The notes under the pieces are model-generated. The model saw only the letters and a program-made list of their open reading frames with translations, had not been told where the DNA came from and searched no databases. From contig JASCNX010000003.1 of NCBI GenBank assembly GCA_029968055.1, forward strand, positions 434,001 through 498,000: a stretch of DNA of 64,000 nt. The letters are read 5' to 3'. The first letter of the stretch is position 1; every line of letters begins with the position of its first letter. Both the position numbers and the translations under genes were made by a program. Of the stretch, positions 1 through 64,000 are shown in pieces. Origin of the DNA: Xenophilus aerolatus (GTDB taxonomy: Bacteria; Pseudomonadota; Gammaproteobacteria; Burkholderiales; Burkholderiaceae_C).

Positions 1-726
1 GAAGAGCGCGAGGTGCCACCAGTTGTGCGTGAGCATGAAGGAGTTCAGCCCCGTCCAGGTTTCGCTCACGTCCTCCATGAAGGCCAGGCCCTCGGTGAGG
101 CGGCCCTCGGTCAGCATCACGTGCGCCAAGGCGTGGTGGGCCCACGGCTCCTTGCGCTCCATCGCGATGGCGCGGCGCGCGCTGGCCTCGGCCTCGCGCA
201 TCAGGTGGCACTGCTCGTAGCCGAAGGCCAGCATGCCGTGCAGGTAGGGCACGTCGGCCGCATGCGGCGCGGCCGCGAGCGCCAGGCGCAGCATGCCGGG
301 ACAGTCGCCGAGGTTGAAGCAGTGGTACTGGCCGAGCTTGAGCGACACCAGGTCGCGCGGGAATTCCCGCGCCTGCTCTTCGTGCAGACGGATCGCCTCG
401 CGGATGTCGCCCTCCACCCAGGCCGCCACCGCCGCGATGTAGCGGCGCTCGCGCGGCGTGGCGCGCGCGGCCCCGGCCTGGGCCCGCGCGATGAACGGAC
501 GGGCGTTGGCCACCGCGTCGGCCGACTCGGCGAACATCTGCAGCGTCGCGCAGTAGGCCTGCACCAGCGGGTCGGCGTCCTCATGCGGCGTGAGCGCCAG
601 GTTGGCGGCGCGCGCCTCGCAGGCGATGAAGCCGCCCACGAAGTCGTCGACCAGGCGCCGGCTGGTGCTGTCGGTCAGGGTGAGCGGGTTGCCGAGCGGG
701 TCGGTGGCGGGGCTGGGTTGCGGCAT
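1..726 (-). CDS. TPR protein of the TTC38 type, 3' part beyond the window
   Basis: The frame opens at the ATG at 724-726 and stays open to base 1, so about 242 N-terminal residues are visible and the C-terminus is missing. The protein is alanine-rich and helical, with helix pairs of TPR character at about residues 95-130 and 165-215. A tryptophan-rich HNWWHLALF motif near residue 235 is typical of the TTC38-like family. There is no signal peptide, so a cytosolic scaffold or binding role is likely; the substrate is unknown. It lies downstream of the tautomerase gene on the same strand, 43 bp away, and could be co-transcribed with it. Confidence 0.75.
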   Translation of the reverse strand, partial: MPQPSPATDPLGNPLTLTDSTSRRLVDDFVGGFIACEARAANLALTPHEDADPLVQAYCATLQMFAESADAVANARPFIARAQAGAARATPRERRYIAAVAAWVEGDIREAIRLHEEQAREFPRDLVSLKLGQYHCFNLGDCPGMLRLALAAAPHAADVPYLHGMLAFGYEQCHLMREAEASARRAIAMERKEPWAHHALAHVMLTEGRLTEGLAFMEDVSETWTGLNSFMLTHNWWHLALF

Positions 727-769
727 GCGGCCATTCTGCCGCGCAGTGCCGCGCCCGCGCGTCCCGGCT

Positions 770-1168
770 TCAGACGCCCGCTGCCTGGTGGCGGTACTCC
801 TGCGTCCGCCCGCCGTAGCCGTAGGCCGCGGCACGGGCATCGATCACGTGCACGTAGCTCACCTCGTGCAGGTCGGGCCGCAAGCGCGCGAAGGCGGCGT
901 GCACCTCGGCCAGGTAGCGCGCCTTCTCGGCCTTGGTGTTCGTCTCGTCGGTGATGCTGATGTCGAGGTGGAAGGCGCTGCGCTGCTGCTCGGCCAGCGA
1001 ACGGCCGCCGATGAACCACAGCGCGGCCGGGATGAATTGAACGGTGGTGGCGATGACCTCGGGCTTCTTGCCGAGCACGCGCTGCGTGAGCTCTCCGACG
1101 GTGGCAACCGCTTCGCGGGCCAGGGCGGCATCGGGTTCGCCGGACAGGTGGATGACGATATGGGGCAT
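770..1168 (-). CDS. tautomerase family protein
   Basis: 132 residues beginning MPHIVIHL, so removal of Met would leave the N-terminal Pro that is the catalytic base of the 4-oxalocrotonate tautomerase superfamily. It is longer than the 62-residue 4-OT subunits and close to the about 130-residue stand-alone members. Family chemistry is keto-enol tautomerisation of 2-hydroxydienoates or related acids; the actual substrate cannot be read from the sequence. The start is supported by an AAGGAG-type site a few bases upstream. It is divergent from the LysR gene at 1280, which is its likely regulator. Confidence 0.85.
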   Translation of the reverse strand: MPHIVIHLSGEPDAALAREAVATVGELTQRVLGKKPEVIATTVQFIPAALWFIGGRSLAEQQRSAFHLDISITDETNTKAEKARYLAEVHAAFARLRPDLHEVSYVHVIDARAAAYGYGGRTQEYRHQAAGV

Positions 1169-1229
1169 GGCGGATCTCCTTGGGGATGGAATGACGATGG
1201 GGTCATTCTGGGCACCGGACAGCCATCGG

Positions 1230-1268
1230 TAAAACGGGAATCGATAATGGAATCCATCGAAATTGCCG
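1230..1268. promoter_or_regulatory. candidate LysR operator between tautomerase and LysR genes
   Basis: The 111-bp divergent gap contains TCGAT at 1241-1245 and ATCGA at 1256-1260, an inverted repeat with a 10-bp spacer. It is embedded in a larger imperfect dyad running from CATCGGTA (1225) to TGCCGATG (1264). LysR proteins usually bind such dyads in the gap they share with their target. Assignment to this regulator is an inference from position. Confidence 0.4.
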
Positions 1269-1279
1269 ATGGATGAGCG

Positions 1280-2146
1280 ATGCAGGGATTCGACCTCGAA
1301 CAGTTGCGCACCCTGGTCGCGGTGGTCGATGCGGGCAGCGTCACCGGCGGCGCGCCGCGCGTGTTCCTCTCGCAGTCGGCCGCGAGCGAGCAGCTGCGCA
1401 AGCTCGAGGAGCGCGCCGGCCAGGTGCTGCTCCACCGCGGCAAGGCCGGCGTGTCGCCGACGCCCGCGGGCGATCGCCTGCTGGCCCATGCCCGCCGGCT
1501 TCTCGCGCTGAGCGACGAGGCCTGGCGCGACCTGCATGGCGTGGCGCTGCAGGGCGAGCTGCGCCTGGGGATCACCGACTACTACCGGCCGGCGGACCTG
1601 GCGCGGATGCTGGCGCGGCTCGGCGCACAGTACCCGCGGGTGCGGCTGCACGTCACGGTGCGCAAGAGTGGCGAGGTCGAGGCCGCCTACGCGCAGGGCG
1701 ACCACGACGTCGGCGTGTCGATGCGCATCGTGGGGGAGGGCGCACCGATGCGAGCGCCCGGGGCCTTGCTGCGGCAGGAGGCCCTGCGATGGATGGCGGC
1801 CCCCGGCGTGCGGCCGACGCGCGGCGAGCCGCTGCGCCTGCTGGCGTTGCCCGACAGCTGCGCATTGCACCAGTTCACCGTCGGTCTGCTGCGCCGGCGC
1901 AAGGTGCCGCACAGCGTCGTGCACGTGGCCTCGGGCGTGGCCGGGCTGCAGTCGGCGCTGGCGGCGGGGCTCGGCATCGCCTGCCTCAACGAGTCGGCGC
2001 TGGGGCCCGGCGCGGCGCCGCTGGCCCTGCCGCACGGGCTGCCGGCGCTGCCCCGGGTCGCGTTCCACGTGCTGCCGCCGCGCCAGGGCGAGGATGCCTT
2101 CATCGGCCGCGTGCGCGGCGAACTGGCGACACTGCTGGCGGCCTGA
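1280..2146 (+). CDS. LysR family transcriptional regulator
   Basis: 288 residues. An N-terminal winged helix-turn-helix (about residues 4-60, with the DLEQLRTLVAVVDAGS and SQSAASEQLRKLEE segments) is followed by a periplasmic-binding-protein-like effector domain from about residue 90. The effector-domain segment LRLGITDYYRPADLARML is typical of the family. The divergent arrangement with the tautomerase gene suggests control of that gene and autoregulation. The effector is unknown. Confidence 0.9.
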   Translation: MQGFDLEQLRTLVAVVDAGSVTGGAPRVFLSQSAASEQLRKLEERAGQVLLHRGKAGVSPTPAGDRLLAHARRLLALSDEAWRDLHGVALQGELRLGITDYYRPADLARMLARLGAQYPRVRLHVTVRKSGEVEAAYAQGDHDVGVSMRIVGEGAPMRAPGALLRQEALRWMAAPGVRPTRGEPLRLLALPDSCALHQFTVGLLRRRKVPHSVVHVASGVAGLQSALAAGLGIACLNESALGPGAAPLALPHGLPALPRVAFHVLPPRQGEDAFIGRVRGELATLLAA

Positions 2147-2180
2147 CGGGCAGCGGCTCCTGGCGCATGCGCGGCATGGT

Positions 2181-2235
2181 CCTGAGCCTGTGGGAGGGTC
2201 GAAGCGCCGCGCAGGGCGTCGAAAGGCTCAGCCTG
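2181..2235. repeat. intergenic inverted repeat of the CTGAGCCT/AGGCTCAG type
   Basis: CTGAGCCT at 2182-2189 is repeated inverted as AGGCTCAG at 2224-2231, with GTCGAAG and GTCGAAA inside the arms and a GC-rich core. Palindromes of this look are scattered through Comamonadaceae intergenic regions. It lies between the converging LysR and amidase genes, where a transcript hairpin could help end transcription from either side. There is no T-run, so a bidirectional terminator role is only possible. Confidence 0.6.
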
Positions 2236-2264
2236 AATGGGTGTCTTTGGATCGCGACCCTGTG

Positions 2265-3683
2265 TCAGTCCGCTGGCGGCTGCGGCCACGGCCGTTGTTC
2301 GCCTCGGATCTGCTCGAAGGCGCGCGCGACCTTCAGCACGCCCAGGTCGTCGAAGCGCTGGCCGGCGATCTGCAGCCCGATGGGCAGGCCACCTGCCGAG
2401 TAGCCGCAGTTGACCGAGGCCGCGGGCTGCTCCGACATGTTGAAGGGCACGGTGAAGCCGATGTGTTCGAGCGGGCGCAGCGGGTCGTTGGTGGGCGAGG
2501 CGTCCGCGGCCGGCGCGGGCAGGTTGGGCGACACGGGCGAGATCACGTAGTCGAAGTGCGCGCAGGCAGCCACCGTCGCCACGCGGGTGACGTGGAACTG
2601 GCTCGCGGCACGGAACATGTGCTCGCCGGAGAAGCCGGCCGCGCTCTCGGCCCAGGCACGGATGTAGGGCAGCACCTTGTCGCGCTGGTCGGGCCGCAGG
2701 GCCTTCATGTCGACGAAGGAGCGCATGCGCCAGAAATGGTCCATGCCGTCGAGCATGGCCTGCGACATGAAGGGCTGCATCGGTTGCACGCTGGCGCCGG
2801 CGCGCTCGAAGAGGATGGCGGCATGCCGCACGGCGGCGGAGATCTCGGGGTCGACGGCCAGGCCGCAGCCGGCGTCGAGCAGCAGGCCGATGCGCAGGCC
2901 GCGCAGGTGGTCGGGCCCGACGGCGTGTTGCGACCAGGAAATGTCCTGCGCGGGCAGGCCCATGCTGTCGCGTGCATCGGGCTGGGCGAGGGCCTGCATC
3001 ATCAGCGCGGCGTCGGCCACGCTGCGCGTCATGGGGCCGGCGACGCGGCCGGTGTAGCTGTTGTCCAGCGGGATGAGGCCCAGGCTGGGCTTGAGGGTGA
3101 AGATGCCGCACCACGAGGCCGGCAGCCGCAGCGAGCCGCCGATGTCGGTGCCCACGTGCAGCGGCCCGTAGCCCGCCGCCGCGGCGGCACCGGCGCCTGC
3201 GCTCGATCCGCCGGGCGTGCGGGCCAGGTCCCACGGGTTGCGCGAAAGGCGGTGGAAGCTCGACAGGCCGGAGGAGAGCATGCCGAAGTCGGGCATGGTG
3301 GTCTTGCTCACGAGCACCATGCCCGCTTCCCTGAGCCGGGCTGCGGCGGGTGCGTCGGCAGCGGCCGGGCGCAGGTCGACCGCGGCCGTGCCGGCGGGCA
3401 TCGGGTCGCCCGCGGTGGTGATGTTCTCCTTCAGCGTGCCGGGCACGCCGTCGAGCGGGCCCAGTGCTTCGCCGCGCTGCCAGCGGGCCTCGCTGGCGCG
3501 GGCCTGCGCCAGCGCCGCTTCCGGGCGATACAGGTAGGTGGCCTGCAGCGCCGGCTCCCAGCGCTCGATGTGGTCGATCACCGCCCGGGTGGCGTCGACG
3601 GGGGACAGGGTGCCGGCGCGGTAGGCGTCGGACAGGTCGGCCGCGCTCCAGTCGTGGAGTGGGCGTGCGGTGTCAGCGGTCAT
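2265..3683 (-). CDS. amidase signature family hydrolase
   Basis: 472 residues. The complete Ser-cisSer-Lys triad of the family is visible: Lys85 in GTLKENI, Ser160 in GGSSAG, and the nucleophile Ser184 in TDIGGSLR. The family hydrolyses C-N bonds of amides; the substrate is unknown. It lacks a signal peptide, so it should act in the cytosol. It follows the peptide ABC transporter genes on the same strand, which suggests it processes an imported amide or peptide. However, a strong terminator (3692-3729) lies just upstream, so it needs readthrough or its own promoter. Confidence 0.9.
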   Translation of the reverse strand: MTADTARPLHDWSAADLSDAYRAGTLSPVDATRAVIDHIERWEPALQATYLYRPEAALAQARASEARWQRGEALGPLDGVPGTLKENITTAGDPMPAGTAAVDLRPAAADAPAAARLREAGMVLVSKTTMPDFGMLSSGLSSFHRLSRNPWDLARTPGGSSAGAGAAAAAGYGPLHVGTDIGGSLRLPASWCGIFTLKPSLGLIPLDNSYTGRVAGPMTRSVADAALMMQALAQPDARDSMGLPAQDISWSQHAVGPDHLRGLRIGLLLDAGCGLAVDPEISAAVRHAAILFERAGASVQPMQPFMSQAMLDGMDHFWRMRSFVDMKALRPDQRDKVLPYIRAWAESAAGFSGEHMFRAASQFHVTRVATVAACAHFDYVISPVSPNLPAPAADASPTNDPLRPLEHIGFTVPFNMSEQPAASVNCGYSAGGLPIGLQIAGQRFDDLGVLKVARAFEQIRGEQRPWPQPPAD

Positions 3684-3691
3684 GGGGTGTG

Positions 3692-3729
3692 AAGAAAAAA
3701 AGCCGTGTCCCGCGGCGGCGGAACACGGC
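3692..3729 (-). terminator. Rho-independent terminator after the ABC transporter operon
   Basis: On the minus strand GCCGTGT and ACACGGC (3702-3708 and 3723-3729) form a GC-rich stem around a GC-rich loop. Seven consecutive T residues follow (3701 down to 3695). It begins 30 bp after the stop codon of the second binding-protein gene and ends about 10 bp before the amidase start. Confidence 0.85.
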
Positions 3730-3758
3730 GTGGGCCGGGGGTCAGTTCGTCCGGAGGC

Positions 3759-5249
3759 TCAGGACCACGACAGCGCGGCCAGCTCGTTGGCCGAGATCGG
3801 CATGGCCGTCCACAAGCCCTTGACGGTCTTCTTCGCGATGATCGGGAAGGTCGGCTGGAACAGGAAGCCGTTGGCCGCATCCTCGGCCAGCAGGCGCTGC
3901 GCGTCGCCCAGCAGCTTGTTGCGCTCCGTCGCGTTGCCGGTGGTCTTGATCTTGTCGTAGAGCGCCTGGAAGGCCTTGTTGTTGTAGCCCCAGTAGTAAT
4001 CGGGCTTGGCGTAGTTGCCCAGGTCGAAGGGCTCCACGTGCGAGACGATGGTGAGGTCGTAGTTGAAGCCGCCGCCATAGGTGCCGCTGAGCCACTGCGC
4101 CCATTCGACGTTCTGGATCTTGACGTTGATGCCGATCTTGGCGAGCTGGGCCACGATCACTTCGCCGCCCTGGCGTGCGTAGGGAGGCGGGGGCAGGGTC
4201 ATGGTCAGTTCGAGCGGCGTCTTCACGCCCGCTTCGGCCAGCAGCTTCTTGGCCTTCTCGATGTCGAAGGGGTTCACGCCCGTGGTGTCGACGTAGCCGG
4301 GCGCGCCGGGCACGTAGTGGCTGCCGATGGGCGTGCCGAAGCCGTCGGCGGCGCCTTCGATCACGGCCTTGCGGTCGATGCCGGCCAGGATGGCGCGGCG
4401 CACCCGCACGTCGTCCAGCGGCTTCTTGCGCTCGTTGATCGCGAGGATGGTCTTGGCGCGCGAACCGCCCAGGATGACCTGGAACTGCGGGTTCGCCTTG
4501 AACTGCGGCACCACGCGGGTGGCGATGCGCGGGAAGGCGTCGACGTCGCCGGCCAGCAGCGACGCGGCCTGGGCCGCCGGGTCCGAGATGAAGCGGAAGC
4601 TGACCTTCTGCAGCTTGGGCTTCTGCACGCCCTTGTAGCCCGGCCAGCGGCTGACCACCAGCGACGAACCCTTGGCCCAGCTGTCGAGCTTGTAGGGGCC
4701 GGTGCCCACGGGCTGCGTGGCGTTGGTGCCGGCGCTCTTGGGCTCGACGATCACGGCCGTGGCCTGGCCCAGGATGAAGGGCAGGTCGGGGTCGATCTCC
4801 TTGTTGATCACGACCACCGTGTGCGCGTCCACCGCCTGTACCGAGAAGTTGGCGAAGGTGCGCTTGTCCTTGTTGGTGCTCTTGTCGCCGCCCGCGCGCT
4901 CGAAGCTGAACTTCACCGCTTCGGCGTTGAAGGGCTCGCCGTTCTGGAAGGTGATGCCCTGGCGCAGCTTGAAGGTGTAGGTCTTCAGGTCGGGCGAGAT
5001 CTCCCAGCTTTCGGCCAGCAGCGGCGCGACGCTGCCGTCGGCGTTGATCTTGGTGAGCGTCTCCATGATGTTGTAGAGCACGATCTCGCCGATGGCCGAG
5101 GCGGCATTGGCCGTCGGGTCCAGGCCCGGCGGTTCGAGCGTCATGCCCAGCACCATGGAATCCTTCCTTCCCTGCGCCAGGCTGGCCAGCGGCGTGGCGA
5201 GCGCCGCCGTGGCGCTGCCGGTGAGAAGAAGGGTGCGGCGGTTCAACAT
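3759..5249 (-). CDS. ABC transporter substrate-binding protein, peptide/opine type (second copy)
   Basis: 496 residues, family 5 solute-binding protein (DppA/OppA-like). The N-terminus MLNRRTLLLTG with a hydrophobic stretch ending in ALA-type residues is an export signal, possibly twin-arginine. The mature protein has the family segments VLGMTLEPPGLDPTA and QPVGTGPYKLDSWAKG. It is clearly paralogous to the protein encoded at 5447-6943, with long matching segments throughout. The ATG at 5247-5249 is preceded by CCGGAG. It is the last gene before the operon terminator. Confidence 0.9.
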   Translation of the reverse strand: MLNRRTLLLTGSATAALATPLASLAQGRKDSMVLGMTLEPPGLDPTANAASAIGEIVLYNIMETLTKINADGSVAPLLAESWEISPDLKTYTFKLRQGITFQNGEPFNAEAVKFSFERAGGDKSTNKDKRTFANFSVQAVDAHTVVVINKEIDPDLPFILGQATAVIVEPKSAGTNATQPVGTGPYKLDSWAKGSSLVVSRWPGYKGVQKPKLQKVSFRFISDPAAQAASLLAGDVDAFPRIATRVVPQFKANPQFQVILGGSRAKTILAINERKKPLDDVRVRRAILAGIDRKAVIEGAADGFGTPIGSHYVPGAPGYVDTTGVNPFDIEKAKKLLAEAGVKTPLELTMTLPPPPYARQGGEVIVAQLAKIGINVKIQNVEWAQWLSGTYGGGFNYDLTIVSHVEPFDLGNYAKPDYYWGYNNKAFQALYDKIKTTGNATERNKLLGDAQRLLAEDAANGFLFQPTFPIIAKKTVKGLWTAMPISANELAALSWS

Positions 5250-5446
5250 AGCGAATGATCTCCGGAGGGATGAAGCGTGGGCGCCGGGCAACCAACCAGG
5301 CCGCCGGCGAGGCACGCCGAAGGCGGCCATGCAGCAGGAACGATGCCATGCCGCCGCGCATTCTCTCGCAGCGAAGGCGCACCGTGCTGGGCGCCAGGGG
5401 CCCGTTCCCTCGGGACGTTCCCCAAGGCGGGGCGCAGGCGCGCTGT

Positions 5447-6943
5447 TCAGCCCCAGGACAGGGCCGACAGGTCGTTGGCGAAGATGGGCTGGTCCTTCCA
5501 CAGCCCACGCAGGCCGCGCGCGGCCACGGTGATGAACTGCGGCTGGTAGAGGAAGCCGTTGGCGGCGTCCTCGGCCAGCAGGCGCTGGGCCTCGCCCAGC
5601 GCGCGCAGGCGGTCGGCCTCGCGCGGGCTGCTGCGGCTCTTCTCGAACACCTCGTTGAACTTCGCCGAACGGTAGCCCCAGTAGTAGTCGAGCTTGGTGT
5701 AGTTCACCAGGTCGAAGGGCTCGACGTGCAGGATCAGCGTCAGGTCGTAGTTGTGGGCGCCGCCATAGGTGTTGCCGATCCACTGCGCCCATTCGACGTT
5801 CTGCAGCCTGGCGTTGACGCCGACCTTGGCGAGTTGCGCGGCGATGAGCTCGCCGCCCTGGCGTGCGTAGGGCGGCGGCGGGAGGATGAAGTTCAGCTCC
5901 AGCGGCGTCTTCACCCCGGCCTCGGCGAGCAGCCGCTTGGCTTTCTCGGGGTCGTAGGAGTTGATGCCCAGCGTGTCGACATAGCCCGGCGCACCCGGCA
6001 CATAGTGACTGCCGATGGGCACGCCGCGCCCGTCCACCGCGGCCTCGATCACCGCCTTGCGGTCGATGGCCGCGAGCAGGGCGCGGCGCACGCGCACGTC
6101 GTCCAGCGGCTTGCGGCGCTGGTTGATGGCCAGGATGGTCTTGCCGCGCGAAGCGTTGAAGAGCACCTGGAAGCGCCTGTCGTTCTGGAACTGCGGCAGG
6201 CTGCGCGAGACCGAGGCATGCGGGAACAGGTCCACGTCCCCGGCCAGCAGCGCGGCCACTTGCGCGGCCGGCTCCGAGATGAAGCGGAAGCTCACGCGGC
6301 GGATGGCGATCGTGTCGGCCTGGCGCCAGTCGTCCCGCTTCGCCAGGACGATGGTGTTGCCCTTGTTCCAGGCTTCCAGCCGGTACGGGCCGGTGCCCAC
6401 GGGTTGCGTGGCGTTGGTGTCGGCGCTTCGGGGCTCGACGATGATGGCGGAAGCCTGGCCGAGCAGGAAGAGCAGGTCGGGCTCGATGTCCTGGCTGATG
6501 AGCACGACCGTGTGATCGTCGACCACCTGGGTCTTGAGGTTGGTGAAGGTGCGCCGGTCCTTGTTGGTGCTGCCGGCGGCAGCGGCGCGGTCGAAGCTGA
6601 ACTTCACGGCCTGCGCATCGAAGGGCGCGCCGTTGCTGAACTTCACGCCCTTGCGCAGGCGGAAGCTGGTGGTTTTCAGGTCGGGCGAGACCTCCCAGCT
6701 CTCGGCGAGCAGCGGCTTGACGCTGCCGTCGGACTGGATCTTGGTGAGCGTCTCGAACACGTTGTAGAGCACCACCTCCGAAATCTCGGCGCCGGCCTTG
6801 GCGGTCGGGTCCAGGCCGGTCGGCTCCAGCGTGAGTGCGAGCACCAGGCTGTCCTTGCGGCGGGTCTGCGCGGTGGCCGGCAGGCCCAACGAGACGGTGG
6901 CGGCGCTGGCCGCGGTGGCGATGAAGGTGCGTCGTTGCAGCAC
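5447..6943 (-). CDS. ABC transporter substrate-binding protein, peptide/opine type (first copy)
   Basis: 498 residues, same family as its downstream paralogue. I chose the GTG at 6941-6943, which gives MLQRRTFIATA with a twin-arginine-like motif and hydrophobic signal, and has AAGGA six bases upstream. The conserved LTLEPTGLDPTAKAG segment begins the mature domain. It should capture the ligand in the periplasm for the permease/ATPase set encoded upstream. A pair of receptors feeding one transporter would widen substrate range. Confidence 0.9.
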   Translation of the reverse strand: MLQRRTFIATAASAATVSLGLPATAQTRRKDSLVLALTLEPTGLDPTAKAGAEISEVVLYNVFETLTKIQSDGSVKPLLAESWEVSPDLKTTSFRLRKGVKFSNGAPFDAQAVKFSFDRAAAAGSTNKDRRTFTNLKTQVVDDHTVVLISQDIEPDLLFLLGQASAIIVEPRSADTNATQPVGTGPYRLEAWNKGNTIVLAKRDDWRQADTIAIRRVSFRFISEPAAQVAALLAGDVDLFPHASVSRSLPQFQNDRRFQVLFNASRGKTILAINQRRKPLDDVRVRRALLAAIDRKAVIEAAVDGRGVPIGSHYVPGAPGYVDTLGINSYDPEKAKRLLAEAGVKTPLELNFILPPPPYARQGGELIAAQLAKVGVNARLQNVEWAQWIGNTYGGAHNYDLTLILHVEPFDLVNYTKLDYYWGYRSAKFNEVFEKSRSSPREADRLRALGEAQRLLAEDAANGFLYQPQFITVAARGLRGLWKDQPIFANDLSALSWG

Positions 6944-7094
6944 GTCGGTCCTTGCGTGGTCGATGGGGCGGACACCGCCTGACCCGGGGCTTGCCCCCGC
7001 GGCCGCGGGCCGCCCGCATCTTGCGCGAAGGGCCGCCCGCGCCGCAACCTCGTGCTTATGACGGAAACATCCGAAGCCGCCGCGCCACGCCGTC

Positions 7095-7987
<893 letters not shown>

Positions 7988-7991
<4 letters not shown>

Positions 7992-8986
7992 GCCGCCACC
8001 TCCTGCGCCGCGGCTGCGGCAGCCACGGCGTCGAGCCGGATGCAGCGCACCTGATGGCCGTGCGCCAGCGGCGTGGGCGGGGGCGGCGTGGTGTGGCACG
8101 CGTCGATGGTGAAGCGGCACCGGCCTGCAAAGGGGCATCCGGGAGGCAGGTCGACCAGCTCGGGCACGCTGCCGCGGATGGTGGCCAGGCGGCCGCCGCG
8201 CGGCGCGCCCAGCACCGGCCGGGCGGCGAAGAGGCCCTGGGTATAGGGATGCGCGCGTTCGGCGAACACGGCGCCGGTGGGGCCGCTCTCGACCACGCTG
8301 CCGCCGTACATCACGAGCATGCGCGACACGTTGTTGGCGATCACGCCGAGGTCGTGCGAGATCAGGATCATCGCCATGCCGCGCTCTTCCACCAGGCCGC
8401 GGATCAGGTCGAGGATCTGCTTCTGGATGGTGACGTCGAGCGCGGTGGTGGGCTCGTCGGCGATCAGCAGGTCGGGGCCGCAGGCCAGGGCCATCGCGAT
8501 GCCGATGCGCTGGCGTTGCCCGCCCGAGAACTGGTGCGGATAGGCATCGAGCTTGGCGGCCGCATCCGGAATGCCCACGCGCTCCAGCAGCGCCAGCACC
8601 TCCTTGCGCGCGTCGGCCGCCGAGACCCCGCGGTGCAGCCGCAGCGGCTCGCCCACCTGGCGCGCGATCGTGTGGACCGGGTTCAGCGCCGTCATCGGCT
8701 CCTGGAAGATCATGCCAATGCGGTTGCCGCGCACCTGGCACAGCGCCTTGTCGGGCAGGCCCACGAGTTCCTGCCCGTCGAAACGGATGCTGCCCGTGAC
8801 CTTCGCATTCGAAGGCAGCAGGCCCATGAGCGACATGACGGTGATGGACTTGCCGCAACCGGATTCGCCCACGATGCCCAGCGTCTCGCCGCGCTCGAGC
8901 GAGAAGCTGATGCCGCGCACCGCTTCGGCGGGGCCGCGCTGCGTCTGCAGGCCGATGTGGAGGTCGTTGACTTCGAGGAGGGGCAT
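7988..8986 (-). CDS. dipeptide/oligopeptide ABC transporter ATP-binding protein (DppD type)
   Basis: 332 residues with Walker A GESGCGKS, signature FSGGQRQR, Walker [13 protein letters not shown] and the C-terminal oligo/HPY domain (HPYTQGLF, then CPFAGRCRF with further Cys residues). Three or more cysteines in this tail match the iron-sulfur-binding tail reported in some Dpp/Opp ATPases. It is coupled to the downstream ATPase gene by a 4-bp overlap. It is separated from the permease gene upstream by a palindromic element. Confidence 0.93.
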
Positions 8987-9004
8987 GGGATCGGGATCGG
9001 ATTA

Positions 9005-9116
9005 CCGGACGCAGAGGACGCGAAGGTTTCGCAGAAAACGCAAAAAGGCCAGAAAGAAATTCTTCATGGAAGTTCTTCTGCGTCCTCTGCGGAACTTCTG
9101 CGTCCTCTGCGTCCGG
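9005..9116. repeat. long palindromic element, copy 1
   Basis: Left arm 9005-9045 begins CCGGACGCAGAGGACGC. The right arm 9078-9116 is its near-complete inverse ending GCGTCCTCTGCGTCCGG. Inside each arm the unit CGCAGAGGACGCAGAA or its inverse recurs. It fills the gap between the dppC-like and dppD-like genes and would form a long mRNA stem-loop. It is related to copy 2 at 10031-10149. Confidence 0.85.
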
Positions 9117-9135
9117 AAGTCCGTATTCGTGTTCA

Positions 9136-10014
9136 TCAGCGCGCCCTCGCCAGCTTCGGGTCGAGCAGGTCGCGCAGGCCGTCGCCGAGCAGGTTCAGGC
9201 CGAGCACGGCGAAGGCGATGGCCAGTCCGGGCCAGACGGCGAGCAACGGTTGCTGGAACATCAGCGTCTGCGCCTCGCTCAGCATGCGGCCCCACGAGGG
9301 CTGCGGTGGCTGCGTGCCCAGGCCGAGGTACGACAGCGCGGCCTCGGCCAGGATGGCGATGGCGAAACGGATCGTGATCTGCACGATCAGCACCGCCGAG
9401 ATGTTGGGCAGCACGTGCTGCATGGTGATGGCGAAAGGCCCCTTGCCGCAGGCGCGCGCGGCGGCGATGTACTCGCGCGACCAGATGGCGTTGGCCGAGG
9501 CACGCGTGATGCGCGCGAAGGTCGGGATGTTGTAGATGCCGATGGCGATGATCGCGTTGACGATGCCGGCGCCGAACACGGCCGTGAGCATGATGGCCGA
9601 GAGGATGGCGGGGAAGGCCAGCGAGAAGTCCGTCAGCCTCATGATGGCCTCCTCGACCCAGCCGCGCCGGGCCGCGGCCAGCAGGCCCAGCGCGGTGCCG
9701 ACCACGAGGCCGATGCCCACCGCGATCACCCCCACCAGGATCGACGCCCGTGCGCCCACCAGCAGCAGCGAGGCCACGTCGCGCCCGAAGGCGTCGGTGC
9801 CCAGCCAGTGCCGCGCCGAAGGCGACTGCATCTTGGCCGCCATGTCCATTTCGTAGGGCGACCAGGGCGTCCACACGTACGACACGGCAGCGGCCGCGAC
9901 GAGCAGCAGCGTCAGCACGCCGCCGATGACGAAGCTGCGGTGGCGAAGCGCGCGTTGCCAGAAGCCGGGGGCGTTGCGCGCGGCAGCGGCGGTGGGAAGG
10001 GCAATGGTGTTCAT
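9136..10014 (-). CDS. ABC transporter permease (DppC type)
   Basis: 292 residues with about six predicted membrane helices and the BPD_transp_1 EAA loop (EYIAAARACGKGP). A soluble N-terminal stretch precedes the first helix at about residue 30, as usual for DppC/OppC. The sequence LGTDAFGRDVASLLL is characteristic of the family. I placed the start at the ATG 10012-10014; a longer reading would run into the palindromic element. Partner of the DppB-type permease. Confidence 0.92.
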   Translation of the reverse strand: MNTIALPTAAAARNAPGFWQRALRHRSFVIGGVLTLLLVAAAAVSYVWTPWSPYEMDMAAKMQSPSARHWLGTDAFGRDVASLLLVGARASILVGVIAVGIGLVVGTALGLLAAARRGWVEEAIMRLTDFSLAFPAILSAIMLTAVFGAGIVNAIIAIGIYNIPTFARITRASANAIWSREYIAAARACGKGPFAITMQHVLPNISAVLIVQITIRFAIAILAEAALSYLGLGTQPPQPSWGRMLSEAQTLMFQQPLLAVWPGLAIAFAVLGLNLLGDGLRDLLDPKLARAR

Positions 10015-10030
10015 GAGGTGGGAAAGCGGG

Positions 10031-10149
10031 CAGCCGAACGCAGAGGGCGCAGAGGTTTCGCAGAGGGCGCAGAAGGGCAACCTGAAAAAAGCTTTTGGCT
10101 GTCTTTTCTGCGTCCTCTGCGTGATCTTTGCGCCCTCTGCGTTCGGCTG
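10031..10149. repeat. long palindromic element, copy 2
   Basis: Left arm 10031-10074 (CAGCCGAACGCAGAGGGCG onward) pairs with right arm 10106-10149, its inverse, around a loop of about 30 bases. It shares the CGCAGAGG-GCAGA unit and overall design with copy 1 but differs at the tips (GCCGAACG instead of CCGGACG). It occupies the dppB-dppC gap. Confidence 0.85.
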
Positions 10150-10162
10150 TCCGAGCCCGTAT

Positions 10163-11592
<1,430 letters not shown>

Positions 11593-11616
11593 CGGGCCAC
11601 GCGGCGCCGGCCGCGA

Positions 11617-12096
11617 TCAGCTCTTCTTCGGGTTCTTCTTCTTGCGCCCGTCGCCCGCGGGCGGCGGTGCCGACGGATCACGCGCGGTGAAGGCGTCGGT
11701 CTCGCCCTTCGCGTGCCTCTTGGGCCTGTGCGTCTTGGGCGGCTTGGCCACCGTTTCGCGTCGTGGGGGCTTCGCTGCGGGAGCGGGCGGTGGCGCGATG
11801 ATGGCGGGCCGTTGATGTGCGGCCTCGTGCTCCAGCGCGCGTCGTTCGCGCGCCATGGCGTCGGCCTGCTGCTGGGCGTCGCGAGTGCGCTGGTCCTGGG
11901 CCTGGCGGTCGGCGCTGCTGCGGGCATCGTCCACCGCGACGGGGCGGCCGCCGGCGCAGGGCTGGTCGCTGTAGCTGCTGCCGCAGCGCCAGGCCTGGTT
12001 CCCGGGTGCGTTCGGGCCCGCAGCGCCCGCGGATGGGGCGCAGGCTGCCATCAGAAGCAAAGCCATCGTGTGAGCGGCGCGGTGTTGTGTGCGCAT
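11617..12096 (-). CDS. exported DUF4124-like protein with basic C-terminal tail
   Basis: 159 residues. A signal peptide (about residues 1-26, AAHTMALLLMAACAPSAGAA) is followed by a WRCGSSYSDQPCAGG segment resembling the Cys-containing start of DUF4124 proteins. A charged, Gln-rich central region comes next, then a Pro/Lys-rich tail ending RKKKNPKKS. It probably functions in the periplasm; function unknown. It is 29 bp downstream of pth on the same strand, with GAGGACGAG before the ATG. Confidence 0.65.
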   Translation of the reverse strand: MRTQHRAAHTMALLLMAACAPSAGAAGPNAPGNQAWRCGSSYSDQPCAGGRPVAVDDARSSADRQAQDQRTRDAQQQADAMARERRALEHEAAHQRPAIIAPPPAPAAKPPRRETVAKPPKTHRPKRHAKGETDAFTARDPSAPPPAGDGRKKKNPKKS

Positions 12097-12125
12097 CGTC
12101 TCGTCCTCCCTGTGGTAACTCGGCG

Positions 12126-12764
12126 CTAACCCGGCGCCGCGGCGGGCGCCCCGCCGTCGCCCGGCTCGCGCCGGGGCGGTTTGGGCCGTGGCGGCTTGCT
12201 GGTGTGGATCAGCAGGGTCGCCTTGTCCATCTCGCCGGCCACCAGGGCCGGCACGGCATGCAGGGTGCGCACGATCGTGTCGTCGATCGCATCGCGCTGC
12301 TCGCGCAGAGGCTTCTTCAGCACCCAGTGGATGACCTCGCTTTTCACGCCGGGGTGGCCGATGCCGATGCGCAGCCGCCAGTAGTCGCCCGTGCCCAACT
12401 GCGCATGGATGTCGCGCAGGCCGTTGTGGCCGGCATGGCTGCCGCCGAACTTGAGCTTGGCCTGGCCGGGCACGATGTCGAGCTCGTCGTGCACCACGAG
12501 GATCTCCTGCGGTGCGATCTTGAAGAAGCGGGCAAGTGCGCCGACCGATTTGCCGGACAGGTTCATGAAGGTCTGCGGCTCGAGCAGCCAGACGTTCTCG
12601 CCATGGACGCAGGTGCGCGCCACGAGGCCGTGGTAGCTGCGCTCGGGCTGCAGATGGAGCTTCCAGTCGCGCGCCAGGGCGTCGATCCACCAGAAGCCTG
12701 CGTTGTGGCGCGTGGCCTCGTACTCCGGGCCCGGGTTGCCGAGGCCGACGAACAGCTTGATCAT
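12126..12764 (-). CDS. pth: peptidyl-tRNA hydrolase
   Basis: 212 residues. It cleaves peptidyl-tRNA released from stalled ribosomes. The conserved [18 protein letters not shown] segment carries the catalytic His and substrate-gating Asn; FMNLSG and VVHDELD motifs follow. The C-terminus is extended by about 20 Pro/Arg/Gly-rich residues relative to the 190-residue norm. It lies downstream of rplY beyond a terminator, the usual rplY-pth pairing. Confidence 0.96.
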
Positions 12765-12794
12765 GGGGTGGATTATCCGGGTGGGTTTTTGCGA

Positions 12795-12831
12795 CGCCCG
12801 AAAAGCAGACGGCCCGCCGAAGCGGGCCGTC
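12795..12831 (-). terminator. Rho-independent terminator of rplY
   Basis: GACGGCCCGC (12808-12817) and GCGGGCCGTC (12822-12831) form a perfect 10-bp stem with a CGAA/TTCG tetraloop. On the minus strand it is followed by TGCTTTT. It is 22 bp past the rplY stop, so pth expression depends on readthrough or a promoter inside 12765-12800. Confidence 0.8.
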
Positions 12832-12853
12832 GAATAGCGCACGCGGGTGGCGA

Positions 12854-13498
12854 TTACTTCTTCTTGCCACCCTTGGCCGGTGCGGGCGCGGGTGCTGCTG
12901 CAGCAGCGCCTTCGGCCGGCGCTTCGGCTTCTTCCTCGGCGGCCGGCGCCGTGGCGGATGCCAGGACGGGGTTGACCTTGCCGTGGCTGACCCAGCGCAC
13001 GCCGCGCGGCAGCTTGATGTCCTTGAGCGTGACGGTGCCGTTCTTCTTCAGGCCGGACAGGTCGACTTCGATGAACTCGGGCAGTTCCGAGGGCAGGCAG
13101 TTCACTTCCAGTTCGGTCGTGACGTGGTTGACGAGGTTGTGCTCGAGCTTGACGGCGTCGGACTCTTCCTCACCCTTGAAGTGCAGCGGCACCTTCATGG
13201 TCATGCGGGTGCGGGCGTCGACGCGCTGGAAGTCGATGTGCTGCACCAGCTGCTTGAAGGGGTGGTATTGCACATCGCGCAGCAGGACCTTGCTCACGCT
13301 GCTGCCCAGTTCCATCTCGAGGATGGAGGAGTGGAAGGCTTCCTTCTTGAGGGCGTGCCACAGGGCGTTGTGATCGAGTTCGATCAGTTGGGGCTGGCCA
13401 TCACCACCGTAGACGATGCCGGGCGTCTTGCCGGCATTGCGCAGACGGCGGCTCGCACCCGTACCCTGCTTGGCGCGCTCGAAAGCGACGAATTTCAT
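12854..13498 (-). CDS. rplY: 50S ribosomal protein L25/general stress protein Ctc
   Basis: 214 residues, the long Ctc form. The N-terminal L25 domain binds 5S rRNA ([20 protein letters not shown] start). A C-terminal beta domain begins at about residue 95 and an Ala/Pro/Glu-rich linker ends in a Lys tail. It follows prs on the same strand, 124 bp downstream, as in most proteobacteria. Confidence 0.96.
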
Positions 13499-13622
13499 AA
13501 CGATTCTCCAGATGGAACCGGCCGCGACCAGCCTGGCTCCGTTTCAAAAAGCCCCGGAGGGGGCACGAAGAAGGCGCGGCGCGGGCCGCTCCTTCAGAAG
13601 TCCGACGAACGCGAAGCGCTCC

Positions 13623-14597
13623 TCAGAACAAATTTTCCTGGTCCGAAAACAGGCTCATCACCGACTCGCCCTTGGCAATGCGCTGGATCGTCTCGGCGAA
13701 CAGCGGCGCCACGGACAGCTGGCGGATCTTGCTGCAGCCCAGCGCGGCATCGGACAGCGGGATGGTGTTGGTCACGCAGACTTCGTCGAGCGCGGTGCCC
13801 TGGGCGATGCGCTCCATGGCAGGGCCCGAGAACACCGGGTGCGTGCAGTAGGCGTAGACGCTCTTGGCGCCGCGCTCCTTGAGCACCTCGGCCGCCTTCA
13901 CCAGCGTGCCGGCGGTGTCGATCATGTCGTCCATGATCACGCAGTTGCGGCCTTCGATCTCGCCGATGACGTTCATCACCTCGCTCACGTTCGCCTTGGG
14001 GCGGCGCTTGTCGATGATGGCGAGGTCGCAGTTGAGCTGCTTGGCCAGTGCGCGCGCGCGGACCACGCCGCCCACGTCGGGCGAGACTACGATCAGGTCC
14101 TCGTAGTTCTTGGCGCGCAGGTCGCCCAGCAGCACGGGCGAGGCGTAGATGTTGTCGACCGGGATGTCGAAGAAGCCCTGGATCTGGTCGGCGTGCAGGT
14201 CCATCGTGAGCACACGGTCGACGCCGACGGTCTGCAGCAGGTTGGCCACGACCTTGGCCGAGATCGGCACACGGCTGGAGCGCGGGCGGCGGTCCTGGCG
14301 GGCGTAGCCGAAGTAGGGGATGACGGCGCTGATCCGCTCGGCCGAGGCGCGCTTGAGCGCGTCGACCATGATCAGCAGTTCCATCAGGTTCTCGTTCGTG
14401 GGCGCGCAGGTCGACTGGACGACGAACACGTCGCGGGCACGCACGTTCTGGTTGATCTCGACGGTGACTTCGCCGTCGGAGAAGCGGCCGACGCGGGCGG
14501 CGCCCAGCGTCGTGCCCAGGTGCTGCGCCATCTCGGCCGCGAGACCGGGATTGGCGTTGCCGGTGAAAACCATGAAGTCAGGGTGATGCGCCTGCAT
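13623..14597 (-). CDS. prs: ribose-phosphate pyrophosphokinase
   Basis: 324 residues. It makes PRPP from ribose 5-phosphate and ATP for nucleotide, His and Trp synthesis. Family signatures are present: the flexible-loop/ATP region [16 protein letters not shown], the metal-binding [12 protein letters not shown] and the PRPP loop [12 protein letters not shown]. Length is close to the usual 310-320. It sits between tRNA-Gln and rplY. Confidence 0.97.
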
Positions 14598-14681
14598 GCG
14601 TGTTTCCCGGCGGTCTGAGCGATTGGGCCTTGAAGGCCCGCACCTTGCGGCGCGGCGCCGTTCTTTTTCGTGGAAAGAATT

Positions 14682-14758
14682 TGGCAGGGGAGAAAGGATT
14701 CGAACCTTTGCATGCCGGAATCAAAATCCGGTGCCTTAACCAGCTTGGCGACTCCCCT
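14682..14758 (-). tRNA. tRNA-Gln (TTG)
   Basis: 77 nt including an encoded CCA. The 7-bp acceptor stem is AGGGGAG with CTCCCCT; the anticodon loop TTTTGAT has anticodon TTG; the T loop is TTCGAAT. It lies between ispE and prs on the same strand and may be cut from their shared transcript. An inverted repeat GTGGTC-AGA-GACCAC (14769-14783) lies just upstream. Confidence 0.97.
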
Positions 14759-14829
14759 ACACAGGAGAGTGGTCAGAGACCACCCACCGATGAATGTCGC
14801 ACCCAGCCACCTTGCGGTGCCTGGCTTTT

Positions 14830-15711
14830 CTAGACCGCCCAGCCTGCGAGAGGATGGACCGCCAGATTGCTGCACTGCCGAAGCTGCCAACCCGGGGGCG
14901 GGTCGTCGAGCAACAGGCCGTGCGGCACATTGTCTCTCTGTTCCAGCGGCGCGAACACCGCGCTGCCGGACCCGGTCATCCGTGCCTCCAGTCCCTGGCT
15001 GCCGAGCCACTCGATGGCTTGGCGCACCTCGGGGCAGAGCCTCTGGGCGACCGGCTGCAAGTCGTTGTGGCCGAACCGGAAGATGTCCTCCCCCAGCACA
15101 TCGGCCGCATCATTTGCAGCAAAGCCAGAGAGTATAGCAGGACTTGTCTCGCGCTGAAGGTCCTCGGCCGCAAAAATGAGACGCGTGTCCAGGCCCACCG
15201 GCGGCTTGAGCACGGCGAAGCGGCCGCTCGGCAAGGCCACCGGCGTGATGGCCTCGCCGATGCCTTCGACCCAGGCGTTGCGGCCGCGCAGGAAGAAGGG
15301 CACGTCGGCACCCAGCGCGAGGCCGATGCGCTCGAGCCGCTCCAGCGGCAGGCCCAGGCCCCATAGCCGATTAAGCGCCAGCAGGCAGGTTGCCGCGTCG
15401 GACGAGCCGCCACCCATCCCGGCCTGGGCCGGCACATGCTTGGCAACGCCGATGTGCGCGCCCTGGCCTGGGGCGGCAAAGGCCTGCAGCGCGCGCGCGG
15501 CGCGCAGGACGAGATCGTCGGCGGGCAGCGGGGTGGTCAGGTCCTCGCGCGAGAGCTGTCCGTCGCGGCGCAATTCGACATGCAGCACGTCGCTCCAGTC
15601 GATCAGCATGAAGACCGACTGCAGCAGGTGGTAGCCGTCGTGCCGGCGGCCGGTGATGTGCAGGAAGAGATTGAGCTTGGCCGGCGCCGGCAGGTCGTAC
15701 AGCGCGTTCAC
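14830..15711 (-). CDS. ispE: 4-diphosphocytidyl-2-C-methyl-D-erythritol kinase
   Basis: 293 residues, GHMP kinase fold, MEP isoprenoid pathway. Visible are the substrate motif PAPAKLNLFLHITGRR with the catalytic Lys and the ATP loop PAQAGMGGGSSDAA. The GTG at 15709-15711 overlaps the lolB stop (GTGA), giving translational coupling. An ATG start is not available near the conserved N-terminus. Confidence 0.95.
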   Translation of the reverse strand: MNALYDLPAPAKLNLFLHITGRRHDGYHLLQSVFMLIDWSDVLHVELRRDGQLSREDLTTPLPADDLVLRAARALQAFAAPGQGAHIGVAKHVPAQAGMGGGSSDAATCLLALNRLWGLGLPLERLERIGLALGADVPFFLRGRNAWVEGIGEAITPVALPSGRFAVLKPPVGLDTRLIFAAEDLQRETSPAILSGFAANDAADVLGEDIFRFGHNDLQPVAQRLCPEVRQAIEWLGSQGLEARMTGSGSAVFAPLEQRDNVPHGLLLDDPPPGWQLRQCSNLAVHPLAGWAV

Positions 15712-16238
15712 GGCCGTCGGCTCTCGACGCCGGCGCGCGGCACGGCCTCGAAGACCACGCGCAGGTCGGCCGTGGGCTGCGGCGATTCGCGCACCGCCTG
15801 CAGCCGGCCCGAAGCGATCTGGCTCAGGTCGGCGCGCCAGCCCGGCACGGCGGCCGGCTGGCCGGCGAGCCACTGGAAGAGCGCATCCACCGGAAGCGCA
15901 GCGCCGGTCACGCGCTCGGCCAGGGCGTCGATGGAGTCGTAGCGCTGCGTGCGCTGTCCGTCGCGCAGCAACGCTTCACCGGGCGACCACTGCAGAACGC
16001 CCAGCGTGCTTCCGATCGGGCTGGTGAGCGTGAGTTCGCCGCGCCCGGGCGCCCCACGCAGTTCGAACAAGGCGGCGAAGGACTGCACCGGCTCGCTGTC
16101 GACGCGCAGCGACAGGCGGCCCGTCCACTGGCCGTCCCGGGCGTCAAGGTCGGTGGCGGGGCGTGCGGGCGTCGCGCAACCAGCCATCAACCATGGAGCA
16201 ACCGCCGCAGCGGCAGCCAGGGCCGTGCGCCGCTTCAC
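15708..16238 (-). CDS. lolB: outer-membrane lipoprotein insertion protein LolB
   Basis: 176 residues. The signal peptide ends in the lipobox LMAGC, so the protein should be an outer-membrane lipoprotein that accepts lipoproteins from LolA. The body has the LolB-type segments WTGRLSLRVD and LFELRGAPGRGELTLTSPIG. The GTG start at 16236-16238 overlaps the stop of the TPR gene (GTGA). Neighbours on both sides match the usual lolB-ispE order of betaproteobacteria. Confidence 0.88.
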   Translation of the reverse strand: MKRRTALAAAAAVAPWLMAGCATPARPATDLDARDGQWTGRLSLRVDSEPVQSFAALFELRGAPGRGELTLTSPIGSTLGVLQWSPGEALLRDGQRTQRYDSIDALAERVTGAALPVDALFQWLAGQPAAVPGWRADLSQIASGRLQAVRESPQPTADLRVVFEAVPRAGVESRRP

Positions 16239-18049
16239 AGCTTGACGCGCAGGCGCTTGAGGGTTTCCTGCAGGGTCTGGTTGTCGGCATCGGCCAGGAC
16301 CGCCTGCTTCCACACCGACACGGCGCGGTCGCGCTGGCCGCTGGCCCACAGCACCTCGCCCAGGTGGGCACCGATTTCGGGGTCGGGGCGCTTCTTGTAC
16401 GCCGTTTCGAGGATGCGCTGCGCCTCCGCCAGGTTGCCCAGGCGGTACTCGACCCAACCCAGGCTGTCGGCGATGAAGGGATCGTCAGGCGCCAGCGAGA
16501 CGGCCTTGCGGATCAGCTCGCGGGCTTCCTCGAGGCGGATGTTCCGATCGGCCAGCGAATAGCCCAGCGCGTTGTACGCGTTCTGGTTGTCGGGCTTGAG
16601 CGCCATCAGCTTGCGCAGCAGCCTTTCCATCTCGTCGAGGCGGTCGACCTTCTCGGCGGCCATGGCCTGCTCGTAGATCAGGTCGCTGTCGGAGGGTTCG
16701 GCGGCGCTGGCCTTGGCCAGCATGTCGTAGACGGCCTGGTACTCCTTGGCTTCGCGCAACAACTGCACCTCGGCCATGAACTTCTGCTTCTTGTCGGCCT
16801 CGCTGCGTTCGGGCAGGCTGCGGATCAGCTCGCGCGCCTGCGGCAGCTTGCCCTGGCGCGCCAGAAGCAGGGCGCGGCGGGTCTGCGCCGCCACCAGCTG
16901 GTCGGTGCTCTCGATGCGGGACAGCCAGCGCTCGGCACCGGCGAAGTCCTTGCGCCGCTCGGCCAGTTGCGACAGCTGGATGTAGGCCTGCGCCATGCCG
17001 CGCGTGCGCTCGTCGGCGTCGCGCTGCTGGCTCGCCAGTTCGAGGTAGCGCTGCAGGGAGGTCTCGGCCGCGCTGTCCTGGCGCGCCTGGACCTGCAGTG
17101 AGCCCAGCAGGAGCCACGGGTCGGGCAGGTCGGGGCGGGCCTTCGTGACCGCCTCGAGCTCGGCGCTCGCCTCGGCATAGCGCTGGCCTTCGGCAAGCAC
17201 CCGCGCATAGGCCACGCGGGCCTCGGGCAGTGCCTTGGGGGTGGCCAGGTAGCGCTTGACCATGGCTTCGGCTTCGGGCCGATCGGGATCGATGAGGTCG
17301 AGCGCGAGCACCGCAGGGCCGTCGGAGTCCGGGTCGGCGGCCTGGCCCTTGCGCGCCGCGTCCATGGCGCCGGCTGTGTCGCCGGCCACCAACCGCAGGC
17401 GGCCCACGGTCGTCCACGCGAGGCCGGCCGTGGCGGGGTTCTTCAGGTCGTCGACCAGGGCTTGCTCGACCACGGAGGCGGCGAGCTTCTTGTCGGTGGC
17501 GCGGCTGTAGTTGCGCGCAATGACCGCCATCAGCAGCGGGTGCTCGACCACGGGCGTCGCGGCGAGTTCGGCGCGCAGCGGCTCGACCGTCTCGCTGAGG
17601 CGGCCGAGCACGATGAGCACCTGCAGTTCGAGGCGCCGCGCGTCGCGCGAATCGGGGATCGACTGCTTCCAGGCGCGCGCCGCCACCAGTGCGGCTTCGG
17701 GCGATCGCGCCTGCACGGCCACGTCGATCGTGCGCTGGAACAACTGCGGGTCGCTCGTGCGGCGCGCCGCGTCGAGCAGCAGCTGGAAGCCTTCGACCGG
17801 GTCGCCGTCGGCACGTGTGTTGAGCTCGCCCAGCAGCACCTCGTAGAAGAGCTGCGCCGTCATGGCCGAGGCGCGCGCGGTGCTGTCTTCGGCCTTCTCG
17901 GCCTTGTCGGCTGCAGGTGCGGGGACGGGGGTGGACGCGGGGGCCGATGGGTCCGCGGGTGCCGGGCCGGGCGACTGCGCATGGGCGGTCAGCGCGGCGA
18001 ATGCAAGGGCGGCCGCCGCAAGGCGGTGTCGGCGGAGCGTGGGGTGCAT
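16235..18049 (-). CDS. periplasmic TPR-repeat protein
   Basis: 604 residues. An N-terminal signal peptide (about 1-24, ending AHA) is followed by a Pro/Ala-rich linker and then TPR repeats over nearly the whole length, for example NAYNALGYSLADRN and DPFIADSLGWVEYRLG near the C-terminus. Proteins of this design precede lolB in many betaproteobacteria and are thought to act in envelope assembly; the exact role is not established. Translationally coupled to lolB. The promoter is probably in the divergent gap shared with mutM. Confidence 0.88.
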   Translation of the reverse strand: MHPTLRRHRLAAAALAFAALTAHAQSPGPAPADPSAPASTPVPAPAADKAEKAEDSTARASAMTAQLFYEVLLGELNTRADGDPVEGFQLLLDAARRTSDPQLFQRTIDVAVQARSPEAALVAARAWKQSIPDSRDARRLELQVLIVLGRLSETVEPLRAELAATPVVEHPLLMAVIARNYSRATDKKLAASVVEQALVDDLKNPATAGLAWTTVGRLRLVAGDTAGAMDAARKGQAADPDSDGPAVLALDLIDPDRPEAEAMVKRYLATPKALPEARVAYARVLAEGQRYAEASAELEAVTKARPDLPDPWLLLGSLQVQARQDSAAETSLQRYLELASQQRDADERTRGMAQAYIQLSQLAERRKDFAGAERWLSRIESTDQLVAAQTRRALLLARQGKLPQARELIRSLPERSEADKKQKFMAEVQLLREAKEYQAVYDMLAKASAAEPSDSDLIYEQAMAAEKVDRLDEMERLLRKLMALKPDNQNAYNALGYSLADRNIRLEEARELIRKAVSLAPDDPFIADSLGWVEYRLGNLAEAQRILETAYKKRPDPEIGAHLGEVLWASGQRDRAVSVWKQAVLADADNQTLQETLKRLRVKL

Positions 18050-18166
18050 CAAACCATAATAATCCAAGCGTCTTAGGCCACAGCCCCCCGTGGGCTTCCT
18101 TGCAATCAAGGCCTTTCGGTCCCGGCGGCACGCCCCGCCGAACGCCTGGCACCCCCTCCCTGACCC

Positions 18167-18982
18167 ATGCCTGAACTCCCCGAAGTCGAAGTCACGCGGC
18201 GCGGCTTTGCCGACCGCATCGCCGGTGGCCGCATCACCGCCGTGCGCACCGGAAAGCCGCTGCGGTGGGCGCTTGCCGTGGCCCCCGATCTGCTCGTGGG
18301 CCGCGTCGTGCAGGGCGTGCGCCGGCGAGGCAAGTACCTGCTCATCGACCTCGATACAGGGCTGCTGCTGCTGCACCTGGGCATGTCGGGCAGCCTGCGC
18401 TTCGGCGCCGATCTGCCGCAGGCGCAAGTGCACGACCACTTCGACCTGGTCACGACCCGGGGCATGCTGCGGCTCAACGATCCGCGCCGCTTCGGCGCGG
18501 TGGTGTACGTGGAAGCCGAGGATTCCCCGCTGGCCCACAAGCTGCTGGGCGGACTGGGCATGGAGCCGCTGGATGCCACCTTCGACCTCGCCACCTTCCA
18601 GGCGGGCCTGCGGCGTCGCCGCGCGCCGATCAAGCAGGTGCTGCTGGCCGGCGACGTGGTGGTCGGCGTGGGCAACATCTATGCCTCGGAAGCGCTGTTC
18701 CTGGCGGGCATCCGGCCCACGCTGGCGGCCTCGCGCATCTCTCGGCCGCGGGCGGCGCGGCTGCACGCGGCAGTGCGGGAGATCCTGGCACGCGCCGTCG
18801 AACGTGGCGGCAGCACGCTGCGCGATTTCTCTCATGTGGACGGGCAGACCGGCTACTTCCAGCTCGACGCGATGGTCTATGGTCGCGGGGGGGAACCGTG
18901 CCGGGTGTGCGCCACACCCATCCGGCAGATTCGCCAGGGGCAGCGGTCGACCTTTTTCTGCCCCGTGTGTCAAAAAAGCTGA
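18167..18982 (+). CDS. mutM: formamidopyrimidine-DNA glycosylase
   Basis: 271 residues. It removes 8-oxoguanine and FapyG from DNA. The catalytic N-terminus MPELPEVE (Pro2 nucleophile, Glu3), the Lys of RRGKYLL, the [11 protein letters not shown] helix and the C-terminal zinc finger (CRVC and CPVC) are all present. Divergent from the TPR-lolB-ispE genes and upstream of the GTPase-mutY pair. Confidence 0.97.
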
Positions 18983-19040
18983 AACGCGCTGAACGCCCGC
19001 GCGCACCCTTCAGAAAGGAAGCGCCGCCCGCAGAGCTGCA

Positions 19041-19060
19041 ATGTTATATTTTGTAAACTC
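19041..19060 (+). promoter_or_regulatory. AT-rich candidate promoter before the GTPase gene
   Basis: A local AT-rich island with TATATT at 19045-19050 lies 26 bp before the TTG start, inside very GC-rich DNA. No good -35 box is visible at the right distance, so the call is tentative. Confidence 0.3.
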
Positions 19061-19075
19061 CATCGAGCCATCGCC

Positions 19076-21046
19076 TTGAGCCGATCCTTCAACCAGCAAT
19101 TCGACCAGCATGGTGCCTGGCGGCGCAACTTCGCGCACCGGCTGAAGTGGCTGGCCAACTGGCTGCGCGAGAACGACCTGATGGACCACTCGGTGTCCGA
19201 TCGCATGCGCGAGCTCGAAGCGCAAATGCGCACGAGCAAGGTCATGGTCGCCTTCGTCGCCGAGTTCTCGCGCGGCAAGTCCGAGCTCATCAACGCCATC
19301 TTCTTCGCCGGCTACGGCCGCCGCATCATGCCGGCGAGCGCCGGGCGCACGACGATGTGCCCGACCGAACTGGGCTACGACGCCACCTACCTGCCGGGCC
19401 TGCGGCTGCTGCCCATCGAGACACGGCTCGAACCGCATTCGCTGACCCACTGGCGCGACGAGACCGAGCGCTGGACCGAGGTGCCGGTCGACGTGCAGGA
19501 CGCCGAATCGCTCTCGGCGGCCATGCACAAGGTCGCCGAGGTCGACTGGGTGCCGGTGGACCGCGCGCGCGCCCTCGGCTTCTGGAACGACGACACGCCG
19601 CAGGACAACCCCATGCTCGACGCCGAAGGCCGGGTCGAGGTCCCCCGCTGGCGCCACGCGCTGCTGAACATGCCGCATCCGCTGCTGGAGCAGGGCCTGG
19701 TCATCCTCGACACGCCGGGCCTCAACGCCATCGGCGCCGAGCCCGAGCTGACCGTGAGCCTGATCCCCCAGGCCCATGCCGTGGTGTTCATCCTCGGTGC
19801 CGATACGGGCGTGACGCGCTCCGACCTGGCGATCTGGCGCGAGCACCTCGTGACCGAGGGCGACCCGGGCGAGACCCGCATCGTCGTGCTGAACAAGATC
19901 GACACGCTCTGGGACACGCTCAGCGCGCCGGGGCAGATCGATGCGCAGATCGAGCGCCAGTGCACCCTGTCGGCCGACACCCTGGGCGTGCCGCGCGAGC
20001 GCGTGCTGCCGGTGTCGGCGCAGAAGGGACTGCAAGCCAAGATCGCCAAGGACGCCGCGCTGCTGCAGGGCAGCCGCCTGCCGGCGCTCGAATCCGCGCT
20101 GGGCGACGGCCTGCTCGGCCGGCGCGAGACCATGCTGCGGCTGGCCGTGGAGGCCGGCGTGTCCGCCCTGCGCGCCGAGGCGGCGCGCATCCTCAGCGTG
20201 CGCGAGCGCGACCTGTCGGAGCAAGCGCTCGAACTGCAGGGCTTGCGCGGCAAGAACAGCTCCGTGATCCGCCACATGCGCTCGCGCATCGAGCAGGAAC
20301 AGGCCGAGTTCGAATCCAGCAACACACGCATCCTGGCCCTGCGTTCGGTGCAGGGCAAGCTGCTGCGCGAGGTGTATGCCGTGCTCGGCAGCACGGCGCT
20401 CAAGTCCGACCTGGCCCGGCTGGCCGCCACGCTCAAGCGGCCCGGCATCAAGCTCAGCGTGCGCAAGGTGTACGGCGCCACCTTCGACCTGCTGCGCGGC
20501 AACCTGCGCGAGGTGCAGGCGACCACGAGCGAGATCCAGGCGATGCTGCACGCCACCTTTCGCCAGCTCAACGCCGAGCACGGTTTCTCGCTCCAGGCAC
20601 CGGCCGAGCCCGACCTCTCGGGCTTCGTCAACGAGCTCGACGGCATCGAGCGCAGCCACCTGCATTACCTGGGCGTGGGCAACCTGCTCAAGCTCGCGCA
20701 GAGCGACTTCTGCGACCGGCTTGTCCGCGCGCTGGGCAGCCGGGTGCGCACGGTGAACGAAGCCGCGATGACCGAGGTGGAACGCTGGAGCAAGGCGGCT
20801 GGCGCGCAGCTCGATGCCCAGCTGAAGGAGCGTCGCCGCAATTTCGTGCGTCGCATCGAATCGGTCGAGCGCATCCAGAACGCCGCGGGCGGCCTGGACG
20901 AGCGGCTGGGCGAGATCCGCGCGCAGGAGCAGGAACTGCAGGTGCTCAACGAGCGCCTGAAGGAACTCACCGCCCTGCTGACCAGCCAGGAGCCGATCCC
21001 GCCCGCGGTGCCTGGTGCGCCTCGCGGCGAACTGCGCGCCGCGTGA
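19076..21046 (+). CDS. dynamin-like GTPase
   Basis: 656 residues. A GTPase domain shows a dynamin-type P-loop (EFSRGKSELINAIFF, GKS at 67-69), G3 DTPG (residues about 218-221) and G4 NKID. It is followed by a long helical, coiled-coil-rich region to the C-terminus. No signal peptide. Bacterial dynamin-like proteins remodel or protect membranes; this one's role is unknown. I use the TTG at 19076 because it gives MSRSFNQQF at the start of the conserved helix; the next ATG (19181) would remove about 35 residues. The stop overlaps the mutY start. Confidence 0.85.
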   Translation: MSRSFNQQFDQHGAWRRNFAHRLKWLANWLRENDLMDHSVSDRMRELEAQMRTSKVMVAFVAEFSRGKSELINAIFFAGYGRRIMPASAGRTTMCPTELGYDATYLPGLRLLPIETRLEPHSLTHWRDETERWTEVPVDVQDAESLSAAMHKVAEVDWVPVDRARALGFWNDDTPQDNPMLDAEGRVEVPRWRHALLNMPHPLLEQGLVILDTPGLNAIGAEPELTVSLIPQAHAVVFILGADTGVTRSDLAIWREHLVTEGDPGETRIVVLNKIDTLWDTLSAPGQIDAQIERQCTLSADTLGVPRERVLPVSAQKGLQAKIAKDAALLQGSRLPALESALGDGLLGRRETMLRLAVEAGVSALRAEAARILSVRERDLSEQALELQGLRGKNSSVIRHMRSRIEQEQAEFESSNTRILALRSVQGKLLREVYAVLGSTALKSDLARLAATLKRPGIKLSVRKVYGATFDLLRGNLREVQATTSEIQAMLHATFRQLNAEHGFSLQAPAEPDLSGFVNELDGIERSHLHYLGVGNLLKLAQSDFCDRLVRALGSRVRTVNEAAMTEVERWSKAAGAQLDAQLKERRRNFVRRIESVERIQNAAGGLDERLGEIRAQEQELQVLNERLKELTALLTSQEPIPPAVPGAPRGELRAA

Positions 21047-22137
21047 GCGGGCTGCCGCCCGTGGTGGCGTCGGCCAAGGCGCTGGCCCCCACCTTCGCCC
21101 CCCTGCTTGTCGAGTGGCAGCGCAGCCACGGCCGCAGCACCCTGCCATGGCAGAACACGCGCGACCCTTACCGCGTGTGGCTGTCCGAGGTGATGCTGCA
21201 GCAGACGCAGGTGGTCACCGTGCTCGGCTACTACGCCCGCTTCCTCGATCGCTTCCCCACGGTGGCCGCGCTTGCGGCCGCCCCCGAGGACGAGGTGCTC
21301 GGCCTGTGGAGCGGGCTGGGCTACTACAGCCGAGCCCGCAACCTGCACCGCTGCGCCCAGGACGTGGTCGAGCGTTTCGACGGCGCCTTTCCGCACGGCG
21401 CGGCCGAACTCGCCACCTTGCCGGGCATCGGGCGCTCGACGGCAGCGGCCATCGCGGCCTTCTGTTTCGGCGAGCGGGTGGCGATCCTGGACGGCAACGT
21501 CAAGCGTGTGCTGGGCCGGGTGCTTGCCTTCGAGGGCGACCTGGCGCGCGCCACGCAGGAGCGCTTGCTCTGGGACGCCGCCACCGAACTGCTTCCGCCC
21601 GAGGGCGAGCGCGAAGCCATTTCCGCCTATACGCAGGGACTGATGGACCTGGGTGCCACCGTGTGCCTGCCGCGCCAGCCCAACTGCCTGCTGTGCCCGG
21701 TGCAGTCGCTGTGCGGCGCGCGCGCGCTGGGTGCCGCGGACCGCTTTCCGGTCAAGACGCGCAAGCTGCGCCGCAGCGCGCAGGCCCTGTGGCTGCTGCT
21801 GGCGCGCCGCCAGGACGGCGCGGTGTGGCTCGAGAAGCGGCCGGCCAGCGGCATCTGGGCGGGCCTCTATGGCCTGCCGGCCTTCGACAGCCACGCCGCG
21901 CTGCTGGCTGCGTGCGGTGCGACCGGCGACGCGGGCTTTGTCGACCTGCCGGCCTTCACCCATGTGCTCACGCACAAGGATTTGCACCTGCACCCGGTCG
22001 AGCGGCAGATGGCCGCCGATGCCGCGCCGGTGTCGGGCGCCGGGCAGTGGGTGGCGGCCCATGCCTGGCAGGCGCTGGGCCTGCCGGCGCCGGTGCGCAA
22101 GCTGCTCGAGCAGCGGCTGGGCACGGCTGGCATCTGA
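21043..22137 (+). CDS. mutY: A/G-specific adenine glycosylase
   Basis: 364 residues. It removes A mispaired with 8-oxoG. The helix-hairpin-helix LPGIGRSTAAAI, catalytic Asp in ILDGNVKRV, Glu in EVMLQQTQ and the four-Cys iron-sulfur ligand set (C-x6-C-x2-C-x5-C, CLPRQPNCLLCPVQSLC) are present. The C-terminal NUDIX-like 8-oxoG recognition domain follows. The GTG start overlaps the GTPase stop (GTGA), so translation is coupled. Confidence 0.96.
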   Translation: MSGLPPVVASAKALAPTFAPLLVEWQRSHGRSTLPWQNTRDPYRVWLSEVMLQQTQVVTVLGYYARFLDRFPTVAALAAAPEDEVLGLWSGLGYYSRARNLHRCAQDVVERFDGAFPHGAAELATLPGIGRSTAAAIAAFCFGERVAILDGNVKRVLGRVLAFEGDLARATQERLLWDAATELLPPEGEREAISAYTQGLMDLGATVCLPRQPNCLLCPVQSLCGARALGAADRFPVKTRKLRRSAQALWLLLARRQDGAVWLEKRPASGIWAGLYGLPAFDSHAALLAACGATGDAGFVDLPAFTHVLTHKDLHLHPVERQMAADAAPVSGAGQWVAAHAWQALGLPAPVRKLLEQRLGTAGI

Positions 22138-22212
22138 GTGCCGACAGGGCTGTAGCGCCCGTTCCGCTCGCGCTGGCCGCTGCGGATCGATGGCCATTCG
22201 GCGACGGCCGGC

Positions 22213-23082
22213 CTACTCGGTGTCGAGCTCGCGATGCCGCTTCAGCGCGGCCCAGCGGTCGCCGAAGGAGCGCGCCAGTTGCTCGACGAGAAACACCGAG
22301 CGGTGCTGGCCGCCGGTGCAGCCGATGGCCACCGTGACGTAGCTGCGGTGGTCGTCGGCCAGCGCGTCCAGCCAGTGCTGCAGAAAGCCCTCGATGTCCG
22401 CATACATGCGCGCCACCGCGTCGTACTCGCGCAGCCACTCGGCCACGGGCGCGTCGCGGCCGGTGAGCGGCCGCAGTTCGGCCACGTAGTGCGGGTTGGG
22501 CAGCATGCGCACGTCGAACACGAAGTCCGCGTCCAGCGGCAGCCCGCGCTTGAACGCGAAGGACTGGAACACCAGCGTGAGCTGGCGCTGCGGCGCGCCG
22601 ATCAGCGCCTTGATGTAGGTGCGCAACTGCGCCGGACGGATCAGGCTGGTGTCGATCACGTCGGCGCCGTCGCGCAGGTCGGCCAGCAACTCGCGCTCCA
22701 ACTCGATGGCCTGCGCGAGCGCGCGTTCCTGTTCCGGCGCGTCGACCCGGCCGTCCTGCCGCGACAGGGGATGGCGGCGCCGCGTCTCCGAGTAGCGTCG
22801 CAACAGCGCGTCGGTGGTGGCGTCGAGGAACAGCGATCGCAGGGCGATGCCTTCTCGCCGCAGCGTGCCCAGCTGCAGCGGCACCAGCGGCAGGGAGACG
22901 CCGCTGCGCACGTCGATGGCGACCGCCACGCGTGCCGCCCGCTGCTGCGTTTGCAGCGTGATGAAGGGCTCCAGCAACTCGGGCGGCAGGTTGTCGACGC
23001 AGTAGTAGCCGGCGTCTTCCAGCGCATGCAGCGCGACGGACTTGCCGGAGCCGGACATGCCGGTGATGAGGACGAGGTCCAT
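22213..23082 (-). CDS. rapZ: RNase adapter/nucleotide-binding protein RapZ
   Basis: 289 residues. It starts [15 protein letters not shown] (Walker A) and has the conserved C-terminal domain ([21 protein letters not shown], then [12 protein letters not shown]). In enterobacteria it directs RNase E to the small RNA GlmZ to control glucosamine-6-phosphate synthesis; the RNA partner here is not known. I use the ATG at 23080-23082 rather than one 45 bp upstream because it lies at the conserved P-loop start. Converges with mutY. Confidence 0.93.
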
Positions 23083-23123
23083 GTCAGTCGTGCCCGGCCG
23101 CCCGAAGCGACTGACGCGCCGCC

Positions 23124-23165
23124 TCACGGGGCAGCGGACCGCGCGAAGCGGGGGAGCGTGGGGGC
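23124..23165. repeat. GC-rich intergenic repeat, copy A (rapZ-recN gap)
   Basis: Contains GGGGCAGCGGA, a GCG-rich middle and GCGTGGGGGC. The same pattern recurs at 24918-24957 on the other side of recN. Such GGGGGCAGC/GTGGGGGC elements are common between Comamonadaceae genes; function unknown. Confidence 0.5.
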
Positions 23166-23174
23166 TGCTTCATT

Positions 23175-24875
23175 TCAGGAGGTGGCCTTGGCGCGCGCCT
23201 TGCCGCCGCTCGGTGGCCGATCGAGCATCTCGCGCGCATGGGCCAGCGAGGTGGCGGACACGCGCTCGCCGCCCAGCATGCGCGCGATCTCGCGTGTGCG
23301 GCCCTCGCCGTCCAAGGGTTGGACGCCGCTTTCGGTGCGGGTGCCGCCGGTGCTGGCGTCGGCCGCGGCGCGCTTGGCCACGAGCAGGTGATGGTCGGCG
23401 CACGCGGCCACCTGGGGCAGGTGGGTCACGGCGAGCACCTGGCGGTCGCGGCCGAGCTGCTGCATCAGGCGCCCGACGGTCTCGGCCACGGCACCGCCGA
23501 CGCCCGAATCGACCTCGTCGAAGATCAGCGTCTGCGCGGTGCCCAGTTCGCTGGTCGTCACTGCAATGGCCAGTGCGATGCGCGACAGTTCGCCCCCGGA
23601 CGCCACCTTGCCAATGGGGCGCGGCGTGCTGCCGGCGTGGCCGGCGACGAGGAACACGGCTTCTTCGAGGCCCGCGCGGCCGGGCTGCGGCAGGGGCTGC
23701 AGCGCGACCTCGAAGCGCCCGCCCTGCATGCCCAGGCCCTGCATGGCCTGCGTGACGGCGGCCGACAGCCTGGGTGCGGCCTGCTGGCGGGCCTTCGAGA
23801 CGGCGCGCGCCGCCTTCAGGAAGGCCTGCTGCGCCGCGTGTTCTTTGGCTTCCAGCGCGGCGAGGTCGCTCTGCGCATCGAGCGTCTGCAGTTCGACGCG
23901 CCAGCCCGACAGAAGGGCCGGCAATTCGGCCGGTGTGCGCTTGTAGCGCCGTGCGAGCGACATCCACAGGCCCATGCGCTCGTCGAGTTCGGCCAGACGC
24001 TGCGGGTCGACGTCGGCGCGCCGCAGATAGCTGTGCAGCGAATGGGCCGCATCGGCGGCCTGGGCGACGCTGGAGGCCAGCGCCTCGCCGAGCGCCTTGA
24101 ACTCGGGCTCGATGTGCTCGCAGTCCTGCAGCAGCGAGACGGCGCGCGACAGCGCGGCCAATGCGCCGGCCTCGTCGTCCTCGAGCGCCGAGGCAGCGCC
24201 TTCGGCGGCATCGATCAAGGCCTGCGCATTCGACAGCCGCGAATGCTGGGCCGAGAGTTCGTCCCACTCGTCGTCGCCTGGCGCCAGTTTGTCGACTTCG
24301 CCGACCTGCCATTGCAGGCGCTCGCGTTCGCGCAGCAGCGTGTCCTGCGCCTGGCGCGCGGATTCCAGGGCGTTGAGTGACTGGCGCCACTGCTGCCAGG
24401 CGTCGTCCATCGCCGCCGTCTGCACGCCGGCGTAGGCGTCGAGCAGGCCGCGCACGGACTCGGGCCGCGTGAGGCTCTGCCAGGCGTGCTGGCCATGGAT
24501 GTCGAGCAGGCGGTCGCCCAGCTCGCGCAGTTGCGCGGCGGTGGCCGGGCTGCCATTGATCCACCCGCGGCTGCGGCCCTGCAAGTCGACCGTGCGGCGC
24601 AGGAGCAGGGCCTCGCCGGCCTCGAAGCCCCCATCGTCCAGCCAGGCGGCGAGGGCGGGGTCGGCGTCGAACTCGGCGCTCACGTCCAGGCGCTCGGCGC
24701 CTTCGCGCACCGCACCCGCGTCGGCGCGGTTGCCCAGCGCGAGCTGCAGCGCGTCGATGAGGATCGACTTGCCGGCGCCGGTCTCGCCCGTGAGCACGGT
24801 GAAGCCGGCGCCCAGGTCGAGCTCCAGCGCGCGGACGATGACGAAATCGCGCAAGGCGATGCGACGCAAGGCCAT
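23175..24875 (-). CDS. recN: DNA repair protein RecN
   Basis: 566 residues, an SMC-like ATPase used in double-strand break repair. The N-terminal half has Walker A GETGAGKS, coiled-coil arms occupy the middle, and the C-terminal half has the ABC-type signature GGELSRIALA and Walker B LIFDEVDSGVGG. Start ATG at 24873-24875. It lies between nadK and rapZ on the same strand with repeat elements on both sides. Confidence 0.96.
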   Translation of the reverse strand: MALRRIALRDFVIVRALELDLGAGFTVLTGETGAGKSILIDALQLALGNRADAGAVREGAERLDVSAEFDADPALAAWLDDGGFEAGEALLLRRTVDLQGRSRGWINGSPATAAQLRELGDRLLDIHGQHAWQSLTRPESVRGLLDAYAGVQTAAMDDAWQQWRQSLNALESARQAQDTLLRERERLQWQVGEVDKLAPGDDEWDELSAQHSRLSNAQALIDAAEGAASALEDDEAGALAALSRAVSLLQDCEHIEPEFKALGEALASSVAQAADAAHSLHSYLRRADVDPQRLAELDERMGLWMSLARRYKRTPAELPALLSGWRVELQTLDAQSDLAALEAKEHAAQQAFLKAARAVSKARQQAAPRLSAAVTQAMQGLGMQGGRFEVALQPLPQPGRAGLEEAVFLVAGHAGSTPRPIGKVASGGELSRIALAIAVTTSELGTAQTLIFDEVDSGVGGAVAETVGRLMQQLGRDRQVLAVTHLPQVAACADHHLLVAKRAAADASTGGTRTESGVQPLDGEGRTREIARMLGGERVSATSLAHAREMLDRPPSGGKARAKATS

Positions 24876-24917
24876 CAGGACTCCCGACGGGCCGCCCCGG
24901 GGCAGGCCTGCGTCCCC

Positions 24918-24957
24918 TCGGGGGGCAGCGGATACACGCAGTGAGGAACGTGGGGGC
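24918..24957. repeat. GC-rich intergenic repeat, copy B (recN-nadK gap)
   Basis: GGGGGGCAGCGGA followed by a variable middle and CGTGGGGGC, matching copy A at 23124-23165 at both ends. Confidence 0.5.
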
Positions 24958-24963
24958 ACATGC

Positions 24964-25866
24964 TCAGGAACCTCCTTCGTTCCAGTGGAGTTTCTTGCGC
25001 AGGGTGTCGAAGTAGCTCCAGCCGCGCGGATGCAGGAAGCGCACGCGGTAGTCCGAGCGCCGCACCACGATCTGGTCGCCGTGCACCAGCGAAGCCAGCG
25101 ACTGCATGTCGAAATTGGCGCTGGCGTCTCGGCCGCCGACCACCTCGATCGTGATCTCTTCGGCATCGGGCAGCAGGATCGGCCGGTTCGACAGCGTGTG
25201 CGGTGCGATGGGCACCAGCACCCAGCCCGGGATCGAAGGGTGCAGCAGCGGCCCGCCGGCCGACAGGGCGTAGGCCGTCGAGCCCGTCGGCGTGGCGATG
25301 ATCAGCCCGTCCGCGCGCTGGTTGGCGACGAAGTTGCGTCCCACCGACACCCGCAGCTCCACCATGCCCGAAGTCGCGCCGCGGTTGACCACGACGTCGT
25401 TCATCGCCAGGGCGTCGAACACGACCGCGCCATCGCGCACCACCTGCGCATGCATGAGGCTGCGGTGGTCTTCCTCGTATTCGCCGGCCAGCATGGGGGT
25501 GAGCGTGGCCTGGTAGTTGTCCAGCGGGATGTCGGTGATGAAGCCGAGCCGTCCGCGGTTGATGCCGATCAGCGGCACGCCGTAGGGGGCGAGCTGGCGG
25601 CCGATGCCGAGCATCGTGCCGTCTCCACCGACCACGAGGCCCAGGTCGCACTGCTCGCCGATCTGCTCGACGGTCAGCACCGGATGGCGGCAGGTCTTGG
25701 CCGGCAGCCCGTCGGAATCGCTCTCGGCGCTGCTGCGCTCCAGCACCACCGAGCAGCCCTGCGAGCGCAGGAAGTCGCCGATGTCGTCCATCACCCGGTC
25801 CTGCGCGCGCGCCGCCTGTGCCTGGTACTTTCCAATGAGGGCAACGTGGCGAAAGGGCGGGGTCAT
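24964..25866 (-). CDS. nadK: NAD kinase
   Basis: 300 residues. It phosphorylates NAD to NADP. The [11 protein letters not shown] motif and the glycine-rich [15 protein letters not shown] segment are diagnostic. Divergent from hrcA with only 30 bp between the start codons, so their promoters must overlap. Confidence 0.96.
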
Positions 25867-25896
25867 GGCTACAAATTACAACACTAAAATCTTTCA

Positions 25897-26901
25897 ATGC
25901 TGGACGACCGCGCCAAGTTGTTGCTCAAGACTTTGGTCGAGCGATACATCGCCGACGGCACGCCCGTCGGCTCGCGCACGCTCTCCCGTGCGCCCGGGTT
26001 GGAACTCTCGCCCGCAACCATCCGCAACGTGATGGCCGACCTCGAGGAACTGGGCCTGATCGTCAGCCCCCATACCTCGGCGGGCCGCATTCCGACTGCG
26101 CGTGGATACCGGCTCTTCGTCGACACGATGCTCACCGCGCAGCGGCCGCAGCTCGCGACCCCGAGCCTGCCCGCCGACCAGCCGCAGAAGGTGATCGCCA
26201 ACGCGGCCCAGCTGCTGTCGAACCTCTCGCAGTTCGTCGGCGTGGTCATGGCGCCCCGGCGCACCTCGGCGTTCCGCCACATCGAGTTCCTGCGGCTGTC
26301 GGACAGGCGGCTGCTGGTGATCATCGTCTCGCCCGATGGCGATGTGCAGAACCGCGTCATCTTCACCGACCGCGAGTACTCGCAGTCCGAACTGGTCGAG
26401 GCGTCGAACTACCTCAATGCGAACTACAGCGGCCTGTCGATGGAGCAGGTGCGCGACCGCCTCAAGACCGAGATGGACACGCTGCGCGGTGAGATCGCCT
26501 CGCTGATGAAGGCCGCGGTGCAGGTCAGCTCCGAGGCCATGACGCAGGCGCAGGAGGAGGTCGTCGTCGCCGGCGAGCGCAACCTGCTGGCGGTGAGCGA
26601 TTTCTCCAGCGACATGGGCCAGCTGCGTCGCGCCTTCGACCTGTTCGAGCAGAAGGCGCAGCTGCTGCGGCTGCTCGACGTGTCGAGCAAGGCCGAGGGC
26701 GTGCGCATCTTCATCGGCGGCGAGAGCCAGGTCGTGCCGGTCGAGGAACTGTCCGTCGTGAGCGCGAATTACGAGGTCGACGGCGAGGTGGTGGGCACGC
26801 TGGGCGTGATCGGCCCCACCCGCATGCCCTACGACCGCATGATCCAGATCGTGGACATCACCTCGCGCCTCGTGAGCAACGCCCTGAGCCACCACAAATA
26901 G
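25897..26901 (+). CDS. hrcA: heat-inducible transcription repressor HrcA
   Basis: 334 residues. The N-terminal winged helix ([19 protein letters not shown], then [16 protein letters not shown]) is followed by the GAF-like and inserted dimerisation domains. It normally represses groE/dnaK operons through CIRCE; no CIRCE copy is seen near this gene, so it is probably not self-regulated that way. A TAAAAT hexamer lies at 25885-25890, very near the ATG, so a short or absent leader is possible. Confidence 0.95.
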
Positions 26902-26930
26902 CGCGGGCCCGTGTGCCAACAGGGGGCGCC

Positions 26931-26936
26931 TAGAAT
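26931..26936 (+). promoter_or_regulatory. -10 element of the CAT tRNA promoter
   Basis: TAGAAT, 12 bp before the tRNA. The same CCTAGAATC context recurs before tRNA-Ser at 36847. No strong -35 is seen. Confidence 0.5.
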
Positions 26937-26948
26937 CCCGCGTCGCGG

Positions 26949-27025
26949 GGGCCGTTAGCTCAGTTGGTCAGAGCAGGGGACTCATAATCCCTTGGTCGCT
27001 GGTTCAAGTCCAGCACGGCCTACCA
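26949..27025 (+). tRNA. tRNA with CAT anticodon, probably tRNA-Ile2 rather than elongator Met
   Basis: 77 nt with encoded CCA. Acceptor stem GGGCCGT/ACGGCCT (first pair G-U), D stem GCTC/GAGC, anticodon stem-loop GGGGA-CTCATAA-TCCCT, T stem GCTGG/CCAGC. The anticodon CAT is read as Met by default. However, the region from the D arm through the T arm closely resembles E. coli ileX as I recall it, and C4-G69 and C5-G68 pairs favoured by lysidine synthetase TilS are present. No initiator-type 1-72 mismatch of the C-A kind. Confidence 0.9.
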
Positions 27026-27079
27026 CGCGAGGTATTCACAAGATTGTTTGCGAGTCCGGGATGCGCCAAAAACGCGTGC

Positions 27080-27085
27080 TATACT
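27080..27085 (+). promoter_or_regulatory. -10 element of tRNA-Arg
   Basis: TATACT, 10 bp before the tRNA-Arg 5' end. The -35 position is not consensus. Confidence 0.5.
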
Positions 27086-27095
27086 TGCGAGCTTA

Positions 27096-27172
27096 GCGGC
27101 TGTAGCTCAGTTGGATAGAGTACTTGGCTACGAACCAAGGGGTCGTGGGTTCAATTCCTGCCAGCCGCACCA
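27096..27172 (+). tRNA. tRNA-Arg (ACG)
   Basis: 77 nt with encoded CCA. Acceptor GCGGCTG/CAGCCGC, anticodon stem CTTGG/CCAAG with loop CTACGAA (anticodon ACG, read after A-to-I editing by TadA), T stem GTGGG/CCTGC with imperfect pairing. Directly followed by a terminator. Confidence 0.97.
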
Positions 27173-27176
27173 CTTC

Positions 27177-27212
27177 AAAGCCCGCAACGAAAGTTGCGGG
27201 CTTTTCTTTTTG
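27177..27212 (+). terminator. Rho-independent terminator after tRNA-Arg
   Basis: A 12-bp perfect stem AAAGCCCGCAAC/GTTGCGGGCTTT (27177-27188, 27193-27204) with a GAAA loop, followed by TTTTCTTTTT. One of the clearest terminators in the window. Confidence 0.93.
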
Positions 27213-27244
27213 GTTTTTCCCTTTTGCGTGCATAAGCTCCCCGC

Positions 27245-27814
27245 ATGAGCAAGGCCTTCACCAAGGAAAGCGACGCCGACGATGAGGATGGCGAGGCCGG
27301 CGGCCTGCCGCCCCTGCCTCCGGGCGGCAAGAACTACATCACGCCGCAGGGTTACGCGCGTCTTCGCGCCGAGTTGCTCGACCTCATGGACAACGAGCGA
27401 CCGAAGGTGGTCGAGGCCGTGCACTGGGCGGCAAAGAACGGCGACCGCTCCGAGAACGGCGACTACCTCTACGGCAAGAAGCGCCTGCGCGAGATCGACC
27501 GGCGCATCCGCTTCCTGACCAAGCGCCTCGAGATCGCCGAGGTCACCGACCCATCGGTGCACCATGGCGGCGACCAGGTTTTCTTCGGTGCCAAGGTCTC
27601 CTATGCCGACGAAGAAGGCGTGGAGCGCACGGTCACCATCCTGGGCATCGACGAAGCCGAAAGCGCGCACCAGCAGGTGAGCTGGATCTCTCCGGTGGCC
27701 CGCGCGCTGCTGAAGGCGCGGGTGGGCGATGTGGTGAAGCTCGTGACCCCGGCCGGCACGCAGGAGATCGAGGTGCTCAGCGTCGACTACCCCGCGCCGG
27801 GCGGGCAGGCCTGA
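27245..27814 (+). CDS. greB: transcription elongation factor GreB
   Basis: 189 residues. The N-terminal coiled coil (YARLRAELLDLMDNERPKVV onward) carries the acidic tip GDRSENGDY that stimulates RNA polymerase transcript cleavage. The C-terminal FKBP-like domain includes ISWISPVARALL-type sequence. About 30 acidic and Gly/Pro-rich residues precede the GreB domain. Converges with the rsh gene. Confidence 0.94.
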   Translation: MSKAFTKESDADDEDGEAGGLPPLPPGGKNYITPQGYARLRAELLDLMDNERPKVVEAVHWAAKNGDRSENGDYLYGKKRLREIDRRIRFLTKRLEIAEVTDPSVHHGGDQVFFGAKVSYADEEGVERTVTILGIDEAESAHQQVSWISPVARALLKARVGDVVKLVTPAGTQEIEVLSVDYPAPGGQA

Positions 27815-27830
27815 AGGCGCCCGGCGCTTC

Positions 27831-30089
27831 TCAGGGCGCCGGAACGACGCGAACGGCGGCCAGGACCGACGGCGTGCGCTTGGCTGCGCGCAGCACGGCT
27901 TCGAGGTGTGCGCGGTCGCGTACGGCGATCACGAAGCGCAGGTCGGTCGAATCCTGTCGCGTTTCTTCTGCCATCTCGACGTGCGTGATGTCGGCTTCGG
28001 CGTTGGCCAGCGTGGCCGCAACGCGCGCCAGCACGCCCTTGTCGTTGCGCGCCGTGACGACGATGCCGGTCTCGAAGGCGCGCACCGGCTCGTCCGCCCA
28101 GTCCACCGCGAAGAAGCGTTCGGCGTCCTTGTGACGAAGCCGCTGCCCGACGCCACAGGCTTCGGTGTGGACCACGAGGCCTTCGCCATGGCCGAGATAC
28201 CCGACGATCGGGTCGCCCGGGATGGGGCGGCAACACAGCGCGAAGCGCACCGAGGAGTTCTCGCTGCCATCGAGCATGACCGCGCCCTGGGACAGGCTTT
28301 CGTGTGCGGTGAAGCGCTCGCGGCTGAGCATCAGCGCATCGGGCCTTAGGCCGCGCTCGGCCAGCAGGCCCATCAGGCGCTTGGCCACGATGCTGGCGAT
28401 GCGTTTGCCCAGGCCGATGTCGGTCATCAGCTCCGAGCGCGTGCGGTTGCCGGTGAAGCGCAGCAGCTTCTCCCAGGTGGGCTGGTTCTCGGCATCGTCG
28501 TCGGGCAGCTTGCCCAGGCCTTCGGCGCGCAGCGCCTGGCTCAGCAGCTTCTCTCCCAGACGCTCGGACTCGGCCTGCGCCAGGGTCTTGAGGTAATGGC
28601 GGATCTTGGAGCGCGCCCGACCAGTGCGCACGAAGCCCAGCCAGGCCGGATTGGGGGTGGACACGGGCGCGGTGATCACCTCCACCACGTCGCCGTTCTT
28701 GAGTTCGGTGCGCAGCGGCACCTGCTCGCCGTTGATGCGTGCCGCCGAGGTGTGGTCGCCGATGCGCGTGTGGATGGCGTACGCGAAGTCGACCACCGTG
28801 GCACCGCGCGGCAGCGCCATGATCTCGCTGCGGGGCGTGAACACGTAGACCGCATCCGGGAAGAGGTCGACCTTCACGTGGTCCCAGAACTCGGTCGCGT
28901 CGCGCGTCTCGTCCTGGATGTCCAGCAGCGACTGCAGCCACTTGGCGCTCAGGCGTTCACTGTTGTTGCCCGCTGCGTCCGAGGCCTTGTACAGCCAGTG
29001 GGCGGCCACGCCCGATTCCGCGACCACGTGCATCGCTTCCGTGCGCAGCTGGAACTCGACGCTCACGCCCGAAGGGCCGACCAGCGTGGTGTGCAGCGAC
29101 TGGTAGCCGTTGAGCTTGGCGATCGCGATGTGGTCCTTGAACTTGCCCGGCAGCGGCTTGTACATCTGGTGCAGGATGCCCAGGCCCGTGTAGCAGGCGA
29201 TCACGTTCGGCACGATGAGCCGGAAGCCGTAGATGTCGGTGACCTGGGCGAAGCTCAGGTGCTTCTCCTCCATCTTGCGGTAGATCGAGTACAGCGTCTT
29301 TTCCCGGCCGGCCATGCGCACGCTCATCTGCGCGTTGGCGAAGGCGCTCTCGACGTCGCGCTGCACCTTCTGGATCAGGTCGCGGCGCCGGCTCCGTGCC
29401 TTGGCCACGGCCTTGGCCAGGATGGCGTAACGCCAGGGCCGCAGGTGCCGGAAAGACAGGTCCTGCAGTTCGCGGTAGGTCTGGTTCAAGCCCAGCCGGT
29501 AGGCGATGGGCGAGTAGATGTCGAGCGTCTCGCTGGAGATGCGCGCCCACTTCTCGCGCGGCGCATCGTCCAGCGTGCGCATGTTGTGGGTGCGATCGGC
29601 CAGCTTGATGAGGATGACGCGCACGTCGCGCGCCATGGCCAGCAGCATCTTGCGGAAGGACTCGGCCTGGCCCTCCTCGCGGGTGTTGAACTGGAGCTTG
29701 TCGAGCTTGGTGAGGCCGTCGACCAGTTCCGCCACCGGGGCGCCGAAGCGTTCGATCAGGTCGGTCTTGGTGACGCCGCAGTCCTCGATCGCGTCGTGCA
29801 GCAGGGCCGCCATGAGCGCCTGCGCGTCGAGCTTCCATTCCGCACATTGCGCGGCCACGGCGATCGGGTGCGTGATGTAGGGTTCGCCGCTGTTGCGCAG
29901 CTGACCCAGATGCGCCTCGTCGGCGAAGCGGTAGGCACGGCGCACCTGTTCCACATCGTCGGCGCTGAGGTAATCCAGCCGGTCGGTGAGCGCCGCGAAG
30001 CTGGCGGCGGCCGCGTTCAAGGCCGCCGGGTGCGGGGCGCGCGGACCGGCGGAGCGGGGCGAGGACTGTGGCTGGACGACCGCACTCAT
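27831..30089 (-). CDS. spoT: bifunctional (p)ppGpp synthase/hydrolase
   Basis: 752 residues, RelA/SpoT homologue. The hydrolase HD motif HDAIED is intact (residues about 92-97). The synthetase G-loop region (GREKTLYSIYRKM), FKDHIAIAKLNGYQSLHT and a modified EFQLRT motif follow, then TGS (VFTPRSEIMALPRGATVVDFAY), helical and ACT domains. Both catalytic centres look functional, so it should make and degrade the stringent alarmone. It follows rpoZ but a terminator separates them. Confidence 0.95.
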   Translation of the reverse strand: MSAVVQPQSSPRSAGPRAPHPAALNAAAASFAALTDRLDYLSADDVEQVRRAYRFADEAHLGQLRNSGEPYITHPIAVAAQCAEWKLDAQALMAALLHDAIEDCGVTKTDLIERFGAPVAELVDGLTKLDKLQFNTREEGQAESFRKMLLAMARDVRVILIKLADRTHNMRTLDDAPREKWARISSETLDIYSPIAYRLGLNQTYRELQDLSFRHLRPWRYAILAKAVAKARSRRRDLIQKVQRDVESAFANAQMSVRMAGREKTLYSIYRKMEEKHLSFAQVTDIYGFRLIVPNVIACYTGLGILHQMYKPLPGKFKDHIAIAKLNGYQSLHTTLVGPSGVSVEFQLRTEAMHVVAESGVAAHWLYKASDAAGNNSERLSAKWLQSLLDIQDETRDATEFWDHVKVDLFPDAVYVFTPRSEIMALPRGATVVDFAYAIHTRIGDHTSAARINGEQVPLRTELKNGDVVEVITAPVSTPNPAWLGFVRTGRARSKIRHYLKTLAQAESERLGEKLLSQALRAEGLGKLPDDDAENQPTWEKLLRFTGNRTRSELMTDIGLGKRIASIVAKRLMGLLAERGLRPDALMLSRERFTAHESLSQGAVMLDGSENSSVRFALCCRPIPGDPIVGYLGHGEGLVVHTEACGVGQRLRHKDAERFFAVDWADEPVRAFETGIVVTARNDKGVLARVAATLANAEADITHVEMAEETRQDSTDLRFVIAVRDRAHLEAVLRAAKRTPSVLAAVRVVPAP

Positions 30090-30133
30090 TGACGCTACTT
30101 TAGCCTGCGACTCGAAACGAGGCGTCCGGGCAC

Positions 30134-30158
30134 AAAAAAAGCACCGCGTGCGGTGCTT
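30134..30158 (-). terminator. Rho-independent terminator after rpoZ
   Basis: AAGCACCG/CGGTGCTT stem (30139-30146, 30151-30158) followed on the minus strand by seven T residues. It lies 26 bp past the rpoZ stop and 45 bp before the spoT start. Confidence 0.88.
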
Positions 30159-30183
30159 CCTTTGGTGTCAAAAAGGCTTAGCT

Positions 30184-30387
30184 TCAGCCCGGCACCTTCT
30201 TCAGCATCTCCAGGCCGACCTTGCCTTCCGCGATCTCGCGCAGGGCCGTGACGGCGGGCTTGTTCTTGCTCTCGATCTTGGGAGCGTGCCCCTGGCTCAG
30301 CATGCGGGCACGGTAGGTGGCCGCCAGCACGAGCTGGAAGCGGTTGGGGATCTGTTGCAGGCAGTCTTCGACGGTGATGCGGGCCAT
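30184..30387 (-). CDS. rpoZ: DNA-directed RNA polymerase omega subunit
   Basis: 67 residues starting [20 protein letters not shown], the signature of omega. It binds beta-prime and, in proteobacteria, forms part of the ppGpp site 1. Shorter at the C-terminus than the 91-residue E. coli protein, as usual in betaproteobacteria. Located 38 bp after gmk, the classical gmk-rpoZ pair. Confidence 0.97.
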
Positions 30388-30425
30388 GACGTTCTCTTTC
30401 GGATGGGTGGCACAGATGGCCGGTG

Positions 30426-31055
30426 TCAGGGAATGTTGAGTGCCGCGAAGGTGTCGGCACGGGCGCGGCGCTGGGCCGAATACCGCAGCCGCTGCGCATG
30501 AACGATCGCCTTGAGGTCAAAAAGCGCGCGTTCAAATAACTCATTGATTATAACGAAGTCGAATTCGCTGGCCCTCGCCATCTCGTCCGCGGCATTGCGC
30601 AGGCGCAGCTCGATGATCTCGGGCGCGTCCTCGCCGCGGCGCTCCAAGCGCGAGCGCAACTCCTCCCAGCTGGGCGGCAGGATGAAGATCAGCACCGCGT
30701 TGGCGAACACCTGGCGGATCTGCAGCGCGCCCTGGAAGTCGATCTCCAGGATCACGTCCGCCCCCATGGCGACGCGGTCCTCCACCGCCTTCTTCGAGGT
30801 GCCGTAGCGCTGCCCGTGCACGTGGGCCCATTCGATGAAGGCGTCGCCCACCACCATCGCATCGAACTCGGCCGGGGACACGAAGAAGTACTCGCGGCCG
30901 TGCTTTTCCTGCCCGCGTGGCGGCCGCGTGGTGTGCGACACCGAAGGCTGCACGGCCGAATCGAGCTCCATCAACGCCTTCACCAGGCTGGATTTGCCGG
31001 CGCCGCTGGGCGCCGCCACCACGAAGAGGTTGCCGGGGTAGTCCATGGCGGTCAT
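30426..31055 (-). CDS. gmk: guanylate kinase
   Basis: 209 residues. It converts GMP to GDP. P-loop [13 protein letters not shown]-binding [11 protein letters not shown] and [16 protein letters not shown] are present. The ATG at 31053-31055 overlaps the yicC stop (ATGA); an internal ATG three codons later is an alternative. Confidence 0.97.
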
Positions 31056-31978
31056 TCGATGTTCTGCACCTGCTCGCGCATCTGTTCGATCAGCACCTTC
31101 ATGTCGACGCCGATGCGTGTCAGCTCCAGCGCGGCGGACTTCGAGCCCAGGGTGTTGGCCTCGCGGTGAAGTTCCTGGATCAGGAAGTCCAGCCGCTTGC
31201 CGATCTCGCCGCCCTTGTCGAGCAGCCGCTCGATCTCGTCGAGGTGCGCGGCCAGGCGCGTGAGCTCCTCGGCCACGTCGATGCGGATGGCAAAGGCCGT
31301 CGCTTCGCTCAACGCGCGGTCCTGCGCGGCCTCGGGCGCAGCGCCGCCTGCGAGCCCCATCGCCTCCTGCCAGCGCTCCAGGAAGCGCGCGCGCTGCTGT
31401 TCGACCAGCTGCGGCACGATCGGACCGGCCTGCTGTGCCAGCGTGCGGAGGCTGCCGAGGCGGTCGCGCAGCATGGCGGCCAGGCGCTCGCCCTCCCGCG
31501 CGCGCGCCGCCGTCAGCGCGTCGACCACGCCGGCGACGGTGCCCACGACATCGAACTCGCCCTGCGCCGGCCGGCCGGCGTCGCTGGACGCCAGCCGCAG
31601 CACATCGGCCACGCTCAATTCGGCCGCACGCGGCAACCAGGCCTTGACCGCATCCTGCAGCCCGTTGAGCCGCTGGAGCAGCCGGGCCGACGGTTCGGCC
31701 AGGGCCGCCCCGGCCTGCAGGTCGATGCCCGCGCGCACCTCGACCTTGCCGCGTTTGAGCCGTTGCGTGAGCAATTCACGCAGTTGCGGTTCGTGCTGAC
31801 GCAGCTCTTCCGAGAGCTTGAAGCTGAGGTCCAGGAACCGGCTGTTGACCGCGCGGATTTCCACCCCCAGACGCCCGCCGGCGGTGCCCGCCGCGGCCGT
31901 GCGCGCCTCGCTGTCTGCAGGGGTGCCGGCCGGGCCGCTCTGGCCACTGGCGTAGCCGGTCATGCTGTAAACTGGCAT
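31052..31978 (-). CDS. yicC: YicC family endoribonuclease
   Basis: 308 residues starting [12 protein letters not shown], the family N-terminus, with [15 protein letters not shown] and the conserved C-terminal segment [21 protein letters not shown]. In E. coli YicC is an endoribonuclease affecting RyhB decay. An Ala/Gly/Thr-rich insertion of about 20 residues after residue 12 is unusual. Coupled to gmk by a 4-bp overlap; divergent from the kinase gene. Confidence 0.93.
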
Positions 31979-32091
31979 CGAGCCTCGCTGTTGTTCGTTC
32001 GCTGAATCGCCCCGTGCGATGGGCCTGTGCAGGAGGTTCCGGCAACGCGTTCGCTTGCCGCTCCATCGCCTTCGGGCGAAACTCCCGGATT

Positions 32092-33099
32092 ATGTCAAAG
32101 GTCAAACCGTCGCCCCTGTTGCCCGACACGGTCATCGGCGGCTACCGCGTCGTGCGGCGGCTTTCGGCAGGGGGCTTCGGCGTGGTCTACCTGGCGGTCG
32201 ATTCGTCGGGCCAGCAGGTCGCGATCAAGGAGTACCTGCCCTCGTCACTGGCCACCCGTGCCATGGGCGAGCTGGCGCCGCAGGTGCCGCCCGAAAAGCT
32301 GTCGCTCTACCGCCTGGGCCTCAAGAGCTTCTTCGAGGAAGGGCGCTCGCTGGCGCAGATCTCGCACGCCTCCGTGGTGAGCGTGCTGAACTTCTTCCGC
32401 GAGAACGAGACCGTCTACATGGTGATGAACTTCCTCGACGGCGCCACGCTGCAGGACTTCATCGTCACCGCCCGCGACCTCAAGAAGGCCAAGGTCTTCC
32501 GCGAATCCACCATCCGTTCGCTCTTCGACGAGATCCTGCGCGGCCTGCGCGTGGTGCACCAGCACAAGATGCTGCACCTGGACATCAAGCCCGCCAACAT
32601 CTTCGTGACCGAGGACGACCGCGCGGTGATGATCGACTTCGGCGCAGCGCGCGAGGTGCTGTCCAAGGAAGGCAACTTCATCCGCCCCATGTACACCCCC
32701 GGCTTCGCAGCCCCCGAGATGTACCGCCGCGATTCGTCGATGGGCCCCTGGACCGACATCTACGCCATCGGCGCGTGCATCTATGCCTGCATGCACGGCT
32801 ATCCGCCCAGCGACGCGCCCCAGCGGATCGAGAAGGACCGCCTCGGGCTGTCGCTCTCGCGCCTTCGCGGCGTGTATTCGGACGACCTGATCGAGGTGGT
32901 GGAGTGGTGCATGTCGCTCGACCCGCTGTCGCGCCCGCAGTCGGTCTTCGCGCTGCAGAAGGAGCTCAGCCGCGAGGGCGAGCGCCGATACACCAAGCTG
33001 TCGGTGGGCGAGAAGATGCGCCTGTCGATCGACAACATGCGTTCCTACGAGAAGAAGGCGCTGCCCAAGGCCGTGGCGCCCACCACGAGGCCCGCATGA
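32092..33099 (+). CDS. serine/threonine protein kinase (Hanks type, soluble)
   Basis: 335 residues, essentially a bare kinase domain: glycine loop SAGGFGVV (25-32), Lys46 in VAIKEYLP, catalytic loop HLDIKPAN, metal-binding DFG in MIDFGAAR, and an APE-equivalent AAPEMY. The usual HRD Arg is Leu, so it is a non-RD kinase. No membrane helix or PASTA domain. Start ATG at 32092 follows TCCCGGATT; an in-frame upstream GTG/ATG reading would add low-complexity residues. The PP2C gene 61 bp downstream is its likely antagonist. Confidence 0.9.
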   Translation: MSKVKPSPLLPDTVIGGYRVVRRLSAGGFGVVYLAVDSSGQQVAIKEYLPSSLATRAMGELAPQVPPEKLSLYRLGLKSFFEEGRSLAQISHASVVSVLNFFRENETVYMVMNFLDGATLQDFIVTARDLKKAKVFRESTIRSLFDEILRGLRVVHQHKMLHLDIKPANIFVTEDDRAVMIDFGAAREVLSKEGNFIRPMYTPGFAAPEMYRRDSSMGPWTDIYAIGACIYACMHGYPPSDAPQRIEKDRLGLSLSRLRGVYSDDLIEVVEWCMSLDPLSRPQSVFALQKELSREGERRYTKLSVGEKMRLSIDNMRSYEKKALPKAVAPTTRPA

Positions 33100-33160
33100 C
33101 CCTTGTCCGCGCACCTCGCCACGTGTGTCTTTCGGCCGGCCAGGCCACGGGGTGCCTGCC

Positions 33161-34066
33161 GTGAAGTTCTCCGTCTTTCAGGTCAGCCGCAAGGGCGGTC
33201 GCGTCAAGAACGAAGACCGCATGGGCTACTGCTACACGCGGGAGTCGGGCCTCTTCGTGCTCGCCGACGGGATGGGGGGCCATCCCGAGGGTGAGGTCGC
33301 TGCGCAGCTGGCGCTGCAGACCATCGCCGCGCTGTACCAGCGCGAGGCGCGCCCCACGTTGAAAGACGTGAAAACCTTTCTCGCCTCCGCCGTCATGGCT
33401 GCACACCAGCAGATCATGCGCTACGCGAGCAACAAGGCAATGCTCGACACGCCGCGCACCACCGTGGTCGCGGCCGTCCTGCAAGGCAACACCGCCACCT
33501 GGATCCACTGCGGCGATTCGCGCCTGTACGTGGTGCGCGAGGGGCAGATGCTCATGCGTACGCGCGATCACTCGCACGCCGAACGGCCGCGCCCCAATGG
33601 CAACAACGAGCCCGTCAACCGCAACCTGCTTCTCACCTGCCTGGGTTCGCCCACCACGCCGCTGTTCGAGGTGTCTGCGCCTCTGACGCTGCTGCAGGGC
33701 GACCGCCTCATGCTGTGTTCCGACGGGCTGTGGGGCGTCATGGACGACCTGCTGCTCGTACGCTCCCTGTCCAGCGGCAAGGTCTCGGACGCCGCGCCGG
33801 AACTGGTCGAGATGGCGCTGCGCCGTGGCGGACCGAATGGCGACAACGTCACCCTGATCGCCATCGAGTGGGAAACCGCCGACGTGCCCGGCGCGGATGC
33901 GGGTGTGTCGACCGACAGCATCAGCGACGACGTGTTCGCCTCCACCATCCAGGCCGGCATGCCGGCCGATGGCGAGATGGACGACCTGGACGACGATGCC
34001 ATCGAGCGCTCCATCGCCGAGATCAACGAGGCCATCCGCCGATCCGCCGCCTCGCGCAAGAGCTGA
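33161..34066 (+). CDS. PP2C-type serine/threonine phosphatase
   Basis: 301 residues. Metal-site motifs NEDR, LADGMGGH, HCGDSRLYV, CSDGLWG and NGDNVTLI are all present, so it should be an active Mn/Mg-dependent phosphatase. The C-terminal 60 residues are acidic (DDLDDDAIE) and may mediate binding. I use the GTG at 33161 (VKFSVFQVSRKGG); a start 12 codons upstream is possible. The pair with the upstream kinase suggests a reversible phosphorylation switch; targets unknown. Confidence 0.9.
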   Translation: MKFSVFQVSRKGGRVKNEDRMGYCYTRESGLFVLADGMGGHPEGEVAAQLALQTIAALYQREARPTLKDVKTFLASAVMAAHQQIMRYASNKAMLDTPRTTVVAAVLQGNTATWIHCGDSRLYVVREGQMLMRTRDHSHAERPRPNGNNEPVNRNLLLTCLGSPTTPLFEVSAPLTLLQGDRLMLCSDGLWGVMDDLLLVRSLSSGKVSDAAPELVEMALRRGGPNGDNVTLIAIEWETADVPGADAGVSTDSISDDVFASTIQAGMPADGEMDDLDDDAIERSIAEINEAIRRSAASRKS

Positions 34067-34102
34067 TCGCTTTTTCTTCCCCCTTTTCTTTCTCGTTCCC
34101 GA

Positions 34103-34834
34103 ATGACTGCTTTCACCCGAAGCGGCGGCCGCGCCGCCGACCAGTTGCGTCCCGTGCGGATCACGCGCGGCTTCACCGTCCACGCCGAGGGGTCGGTCCT
34201 CATCGAGTTCGGCCAGACGCGCGTGCTCTGCACCGCCTCGGTCGAGGAGAAGGTGCCCCCGCACAAGAAGGGCAGCGGCGAAGGCTGGGTGACGGCCGAG
34301 TACGGCATGCTGCCGCGCGCCACCCACACCCGTAGCAGCCGCGAGGCCGCCAAGGGCAAGCAGACCGGCCGCACGCAGGAGATCCAGCGTCTCATCGGCC
34401 GCTCGATGCGCGCCGTGTTCGACCTGGCCGCCCTGGGCGAGCGCACCATCCACCTCGACTGCGACGTGCTGCAGGCGGATGGCGGCACGCGCACCGCGGC
34501 CATCACCGGCGCCTTCGTGGCCGCGCAGGACGCGGTGAACAAGCTGATCGCGGCCGGCTCGCTCGCCGCCTCGCCGATCAAGGGCCCGGTGGCCGCCATT
34601 TCGGTGGGCATCGTCGGCGGCACGCCGCTGCTCGACCTCGAATACACCGAAGACTCGGCCTGCGACACCGACATGAACGTCGTGATGACCGGTGCCGGCC
34701 ACTTCGTCGAGGTGCAGGGCACGGCCGAGGGCGTGGCCTTCACGCGCGACGAGATGAACCAGCTGCTGGCGCTGGCCGAGAAAGGCATCGGCGAGCTCGT
34801 CGAACTGCAGAAGCAATCCTTGTCGTCGAATTGA
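34103..34834 (+). CDS. rph: ribonuclease PH
   Basis: 243 residues. A phosphorolytic 3'-5' exoribonuclease that trims tRNA 3' ends. Family motifs [29 protein letters not shown], the phosphate-site [16 protein letters not shown] and [15 protein letters not shown] are present. Full length, same strand as the phosphatase gene upstream and the pyrophosphatase gene 46 bp downstream. Confidence 0.97.
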
Positions 34835-34880
34835 TGGCTGCCGGCGCCTATTTTGCGGACGCCGTACCCCCGTTGTGTTC

Positions 34881-35498
34881 ATGAAACTGGTCCTCGCCTC
34901 CAACAACGCCGGCAAGCTCGCCGAGCTGCAGCAGCTCTTCGGCACGCTCGGCGTGCAGCTCGTGCGCCAGTCCGAGCTCGGCGTGGGCGAGGCGGACGAG
35001 CCTTTTCGCACCTTCGTCGAGAACGCGCTGGCCAAGGCGCGCCATGCGAGCGCCGCCACCGGGCTGCCCGCGGTCGCCGACGATGCCGGCCTGTGCGTCG
35101 ACGCATTCGGCGGCCTGCCGGGCGTCGACACCGCCTTCTACGCCACGCAATTCGGCTACGAAAAGGGCGACGCCCACAACGTGCGTGCGCTGCTCGAGCA
35201 GATGCAGGGTGTGGCCAACCGGCGCGCCGCGCTCGTCAGCACGCTGGTGGCGCTGCGGCGGCACGACGATCCCGAGCCGCTCATCGCCGTCGGCCGCGTC
35301 GTCGGCGAGATCACGCGCGAGCCGGTGGGCGATCAGGGCTTCGGCTTCGACCCCGTGATGTTCCTTCCCGCCTTCGGCCGCACCTTCGCCCAGCTGCCTC
35401 CCGACGTGAAGAACGCACACAGCCACCGCGGCCAGGCCGCGCGCGCCATGGTCGAGCTGATGCGCGATCGCTGGGCGCTCTCGGGCGTCGGCCCCTGA
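34881..35498 (+). CDS. rdgB: RdgB/HAM1 family XTP/dITP pyrophosphatase
   Basis: 205 residues. It removes non-canonical purine nucleoside triphosphates. The N-terminal LVLASNNAGKLAEL, ADDAGLCVDAFGG with catalytic Asp, and GFGFDPVMF motifs are conserved. The ATG at 34881 is preferred to a GTG six bases upstream because it lies at the family N-terminus. The rph-rdgB-hemW order is common in proteobacteria. Confidence 0.95.
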   Translation: MKLVLASNNAGKLAELQQLFGTLGVQLVRQSELGVGEADEPFRTFVENALAKARHASAATGLPAVADDAGLCVDAFGGLPGVDTAFYATQFGYEKGDAHNVRALLEQMQGVANRRAALVSTLVALRRHDDPEPLIAVGRVVGEITREPVGDQGFGFDPVMFLPAFGRTFAQLPPDVKNAHSHRGQAARAMVELMRDRWALSGVGP

Positions 35499-35502
35499 CG
35501 CC

Positions 35503-36750
35503 GTGACCATCCCCATCCAGCTTGCCGCCTCGTCGAGCGAAGGCGCCGAGCACGCCAACGACGTGCTGCACATGATGCGGCCCGGCCCGCTGCAACTGGC
35601 CGCGCTGCCGCCGCTGTCGCTGTACATCCACCTGCCGTGGTGCCTGCGCAAGTGCCCGTACTGCGACTTCAATTCGCACGAATCCCGGCATGGCGACGGC
35701 GTCCCGGAGCAGGCCTACATCGACGCCGTCATCGCCGACCTCGACGTGGCGCTGCCACTGGTCTGGGGCCGTCCGGTCCACACCATTTTCATCGGCGGCG
35801 GCACACCCAGCCTCTTCTCGCCCGAAGCCATCGACCGCCTGCTGGGCGACGTGCGCGCGCGGCTGAATGTCGAGCCCGACTGCGAGGTCACCCTCGAGGC
35901 CAACCCCGGCACCTTCGAGCGCGACCGCTTCCGGGCCTTCCGCGCGGCGGGCGTCACGCGGCTGTCGGTCGGCGTGCAGAGCTTCGACGACGCACACCTC
36001 AAGGCCATCGGCCGCGTGCACGACCGCGCGCAGGCCATCGCCGCCATCGAAGAGGCCGCGAGCGCCTTCGACACCTTCAACCTCGACCTGATGTACGCGC
36101 TGCCAGGCCAGACCTTGCAAGGCCTGGACGCCGATATCGACCAGGCCCTGGCCTTGCAGCCGCCGCACCTGTCGATCTACCACCTCACCATCGAGCCCAA
36201 CACCTTCTTCGCCAAGCACCCGCCCGCGCTGCCCGACGACGACATCGCCTACACGATGCTCGACCGCATCACCGAGCGCACCGCGGCGGTGGGCATGAAG
36301 CGCTACGAAATCTCGGCCTATGCGCGCGCCGGACATGCGTGCGCGCACAACCTCAACTACTGGCAGTTCGGCGACTACCTCGGGCTGGGCGCGGGGGCGC
36401 ACGGCAAGCTCAGCTTCGCGCACCGCATCGTGCGGCAGGTGCGCTTTCGCGACCCGCAGCGCTACATGGCCAACGCCCTGGCCGGGCAGGCCGTGGCGCG
36501 GAGCGAGGAGGTGGCGCTGGCCGACCTGCCCTTCGAGTTCATGCTCAATGCGTTGCGGCTGAGAGACGGCTTCACGCTCGTGCAGTTCGCCGAGCGCACG
36601 GGCCTGGCCATCAGCGCCATCCAGCGCCCGCTCGAAGAGGCCGAGCGCCTGGGCCTGCTGGCGCGCGACCTGCACCGCGTGTGGCCGACCGAGCGCGGCG
36701 TCGATTTCCTGAGTGACCTGCAGGAGCTCTTCCTGCCAGCGGCCGATTGA
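35503..36750 (+). CDS. hemW: radical SAM heme chaperone HemW
   Basis: 415 residues. The 4Fe-4S ligands CLRKCPYC are preceded by YIHLPW, diagnostic of HemW rather than HemN. IGGGTPSLFS, RLSVGVQSFDD and NLDLMYALPGQT follow. It binds heme and inserts it into respiratory proteins. The start is a GTG four bases after the pyrophosphatase stop, giving about 35 residues before the core; a later ATG pair (residues 24-25) is possible. Confidence 0.93.
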   Translation: MTIPIQLAASSSEGAEHANDVLHMMRPGPLQLAALPPLSLYIHLPWCLRKCPYCDFNSHESRHGDGVPEQAYIDAVIADLDVALPLVWGRPVHTIFIGGGTPSLFSPEAIDRLLGDVRARLNVEPDCEVTLEANPGTFERDRFRAFRAAGVTRLSVGVQSFDDAHLKAIGRVHDRAQAIAAIEEAASAFDTFNLDLMYALPGQTLQGLDADIDQALALQPPHLSIYHLTIEPNTFFAKHPPALPDDDIAYTMLDRITERTAAVGMKRYEISAYARAGHACAHNLNYWQFGDYLGLGAGAHGKLSFAHRIVRQVRFRDPQRYMANALAGQAVARSEEVALADLPFEFMLNALRLRDGFTLVQFAERTGLAISAIQRPLEEAERLGLLARDLHRVWPTERGVDFLSDLQELFLPAAD

Positions 36751-36846
36751 CTGAAGGGCTGAGCCATCGGCTCGCGCAGGCGGGGCAGGGCGCAGCAGCT
36801 GAAGTCGTGGCGTTGGGTGCTGACTCGACCGCCCCGGCCCTCGGCC

Positions 36847-36852
36847 TAGAAT
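36847..36852 (+). promoter_or_regulatory. -10 element of tRNA-Ser
   Basis: TAGAAT, 10 bp before the tRNA 5' end and within the same CCTAGAATC context as the promoter at 26931. Confidence 0.5.
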
Positions 36853-36861
36853 CGGCCGTTC

Positions 36862-36949
36862 GGAGAGTTGGGTGAGCGGTTTAAACCAGCAGTCTTGAAA
36901 ACTGCCGACGGGCAACCGTCCGTGAGTTCGAATCTCACACTCTCCGCCA
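36862..36949 (+). tRNA. tRNA-Ser (TGA)
   Basis: 88 nt with encoded CCA and the long variable arm of class II tRNAs (ACGGGCAACCGT stem). Acceptor GGAGAGT/ACTCTCC, anticodon loop CTTGAAA (anticodon TGA), T loop TTCGAAT. It marks the border between the housekeeping core and the accessory region. Confidence 0.97.
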
Positions 36950-37268
36950 GCATTCCCTATAAATCAGCAGCAGTCCCTGCATTCAGCTCTCAACGTCGAG
37001 GCCGCCGTCGTGGCCGGGTGGAATCAAGGTGTGTTCGAGGACTCCGTGGCCGAACCGTTCGACAGGCGCGTTGCTGTACCTCGCCATAACAGTGATTTCT
37101 TGTTGGCGGTCGCAGCACCTCCGGCATCTCGCCTGAACAGTTGACCGGCCGAGCAGCGACTAAGCAAGAAATCCCCGAACTTGCGGCTCGTTGCAGGATA
37201 AGGGCAGAGGTCAGCACTCTCGGGTGCACGACGCAAGAGCCGGGAGGTGGAATGCTTACGCTTCGCCT
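36950..37268. other. 319-bp gap after tRNA-Ser without a recognisable gene
   Basis: No start-plus-ribosome-site combination supports a gene here. Short open frames on the minus strand (for example 37024-37236) have no recognised relatives. No intrinsic terminator, integrase fragment or second copy of the tRNA 3' end is visible. The base composition is a little less GC-extreme than the genes to the left. Confidence 0.6.
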
Positions 37269-38036
37269 CTAGTGCCCAAGAAAGCGCGGCGCTCGACGCT
37301 CGGCCATCGCCTGCACGCCTTCCTTGAAGTCCGCAGTTGCGAAATGGACACGCTGGACCTCACGCTCGTGCCGGTTGGCCGCCGTGACCTCGTCCGCCAG
37401 CCCGCGGCGCAGCGTGGCCCGCGTGGCTTGCACCGCCAGCGGCGCCGACGCGGCAATTTCAGCCGCGAGCGCCAAGGCCCGCGTGCGCACTTCGTCGACC
37501 GGCGCCAAGATATCGGCCAAGCCAAGTCGCACCGCCTCCTCGCCGCCAATGCGCCGCCCGGTGTAAAGCAGCATGCTCGAGGCCTGAGCGCCGATCAAGT
37601 GCGGTAGCGTAACGCTCAGGCCGAAGCCCGGGTGGAAGCCGAGGCGGTTGAAGTTGGCGCTGAAGCGCGCTTCAACACAGGTGACGCGGAAGTCGACCGC
37701 CACGGCGAGTCCAAGCCCCGCGCCGATGGCAGCGCCGTGCACAGCGGCCACGATGGGCTTGGTCGTCCTGAACAACCGCATCGCCTGCTCGTAGAGCGCA
37801 CCTGGATCCCGTGCGGTATCGGTGTCCTCGTCGCTGTGAAAGTCGGCGCCGGCGCAGAACACGCGGCCCTCGGCAGCCAGCACCACGCAGCGGCAGTCGG
37901 CGTCGGCATCCAACAGCTCCAGCGTGTCCGCCAGTTCCCGCAAGACGGGGACGTTGACGTGGTTGTAGGGCGGATGCCGCAGTTCCAACAACACGACCTG
38001 GGGCTGGCCCGATTCAAGGACGGCGATGGTGTTCAT
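37269..38036 (-). CDS. enoyl-CoA hydratase/isomerase family protein (crotonase fold), copy 1
   Basis: 255 residues. Oxyanion-hole segments CAGADFHSDED and GAAIGAGLGLAVAVDFRV are present, so it should bind an acyl-CoA. The two catalytic Glu residues of classical hydratases (GGGCEL and QPE positions) are replaced by Gly and Phe, so simple hydration is doubtful. It is a close paralogue of the protein at 46671-47459; both share SANFNRLGFHPGFGLSVTLP. The ATG overlaps the stop of the upstream Bug gene (ATGA); last gene of a four-gene leftward operon. Confidence 0.88.
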   Translation of the reverse strand: MNTIAVLESGQPQVVLLELRHPPYNHVNVPVLRELADTLELLDADADCRCVVLAAEGRVFCAGADFHSDEDTDTARDPGALYEQAMRLFRTTKPIVAAVHGAAIGAGLGLAVAVDFRVTCVEARFSANFNRLGFHPGFGLSVTLPHLIGAQASSMLLYTGRRIGGEEAVRLGLADILAPVDEVRTRALALAAEIAASAPLAVQATRATLRRGLADEVTAANRHEREVQRVHFATADFKEGVQAMAERRAPRFLGH

Positions 38037-38992
38037 TGGATCTCGATCTGTGCGATGTCGACGTAATTCTTCCATTTCTCGCGTTCCTCGCGCTCGAAGT
38101 CCGCGAGCTGCTGCAAGCTGAGCTTGGCAGGGGAGAAGGCAAAGCCCTCCAGCTTGCTTCGGATGGGGTCGGTGGTCACGCCTTCGTTGATGAGCGCGTT
38201 CAGGCGCTGCTGCACGTCGACGGGCGTGGCGGCCGGCACCGCAATGCCGAGGAAACCGCCTCGGATGGTGAACGAGGGGTACGACTCGGTGATGAGCGGC
38301 ACGTCGGGGTAGCGCTTCAGGCGCGTGTCTGAATGGGCAGCCAACGCGCGCAGCTGGTTGGCCGCGACGAAGGAGTCACCCGCCACCGTGTCGGTGAACA
38401 CCACCTGAATCTGGCCGGCGATCAGCTCCGACATGGCCTGGCTCACCTGCTTGTACGGGATGGCCGCCAGCTCGATGCCGGCCGCGTGCGCAAAGAGCGC
38501 GGCCGTGACCTTGGACGTCGCGTTGAAATGCCCGTAGTTGATCTTGCCCGGCGAAGCCTTCGCGGCCGCGACAAAGTCCTTCAGCGTCTTCCACGGCGCG
38601 TCGGGTCGAACCAGCATGTAGGTAGAGCCGGGGCCAAAGGAACCCACCAGCCGGAAGTCCTTGCCAGGGTCGTAGGGCAGCTTACGGAATAGGCTGGGGT
38701 TTGCGAGGTGCGTGGAGGTCGTGGCCAGCAAGAGCACCGAGCCGTCGGCCGGCGCGTTGCGGGCGGCTTCCACCCCGATGATGCCGTTGGCGCCGGGCCG
38801 GTTGTCCACCACCACCGTACGACCGGTCTTGCGGGTGAGGTAGTCGCCCAGCATGCGCGCCGAGATGTCGCCCGATCCGCCCGGTCCGAAGGGCACGATG
38901 ATCTGGATGGGCTTCTCTACCGCGCGGGCGGACTGCATCACTGCCGTCCAGGGCAGGGCGGTCGCGGCAGCGAGCAGGCTGCGTCTTCTCAT
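38033..38992 (-). CDS. Bug/TctC family tripartite tricarboxylate receptor
   Basis: 319 residues. The signal peptide (RRRSLLAAATALPW...ARA) is followed by the Bug-family fold with PIQIIVPFGPGGSGDISARM and DNRPGANGIIGVEAA, whose loops grip carboxylate ligands. Embedded in a coupled operon: its start overlaps the CoA-transferase stop and its stop overlaps the crotonase start, both as ATGA. This suggests it recognises the acid that the operon metabolises. Confidence 0.92.
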   Translation of the reverse strand: MRRRSLLAAATALPWTAVMQSARAVEKPIQIIVPFGPGGSGDISARMLGDYLTRKTGRTVVVDNRPGANGIIGVEAARNAPADGSVLLLATTSTHLANPSLFRKLPYDPGKDFRLVGSFGPGSTYMLVRPDAPWKTLKDFVAAAKASPGKINYGHFNATSKVTAALFAHAAGIELAAIPYKQVSQAMSELIAGQIQVVFTDTVAGDSFVAANQLRALAAHSDTRLKRYPDVPLITESYPSFTIRGGFLGIAVPAATPVDVQQRLNALINEGVTTDPIRSKLEGFAFSPAKLSLQQLADFEREEREKWKNYVDIAQIEIQ

Positions 38993-40185
38993 GGTGTCGT
39001 CTCCTGATTTTGATTTGTCGAAGAAGGGCCCGGAGCCAGGCCGGGGCACAGGGCATGTGTGTGCTCACCGATGCCAGGCGCGCGGTGCCGCACTTCGGGC
39101 CGCTGGCCATCGAATGACAGGGGCAGTCCGACAATGCGCAGCTCTTCGCCGGGGATCTCCTGCAGGATGCCGAGCGCGTCGGTCTGCGGGTCGGCAAGCA
39201 CCTGCGCGAAGTCCTGGATCGGCGCGCAGGGCACGCCCGCGGCCTCCAGCGCCTCGATCCAGTGCTGAGAACTTCGACTGCGAAAGACGGCCTCCAACGC
39301 CGGCAACAGATCGGCCTTGTGTTCCACGCGCAGCGCGTTGCTTGCATAGCGCGGGTCGACAACCCATTCGGGGTGCCCAGCCAATCGAGCGAGCTTGCCG
39401 AACAGCCGGTCGTTCGCCGCCGCAACGACCACTTCGCCGTCCGCGGTCTGCAGGGCCTGGAAGACCACCACGTTGGGATTGCCGCTTCGATGGCGAGCGG
39501 GCTGCTTGCCGGTGGCGTTGAAGCCGGCCATCATCACCTGCAGCCAGCCCAGCGCCGTCTCGAAGAGCGAGGCATCCACAACGCATCCCTGGCCCGTCGC
39601 ATGGCGTCGGTGCAGCGCGGCCAGGCAGCCGAGGGCGGCCCAGACGCCGGTGCCCAGGTCCAGCACCTGCATGCCCACGCGCGACGGCGGCGCGGTCTCG
39701 GGACCGTTGATGCTGAAGATGCCGGAGAAGGCCTGCACCATCGGCTCGTAGCCCGGCGTGAGGCTTCGCGGGCCTTTGTGGCCGAAGGCCCAGAGCGAGC
39801 AGTACACCAGCCGCGGGTTGCGTGCGCGCATCGCCTCGGCGCCCAGGCCCAGCACCTCCAGCACGCCGGGGCGCATGTTCTGGATCAGCACGTCGGCTTC
39901 ACTCACGATCTCCTCGAGCAGGGCGACCTGCGCGGCATCCTTCAGGTCCAGCGCGATGCTCTTCTTTCCATGGTTCATCGCCTGGAAAGTCGTTGCGGTC
40001 CCGCGCCAAAAGGGCGGACCCCAGCCGCGCGCGTCGTCGCCGGTGCCGGGACGCTCCACCTTGATGACTTCGGCGCCGAGCGACGCGAGGACCTCGCTCG
40101 CGTACGGACCGGCGATGTTTTGCCCGAGTTCAATGACCCGGATGCCGGCCAGCGGCGCGGCGGCGTTCAGTTCTGGCGTGCTCAT
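38989..40185 (-). CDS. class III (CaiB/BaiF) CoA-transferase
   Basis: 398 residues. N-terminal PLAGIRVIELGQNIAGPYA, then AEVIKVERPGTGDDARGWGPP, and the catalytic Asp in MQVLDLGTG, where formyl-CoA transferase has Asp169. It would activate a carboxylic acid by CoA transfer from another thioester. Start ATG at 40183-40185, one base after the upstream crotonase stop. Confidence 0.92.
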   Translation of the reverse strand: MSTPELNAAAPLAGIRVIELGQNIAGPYASEVLASLGAEVIKVERPGTGDDARGWGPPFWRGTATTFQAMNHGKKSIALDLKDAAQVALLEEIVSEADVLIQNMRPGVLEVLGLGAEAMRARNPRLVYCSLWAFGHKGPRSLTPGYEPMVQAFSGIFSINGPETAPPSRVGMQVLDLGTGVWAALGCLAALHRRHATGQGCVVDASLFETALGWLQVMMAGFNATGKQPARHRSGNPNVVVFQALQTADGEVVVAAANDRLFGKLARLAGHPEWVVDPRYASNALRVEHKADLLPALEAVFRSRSSQHWIEALEAAGVPCAPIQDFAQVLADPQTDALGILQEIPGEELRIVGLPLSFDGQRPEVRHRAPGIGEHTHALCPGLAPGPSSTNQNQETTP

Positions 40186-40186
40186 G

Positions 40187-40984
40187 CTAGTTCCCGGTGA
40201 ATTGCGGCGGACGCTTTTCCAGAAAGTGGCGCACACCCTCTCGGAAGTCCTCGGTATCGCGACAAGCAGCAATCTCACGATCGGCAACCTGCGTGGCCTG
40301 GCCCAGTGTCTGGTAGCGCGCTTCAGCCAACTGGCGCTTGATGATCCGCACCGAACGTGGTGAGGTGGTCAAGGCGATTTCGCGTGCGCGATCGAGCACA
40401 GCGTCCAGAAAGCCCTCGGCGGGCAGCGCCCAGGCCAGGCCCATGTGAGCGGCCTCGTCCCCGGTGACCGTGCGCCCGGAGATGAGCAGGTCGGCCGCGT
40501 GCATGGGTCCTACCAGGCGCGGTAGCAGCCAGGCGGTGCCGTGTTCGGCCACCAGGCCGCGCCGCGCGTAGGGCACAGTCAGCTTGGCACCGGCCACGAC
40601 GAAGCGCACGTCGCAATACAGCGCGAGGCACAGGCCCACGCCGGCGGCAGCGCCATTGATGGCCGCGATGAGCGGCTTGCTGAAGGCGCCGAGGTAGCCG
40701 TAGCGCTGGCCGGCGTCGTCGTCCGTCAAGCTCTCGGCCTGCGGGGGGCGGTTCGACGCTTGCAGCACCTGCATGTCCATGCCGGCACAGAACGCGCCGC
40801 CTGCGCCGGTGATGACCACACAGCGCACCTCCGGGTCGTTGCCGGCACGGCCGATGCATGCCTTCAAGCACTCTTCAAGCGCCGGCGTCCACGCGTTCAT
40901 GCGTTCGGGGCGGTGGATGGTCAGCAGGGCCACGCCCTGTTCGACCGCGTAGATCAGTTCTTCGTCCGGAGGTGGCTGCTGCAC
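40187..40984 (-). CDS. enoyl-CoA hydratase/isomerase family protein (crotonase fold)
   Basis: 265 residues, a different subfamily from the other two crotonases. It has CAGMDMQVLQ and GAAAGVGLCLALYCDVRF oxyanion segments and VPYARRGLVAEHGTAWLLPRL. The hydratase Glu positions hold Cys and Tyr. The GTG at 40982-40984 is chosen because no ATG lies near the conserved start. First gene of the leftward crotonase/CoA-transferase/Bug/crotonase operon, divergent from an IclR gene. Confidence 0.87.
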   Translation of the reverse strand: MQQPPPDEELIYAVEQGVALLTIHRPERMNAWTPALEECLKACIGRAGNDPEVRCVVITGAGGAFCAGMDMQVLQASNRPPQAESLTDDDAGQRYGYLGAFSKPLIAAINGAAAGVGLCLALYCDVRFVVAGAKLTVPYARRGLVAEHGTAWLLPRLVGPMHAADLLISGRTVTGDEAAHMGLAWALPAEGFLDAVLDRAREIALTTSPRSVRIIKRQLAEARYQTLGQATQVADREIAACRDTEDFREGVRHFLEKRPPQFTGN

Positions 40985-41069
40985 GTCGCTTGTCTCTCGT
41001 TGGCCCGCGTCGGATGTGCGTGGATGAGCGCGGAGTATTCCCCCGGGCTGCGACTTCGCCCAGCCTACA

Positions 41070-41086
41070 ATTTCGATGACCGAAAT
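41070..41086. promoter_or_regulatory. inverted repeat overlapping the IclR gene start
   Basis: ATTTCG-ATGAC-CGAAAT, a perfect 6-bp dyad with 5-bp spacer. It spans the ATG at 41076 and ends just before the ATG at 41088. Position in the divergent gap suggests an IclR operator. Confidence 0.5.
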
Positions 41087-41912
41087 CATGGCAAAGCGCG
41101 CCAACCCTTTGGAGCCCTCGACGCGTGCCCGCACACAGGCAACGCAGGTGTTCGTGCGGAGCACCGCAGGCAGCCAGTCGCTGGAGCGCGGCTTGGGCCT
41201 GCTGCGCGCCTTCCGGCATGGCTCAGGCACCCTCACCAACGCCGAACTGGCCGAACGCACGCACCTGCCTCGGCCAACGGTGAGCCGGCTCACGCGCTCG
41301 CTGGTGGACGCTGGGTTTCTTGTCTACGACCTGCAGGACATGGGCTATCGGCTGGCGCCGGCCTGTCTCAGCCTAGCGCTGGCGTACCGCAGTTCGGAGC
41401 CGGTGCTCGAACGCGCACTGCCGCTGATGCGCGAATTGGCCGAGGGACGGCGCGTGAACGTCGGGCTCGCCGTGGCGGATCAGCTCGAGATGGTCTACCT
41501 CGACTCCGTGCGCTTCAGCCGCCTGGGCATCTTCCGACGCCTCCTACCCGGCTCACGCATTCCCATCGCGCCCACGTCGCTGGCCTGCGCGTTTGTGGCG
41601 GGTATGCGGCCGGCCCAGCGCCAGCAGTTGTTGTCCCGCTTGAAGCAGGAGCACGGAGCGGCTTGGCCGAACCTGCAGCGCCACCTTGAACAATCGCTGC
41701 GCAACGTTCGCGACTTCGGCTATTGCCATGCAAGATGGGCGGCGGGAATGGAGGCTGTGGCCACGCCTTTGAAGACGCCCGGCGGCGCGCTGTACGCGCT
41801 CAATGTGAGCTTCCCCATCGGGGACACAGAGAACGTCGACGCCGTGCGTGCTCACGCACGGCTGTTGCTGAATCTGCGCGACAGTTTGACGGCCCTCTTG
41901 GAACGCCGATGA
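41076..41912 (+). CDS. IclR family transcriptional regulator
   Basis: 278 residues. Winged helix-turn-helix at about residues 28-85 (LERGLGLLRAFRHG, LTNAELAERTHLPRPTVSRL), then the IclR effector domain with LAYRSSEPVLERALPLMREL and a C-terminal GGALYALNVSFP segment. Divergent from the crotonase operon, which it probably controls. The second ATG at 41088 may be the true start, since a palindrome covers the first. Confidence 0.92.
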   Translation: MTEIMAKRANPLEPSTRARTQATQVFVRSTAGSQSLERGLGLLRAFRHGSGTLTNAELAERTHLPRPTVSRLTRSLVDAGFLVYDLQDMGYRLAPACLSLALAYRSSEPVLERALPLMRELAEGRRVNVGLAVADQLEMVYLDSVRFSRLGIFRRLLPGSRIPIAPTSLACAFVAGMRPAQRQQLLSRLKQEHGAAWPNLQRHLEQSLRNVRDFGYCHARWAAGMEAVATPLKTPGGALYALNVSFPIGDTENVDAVRAHARLLLNLRDSLTALLERR

Positions 41913-41991
41913 ATGCCGGGCGAGGTTAGATCGCGCTGTCCGTGCAGGTACGGGCAGCACCACATGGAAGACCCGCAGGGGGAACGTCCGC

Positions 41992-43239
41992 CTACGCAGG
42001 CTCGGCAGCGCTCTCGGCGCGGATCACGCCATCGGTCATCAGATGGTCGATCTCCAGATCCGTCAAACCCGCTTCACGGAGGAGCTCAGCCGAATGTTGG
42101 CCCAACACCGGAGCCTGACGGGAGATGCCTGCCGGGGTCGCACTGAAGCGCACCGGCGGGCGGACCTGCACCGTCGGACCCTCGGTTGGATGCTCGTGCG
42201 TCTCGAACAGCCCCACGCTGCGTAGCTGCGGGTGCTCACGCAACTCGTCCAAGGCATAGATCCGCGTGGCAGGAATGTCCAGCGTCTCGCAAAGGGCCAG
42301 GCACTCGGCGCAATCCATCGTCGCCATGACGAGCGCCAGGTCTGCGTAGAGCTCGCGCACGCGCGCGTTGAGTTGGCTGCGGTCCATCGGTTCGTACTTC
42401 GCCATCAGGTCGGAACGACCGGCGCGCTCAAACAGCGAGCGCCAGTGCTGGGGCGAGTAGGGCAGGACGGTGACGTAGCCGTCCCGCGTGGCCACGGGCT
42501 TGCGCCCGCCGTTCAGTAGCCGCGCATACCCAGGCTCACCGGCAGGCGGTGCGAACGCGTGCCCCCCCAAGTGTTCGACGAGGGTGAATGCGGCCATGCT
42601 CTCAAACATCGGAACCTCGACGTACTGGCCTTCACCGCTGCGCGCACGGTGCAGGAGGGCGGCGGTGATCGCCTGTGCCACGACGACACCAGCTGCCTTG
42701 TCGGCCACCAGAGTGGGCACGTAGCGCGGCACACCGCCGTCACGCAGGTTCAGGTCCACCAGGCCGCAGCCTGACTGGACGATGTCGTCGAACACGGGCT
42801 TGCCCGCGAATGCACCACCTTCCTGGTAGCCGGTCGCCACGCAGTAGACGATGTCGGGACGTACCGTTCGAATAGCCTCGTAGCCCAACCCGAGCCGCGT
42901 GATTGCTGGCACGCGCATGTTGTGTACGAACACGTCCGCCGTGGCCGCCAGCCGCATCAACGCCTGCACGCCTTCGGGACGCTTGAGGTCGATGGACAAC
43001 GAGCGCTTGTTCCGGTTGATGCTGAGATAGATGGAGCTCATGTCGCGGTGGCGTGATACGCCGTTGGCTCGCATGAGGTCACCTTCGGGGCTCTCTACCT
43101 TGATGACATCGGCACCCTGATCGCCCAGGATTTGCGTGGCCAAGGGGCCAAGCACGACGGCAGTCAGGTCGAGGATGCGGATGCCGGCAAGCGGGCCGGT
43201 GGCGGAAGGCTGCGTTGGACGTGTCTGGGAAATCGTCAT
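41992..43239 (-). CDS. class III (CaiB/BaiF) CoA-transferase
   Basis: 415 residues. Conserved GPLAGIRILDLTAVVLGPLATQ and GADVIKVESPEGD; the catalytic Asp is in LVADKAAG. Only distantly similar to the enzyme at 38989-40185. It follows a Bug receptor gene divergently placed from the acyl-CoA dehydrogenases; the gene order here on the minus strand is Bug (43290) then... this gene reads from 43239, 50 bp after the Bug stop, so Bug and transferase form one operon. Confidence 0.92.
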   Translation of the reverse strand: MTISQTRPTQPSATGPLAGIRILDLTAVVLGPLATQILGDQGADVIKVESPEGDLMRANGVSRHRDMSSIYLSINRNKRSLSIDLKRPEGVQALMRLAATADVFVHNMRVPAITRLGLGYEAIRTVRPDIVYCVATGYQEGGAFAGKPVFDDIVQSGCGLVDLNLRDGGVPRYVPTLVADKAAGVVVAQAITAALLHRARSGEGQYVEVPMFESMAAFTLVEHLGGHAFAPPAGEPGYARLLNGGRKPVATRDGYVTVLPYSPQHWRSLFERAGRSDLMAKYEPMDRSQLNARVRELYADLALVMATMDCAECLALCETLDIPATRIYALDELREHPQLRSVGLFETHEHPTEGPTVQVRPPVRFSATPAGISRQAPVLGQHSAELLREAGLTDLEIDHLMTDGVIRAESAAEPA

Positions 43240-43289
43240 AGTTCAATCAAGAATGGGACCGGGGCGCAGGGCCGCCCGGCGCGGGAGGG

Positions 43290-44264
43290 TCACTGCACGA
43301 GGCCTGCTGTTTCGGCCACGCGCTTGAAGCGCTCGTACTCGCGCAACTGGAACTTGCGCATCTCGTCGCCCTTGAGGTCCAACTGTTCACCGCCGCGCTG
43401 CTTGCGGTAAACCTCGGCTTCGGGCTGCGCCATGGCTTCGCTCAGGGTCGTGATGAGCTTGCGCGTGATGTCGTCGGGCGTCTCGCTGCGCACGAAGAAG
43501 GAACTCCACACGTAGGTCTCGAAATCAGCGAAGCCGCTCTCGATCATGGTCGGCACCTCGCGCACCGCCTCCATGCGCTTGGCGCCGGTCACGGCCAGCA
43601 TGCGCAAGCGTCCGTCCCTGTGCATCTCCACGAAGGCGGAGGGATCCACGATCGCGAGTTCGAGCTGCCCGCCGATGACGTCGGTCACCATTTGCGAGCC
43701 GCCCTTGTAGCTGATGTGGTTGATCTGGGCGCCTGACGCTGTCCCCAACCAGGCCGCGACCAGCTGGTAGCCGGCGGAGTAGTTCCCGACCGCGACAGGG
43801 CGCTTCTCGCGCTTTGCCGCGGCCACGATGTCCTGCATGGTTTTATAGGGCGAGTTGGCCGCGACAACGAAGGCCGCTGGCCCCACCGCCGAACCGACCA
43901 GCGGCTTGAAGTCCTTGAAAGGGTCGTAGGGCAGGTTCTTCATCACCGCCGGATTGACCGACATGGGCGAGTTGCTTGCCAGCAGGATGCTGTAGCCGTC
44001 CGCAGGAGCTGCCTTGACCGATTGCACCGCGATGAGGCCGCTGGCGCCCGGACGGTTCTCCACCACCACAGGCTGGCCCAGCTTCTTGCCGAGCAGGTCG
44101 CCGTAGAAGCGCGAGTCCGAGTCCGAGCCGCTGCCCGCGGTAAAGGGCACCACGATGCGCAGCGCCTTGTGGGGAAAAGCCTGCGGTTCGGCCGCCATGG
44201 CGCCGCCAGTGGTCAGCAAACATGCGGTGCCCAGCGCCGCAAGAAGGGCTCGAAAGAAACTCAT
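43290..44264 (-). CDS. Bug/TctC family tripartite tricarboxylate receptor
   Basis: 324 residues. Signal peptide FFRALLAALGTACLLTTGG ending AMA; LRIVVPFTAGSGSDSDSRF and ENRPGASGLIAVQ are the ligand loops. The DSDSR sequence replaces the commoner GTDI/GDIS in the first loop. First gene of a two-gene operon with the CoA-transferase at 41992, divergent from the acyl-CoA dehydrogenase operon. Confidence 0.92.
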   Translation of the reverse strand: MSFFRALLAALGTACLLTTGGAMAAEPQAFPHKALRIVVPFTAGSGSDSDSRFYGDLLGKKLGQPVVVENRPGASGLIAVQSVKAAPADGYSILLASNSPMSVNPAVMKNLPYDPFKDFKPLVGSAVGPAAFVVAANSPYKTMQDIVAAAKREKRPVAVGNYSAGYQLVAAWLGTASGAQINHISYKGGSQMVTDVIGGQLELAIVDPSAFVEMHRDGRLRMLAVTGAKRMEAVREVPTMIESGFADFETYVWSSFFVRSETPDDITRKLITTLSEAMAQPEAEVYRKQRGGEQLDLKGDEMRKFQLREYERFKRVAETAGLVQ

Positions 44265-44304
44265 CGGTTGTCTCCGGTGTTTGGTTTTCGGAAAGTATTC
44301 GTGC

Positions 44305-44333
44305 TTGCCTCGATTCACTTTAGCACTTATATT
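44305..44333 (+). promoter_or_regulatory. sigma-70-type promoter of the acyl-CoA dehydrogenase operon
   Basis: TTGCCT (44305-44310), a 17-bp spacer and TATATT (44328-44333), in a locally AT-rich stretch. It is 84 bp before the ATG at 44417. Confidence 0.65.
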
Positions 44334-44416
44334 TGTTGGCTGACAAGCAAGTTAATTAGGTGTTCACCCCGACGCTCGCAGCGTGCGGCAGCGGCATCCT
44401 TGAGGAGACAACGAAC

Positions 44417-45556
44417 ATGCAAGCCCTGGATATCCGGCCGGCGCAGTTGCCCCCAGCGTGCGACGCATTGCGCGACGAGGTGCGCAGCTTTCTCGCTGAG
44501 ACATTGAACGACCTGCCCGCGCACGAGCGCGCGCGCAATTGGTCCGGCTACAGCGCCGACTTCAGCCGCGCACTGGGCGAGCGAGGCTGGATCGGCATGA
44601 CCTGGCCGCGCCGCTACGGCGGCGGCGAACGCTCGATGCTCGAGCGGTACGTGGTGCTGGAAGAACTGCTGGCCGCCGGCGCGCCAGTGGCGGCGCACTG
44701 GGTGGCCGATCGCCAGAGCGGCCCTTTGCTGATGCGTTACTCGCCCGAAGTGCTGGCACCGGAGATCCTGCCGCGCATCGCGCGGGGTGATTGCTACTTT
44801 TGCATCGGAATGAGCGAGCCGGACTCCGGCTCCGACTTGGCCTCCATTCGCACGAAGGCCGTGCGAGACGGCGACGACTGGCTGATCAACGGGCGCAAGG
44901 TCTGGACGTCCAGCGCCCACAAGGCGCACTACATGATCGCGCTCGTGCGCACGGCGCCGCAGGGCACCGACCGCCATGCCGGCATGTCCCAGTTCCTGGT
45001 GGACATGCGCAGCCCGGGCCTGACGATCCGGCCGATCCATAACCAACTCGGCGAGCACGAGTTCAACGAAGTCACACTCGACGAGGTGCGCGTTCCGGGC
45101 CACCACCTCATCGGCGGCGAAGGCGAGGGCTGGCACCAGGTGACCACCGAGTTGACCTTCGAGCGCTCGGGGCCGGAACGCTACATGAGCAGCACGCAGT
45201 TGATGCTCGAAATGCTCGAACAGGCCGACGAAGGCAACCCCCACCACACGCTGGTGCTGGGGCGCCTGGCGGCGCACTACGCCACGCTGCGCCAGATGTC
45301 GCTCGGTGTGGCCGGCATGTTGGCTGCGGGTCAAAACCCCGCGCTGGCCGCAGCGGCCGTGAAGGACCAGGGCGCACTGCTGGAACAGGGATTGCCGGAC
45401 TTGGCGCACGAGCTCTTCGGTGGGCGCATGCCGCCCGACAGCGACCTCGCACGCGTGCATCGGCATCTGGTGCTCGCGACGCCGTCGTTCTCGCTGCGCG
45501 GCGGCACCCGTGAAATTCTGCGCGGCATGTTGGCGAAAGGAATGGGCCTGCGATGA
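44417..45556 (+). CDS. acyl-CoA dehydrogenase, first subunit of a pair
   Basis: 379 residues. N-terminal helical domain, FAD-binding middle domain (CIGMSEPDSGSDLASI, WLINGRKVWTSSAH) and C-terminal domain ending TPSFSLRGGTREILRGMLAKGMGL. The ATG at 44417 has GAGGAGAC ten bases upstream and is preferred to the open frame starting at 44360. The next gene overlaps by four bases, suggesting that the two form a mixed complex as in ChsE1-ChsE2-type enzymes. Confidence 0.92.
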   Translation: MQALDIRPAQLPPACDALRDEVRSFLAETLNDLPAHERARNWSGYSADFSRALGERGWIGMTWPRRYGGGERSMLERYVVLEELLAAGAPVAAHWVADRQSGPLLMRYSPEVLAPEILPRIARGDCYFCIGMSEPDSGSDLASIRTKAVRDGDDWLINGRKVWTSSAHKAHYMIALVRTAPQGTDRHAGMSQFLVDMRSPGLTIRPIHNQLGEHEFNEVTLDEVRVPGHHLIGGEGEGWHQVTTELTFERSGPERYMSSTQLMLEMLEQADEGNPHHTLVLGRLAAHYATLRQMSLGVAGMLAAGQNPALAAAAVKDQGALLEQGLPDLAHELFGGRMPPDSDLARVHRHLVLATPSFSLRGGTREILRGMLAKGMGLR

Positions 45557-46641
45557 ACGACGAACAGATGATCCAAGACAGCGCGGCACGCCTGTTCGCC
45601 GATGCGGCCGAGGCCGGCCTCAACGAAACGGTAGAGGCCGGACAGTTCCCGCAGGCGCTTTGGGCGCAGGTTGAAGCCGCGGGCTTCGCCCAGGCCTTGG
45701 CCGAAGGGGAGCACGGCTTCGGCCTGGCGCCCGAACAGGCGTTGACCATCTTCGAGGAGATGGGGCGCCACCGCGTGCCGCTGCCACTCGCCGAGACGGC
45801 CGCGGGCGTGGCGCTTCTTGCCTGTGCCGGGCATGCGCCTCCCGCCGGTCCGGGCACGCTTATCGACACTGGTCCTGGCACGCAGCTCGTGCTTTCCCAG
45901 GCGAGCGGACGCACGTCGCTGAGCGGCGAGGCGGCCGCGGTGCCCTGGGCACGGCATGCGCGCTGGGCGCTGGCCGCGCTGCCCAGCGGCGATGTCGCCT
46001 GGATCGTGCTCGACTCGCAGCCGGCCGTGCAACTGAGCGCCGGCTGCGACATTGCCGGACTACCCTCCGATCACCTTGTGCTGAAGGACGTTCCGGTGGA
46101 GGCCGTGCTGCCGGCAGGCGTCGTCGGCATCCACTTGCCAATGCGTATGACCGGCGCACTCGTGCATGCGGCCATGATGGTCGGTGCGATGGAGTGGGTG
46201 CTGGCGCAGGCGATTCTCTACGCGAATGACCGCATCCAGTTCGGCCGCCCCATCGGCAAGAACCAGGCGCTGCAGCAAATGCTGGCGCAGGCCGCTGGCG
46301 ACGTTGCATCTGCGCGTATGGCTGTGCGTGCGGCAGGGCTGGACTTCCGGCTCGGCGACGCCAGCCGCGCGGCGAGAGTCGATTTCGGCGTGGCCGCGGC
46401 CAAGATCCGCTGCGGCGAGGCCGCCACCCGCACCGCGGCCGTCGCGCACCAGGTGCTCGGCGCCATCGGCTTCACACGCGAGCATGCCCTGCATTTCGCG
46501 ACAAGGCGCTTGTGGGCGTGGCGCGCAGCTTATGGGTCCGACGCCTGGTGGGCACAGCGCCTGGGCGAGGCCGCCATACGTTCGCGCGCGGCAGGGTTTT
46601 GGCCGGCGATGACGGCACGTCACTTCTCTGCAGCCGCATGA
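45553..46641 (+). CDS. acyl-CoA dehydrogenase, second subunit of a pair
   Basis: 362 residues. More divergent than its neighbour, with a degenerate middle domain (DVAWIVLDSQPAVQLSAG) but a recognisable C-terminal domain (YANDRIQFGRPIGKNQALQQ, GAIGFTREHALHFATRRLW). Divergent partners of this kind usually supply structure and part of the FAD site in alpha2-beta2 enzymes acting on bulky acyl-CoAs. Start overlaps the stop of the first subunit (ATGA). Confidence 0.9.
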   Translation: MNDEQMIQDSAARLFADAAEAGLNETVEAGQFPQALWAQVEAAGFAQALAEGEHGFGLAPEQALTIFEEMGRHRVPLPLAETAAGVALLACAGHAPPAGPGTLIDTGPGTQLVLSQASGRTSLSGEAAAVPWARHARWALAALPSGDVAWIVLDSQPAVQLSAGCDIAGLPSDHLVLKDVPVEAVLPAGVVGIHLPMRMTGALVHAAMMVGAMEWVLAQAILYANDRIQFGRPIGKNQALQQMLAQAAGDVASARMAVRAAGLDFRLGDASRAARVDFGVAAAKIRCGEAATRTAAVAHQVLGAIGFTREHALHFATRRLWAWRAAYGSDAWWAQRLGEAAIRSRAAGFWPAMTARHFSAAA

Positions 46642-46670
46642 AACAAGTCGATCACCAGGAGCCCAGGAAT

Positions 46671-47459
46671 ATGGAAACACGTAGCTTCACCGACCTGCAC
46701 GTCTCGCGCGAGGGCCACGTGGCGCTCGTGGAAATGCGCCGCCCGCCGCACAACTACTTCGACGTGGCGCTGATTTCGGCGCTTGCCGACACGCTGGAGG
46801 ACCTCGAAGCCGATCCCGGATGCCGTGCGGTGGTGTTGGCCGCGCAAGGCACGGCCTTCTGTGCAGGCGCGAACTTCGGCGGTGGCGCGGACACCGAAGG
46901 CGCTCGCAGCCCGCGCGCGCTCAACCCGATCTATGCCGAGGCGCTGCGCGTGTTCGCGACGTCCAAGCCCATCGTCGCTGCCGTGCACGGACCTGCCGTC
47001 GGAGGAGGGCTCGGACTCGCATTGGCTGCCGACTTTCGCGTGTCCTGCCCGCAGGCGAGGTTCAGCGCCAACTTCAACCGTCTCGGCTTCCATCCCGGAT
47101 TCGGGCTGTCGGTGACCCTTCCGCGGCTGGTCGGCACGCAGCAGGCAGCATTGCTTCTCTACACGGGGCGCCGCATTGACGGCACGCAGGCCATGGCGCT
47201 GGGGCTGGTGGATGAACTGGTGCCCGATGCGAGTGCCGTCCGAGCCGCCGCGCTCGCGCTGGCCGAGGAGATCGCGGTCTCGGCCCCATTGGCCGTGCAA
47301 GCCACACGCACAACGCTGCGCCAGGGCTTGCTCGCGGACTTGCGGCAAGCCGTCGCGCGCGAGAGCGAAGAGCAGTTCGTGCACTTCCGTACGCAAGACT
47401 TCCGCGAGGGCGTGCAAGCCATGTCCGAGCGCCGCGCGCCGCGCTTCACCGGCGTCTGA
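46671..47459 (+). CDS. enoyl-CoA hydratase/isomerase family protein (crotonase fold), copy 2
   Basis: 262 residues, close paralogue of the protein at 37269-38036. CAGANFGGGAD and GPAVGGGLGLALAADFRV form the oxyanion hole; both hydratase Glu positions are non-acidic. Start ATG at 46671 is preceded by AGGAGCCCAGGA; an alternative ATG at 46638 overlaps the previous stop (ATGA). Its place after the dehydrogenase pair suggests it acts on the unsaturated product. Confidence 0.88.
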   Translation: METRSFTDLHVSREGHVALVEMRRPPHNYFDVALISALADTLEDLEADPGCRAVVLAAQGTAFCAGANFGGGADTEGARSPRALNPIYAEALRVFATSKPIVAAVHGPAVGGGLGLALAADFRVSCPQARFSANFNRLGFHPGFGLSVTLPRLVGTQQAALLLYTGRRIDGTQAMALGLVDELVPDASAVRAAALALAEEIAVSAPLAVQATRTTLRQGLLADLRQAVARESEEQFVHFRTQDFREGVQAMSERRAPRFTGV

Positions 47460-47467
47460 GGCCTGCC

Positions 47468-48310
47468 ATGCTTCAAGTTGGCGTACTCATGAACAAGCGA
47501 ATCCTCGTGACCGGGGGCGGTTCGGGGTTGGGGCTGGCCATGGCAGACCGCTTTGCAGAACTGGGGGCACACGTGCTGCTGTGCGGACGCCGTCACGACG
47601 TGCTTGAAGAAGCGCGCGCCGGCATCGCCGCGCGCCACGGCACGCCGGTCCAAGCCATGGCGTGCGACGTGCGCGATGCCGGTGCGGTGCAGGCATTGTT
47701 CGACGAGGCCGGGCGCGACGGCCCGATCGACGTCTTGGTCAACAACGCCGCCGCGACCTTCATCGCCCAAACCCATCGGTTGAGCGCGCGGGCCGCCGAT
47801 GCCGTCTTGGCCCCCACGCTGCACGGCGCGCTGTACTGCACGCTCGAGGCAGGCCGTCGTTGGATCGACTGCGGGCGTTCAGGCGTGGTGCTCAGCATCC
47901 TCTCGACCTCCACGCGCACGGGCCGCGCTTTCACCGTGCCGTCGGCGATGGCGAAGTCGGCGCTCCTTGCCATGACGCGCAGCCTCGCCGTTGAGTGGGG
48001 CCCCTACGGCATTCGCAGCGTGGCCATCGCGCCCGGTCCGTTCCCGACGGCCGGCGCGACGAGCGCGCTGGACCCGACCGCTGGACGCGGATTTAGCGAG
48101 GCGAGGATGGTCAATCCACTCAGGCGCAACGGTCGACCGCCCGAACTGGCGGAACTCGCAGCCTTCCTGGTCAGCGACTCCGCGGCATACATCAACGGCG
48201 AGATGGTGGCGATCGACGGAGGGCAGCACCTGCGCACTTCTGGCGCTGAGGACCTGCTCGCATGGGGGCCTGACGACTGGGATCGATTGGCCTCCCGTCG
48301 CACAGGTTGA
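47468..48310 (+). CDS. SDR oxidoreductase resembling 2,4-dienoyl-CoA reductase
   Basis: 280 residues. Cofactor loop TGGGSGLGLAMA and VNNAAATF are as in the SDR family. The active-site segment is SAMAK: the usual catalytic Tyr (YxxxK) is Ser and the Lys is kept, the pattern of dienoyl-CoA reductases. RRNGRPPELAELAAFLVSD and INGEMVAIDGG end the domain. GAGG precedes the ATG at 47468. Last gene of the rightward operon. Confidence 0.87.
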   Translation: MLQVGVLMNKRILVTGGGSGLGLAMADRFAELGAHVLLCGRRHDVLEEARAGIAARHGTPVQAMACDVRDAGAVQALFDEAGRDGPIDVLVNNAAATFIAQTHRLSARAADAVLAPTLHGALYCTLEAGRRWIDCGRSGVVLSILSTSTRTGRAFTVPSAMAKSALLAMTRSLAVEWGPYGIRSVAIAPGPFPTAGATSALDPTAGRGFSEARMVNPLRRNGRPPELAELAAFLVSDSAAYINGEMVAIDGGQHLRTSGAEDLLAWGPDDWDRLASRRTG

Positions 48311-48337
48311 GCGGTAGTCCAGGGCTGCGTGCGCCCT

Positions 48338-49081
48338 TCATGGCGCCGCGAGCATGCGGTCGACCATCTGTACGGCCAGGCTGCGGATGCGATGCAGGTC
48401 CAGTTCGCCGCCGAGCACCAAGTGCTGGTGAAGTACGCCACGCAGCGCACCGATCAAAAGAGCCGCGGCTGTACTCGGGTCGACGTCGGACCGGATCTCC
48501 CCCAGCGCGATCCCGTCGCGAACATGCTGTTCCAGACGCGAGATGCTGCTGCGGATGTAGTCGCCGATGTGCGGGTTGAGGTCCGAGTCTTCCATGAAGC
48601 CCTCGGTCATCATGACGAGCAACGCACGGGTCTCGATCCATCGCAAGTCGTCGCGTTCGAAGTAGGTCGATACGACTCCGCGCAACGCGTCCAGTCCGGG
48701 TCGACGGGGTGGCAGGGACAGTCGCCGCTCCTCGAAACGCGCGCCGATGTTCATGACCACCATCTTGAGCAAGCCGGCCTTGTTGCCGAAACGATGCGCA
48801 GGCAGCCCGCGGCTGTAGCCCGCGGCCTCTCCGACCTCAGCCAGCGTCATTCGCACCGATCCGCGGCGCGCGACCAGCTCAAGCGCCGCGTCAAGGATGC
48901 GCCGCTCGGCGAGCGCACGGCGCTCGGCCTGGGTGAGACGCACCGTCCGAGCGGCGGCCTCGATGACGCCAGCATGGACCTGCGGCCGCACCGCAGTACC
49001 TGTGGACGCGGCCGGGCGTGCGCGCGCGGGCGCTTTGCGCTTCGCGCCCTTTTGGGATGCTGGAGTAGATCGAGAAGCCAT
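48338..49081 (-). CDS. TetR family transcriptional regulator
   Basis: 247 residues. A basic, disordered N-terminal tail of about 40 residues (SQKGAKRKAPARARPAAS) precedes the helix-turn-helix (ERRILDAALELVARRG, MTLAEVGEAAGYSRG, HRFGNKAGLL). The C-terminal ligand domain is typical of TetR_C regulators of acyl-CoA genes. Converges with the SDR gene, 27 bp between stops; likely regulator of the neighbouring catabolic genes. Confidence 0.9.
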   Translation of the reverse strand: MASRSTPASQKGAKRKAPARARPAASTGTAVRPQVHAGVIEAAARTVRLTQAERRALAERRILDAALELVARRGSVRMTLAEVGEAAGYSRGLPAHRFGNKAGLLKMVVMNIGARFEERRLSLPPRRPGLDALRGVVSTYFERDDLRWIETRALLVMMTEGFMEDSDLNPHIGDYIRSSISRLEQHVRDGIALGEIRSDVDPSTAAALLIGALRGVLHQHLVLGGELDLHRIRSLAVQMVDRMLAAP

Positions 49082-49193
49082 GCGGGGCGGGGCCGACCGG
49101 CGGCCCTGGACCCTGGGAAGATACCACCGGCGGGCGCTGGCATCGGCAGGCACGCCACCAGTGGCAGCCGCCCGATCAAGCCTATGCTTCTGC

Positions 49194-50378
49194 TCAGGAC
49201 CTCGCCTGCTCCAGCAGCATTCTGACCGTATCGACGCTCTCGATCGGACGCGGGTTGGTGCGGATCCAGGGATCATGCATCGCGGCCTGTGCGACCGCCT
49301 CGATTCGCGCGTCGCTGTCGAGCCCGACCTCTTGCAGGGTTCGGGGCAGGCCTAAGCTCTGGATCAGGCGCGACACGGCTGCCCAGGCAGGAACACCGGG
49401 CTCGCCCATCGCTTCGCTGATCAGCGCATGCTGTCGTTCGACCACCGGTGCGTTGAATTTCATGACGTGCGGCATGAGGATGCACGAGGTGACTCCATGC
49501 GGTACCCCGCCTGTGCCGCCCAGGGCATGGCCGATGCCATGGCTCGCGCCTTTGTTGACGCCGGCCTGCGAGCCCACCGTGGACAGCCAGCCGGCCACCT
49601 GGGAGTCGAGTCGTGCGCGCAGGTCCCGCGGATCGCTTCGCGTCGCCGGGAGGGCGGTTGATAGCAAGCGGATTGCCTGCAACGCGGAGCCCTGCGAGTA
49701 GGGCTGCGAATCGATGGAACAGATGTCCTCGACTGCGTGATCGAACGCACGCACGCCCGTGGAAAGCCAAAGCGCTTCGGGTGTGTGGGTCGTGACCTCA
49801 GGGTCCAGGACGATGACACGTGGCACCTGCGCGGGGTGGGTGAAGATCTCCTTAAGGTGCGTCGTTGCGTTGGTGACGCCCGCATAGGCAGTGAACTCGG
49901 CGCCGGCCAGCGTCGTGGGCACGGCCAGCAACGGAATCGTGGGCGACCGAACCCCGGATTTGGCACCGGTCATCGACTCGCCGGGACCTTTGCGCAGCAT
50001 GTCCATCTGCGCGGCTGTCCGGATGTCGTTCGCCAGACAGGTCGACACCACCTTGGCGGCGTCGATGACCGAGCCACCGCCCAGCGCCACCAGCAGGTCG
50101 GCGCCTGCAGCGCGAGCCGCGTCGGCCGCCGCGATGACGTCTTCGCGTGGGGTGTGCGCCGAGATCCCGGACCAGGTCGACGCGTGGCGTGCTCGGAGCG
50201 CTGCCGCAATGCGCCTGGGGACGTCCGTCTCTCGCGCGAGAGCGCCGGCTACGAGCATGAAGACGCGCTGCGCGTTGAGCCGTTCAGCCTCCAGGAGCAC
50301 TGCCTCCGTTGCGGCCTGGCCAAAGACCACGCGCTCGATCTTTGGCATTGTGTAGATACCCCGATACATCGCGTTCAT
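49194..50378 (-). CDS. iron-containing alcohol dehydrogenase (maleylacetate-reductase-like)
   Basis: 394 residues. NAD-binding GGGSVIDAAKVV, TTLAGAEFTAYAGVTN, and metal ligands Asp/His in AFDHAVED plus His residues of GASHGIGHALGG and GVPHG are all present. Members reduce maleylacetate or oxidise short alcohols; the TTLAGAE and short-chain features suit the maleylacetate reductase side. Same strand as TetR, 112 bp upstream of it. Confidence 0.88.
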   Translation of the reverse strand: MNAMYRGIYTMPKIERVVFGQAATEAVLLEAERLNAQRVFMLVAGALARETDVPRRIAAALRARHASTWSGISAHTPREDVIAAADAARAAGADLLVALGGGSVIDAAKVVSTCLANDIRTAAQMDMLRKGPGESMTGAKSGVRSPTIPLLAVPTTLAGAEFTAYAGVTNATTHLKEIFTHPAQVPRVIVLDPEVTTHTPEALWLSTGVRAFDHAVEDICSIDSQPYSQGSALQAIRLLSTALPATRSDPRDLRARLDSQVAGWLSTVGSQAGVNKGASHGIGHALGGTGGVPHGVTSCILMPHVMKFNAPVVERQHALISEAMGEPGVPAWAAVSRLIQSLGLPRTLQEVGLDSDARIEAVAQAAMHDPWIRTNPRPIESVDTVRMLLEQARS

Positions 50379-50559
50379 TGCGGCTCACCCGTTCCGATGG
50401 AAGTTGCACTGGCCCCCGCACGCAGGCTCGTACGGCAACCGGTGGCGCGCCTGTCCGCGCTCTTAGGGTCTGCGCAACCGCGCGGACAACGTGCCGCCAA
50501 TACACGCGGCAATCCGGCTTGCGTCTTGCCGCGGTCTCGGTCCGGTAGATCACAGCGAT

Positions 50560-51549
50560 TCATTGCAACTCCAGGCCGGTGAGCCTCACAAGTGATTTCC
50601 ATCGTGCGATCTCCTCGATCTGGTAGCGGCGCATCTCTTCCGGTGTGGAAAGCCGCATCGAGACCAGTTGGCCCTCGTAGAAGCGGCGGGTCTCCTCGCT
50701 CTTCCCCGCGCTCGTGAACAGCTGCGCCAGCCGCCGCGAGATGTCCGCAGGCGTTTTGGCTGACACCGCAGCTCCAACCCACGTGAAGGCGTCGAAAGCG
50801 CCCAAGCCGGCATCCGCTGCGCTCGGCACCTCCGGCAGCAAGGGCGATCGATGCGGCGCCGCGAGCAGCAGGCCGCGCAGTCTTCCTGACTTCACCAGCT
50901 CCACGGAACTGCTCGCATCAACAATGGCGAAATCCACGTTGCCTGCCATCGCGGCCGCGCCAGCATCGCCAGAACCCTTGTAGTTGATGGGCGTCGTCTT
51001 GATGCCCGCAAGCTGGTTCATCCACTCCGCGTAGAGCGTGTAGGAGATCGAGCCTGTACCGTAGTTCAATGCGCCCGGCCGCTGCTTCGCGTCCGTGACG
51101 AGTTCGGCAAGTGTCTTGTAGCGGGAACCAGGCGGCACCACGACCATCACGGGCGCACCCACAAGCAGCGAGATCGGCGAAAAGTCCGCGACCGGGTCGT
51201 AAGGAGGTTTGCGAAACGCCGCCGCGTTGGTAGAGAGTGTCGAGTTGCTGCCCAGCAGCACTGTGTAGCCATCGGCCGGAGCATTGAGAACGGCTTGCAC
51301 GGCGATGAAGCCGTTGCCACCAGGCTTGTTCTCGACGATGGCGGGCTGACCGGCCAGCTCGCCCACCAAGCGCGCAAAGTGGCGGGCGGCGATGTCTGTG
51401 CCACTGCCTGGCGGAAAGGGGACCACCAGCTTGATGGGTCGCGAGGGATATGGCTCAACGGCAGCGCCCGAAGCGAATGGCGCGATCGCCGCGCCAATTC
51501 CTAGCGCTAGGAGTGTCCGGCGCCTTGACGCTGGATCGTGTGAGGGCAT
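50560..51549 (-). CDS. Bug/TctC family tripartite tricarboxylate receptor
   Basis: 329 residues. The N-terminus SRRRTLLALGIGAAIAPF may be a twin-arginine signal. The receptor loops IKLVVPFPPGSGTDIAARH and ENKPGGNGFIAVQAV are canonical. AAGGAGAC precedes the ATG. Divergent from the IclR gene at 51690, with a palindrome between them, and probably co-transcribed with the iron alcohol dehydrogenase 181 bp downstream. Confidence 0.92.
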   Translation of the reverse strand: MPSHDPASRRRTLLALGIGAAIAPFASGAAVEPYPSRPIKLVVPFPPGSGTDIAARHFARLVGELAGQPAIVENKPGGNGFIAVQAVLNAPADGYTVLLGSNSTLSTNAAAFRKPPYDPVADFSPISLLVGAPVMVVVPPGSRYKTLAELVTDAKQRPGALNYGTGSISYTLYAEWMNQLAGIKTTPINYKGSGDAGAAAMAGNVDFAIVDASSSVELVKSGRLRGLLLAAPHRSPLLPEVPSAADAGLGAFDAFTWVGAAVSAKTPADISRRLAQLFTSAGKSEETRRFYEGQLVSMRLSTPEEMRRYQIEEIARWKSLVRLTGLELQ

Positions 51550-51634
51550 GGCGTTGTCTCCTTGTTTCGGTGCGGTAAGCACTGCGCTGATGATGTCCAC
51601 AGCAGGTGCGTTACTCAAGGACAGCAAAGCATTG

Positions 51635-51653
51635 ATTTCCATACAATGGAAAT
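51635..51653. promoter_or_regulatory. IclR-type operator palindrome
   Basis: ATTTCCAT-ACA-ATGGAAAT, a perfect 8-bp dyad, with half-sites like those of the E. coli IclR operator (GGAAAT/ATTTCC). It is 37 bp before the IclR start and 86 bp before the Bug start in the divergent gap. Confidence 0.7.
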
Positions 51654-51689
51654 GCCCCTTGCTTTCGCAGCGGGTTGAAGGAGACAGGC

Positions 51690-52475
51690 ATGCGCGCAAG
51701 AAAGCCTATCGATGCCGCTGACACCAGCACGAACCGGACACTGCGGCGGGGCCTTTCGATCCTGAGAGCGTTTCGGCCCGGCTTTGCCGTCCTAAGCAAC
51801 GCTGAGCTGGCGGAGCTCACGGGCCTGGCGCCGTCCACGGTCAGTCGCATGACCGGCGCGCTGGTGGACGCGGGCCTGCTAAGGCATTCCCCGAGCGGCG
51901 TTGGCTACGCGCCTGCGGCGGCCTGCATCAGTCTGGGCTTCGCCGCGTTTCAAGCGCTGGCGCCCGTTCGCCAGAAGGTGGTCGCCCGGATGGAAGACGC
52001 AGCAGGGCGCCTGGACGTCAGCGTAAGCCTTGCTACGCCAGACGGCGAAGACATGATCTATATCGACACCTTTCGCCGCGCGCGGCGCGAAACGCTGATG
52101 CACATTGCGCCTGGTGTACGCATTCCCGTTGCGTACACGGCGCTAGGGATTTCATCGCTGGCGGTGCTTCCGGCTGAGGATCGGGCAGTGCGGATCGAAA
52201 GTCTGCTTGCGCGGCATATGCGCGACGCTGAGCAGGTGCGAAGAAGCATCGAAGCCGGTGTCCGGCAGCACACTGCACATGGCTGGTGCCAAGCCTCGTG
52301 GGTAGCCGACGTGGTCGGCGTAGCCCGTGCAGTGCATTTGCCCGGCTACCCGATCTTCAGCTTCAATTGCGCTGGCTCGGCCAGCCAGATGACGTCGACG
52401 AAGATCGAGCGGAAGTTGGTACCGCTTCTTTTCGAGCTTACCGATGTCGTGGAGGCCAACGAGAGGCTGCGGTAG
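51690..52475 (+). CDS. IclR family transcriptional regulator
   Basis: 261 residues. Helix-turn-helix (LRRGLSILRAFRPGF, LSNAELAELTGLAPSTVSRM) and effector domain (ISLGFAAFQALAPVRQKVV, VGVARAVHLPGYPIFSFN). The ATG at 51690 with AAGGAGAC eight bases upstream is preferred to a TTG at 51675. It resembles the IclR protein at 41076 in the DNA-binding half. Likely controls the Bug/alcohol dehydrogenase genes. Confidence 0.93.
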   Translation: MRARKPIDAADTSTNRTLRRGLSILRAFRPGFAVLSNAELAELTGLAPSTVSRMTGALVDAGLLRHSPSGVGYAPAAACISLGFAAFQALAPVRQKVVARMEDAAGRLDVSVSLATPDGEDMIYIDTFRRARRETLMHIAPGVRIPVAYTALGISSLAVLPAEDRAVRIESLLARHMRDAEQVRRSIEAGVRQHTAHGWCQASWVADVVGVARAVHLPGYPIFSFNCAGSASQMTSTKIERKLVPLLFELTDVVEANERLR

Positions 52476-52580
52476 CCGACCTTCGGGCGATGCTTGCGAT
52501 CGGCCGCTGTCGGCCAGGAGCGGACATCTGAGAGCGATGCAAAAGCTCCCCCGATGCCGGTCATCCGGCACGACGACGGT

Positions 52581-53303
52581 TCAGATCGCAGCGAGGCGAA
52601 CTCGCCCCAGCGTTTCAACTGCTGCTTCCCTCCGTTCGCTGTAGCGGTCCACCAGATAGGAAGCCACGTCCCGCGTCAGCAACGTGAACTTCACGAGCTC
52701 TTCCATCACGTCGATCACGCGCTCGTAGTAAGCGGAGGGCCTCATGCGGCCGGCTTCGTCGAACTCTTGGTAGGCCTTTGGGACCGAGGACTGGTTCGGG
52801 ATGGTCAGCATGCGCATCCAGCGGCCCAGCACACGCAACTGGTTCACCGCGTTGAAGGATTGCGAACCGCCCGAGACCTGCATGACGGCCAGCGTCTTGC
52901 CTTGCGTGGGACGTACGGCTCCTTCGCTGAGCGGGATCCAGTCGATCTGCGCCTTCATGATGGCCGTCATCGCGCCATGCCGCTCGGGTGAGCACCACAC
53001 CATGCCTTCGGACCACCGCGCCAGCTCGCGCAACTGGTGTACTTTCGGATGGTCCGGCGGGACGCTGTCAGGCAGCGGAAGTCCGTTCGGATCGAAGGTC
53101 TTCACTTCGGCGCCCATGGCCTGCAGCAGCCGGCCGGCTTCTTCCGCCAGCAGCCGGCTGTAGGAGCGCTCGCGCACCGAACCGTAGAGCACGAGGATGC
53201 GTGGCGGATGCGCCGCCCGCGCCACGTCGACCAGCCGGGCCAGGGCGGGGCGGTCGAAGTGGGCGGGATCGACATGGGGCAGATCGGCGACGGAAGATTG
53301 CAT
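52581..53303 (-). CDS. arsH: arsenic resistance NADPH-dependent FMN reductase ArsH
   Basis: 240 residues. The flavodoxin-like fold shows [19 protein letters not shown] for FMN phosphate and [20 protein letters not shown], both typical of ArsH. It oxidises trivalent organoarsenicals. Divergent from arsR, with the start inside the operator region and no good ribosome site, so the leader may be short. Confidence 0.95.
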
Positions 53304-53309
53304 GACTTC

Positions 53310-53327
53310 GATAATACGAGTATTATC
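53310..53327. promoter_or_regulatory. ArsR operator palindrome
   Basis: GATAATAC-GA-GTATTATC, a perfect 8-bp dyad in the 29-bp gap between the divergent arsH and arsR starts. Its AT-rich sequence would also hold the overlapping -10 regions, so bound ArsR would block both directions. Confidence 0.8.
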
Positions 53328-53332
53328 AAATT

Positions 53333-53656
53333 ATGGAAGAAGACAATGTCGTTCAAGCCCTCGCCGCCCTGGCGCACCCACTTCGACTTCGCGTGTTCCG
53401 CGCGCTGGTGGTCGCGGGCCCCGAGGGCGCGACGCCCGGCATGCTGCTCGAAAGCATCGATGTTCCGGCCACGAGCCTGTCGTTCCACCTGAAGGAGCTC
53501 ACCGGCTCCGGCCTGGTGACGCAGGAGCGCATGAGTCGGAATCTGCGCTACAGGGCTGCCTTCGCGCAGATGGACGGGCTGCTGGGCTACCTCACGGAGA
53601 ACTGCTGCGCGGGTGCGCCGTGCGCGGTCGAAGCCCGGTCCTCTGCCTGCTGCTGA
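53333..53656 (+). CDS. arsR: ArsR family arsenical-responsive repressor
   Basis: 107 residues. Winged helix with LAHPLRLRVFRALV and TSLSFHLKELTGSGLV. The classical ELCVCDL metal site of R773-type ArsR is absent. Instead Cys residues cluster at the C-terminus (NCCAGAPC, then ACC at the end), resembling the Acidithiobacillus-type sensors that bind As(III) near the C-terminus. First gene of arsR-arsC-acr3. Confidence 0.94.
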   Translation: MEEDNVVQALAALAHPLRLRVFRALVVAGPEGATPGMLLESIDVPATSLSFHLKELTGSGLVTQERMSRNLRYRAAFAQMDGLLGYLTENCCAGAPCAVEARSSACC

Positions 53657-53743
53657 CGTCCTGATTTTCCTCGACCGTGCGGCGCTCCGCCTGTGCCGTG
53701 CGGGTCCACCTGCGCCTTCGATTTCTCAACTCGCGAGCCCGAG

Positions 53744-54247
53744 ATGCCCGACACCCAACCGCTCAACGTCCTGTTCTTGTGCACCCACAACTCTGCCCGC
53801 AGCATCCTGGCCGAGGCCGTGCTGAACGATCTTGGCGCCGGCCGCTTCCGCGCGTTCTCCGCGGGAAGCAGTCCGCGCGACAACCAGGCGCCGAACCCGC
53901 TCGCCCTGCAGGTGCTTGCGAATGCCGGCATCGACACGTCCGGCCTGCGCAGCAAGAGCTGGGACGAGTTCGGCCGGGCCGACGCGCCGCACATGGACCT
54001 GGTCATCACGGTGTGCGACAACGCGGCCGGCGAGGTCTGTCCCTACTGGCCGGGCCACCCGGCGACAGCGCATTGGGGCTACCCGGATCCGTCGGAAGTC
54101 ACCGGGTCCGATGCGCAGCGCCTGGAGGCATTTCGCCAGACGCTGCTCGCCATCCGGCGCCGCCTGGAATTGCTGGTGAACCTGCCAGCCGCCAGCCTGG
54201 AGAAGATGGTGCTGGCGTCCACCGCGCGTTCGTTGTCGAGGTCCTGA
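53744..54247 (+). CDS. arsC: arsenate reductase, low-molecular-weight phosphatase type
   Basis: 167 residues. The P-loop CTHNSARS (CX5R) is near residue 14, and a second pair of Cys (VCDNAAGEVC) matches the thioredoxin-coupled relay of this class; HWGYPDPS follows. It reduces arsenate to arsenite for export. I use the ATG at 53744 at the family N-terminus; an in-frame ATG at 53693 would add a non-conserved segment. Confidence 0.94.
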   Translation: MPDTQPLNVLFLCTHNSARSILAEAVLNDLGAGRFRAFSAGSSPRDNQAPNPLALQVLANAGIDTSGLRSKSWDEFGRADAPHMDLVITVCDNAAGEVCPYWPGHPATAHWGYPDPSEVTGSDAQRLEAFRQTLLAIRRRLELLVNLPAASLEKMVLASTARSLSRS

Positions 54248-54250
54248 GCC

Positions 54251-55318
54251 ATGGCCTCGATCGCCTCCGCGCCGTCCCCTGCGGCTGTGGCGCCCGCCAT
54301 CGGCTTCTTCGAGCGCTACCTCACGGTGTGGGTCGGCCTGTGCATCGTCGCGGGCGTCGGGCTCGGCCAGTTGTTCCCGGCAGTTTTCCACGCCGTGGCG
54401 GCGATGGAGGTCGCCCAGGTCAACCTGCCGGTGGGCCTGTTGATCTGGGTCATGATCGTCCCGATGCTGCTGAAGATCGACTTCGGCGCGCTCGGCCAGG
54501 TCAAGGCGCATTGGCGTGGCATCGGCGTCACCCTGTTCGTGAACTGGGCCGTCAAGCCGTTCTCGATGGCGGTGCTGGGTTGGCTCTTCATCCGTCACGT
54601 CTTCGCGCCGCTGCTGCCGGCGGATCAGTTGGACAGCTATGTCGCGGGACTGATCCTGCTGGCCGCCGCGCCGTGCACCGCCATGGTCTTCGTCTGGAGC
54701 CAGCTGTGCCGTGGCGATCCGTACTTCACGCTGTCCCAGGTGGCACTCAACGACGCGCTGATGGTCGTGGCGTTCGCGCCGCTGGTGGCGCTGCTGCTCG
54801 GCCTGTCGTCCATTGCTGTTCCGTGGGACACGCTGCTCATCTCGGTCGGCCTCTACATCGTCGTGCCGGTGGTCCTGGCGCAAGCATTGCGCGCGCGGCT
54901 GCTTCGGGCCGGGCCGGCCCGGCTGAAGCTCGTTGCGGGCAAGCTCGGGCCCTGGTCCATCGCGGCGCTGCTGCTCACCCTCGTGCTGCTCTTCGCCTTC
55001 CAGGGCGAGGCCATCCTGCGCCAGCCGCTGGTCATTGCGCTGCTGGCCGTGCCGATCCTTCTGCAGGTGATCCTGAATTCGGGCCTCGCCTACCTGCTGA
55101 ACCGCAGGCTCGGGGTCGCCCACTGCGTCGCCGGCCCCTCGGCGCTCATCGGCGCCAGCAACTTCTTCGAGCTCGCGGTCGCGACGGCGATCAGCGTGTT
55201 CGGGTTCGACTCCGGCGCGGCGCTTGCGACAGTCGTCGGCGTGCTCATCGAGGTGCCGGTCATGCTGGCGGTGGTCGCCGTCGTGAACCGCTCCCGACGC
55301 TGGTACGAGGCCCGATGA
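54251..55318 (+). CDS. acr3: ACR3 family arsenite efflux transporter
   Basis: 355 residues with about ten membrane helices. It starts before FFERYLTVWVGLCIVAGVG. The conserved APCTAMVFVWS segment carries the essential Cys, and GASNFFELAVATAI is also characteristic. It expels arsenite across the inner membrane. Begins three bases after the arsC stop. Confidence 0.96.
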   Translation: MASIASAPSPAAVAPAIGFFERYLTVWVGLCIVAGVGLGQLFPAVFHAVAAMEVAQVNLPVGLLIWVMIVPMLLKIDFGALGQVKAHWRGIGVTLFVNWAVKPFSMAVLGWLFIRHVFAPLLPADQLDSYVAGLILLAAAPCTAMVFVWSQLCRGDPYFTLSQVALNDALMVVAFAPLVALLLGLSSIAVPWDTLLISVGLYIVVPVVLAQALRARLLRAGPARLKLVAGKLGPWSIAALLLTLVLLFAFQGEAILRQPLVIALLAVPILLQVILNSGLAYLLNRRLGVAHCVAGPSALIGASNFFELAVATAISVFGFDSGAALATVVGVLIEVPVMLAVVAVVNRSRRWYEAR

Positions 55319-55471
55319 GGCCACGGCGTCCGTCGGCAGAAGACGTGCACTCGTACTTACGGAGGGACGCACCTGCAATCTCTACTGCGTTTGGACTTGT
55401 AATTGGCGGGCGGCGTCGCGGCTCCCTGCTCAGCGCGGCGCCTCGCGGCCCGGGCGTGAAGCCAAGGCAGC

Positions 55472-56434
55472 TCACTGCTTCTGGAAGCCGATGCTGGCCA
55501 GCAGCCTGCCCCATGCCGCGTGCGATTCGCGGATGACTGCCGAGAAGTCGGCGGCGCTGGCCCAGCGGGGTTCGACCCCCGACGCGCGGAACTCCTCGCG
55601 CAGGTGCGGCAGCGCCATGACGCGGCGTGCGGCCTCGGACAGTTTGTCGACGACCTCTGCCGGCATGCCTGCAGGCCCGATGAGGCCGAGCGAGGTGTCC
55701 ATGTCCATCCCGGAGATGCCCAGTTCGGTCATGGTGGGCAGCGACGGAAAGAGTTCGCTGCGCCGGGGCGAGACGATGCCCAGCAGGCGCACCTGGCCGG
55801 ACCGCGCCAACTGCGTGGCGGCCGAGGACGACGCGAACTGCAGATGCACGCGGCCGGCGATGAAATCCTTGGCGACATCGTTGGCGCCCTTGTACGGCAC
55901 GTGCACGATGTCGATGCCGCCCTGGCGCGCCAGCATCTGGCCCAGCACGTCGGCAGACGTGCCCACGCCTTGCGAAACGTAGTTCAGCTTGCCGGGGTTC
56001 TTCTTGGCGTAGGCGATCAGCTCACGCAGGTTGGTGGCCGGGATGGACGACTGGAGGACCAGCACCGTGGGCCCGAGCGCGCATTGCGCCACGGGCGTGA
56101 AGTCGCGCAACGGGTCGTAGCGCACCGCCTGCAGGGTCTGTGGCAACTGCGTCAGCGTGGAGGCGGGCGTGTACATCACGGTCTGGCCGTCCGGCGGGGC
56201 CTTGGCGGTTTCGACCGCACCGATCATCGTGCCCGCGCCCGGCCGGTTGTCGACGAGCGCAGGCACGCCCAGCTCCGTGCCCAGGTATTGCGCGAGCAGC
56301 CGCGCCTGCAGATCGGTGCCGCCGCCCGCCGGGTATCCGACGATCAGCTTGAGCGGCTTGCCGGCCGCCGGAAAGGCCAGGGCCGGGCCGGCCAGTGCCA
56401 TGGCGGCCGAACCGAGAAACCGTCTGCGGTCCAC
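55472..56434 (-). CDS. Bug/TctC family tripartite tricarboxylate receptor
   Basis: 320 residues. Signal DRRRFLGSAAMALAGPALAF has a twin-arginine-like RRRFLG. Ligand loops KLIVGYPAGGGTDLQARL and DNRPGAGTMIGAV. GTG start at 56432-56434 with AGGAGACATC before it. Last gene of the leftward aldo/keto reductase-Bug-Bug set; only weakly similar to the adjacent Bug. Confidence 0.92.
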   Translation of the reverse strand: MDRRRFLGSAAMALAGPALAFPAAGKPLKLIVGYPAGGGTDLQARLLAQYLGTELGVPALVDNRPGAGTMIGAVETAKAPPDGQTVMYTPASTLTQLPQTLQAVRYDPLRDFTPVAQCALGPTVLVLQSSIPATNLRELIAYAKKNPGKLNYVSQGVGTSADVLGQMLARQGGIDIVHVPYKGANDVAKDFIAGRVHLQFASSSAATQLARSGQVRLLGIVSPRRSELFPSLPTMTELGISGMDMDTSLGLIGPAGMPAEVVDKLSEAARRVMALPHLREEFRASGVEPRWASAADFSAVIRESHAAWGRLLASIGFQKQ

Positions 56435-56494
56435 GATGTCTCCTGCGTGTTGTTCGACGGGCCGGCGGCAGAGCGCCCGGGCCGGCCCGCAGCA

Positions 56495-57493
56495 TCAGTC
56501 CAGCGTCATGCCGGTTTCCTGGATGAGCGGCGCCCACCGCGTGCGCTCGTCCCTCAGCCGTGCGGCGTACGCCGCCGGCTTGCCGCCGAGCGGTTGCAGC
56601 CCGATGCCCTGCAGCCGCTGCACGATGGCCGGCACTGCCAGCGCTTCGGTGAACGCGTCCGCGTAGTCGGCCACCAGTTCCGGCGGCGTACCGGCCTTTG
56701 CGAACAGGCCGAAGGAGGTCACGGCGATGAGTCCTGGGTAACCCTGTTCGGCGAAGGTCGGAATCTCGGGCGCCAGCGGCGAACGCGCCTCGCTGGCGAC
56801 CGCCAGCACGCGCAGCTTGCCGGAGCGATGGTCGGCCAGGTAGTCGGGCATGATCGATGCACTCGCGGGGATCTGCCCTCCCAGCAGATCCGACAGCAGC
56901 GGGGCGCCGCCCTTGTAGGGCACGTGCTGCACGTCGACGTTCAGTTGCTTGCGGATCTGATAGACCAGCAGCGAGGCCAGGCCCGCTGCGCTGGGCGTGC
57001 CGATCGAGCCCGCGTTCGGATGGCCCTTGACGTACTCGATGTACTCGGAGAAGCGGCTCACGCCCAGCGAAGGGTTGACCGTGATGCCGTGCGGCGCCGC
57101 GGCGAGGTCCACCACCGGCACCAGGTCGCGTTCCGGGTCGAAGGGCGGCTTCTTGGTGAACTGCGGCAGCAGCGAGATGGCCGAGCTGGGTGCAATCAGC
57201 ACGGATGAGCCGTCGGCCTCGAAGTGCTTGAGGTACTGCACCGCCACGGCCCCACCTCCGCCGGGCTTGGACTCGACAACGACGGTCCGGTTCATGCGGG
57301 CGCGAACGTGTTCGCCCAGCAGCCTCGCCAGCACATCGGAAGACGTGCCGGGCGGCACGGTCAGAACGATGGTCAGACGCCGGTTCTGCGCGCGCAGCAG
57401 TCCGGGCGCGCCCACCAGCGGCGCCGCGGCGAGGCCGGCGAGAAGGCGCCGTCGGGCGCGAGCCGCCTGGGGCAGGGGCTTCAGTGGGTTCAT
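56495..57493 (-). CDS. Bug/TctC family tripartite tricarboxylate receptor
   Basis: 332 residues. Signal ARARRRLLAGLAAAPLVGA; first ligand loop LTIVLTVPPGTSSDVLARLL departs from the usual PxGxGxD pattern; second loop ESKPGGGGAVAVQYL. Start ATG at 57491-57493 with AGGAGAAG upstream. It follows the aldo/keto reductase gene by 22 bp, so co-transcription is likely. Confidence 0.92.
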   Translation of the reverse strand: MNPLKPLPQAARARRRLLAGLAAAPLVGAPGLLRAQNRRLTIVLTVPPGTSSDVLARLLGEHVRARMNRTVVVESKPGGGGAVAVQYLKHFEADGSSVLIAPSSAISLLPQFTKKPPFDPERDLVPVVDLAAAPHGITVNPSLGVSRFSEYIEYVKGHPNAGSIGTPSAAGLASLLVYQIRKQLNVDVQHVPYKGGAPLLSDLLGGQIPASASIMPDYLADHRSGKLRVLAVASEARSPLAPEIPTFAEQGYPGLIAVTSFGLFAKAGTPPELVADYADAFTEALAVPAIVQRLQGIGLQPLGGKPAAYAARLRDERTRWAPLIQETGMTLD

Positions 57494-57515
57494 GTCCGGC
57501 TTCTCCTCCTGGCGG

Positions 57516-58625
57516 TCAGGGCTCGCCATGTTGTGTGCGCGCCAGTTGGCGGGCCTCGAATTCATGCACCTTCTCGGGCCGCAAGCGGCGGTAGACGGGC
57601 GCGACGGTCCGGTCCTCGTCGACCAGCGTGATCCGATCGATCTCGAGCAGGTCTTCGGGCGTGAAGCGTATGTCGAGCGCTCGCACGTTCTCGCGCAACT
57701 GCGCGCCGCTGTCGGCGCCGGCGATCACGGTGAACATGGCCGGACGCGAGAGCAGCCAGGCGAGCGACATCTGGGCCAGCGTCCAGCCACGCTCCTGCGC
57801 AAACGCCAGCAGCTGCTCCTGCACGTTCCAGTTGCGGTCCGTGTGCCAGGTGGCCGTCGACGGGCTGCTTGCCGCGCGGGTCCCCGCGGGCAGGGGCACG
57901 CCGCGCCTGTACGTGTTGGTCAGCATGCCCCCGGCCAGCGGAAAGTACGACGTCATGCCGACGCCGTACTTCACGCAGAACGGCTCCATCCGCTTCTCGA
58001 TGTCGCGATACAGGAGGTTGTAGAAGTCCTGCGCCGAGACGAAACGCGACAGGCCGTGCTCGCGCGCGACATGGTGTGCTTCGCACAGCTCCCATTCGGA
58101 CAGGTTCGATGCGCCGATGTACCGCACCTTGCCCGCGCGGACGAGGTCGTCCAGTGCACGCAGCGTTTCCTCGATCGGGGTGCGGCGGTCCGGCCAGTGC
58201 AGCTGGTACAGGTCGATGTACTCGGTCCCGAGCCGCCGCAGGCTGGCCTCGCAGGCGCGCACGATCGCGATGCGGGACGCGCCCACGTCGTTGGGACCGT
58301 CCGCCATCCGGTTGGCGAATTTCGTGGCAATGACGGCGTCCGCGCGGCGGCCTGCCAGCGCCGCTCCGAGGATTTCCTCGGACTTCCCGATCCCGTAGCT
58401 GTTGGCGGTGTCGAAGTAATTGATGCCGAGGTCCAGCGCTGCATGGACCACGGCGCGCGATGCGTGCTGGTCCAGGAAACCGCCGAAGGGGTAGCAGCCC
58501 ACGCCGATCGCGCTGACGCGCAACCCCGAGGCGCCTACATGCCGGTAGTGCATTCCGTGGCCGGAGTCCTGGCGGGCCAGGCCGATGGCCGTCACGCGCT
58601 CCTGCGCTTCGCGGTTCTGGCTCAA
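57516..58625 (-). CDS. aldo/keto reductase
   Basis: 369 residues if started at the TTG 58623-58625, which has an excellent AAGGAG seven bases upstream; an ATG at 58551-58553 gives 345 residues at the usual family start. The catalytic tetrad is visible: Asp and Tyr in FDTANSYGIGKSEE, Lys in VIATKFAN, His in LYQLHWPD. It resembles the Tas/YghZ-like AKR group. It would reduce a carbonyl with NADPH; substrate unknown. First gene of a unit with two Bug receptors, divergent from the LysR gene. Confidence 0.88.
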   Translation of the reverse strand: MSQNREAQERVTAIGLARQDSGHGMHYRHVGASGLRVSAIGVGCYPFGGFLDQHASRAVVHAALDLGINYFDTANSYGIGKSEEILGAALAGRRADAVIATKFANRMADGPNDVGASRIAIVRACEASLRRLGTEYIDLYQLHWPDRRTPIEETLRALDDLVRAGKVRYIGASNLSEWELCEAHHVAREHGLSRFVSAQDFYNLLYRDIEKRMEPFCVKYGVGMTSYFPLAGGMLTNTYRRGVPLPAGTRAASSPSTATWHTDRNWNVQEQLLAFAQERGWTLAQMSLAWLLSRPAMFTVIAGADSGAQLRENVRALDIRFTPEDLLEIDRITLVDEDRTVAPVYRRLRPEKVHEFEARQLARTQHGEP

Positions 58626-58710
58626 GTCTTGTCTCCTTGATCCGGCCCTGTTGTAACAGTGGCCGTCATTCGTCTTTGCGGCGCATGTTCCGGGCATCGC
58701 GCCGTGGGGT

Positions 58711-58757
58711 CAATTGAAAAGAAAAGTCGAGGTGTGAACCCACGGTTAACTCTTAAA
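58711..58757. promoter_or_regulatory. composite LysR-type operator, copy A
   Basis: In order: CAATTGAAAAGAAAAG, GGTGTG, and TGAAC-CCACG-GTTAA (58735-58749), an AAC-N5-GTT dyad of LysR style, followed by CTCTTAAA. The same composite occurs upstream of the CSTC protein gene at 61494-61540. Confidence 0.6.
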
Positions 58758-58765
58758 CTCCGCAC

Positions 58766-59662
58766 ATGAACCTGCGGCAGATGGAAGTGTTTCGCGCCGT
58801 CATGCTCGCCGGCGGCGTCAACAGTGCGGCCGACCTGCTGCACGTGTCGGCCCCCGCCATCAGCAAGGTGCTGGCGCAGGCCGCGAAGGCCAGCGGGCTC
58901 GTGCTCTTCGAGCGCGTGCGCGGCCGGCTCATTCCCACGCCCGAAGCGCATCAGCTGCACGAAGAGGTCGAGCGCCTGTGGAGCGGTGTCGAAGCGGTGC
59001 GCGACGTGAGCCGTTCGCTGGCACAGCCGCGCGAGGCCACGCTGAGGCTCGCGTGCACCGCCAGCCTGGCGCCGTACATCGTGTCGCGCGCGTTGGCGCG
59101 GCTGTATGCGGACATCCCTCGCCTGCGGTGCCGGCTGCGCGTGGTGTCGCCGGAGATCGTGAACCAGCAGTTGCTGCAGCGCGAGTCCCATCTCGGGCTG
59201 GTGCTCGGCCCGCACGAGCATCCCAACCTGGAGACGGTACGCAGCTATCGCTGCGGCCTGGCGTGCATCATGCGCAGCGACCACCGGCTCGCCGCCAAGA
59301 AGAAGATCACGCCCCGCGACCTGGTCGGCGAACGCGTGATCTCATCGCCCGAATCCACCCCCTTCGGCCAGACGCTGCGCCGGGCCTTCGGTGCATCCGG
59401 CGCCGGCATGCACCAGGACATGGACTGCACCAGTTCCACCACCGCATGCTGGTTCGCACAGGCCGGCGTCGGCGTTGCCGTGGTCGACCAGGCGTCCATC
59501 GCGGGAGGGCTGCTGTCGGGGCTGGAGGTGCGGCCTTTCCAGTCCGACGAATACCTGGACGTGCGCGTCATCCGCAACCGCTACCGGCCGATGTCGGTCA
59601 GCGAGCGGGCCTTCGTGGAGCTGTTCGACCAGGTGTGGCGCGACGTCTTCCAGCGCGCCTGA
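58766..59662 (+). CDS. LysR family transcriptional regulator
   Basis: 298 residues. Helix-turn-helix MNLRQMEVFRAVMLAGGVN with SAPAISKVLAQAAKASG, then an effector domain. The N-terminus resembles the OccR/NocR group. Divergent from the aldo/keto reductase operon and convergent with the CSTC protein gene (2 bp between stops). The shared operator motif suggests it controls both. Confidence 0.93.
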   Translation: MNLRQMEVFRAVMLAGGVNSAADLLHVSAPAISKVLAQAAKASGLVLFERVRGRLIPTPEAHQLHEEVERLWSGVEAVRDVSRSLAQPREATLRLACTASLAPYIVSRALARLYADIPRLRCRLRVVSPEIVNQQLLQRESHLGLVLGPHEHPNLETVRSYRCGLACIMRSDHRLAAKKKITPRDLVGERVISSPESTPFGQTLRRAFGASGAGMHQDMDCTSSTTACWFAQAGVGVAVVDQASIAGGLLSGLEVRPFQSDEYLDVRVIRNRYRPMSVSERAFVELFDQVWRDVFQRA

Positions 59663-59664
59663 GG

Positions 59665-61443
59665 CTAGCGCCAGTCGTCGATGGGCAGCGTGGCGACGTG
59701 GATGAAATCGGTGGCGAACCAGTAGGCGTTCTTCTCGCCGCCGACCACCAGGGTGCTGATGCCGTCCGGATTGGCGAATCGCGGCACCTGCGAGCCCGGC
59801 GCCTGCGCCAGGTAGGAAGCGAAGGGTTCCTGGCCCTTGCGCGCCAGGGGTTCGACGTAGTTCACGACGAGCTGGTAGTCCCAGTAGGTCTCGTAGGGCA
59901 GGGTCGAGTTCTCGTGGTACCAGTTCGCCAGCTGCTGCTTGGTCGCAAAGCCTTCGCGCTCCTTGAGCGCACGCGCCACCAGCGGGTCGACCAGCAGCGT
60001 GAGGCCAGTTCCCGGAACGGGCGTGAATCCACCCACCATGTTGAGCAGCTGCTGCTTCCACGTCGTCTGGCGGATCTCGAGCATGTGGCTGTAGGTGCGT
60101 CCGCGGAACAGGCTGATGGTGCTCTGGCCGCGTTCGAAGCCCTTCTGCACATGGAAGGGCTCCCAGGGGCTGCGCTCCTCGTTCTCGGCAAAGCAGATGG
60201 CGTTGTAGTTCAGCGGGTTGCCCTGGGTCCCCAGGTACGTGACCCCGGGCACCGCGCCGCCCCCGAGGTTGCGCGAGAGAAGGCTCCACGCGCGTCCGAT
60301 CGCCGCATTGGCATGGTTGAACGGCCCCAGTGCGCCCAGGCCCGAGTTCATGCGGATTTCGTGGCGGATGGGGCCGTTCACCACCACCATGGCCGCGAAG
60401 TTGCTGGTGGAGCTGTGCAAGGCCGTGACCTGGCTGGCTGCCAGCGCCAACAGGACCGGCAGGTGCTCGGGGCTGGCGCCCGCCATCACGGCATTCACTG
60501 CCACCTGCTCGACGGTGTAGCTCCAGTCTTCTTGCGTGGCGGTGGGGCGCATCCGTCCGATCGTTTCGGTCGGCGCGCGCTTCGTGCCCTTGAGCATGGC
60601 CTCGACCCGCTGCGGCGTAGGCAGGACCACCGGCAGCCCGTCGCTCCACCATGCGTCGCGGAACATCGCATGCAGCTCGTCTTCGGAGTCGGCCCCGAGC
60701 AGACGGGGGATCGGGCGTTCGAGCGTCCCGCGCTCGGATTCCTCGGGCGTGAGCGCAGCGGTCAAGGCACCGACGATGCTGTCCACCACGGTCCGGCCGC
60801 TCACGGGGCTGGCGCCTTCGACATAGCGGCGCAGCTCGGGCGCGGTCTTGCCGCTGACCGGATGCGGCACGAAGGTGAACCTGAGCTTCGGCATGCCTCC
60901 CTTGAAGGCGATGGCGCCCACGAGGTCGGTGAACGCGTTGGTGACGAGCGGGGCCGTGGCAACGCCGCGCTCCTCGAGGTTCATGCAATGCACGGCGACT
61001 GCCGGCGCGCAGGTGCTGCAATGGCCGATGGCCATCACGACCAGCGCGTCGTTGTCCTCGATTTCCTTCCACAGCGCGGGATCGTCCTCCGTGTAGCCGC
61101 CACGCTTCTGGCGCACCACCGTCTTCACCTCCGGCATGCGTTCGGCCAGGACTTGCGCGATCTCCTCCAGCAGGGCCTTGCCGTTCATGAAGCGGACATC
61201 CACCAGATAGAGGGTGCGGCCCGCCAGACTGGACGGCCGCGGGGCCATCGAGCGCAGCTGGATGGCCGGCGGCGTGCCGCGTGGGTTGAGCGCCTGGTAG
61301 CGCTTGCCGCGCGGATCGAAGTCGCCGCGCGCGATGCGCCGCTCCATCACCTCGCCCGGGTAGGCCTCGATCTCACAGGTACCGGCGAGCGAGGCGAGGC
61401 CCTCGTCGATCGGCGCATTCTGGGTCTTTGGTTCTGGACTCAC
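59665..61443 (-). CDS. two-domain protein with a CSTC cysteine cluster (UGSC-family-like)
   Basis: 592 residues from the GTG at 61441-61443, chosen for the GGAG five bases upstream; an ATG at 61491 would run through the operator. The N-terminal half has an alpha/beta segment DNDALVVMAIGHCSTCAPAV, with Cys-Ser-Thr-Cys where UGSC proteins have Sec/Cys-Gly-Ser-Cys. The C-terminal half has WWSDGLPVVLPTPQRVEAML and VEQVAVNAVMAGASPEHLPV, a block I associate with the same poorly characterised family. No signal peptide. Possibly a thiol-based lyase or reductase; function not established. Confidence 0.7.
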   Translation of the reverse strand: MSPEPKTQNAPIDEGLASLAGTCEIEAYPGEVMERRIARGDFDPRGKRYQALNPRGTPPAIQLRSMAPRPSSLAGRTLYLVDVRFMNGKALLEEIAQVLAERMPEVKTVVRQKRGGYTEDDPALWKEIEDNDALVVMAIGHCSTCAPAVAVHCMNLEERGVATAPLVTNAFTDLVGAIAFKGGMPKLRFTFVPHPVSGKTAPELRRYVEGASPVSGRTVVDSIVGALTAALTPEESERGTLERPIPRLLGADSEDELHAMFRDAWWSDGLPVVLPTPQRVEAMLKGTKRAPTETIGRMRPTATQEDWSYTVEQVAVNAVMAGASPEHLPVLLALAASQVTALHSSTSNFAAMVVVNGPIRHEIRMNSGLGALGPFNHANAAIGRAWSLLSRNLGGGAVPGVTYLGTQGNPLNYNAICFAENEERSPWEPFHVQKGFERGQSTISLFRGRTYSHMLEIRQTTWKQQLLNMVGGFTPVPGTGLTLLVDPLVARALKEREGFATKQQLANWYHENSTLPYETYWDYQLVVNYVEPLARKGQEPFASYLAQAPGSQVPRFANPDGISTLVVGGEKNAYWFATDFIHVATLPIDDWR

Positions 61444-61747
61444 GGTGTCTCCGGGTGGCACGCGCGCATTCTGGGGCGGTGGCCCCGGCACCGTAAATTG
61501 AAAAAAGCGCGGTGTGTTTTAACTTGCGGTTAACGCTTGGCCGAGAACCTTGAGTGCCGGCTTTCAACGTGTCGGCGACGGTCGGCCCGAACGTCAGGCG
61601 TGGCGGGCGGTGACAGGCCCGGTCCCTCGCTTCCCGTCCGACACCCGCAAGCTCGGTTCGCCGGCCCGGCGCTCACGGGGGCCGGCCTAAGTTTGCTGCT
61701 CCTTCAACGCAGCAGGGCATCCATGCAATCCATCTCGCGCGGCGACC
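61444..61747. other. 304-bp intergenic region holding operator copy B
   Basis: The left part contains the operator at 61494-61540. The rest (61541-61747) is GC-rich with no recognised gene or terminator. A promoter for the small membrane protein gene presumably lies here but no clear hexamers are seen. Confidence 0.5.
61494..61540. promoter_or_regulatory. composite LysR-type operator, copy B
   Basis: TAAATTGAAAAAAG, GGTGTG and the dyad TTAAC-TTGCG-GTTAA (61519-61533) in the same order, orientation and approximate spacing as copy A at 58711-58757. The dyad also fits T-N11-A (61520-61532). It is about 50 bp upstream of the CSTC protein gene. Confidence 0.6.
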
Positions 61748-61999
61748 ATGAGTGAACTCATCGGTCTGATCCAATGGCCGGCGTTCGCCGCTTCGCTCAT
61801 CGCGGCCTGGCTGGTCGGATCGAAGAGCAGCCGGCGCCGCAACTACGGGTTCTGGGTCTTCCTGGCGTCGAACGTGTTGTGGATCGTCTGGGGGGTCAGC
61901 ACCTCCGCCTGGGCCCTGATCGCGTTGCAGGTCGGACTGGCGATCCTCAACATCCGGGGTCTTTTCAAGACGGACGAGCAGGCCGAGGACGCGACCTAG
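61748..61999 (+). CDS. small inner-membrane protein of unknown function
   Basis: 83 residues. Three hydrophobic stretches (about residues 8-25, 34-50 and 53-70) are separated by a basic loop KSSRRRNYG. The C-terminus is acidic (KTDEQAEDAT). I do not recognise the family with confidence; it resembles small SWEET/PnuC-like or YgaP-tail membrane proteins only in size. The ATG at 61748 follows CGCGCGGCGACC without a clear ribosome site. Confidence 0.65.
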   Translation: MSELIGLIQWPAFAASLIAAWLVGSKSSRRRNYGFWVFLASNVLWIVWGVSTSAWALIALQVGLAILNIRGLFKTDEQAEDAT

Positions 62000-62124
62000 C
62001 GCCCATAGCCGTCGGGTCGGACGGCGTCAGAGCGGCGCGCCCTTGCGCGCGCAGAGCCGTGAGCGAGGTGCGGATCGCCCAGCCGGTGGCCCTCAGGCGC
62101 CATCGGTGCGCCCGCGCCACCTGT

Positions 62125-63075
62125 TCAATAGCCGCGCATCGCGTCGATCCGGTGCTCGGGCTCCTGGCCCGCGGCCACGCGCTGGATGTTCGCTGCGATC
62201 TGCAGCGCGGACGACTCGGGAATGGCGACCGACGCCAGGTGCGGCGTGATCAGCACCTTCGGCATGCGCCACAGCGGGTCGCCGGCCGGCAGCGGTTCGC
62301 GTTCGAACACATCCAGCGTGGCGCTGTCGATGTGGCCGCTTTCGAGAAGCTCTGTCAGCGCGGCCTGGTCGACCAGCGTGCCGCGCGCCACGTTGACGAA
62401 GGCTGCGCCGCGCTTCAGGCGCTGCAACCGTGCGCGGTCGAAGAGGCCGCGGGTCTCGGGCGTGAGCGGCAGCATCAGCACCACGATGTCGGCCTGGTCG
62501 AGCACCTCGTCCAGCGTGTCCATGCCCGAACGGCACGCCACGCCCTCGATCCGGCGCGGGCTGCGCGACCAGCCGAGCGTGCGGAAGCCCTGGCGCTGCA
62601 CTTCGGTGGCGGCCATGGCGCCGAGCTGGCCCAGGCCGAGCACGGCGACCGTGATGTCGGCGTGCGCTCGCGGATGGCGGTAGGCCCATTCGCCGCGCCG
62701 CTGCGCCTGCTCGAAGTGCGGGATGTCGCGCGCATGGCGCAGCACCGCGAACAGCACGTAGCCGGCCATCATGCGCCCCATCTGGGGATCGGTGATCCGC
62801 GTGATCGGGATGCCGGGCGGCAGGTCGTCGCGCGCGACCAGCGCGTCGACGCCGGCCCCCAGGTTGATGATCAGGCGCAGGTTGGGCATCCGCTGGAAGA
62901 AGCCCGCGGGCGGCTTCCAGGCCATGGCGTAGTGCACGTCCTCGGGCCGCTCGACGGCGGTGGCGTGCACCACCTGCAGCGTCGGCAGCTGCGCCTGCAG
63001 GGCCTTCTTCCAGGTCTCGAAGTCGTCGAACTCGCTGTAGAAGACCAGGGTGCCCAGGGCCGCGGCCATCGTCAT
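62125..63075 (-). CDS. D-2-hydroxyacid dehydrogenase (glyoxylate/hydroxypyruvate reductase A type)
   Basis: 316 residues. Rossmann loop VLGLGQLGAMAA; catalytic Arg in NVARGTLVD, Glu in DVFEREPL, His in ITPHLASV. The GhrA-like subgroup is suggested by INLGAGVDAL and the short N-terminal domain. The ATG at 63073-63075 overlaps the stop of the dehydroquinase-like gene (ATGA). It would interconvert a 2-oxoacid and a D-2-hydroxyacid. Confidence 0.9.
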   Translation of the reverse strand: MTMAAALGTLVFYSEFDDFETWKKALQAQLPTLQVVHATAVERPEDVHYAMAWKPPAGFFQRMPNLRLIINLGAGVDALVARDDLPPGIPITRITDPQMGRMMAGYVLFAVLRHARDIPHFEQAQRRGEWAYRHPRAHADITVAVLGLGQLGAMAATEVQRQGFRTLGWSRSPRRIEGVACRSGMDTLDEVLDQADIVVLMLPLTPETRGLFDRARLQRLKRGAAFVNVARGTLVDQAALTELLESGHIDSATLDVFEREPLPAGDPLWRMPKVLITPHLASVAIPESSALQIAANIQRVAAGQEPEHRIDAMRGY

Positions 63076-63545
63076 GCGTCCTGCCGGCTCTTGCGCACCA
63101 GGCGCGTCACCGCCTCGATGGCGAACTCGTAGCCGTCGCCGCCCAGGCCGGCGATCACGCCGTCGGCAGCCTTGGAGATGAAGGACCGGTGCCGAAAGGG
63201 CTCGCGCTTCCAGATGTTGCTCATGTGGGCCTCGATGATCTTGCCGGGAAAGGCCAGCAGCGCATCGAGGATGGCGATGGAGGTGTAGGTCAGCCCGGCG
63301 GCGTTGATGACGATGCCGTCGGCCGTGCCGCGCGCCTCCTGGATCCAGTCGATCAGCTGGCCTTCGTGGTTGGACTGCAGGAAGCGCAGCTGCACGCCGA
63401 GCGACGCGGCCTTCTGTTCGCAGCGCGCCTGCAGCACCGGGAAGCTGTCGCTGCCGTAGGTCTTGTTGGCGTCCAGCCCGTAGAGGTTGGCGTTGGGCCC
63501 GTTCAGGAACCAGACCGTGAGGGGGGGCGTCGTGGTGGTGCTCAT
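63072..63545 (-). CDS. type II 3-dehydroquinate dehydratase-like protein, divergent active site
   Basis: 157 residues with the AroQ fold: FLNGPNANLYG, YGSDSF with the conserved Tyr, IVINAAGLTYTS and FRHRSFIS. Compared with classical AroQ, the lid Arg (GxREP) is Asp in GLDANKTYG and the His of the NPGAYTHTS motif is Tyr. Other sites (Asn, His of EAHMSN, Arg of KREPFR) remain. It may be a catabolic dehydratase or a relative with changed chemistry rather than a shikimate enzyme. Coupled to the hydroxyacid dehydrogenase. Confidence 0.8.
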   Translation of the reverse strand: MSTTTTPPLTVWFLNGPNANLYGLDANKTYGSDSFPVLQARCEQKAASLGVQLRFLQSNHEGQLIDWIQEARGTADGIVINAAGLTYTSIAILDALLAFPGKIIEAHMSNIWKREPFRHRSFISKAADGVIAGLGGDGYEFAIEAVTRLVRKSRQDA

Positions 63546-63553
63546 AAGTGTCC

Positions 63554-64000
63554 TCAGGCGTCGTGGGGAAGGGTGGCCTGCATGGCCGGCAACTGCGCAA
63601 ACCCGGCGTACCACTGCGTGGCAACGGGATGGCTGGCGCGCCAGTCCAGCTCGGGGAAGCGGAAGTCGAGGTAGCCCAGGCCGCAACCGATGGCGACCTC
63701 GCCGATCGTGGGCGCGGCTGCCGCCAGCGTCGGCGCGACGGCCTCGATGGCGTCCAGGCAGGCCGCGACCTTGGTCAGCAGCGCCTCGCGCCAGACGGGC
63801 CATTGCACCTCGGGCGGCCGTGCTGTCAACTCGTAGCGTGCGAGCAGAGCGGCATCGAGCAGGCCATCGCCCAGGGCCTGGCGCGTCAACGCCGTCCAGC
63901 GCGCCGGGCCTGCGTCCGGGAAGATGCCGGCGCTGCCCAGGCTGTCGATGTATTCGCAGATCACCCGGCTGTCGTAGAGCGACTGCCCGTCGTCGAGCAG
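63554..64000 (-). CDS. glutathione S-transferase family protein, N-terminus beyond the window
   Basis: 149 codons remain open to the right edge. The visible part begins LLDDGQSLYDSRVICEYID, the end of the thioredoxin-like domain where glutathione is held, and continues with the all-helical C-terminal domain (RWTALTRQALGDGLLDAAL, IGEVAIGCGLGYLDFR). It lies 8 bp upstream of the dehydroquinase-like gene, forming a three-gene leftward operon. Confidence 0.88.
   Translation of the reverse strand: MLDDGQSLYDSRVICEYIDSLGSAGIFPDAGPARWTALTRQALGDGLLDAALLARYELTARPPEVQWPVWREALLTKVAACLDAIEAVAPTLAAAAPTIGEVAIGCGLGYLDFRFPELDWRASHPVATQWYAGFAQLPAMQATLPHDA

Follow-up and report, generated by a model that had tools for sequence, protein, structure and literature searches.

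Which reaction is catalysed by a two-domain protein with a single CSTC motif, encoded beside genes for a LysR-type regulator, an aldo/keto reductase (AKR) and two TctC/Bug receptors, is the question raised by this locus. It was addressed in the window (the whole stretch of 64,000 nucleotides analysed), in relatives of the gene and in their genomic neighbourhoods. A sequence-only reading had described the gene, its CSTC and this context, all of which are confirmed by ORF calls and Pfam. The features are listed below with their window coordinates; identities are to the counterparts in locus L053.

59665..61491, minus strand: UGSC/Unknown_1 fusion gene (608 aa, GTG start)
60805..61290, minus strand: UGSC domain (residues 68-229; Pfam match and profile comparison)
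61009..61020, minus strand: CSTC, with Cys158 (Sec position) and Cys161 (residues 158-161 of the 608-aa ORF)
59668..60699, minus strand: C-terminal "Unknown_1" domain (about residues 265-608; no known relative)
58766..59662, plus strand: LysR-type regulator (73% identical)
57516..58697, minus strand: AKR (71% identical)
56495..57565, minus strand: TctC/Bug receptor 2 (59% identical)
55472..56434, minus strand: TctC/Bug receptor 1 (65% identical)

The UGSC/Unknown_1 gene and its family

The window gene is real, conserved and uncharacterised, and the conserved features of its ORF are far beyond chance. A second in-frame GTG at 61443, with GGAG upstream, opens an ORF of 592 aa and is probably the true start; residue numbers given here are those of the 608-aa ORF. 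CSTC is the sole CxxC of that ORF, which carries AVNAVMAGASPEHLPV at residues 331-346. Cys158 is encoded by TGC, so that the first motif position in the window gene has no UGA.

The proposed kinship with UGSC selenoproteins is borne out by a Pfam UGSC match (PF24696) over residues 68-229 (E 2.8e-28; 99.6 bits versus a gathering cut-off of 25). The N-terminal domain thus belongs to the same family as the UGSC selenoproteins (PF24696, NF041046; PMC2398784), from which it differs in having Cys for selenocysteine (Sec), CSTC for UGSC, and a score of 71.3 bits against NCBIfam UGSC_fam (NF041046) that lies under the equivalog cut-off of 125. HMM searches with each domain separately, suggested by the sequence-only reading, were informative for the N-terminal domain but gave no credible match for the C-terminal one: the latter matched nothing in Pfam up to E 10 and nothing in NCBIfam, and its profile found nothing better than E 0.81 among PDB sequences. 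PHROGs gave no match, and the whole protein matched no PDB sequence up to E 10; the UGSC profile gave weak PDB matches only (best E 0.14).

A UGSC/Unknown_1 fusion was named, with no function given in the part of the text available, in a selenoproteome paper of 2008, which also states that the UGSC domain has a likely Trx-like fold (PMC2398784). The window gene carries the same kind of fusion, and we infer that its C-terminal domain is the "Unknown_1" of that paper. The UGSC family appears again in the parts available of reviews of 2022 (PMC9312934) and 2026 (PMC13188914). The earlier statement that this step had not been described therefore holds for the function but not for the domain pair, which is already known. 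Added by the present analysis are the kinship with GrdB, the linkage to reductase genes and the malonyl-CoA operons; also new are the tally of Sec, Cys and loss in fused homologues and the LysR/AKR/two-Bug block in one other genome. Among the matches listed in a search on UGSC and selenoproteins, no titles or abstract openings linked UGSC to GrdB, which does not prove that such a link is absent from the literature.

Selenocysteine, cysteine or loss at the motif

Relatives were searched in 300 genomes of the window's order (Burkholderiales), with as a rule four candidates scored per genome, and matches were found in 35 of them, window genome included. At least 57 same-order matches span residue 158, and 54 of these have at least one in-frame TGA. 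TGA stands at the first motif position in the same-order loci fetched, with the exception of L002 (genome G103), the closest relative (69% identity), which keeps CSTC. An in-frame TGA in the L002 gene replaces the conserved Trp of SPWEPFHV and reflects either a nonsense change or a sequencing error.

A wider sample of 79 loci from many phyla, taken from the best 80 matches of a contig scan, gave 116 target pieces. Of these, 90 two-domain pieces were combined with the window protein, four plasmid-borne and five same-order proteins into a set of 100 fused proteins, and the remaining 26 pieces (split genes, fragments) were not included. In this set, drawn from best matches, the first motif position is Sec in 76 proteins, Cys in 13 (that is, Sec or Cys in 89) and another residue in 11, while the second Cys is retained in 92. 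Both features are kept together in 88 of the 100 rows, in agreement with the conserved CxxC-like centre proposed earlier. In alignment A2 (46 rows, in-frame UGA read as Cys), Cys occupies the first of the two Cys columns in 42 rows and the second in 44. The predicted conservation of the C-terminal domain was equally found, with A331, V335, M336, A337 and G338 present in 46 of 46 rows.

Compared with the average of 40 stretches taken from the same gene, the 48 nt beginning at the UGA form the more stable fold in 79% of 72 genes (mean z -0.90, p 1.6e-10), and a stable stem following the UGA supports its being true Sec. A tRNA-Sec is found in the window genome (72.6 bits, cut-off 47), so Sec is probably available there. 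In a quick tree the window and G103 proteins are a Cys pair inside a group of 30 rows, of which 21 have Sec and 9 Cys; at least six changes are needed to account for the Cys label. Just after the Cys158 codon of the window gene (60973-61020, minus strand) there is a hairpin of -13.7 kcal/mol, much like that of the Sec relative L050; it may be what remains of a Sec insertion element, but could also be kept by the protein sequence alone.

The window gene might instead have little function, as a copy that was acquired recently or is decaying. Only two of 15 genomes of the genus match, the window's own and another in the C-terminal domain only; the closest relative has its interrupted Trp codon, and no TrxB-like gene lies near the window gene, all of which would fit such a copy. 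Against decay, the ORF is full-length and keeps the invariant residues, the cluster that the gene adjoins is conserved in L053 (59-73% identity), and other Cys forms (L053, L060, L088, Neorhizobium galegae) have a TrxB-like gene alongside. We consider this explanation very unlikely.

As 11 of the 100 fused relatives have no nucleophile, part of the family does something else. Fused members with L, N, A, M or S in its place are L061, L064, L086, L100, L115, L036 and L041. Members without Cys or Sec near aconitase X genes occur in Sporomusa and Vibrio, and L036 and L041 have this neighbourhood; L064 and L086 adjoin genes that appear, by eye, to encode glycyl-radical enzymes or activases. In N. 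galegae VafX2 (L038, 9881-11615) two overlapping frames, each annotated as a hypothetical protein, make up the split homologue; in N. galegae 7g (L031) it is one frame. Several haloarchaeal genomes carry more than one copy.

Probable remote kinship with GrdB

The closest relative found by profile comparison is GrdB. In hhalign, UGSC compared with 32 GrdB sequences (L155, L157 and Bacillota loci) gave a probability of 95.6 (P 1.2e-8, score 59.3), and adding Burkholderiales GrdB-like proteins gave 96.1 (P 2.9e-9, score 64.6). The alignment covers about 70 columns and places Sec on Sec/Cys. Control scores were well below these values: column shuffles (25 in each of the two comparisons) reached at most 20.3 and 19.7, reversed profiles 20.3 and 19.0, and 35 unrelated neighbour families at most 30.7 (probability 25.9). 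Narrower UGSC-GrdB profile comparisons came out lower, at probabilities of 62.9 and 82.8, and UGSC against GrdE-family proteins gave a probability of 60.3. No PF07355 match was found for the window protein by hmmscan up to E 10, which may be because the Pfam model appears to stop just before Sec. These sequence profiles make it very probable that the UGSC domain is remotely homologous to the domain of GrdB that bears Sec, Cys158 standing where GrdB has Sec.

The relation to GrdB and PrdB (PF07355) is, by profile comparison, one of a homologous Sec/Cys domain with Sec aligned on Sec, and thioredoxin-type genes occur near many relatives of the window protein. There are also differences: the window protein has neither a PF07355 match nor a GrdE-like partner domain, being fused to Unknown_1 instead, and the UxxCxxC motif of GrdB (UGTCTRC in L155) corresponds to CSTCAPA in the window, where the third Cys is absent.

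An alternative is that the protein is a Trx-like thiol-disulfide or peroxide-reducing oxidoreductase, in which CSTC would simply cycle between dithiol and disulfide, Unknown_1 serving as a sensor or as a partner domain. It agrees with the UxxC motif of the family and with the likely Trx-like fold stated in the available part of PMC2398784; that GrdB is the best relative among the profiles compared (GrdB, the GrdE family, Asp/Glu racemases and 35 neighbour families) speaks against it. Gene neighbourhoods, which bear on it in both directions, are described below.

An Asp/Glu racemase (3ojc) came up at E 0.3 in the PDB search and was not sustained by hhalign against a PF01177 set (probability 0.2), a weak test as the 23 sequences of that set held at least one wrong-frame ORF. 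GrdB-like proteins with UPxC are present in genomes of the order Burkholderiales (L129-L136, L139, L141-L143), and 11 of the 13 genomes of this order with a PF07355 match also match the window protein.

The Unknown_1 domain

Unknown_1 was compared with 25 sequences of the GrdE family, the usual partner of GrdB, and rejected as a relative (probability 0.1); nothing credible emerged against GrdB, Asp/Glu racemases or the 35 neighbour families. Its conserved charged residues, together with one in the N-terminal part, are R85 (46 of the 46 rows of A2), D284 (45), R400 (45), E436 (46) and E438 (42), which are candidates for carboxylate and acid/base roles.

Neighbour genes of the relatives

Genes were called heuristically in the 79 best-match loci. 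A TrxB-like gene with CxxC is found within two genes of the family member in 18 of them and directly adjacent in 15; among immediate neighbours TrxB-like genes number 15 of 168, as compared with 3 of 742 other genes (p 2.8e-9). They are concentrated in the window's clade (14 of 25 loci versus 4 of 54 elsewhere, p 5.4e-6, related loci not being independent). No TrxB-like gene lies within two genes in the other 61 loci, in some of which the contig ends nearby. A tie between this absence and degenerate members was considered and dropped (0 of 5 versus 18 of 73 loci, p 0.58, not significant). A Roseovarius plasmid has trxB beside split genes, an Arthrobacter plasmid has trxB and trxA nearby, and a CxxC-bearing FAD oxidoreductase is encoded beside family genes in Haloterrigena and Variovorax (in the latter with one receptor gene between). 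The Cys forms L053, L060, L088 and N. galegae have their TrxB-like gene alongside.

The commonest family among the neighbours scanned is TctC (13 of 123 proteins, themselves 123 of 248 filtered). In N. galegae 7g (L031) the genes for malonyl-CoA decarboxylase, malonyl-CoA synthetase (matched in two pieces), UGSC/Unknown_1 and a TrxB-like protein follow one another, and the same order recurs in Microbacterium album (L088), which belongs to a different phylum. In L062 a decarboxylase-like gene lies on the opposite strand between two family members. This malonate link concerns few genomes and is absent from the window cluster; the window genome has a malonyl-CoA decarboxylase on another contig. 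The literature on Acidovorax sp. T1 gave no useful substrate hint.

TrxB-like neighbours would also suit the Trx-like oxidoreductase introduced above, but the neighbours in annotated loci include transport and acid-catabolism genes, and together with the GrdB match this leaves a Trx-like oxidoreductase unlikely. The sequence-only reading had proposed a redox or a lyase function. In a non-reductive lyase, hydrolase or isomerase, Cys158 would attack organic acids as a covalent nucleophile, and the TrxB-like protein would do no more than repair an oxidised active site. The 61 loci without a TrxB-like gene within two genes would be expected for such an enzyme, as would nucleophile-less members beside aconitase X genes, where Unknown_1 may catalyse alone. 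The retention of a second, resolving Cys in 92 of 100 proteins and the TrxB-like genes directly adjacent in 15 of 79 loci argue the other way, and a non-reductive enzyme appears improbable. Redox is favoured over lyase chemistry because reductase genes neighbour those of the relatives, although none is near in the window.

A proposed reductive mechanism

A tentative reading, to which we give somewhat less than an even chance, is that the protein is a two-domain redox enzyme acting like the B component of glycine/proline reductase. By analogy, the best reading of its chemistry is that a thiol nucleophile would reductively strip an alpha-substituent from a small carboxylate. GrdB-family enzymes are described as cleaving bonds between carbon and a substituent next to carboxylates with electrons from dithiols, the GrdB-type nucleophile of glycine and proline reductase forming a carbon adduct that is reduced by dithiols (both from the available part of PMC10298544). 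The thiolate of Cys158 (the selenolate of Sec in most relatives examined) would attack the carbon next to the carboxylate and displace the substituent (a halide, an amine, or an oxygen or sulphur group), yielding a thioether. Cys161 would resolve the thioether to give the reduced acid and a Cys158-Cys161 disulfide, in turn reduced by a TrxB-like flavoprotein or the cellular thioredoxin system. The role of Unknown_1 would be to bind the acid and hold it in position; R400 and E436 are candidates for binding the carboxylate and donating a proton. In the window, the Bug receptors would import the acid, and a related carbonyl step would fall to the AKR. Malonate is suggested as a possible product only for the members from N. 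galegae and M. album, which would hand it on to malonyl-CoA synthetase and decarboxylase.

A comparable system is FarB of Cloacibacillus, a GrdB-like protein presented in the available part of its description as a candidate for C-F cleavage of fluoroacetate in dehalorespiration (PMC10838667). It shares with the proposed enzyme a GrdB-family nucleophile and a proposed break of a carbon-halogen bond next to a carboxylate. Compared by description only, it differs from the window protein in that it belongs to an anaerobe, has a GrdE-like partner and is predicted to feed GrdA/GrdC; Unknown_1 is not mentioned in the part of that description available (PMC10838667).

A broader proposal, which we regard as possible but rather doubtful, is that carbon-substituent reductases, most of them Sec-based, form a widespread family distinct from the classic anaerobic reductases of glycine and proline. 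In it, a GrdB-type domain would be combined with a new substrate domain, either on a single chain or through a pair of genes, and served by a dedicated TrxB-like recycler, one branch converting substituted malonates to malonate and the window protein being a Cys version in a Bug/AKR cluster. If the GrdB kinship is true, the label "Trx-like" gives way to a concrete chemistry, attack by a selenolate or thiolate next to a carboxylate, for which the malonyl-CoA operons would supply a predicted product; glycine-reductase-type chemistry would then extend to many bacterial groups and haloarchaea.

The window cluster and its counterpart in L053

The association with LysR, AKR and Bug genes, pointed out previously, is seen again in one other genome. 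The L053 block comprises LysR, TctC2, AKR, UGSC/Unknown_1 (48% identical to that of the window), a TrxB-like gene and TctC1. The window UGSC/Unknown_1 gene sits on the other side of LysR when compared to L053, and the tree groups it with G103 and not with L053; next to the G103 gene lie an SDR and a TctC (44% to TctC2). Since LysR, AKR, TctC2 and TctC1 are shared while UGSC/Unknown_1 is differently placed and grouped with G103, this one comparison suggests that the catabolic cluster has been conserved while this gene within it was exchanged, or else relocated and diverged. No TrxB-like gene is near the window cluster, and the best three matches in the window genome are 33-35% identical.

The Bug genes are adjoined by an apparent arsenic gene cluster (52581-55318), whose translations look by eye like an ArsH-like flavoprotein, an ArsR-type regulator, an ArsC-type phosphatase and an ACR3-type transporter. 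Upstream of the UGSC/Unknown_1 gene, at about 600 bases and on the same strand (62125-63964, minus strand), lie a GST-like end (by eye) and genes for a type II dehydroquinase-family protein and a GhrA-like 2-hydroxyacid dehydrogenase.
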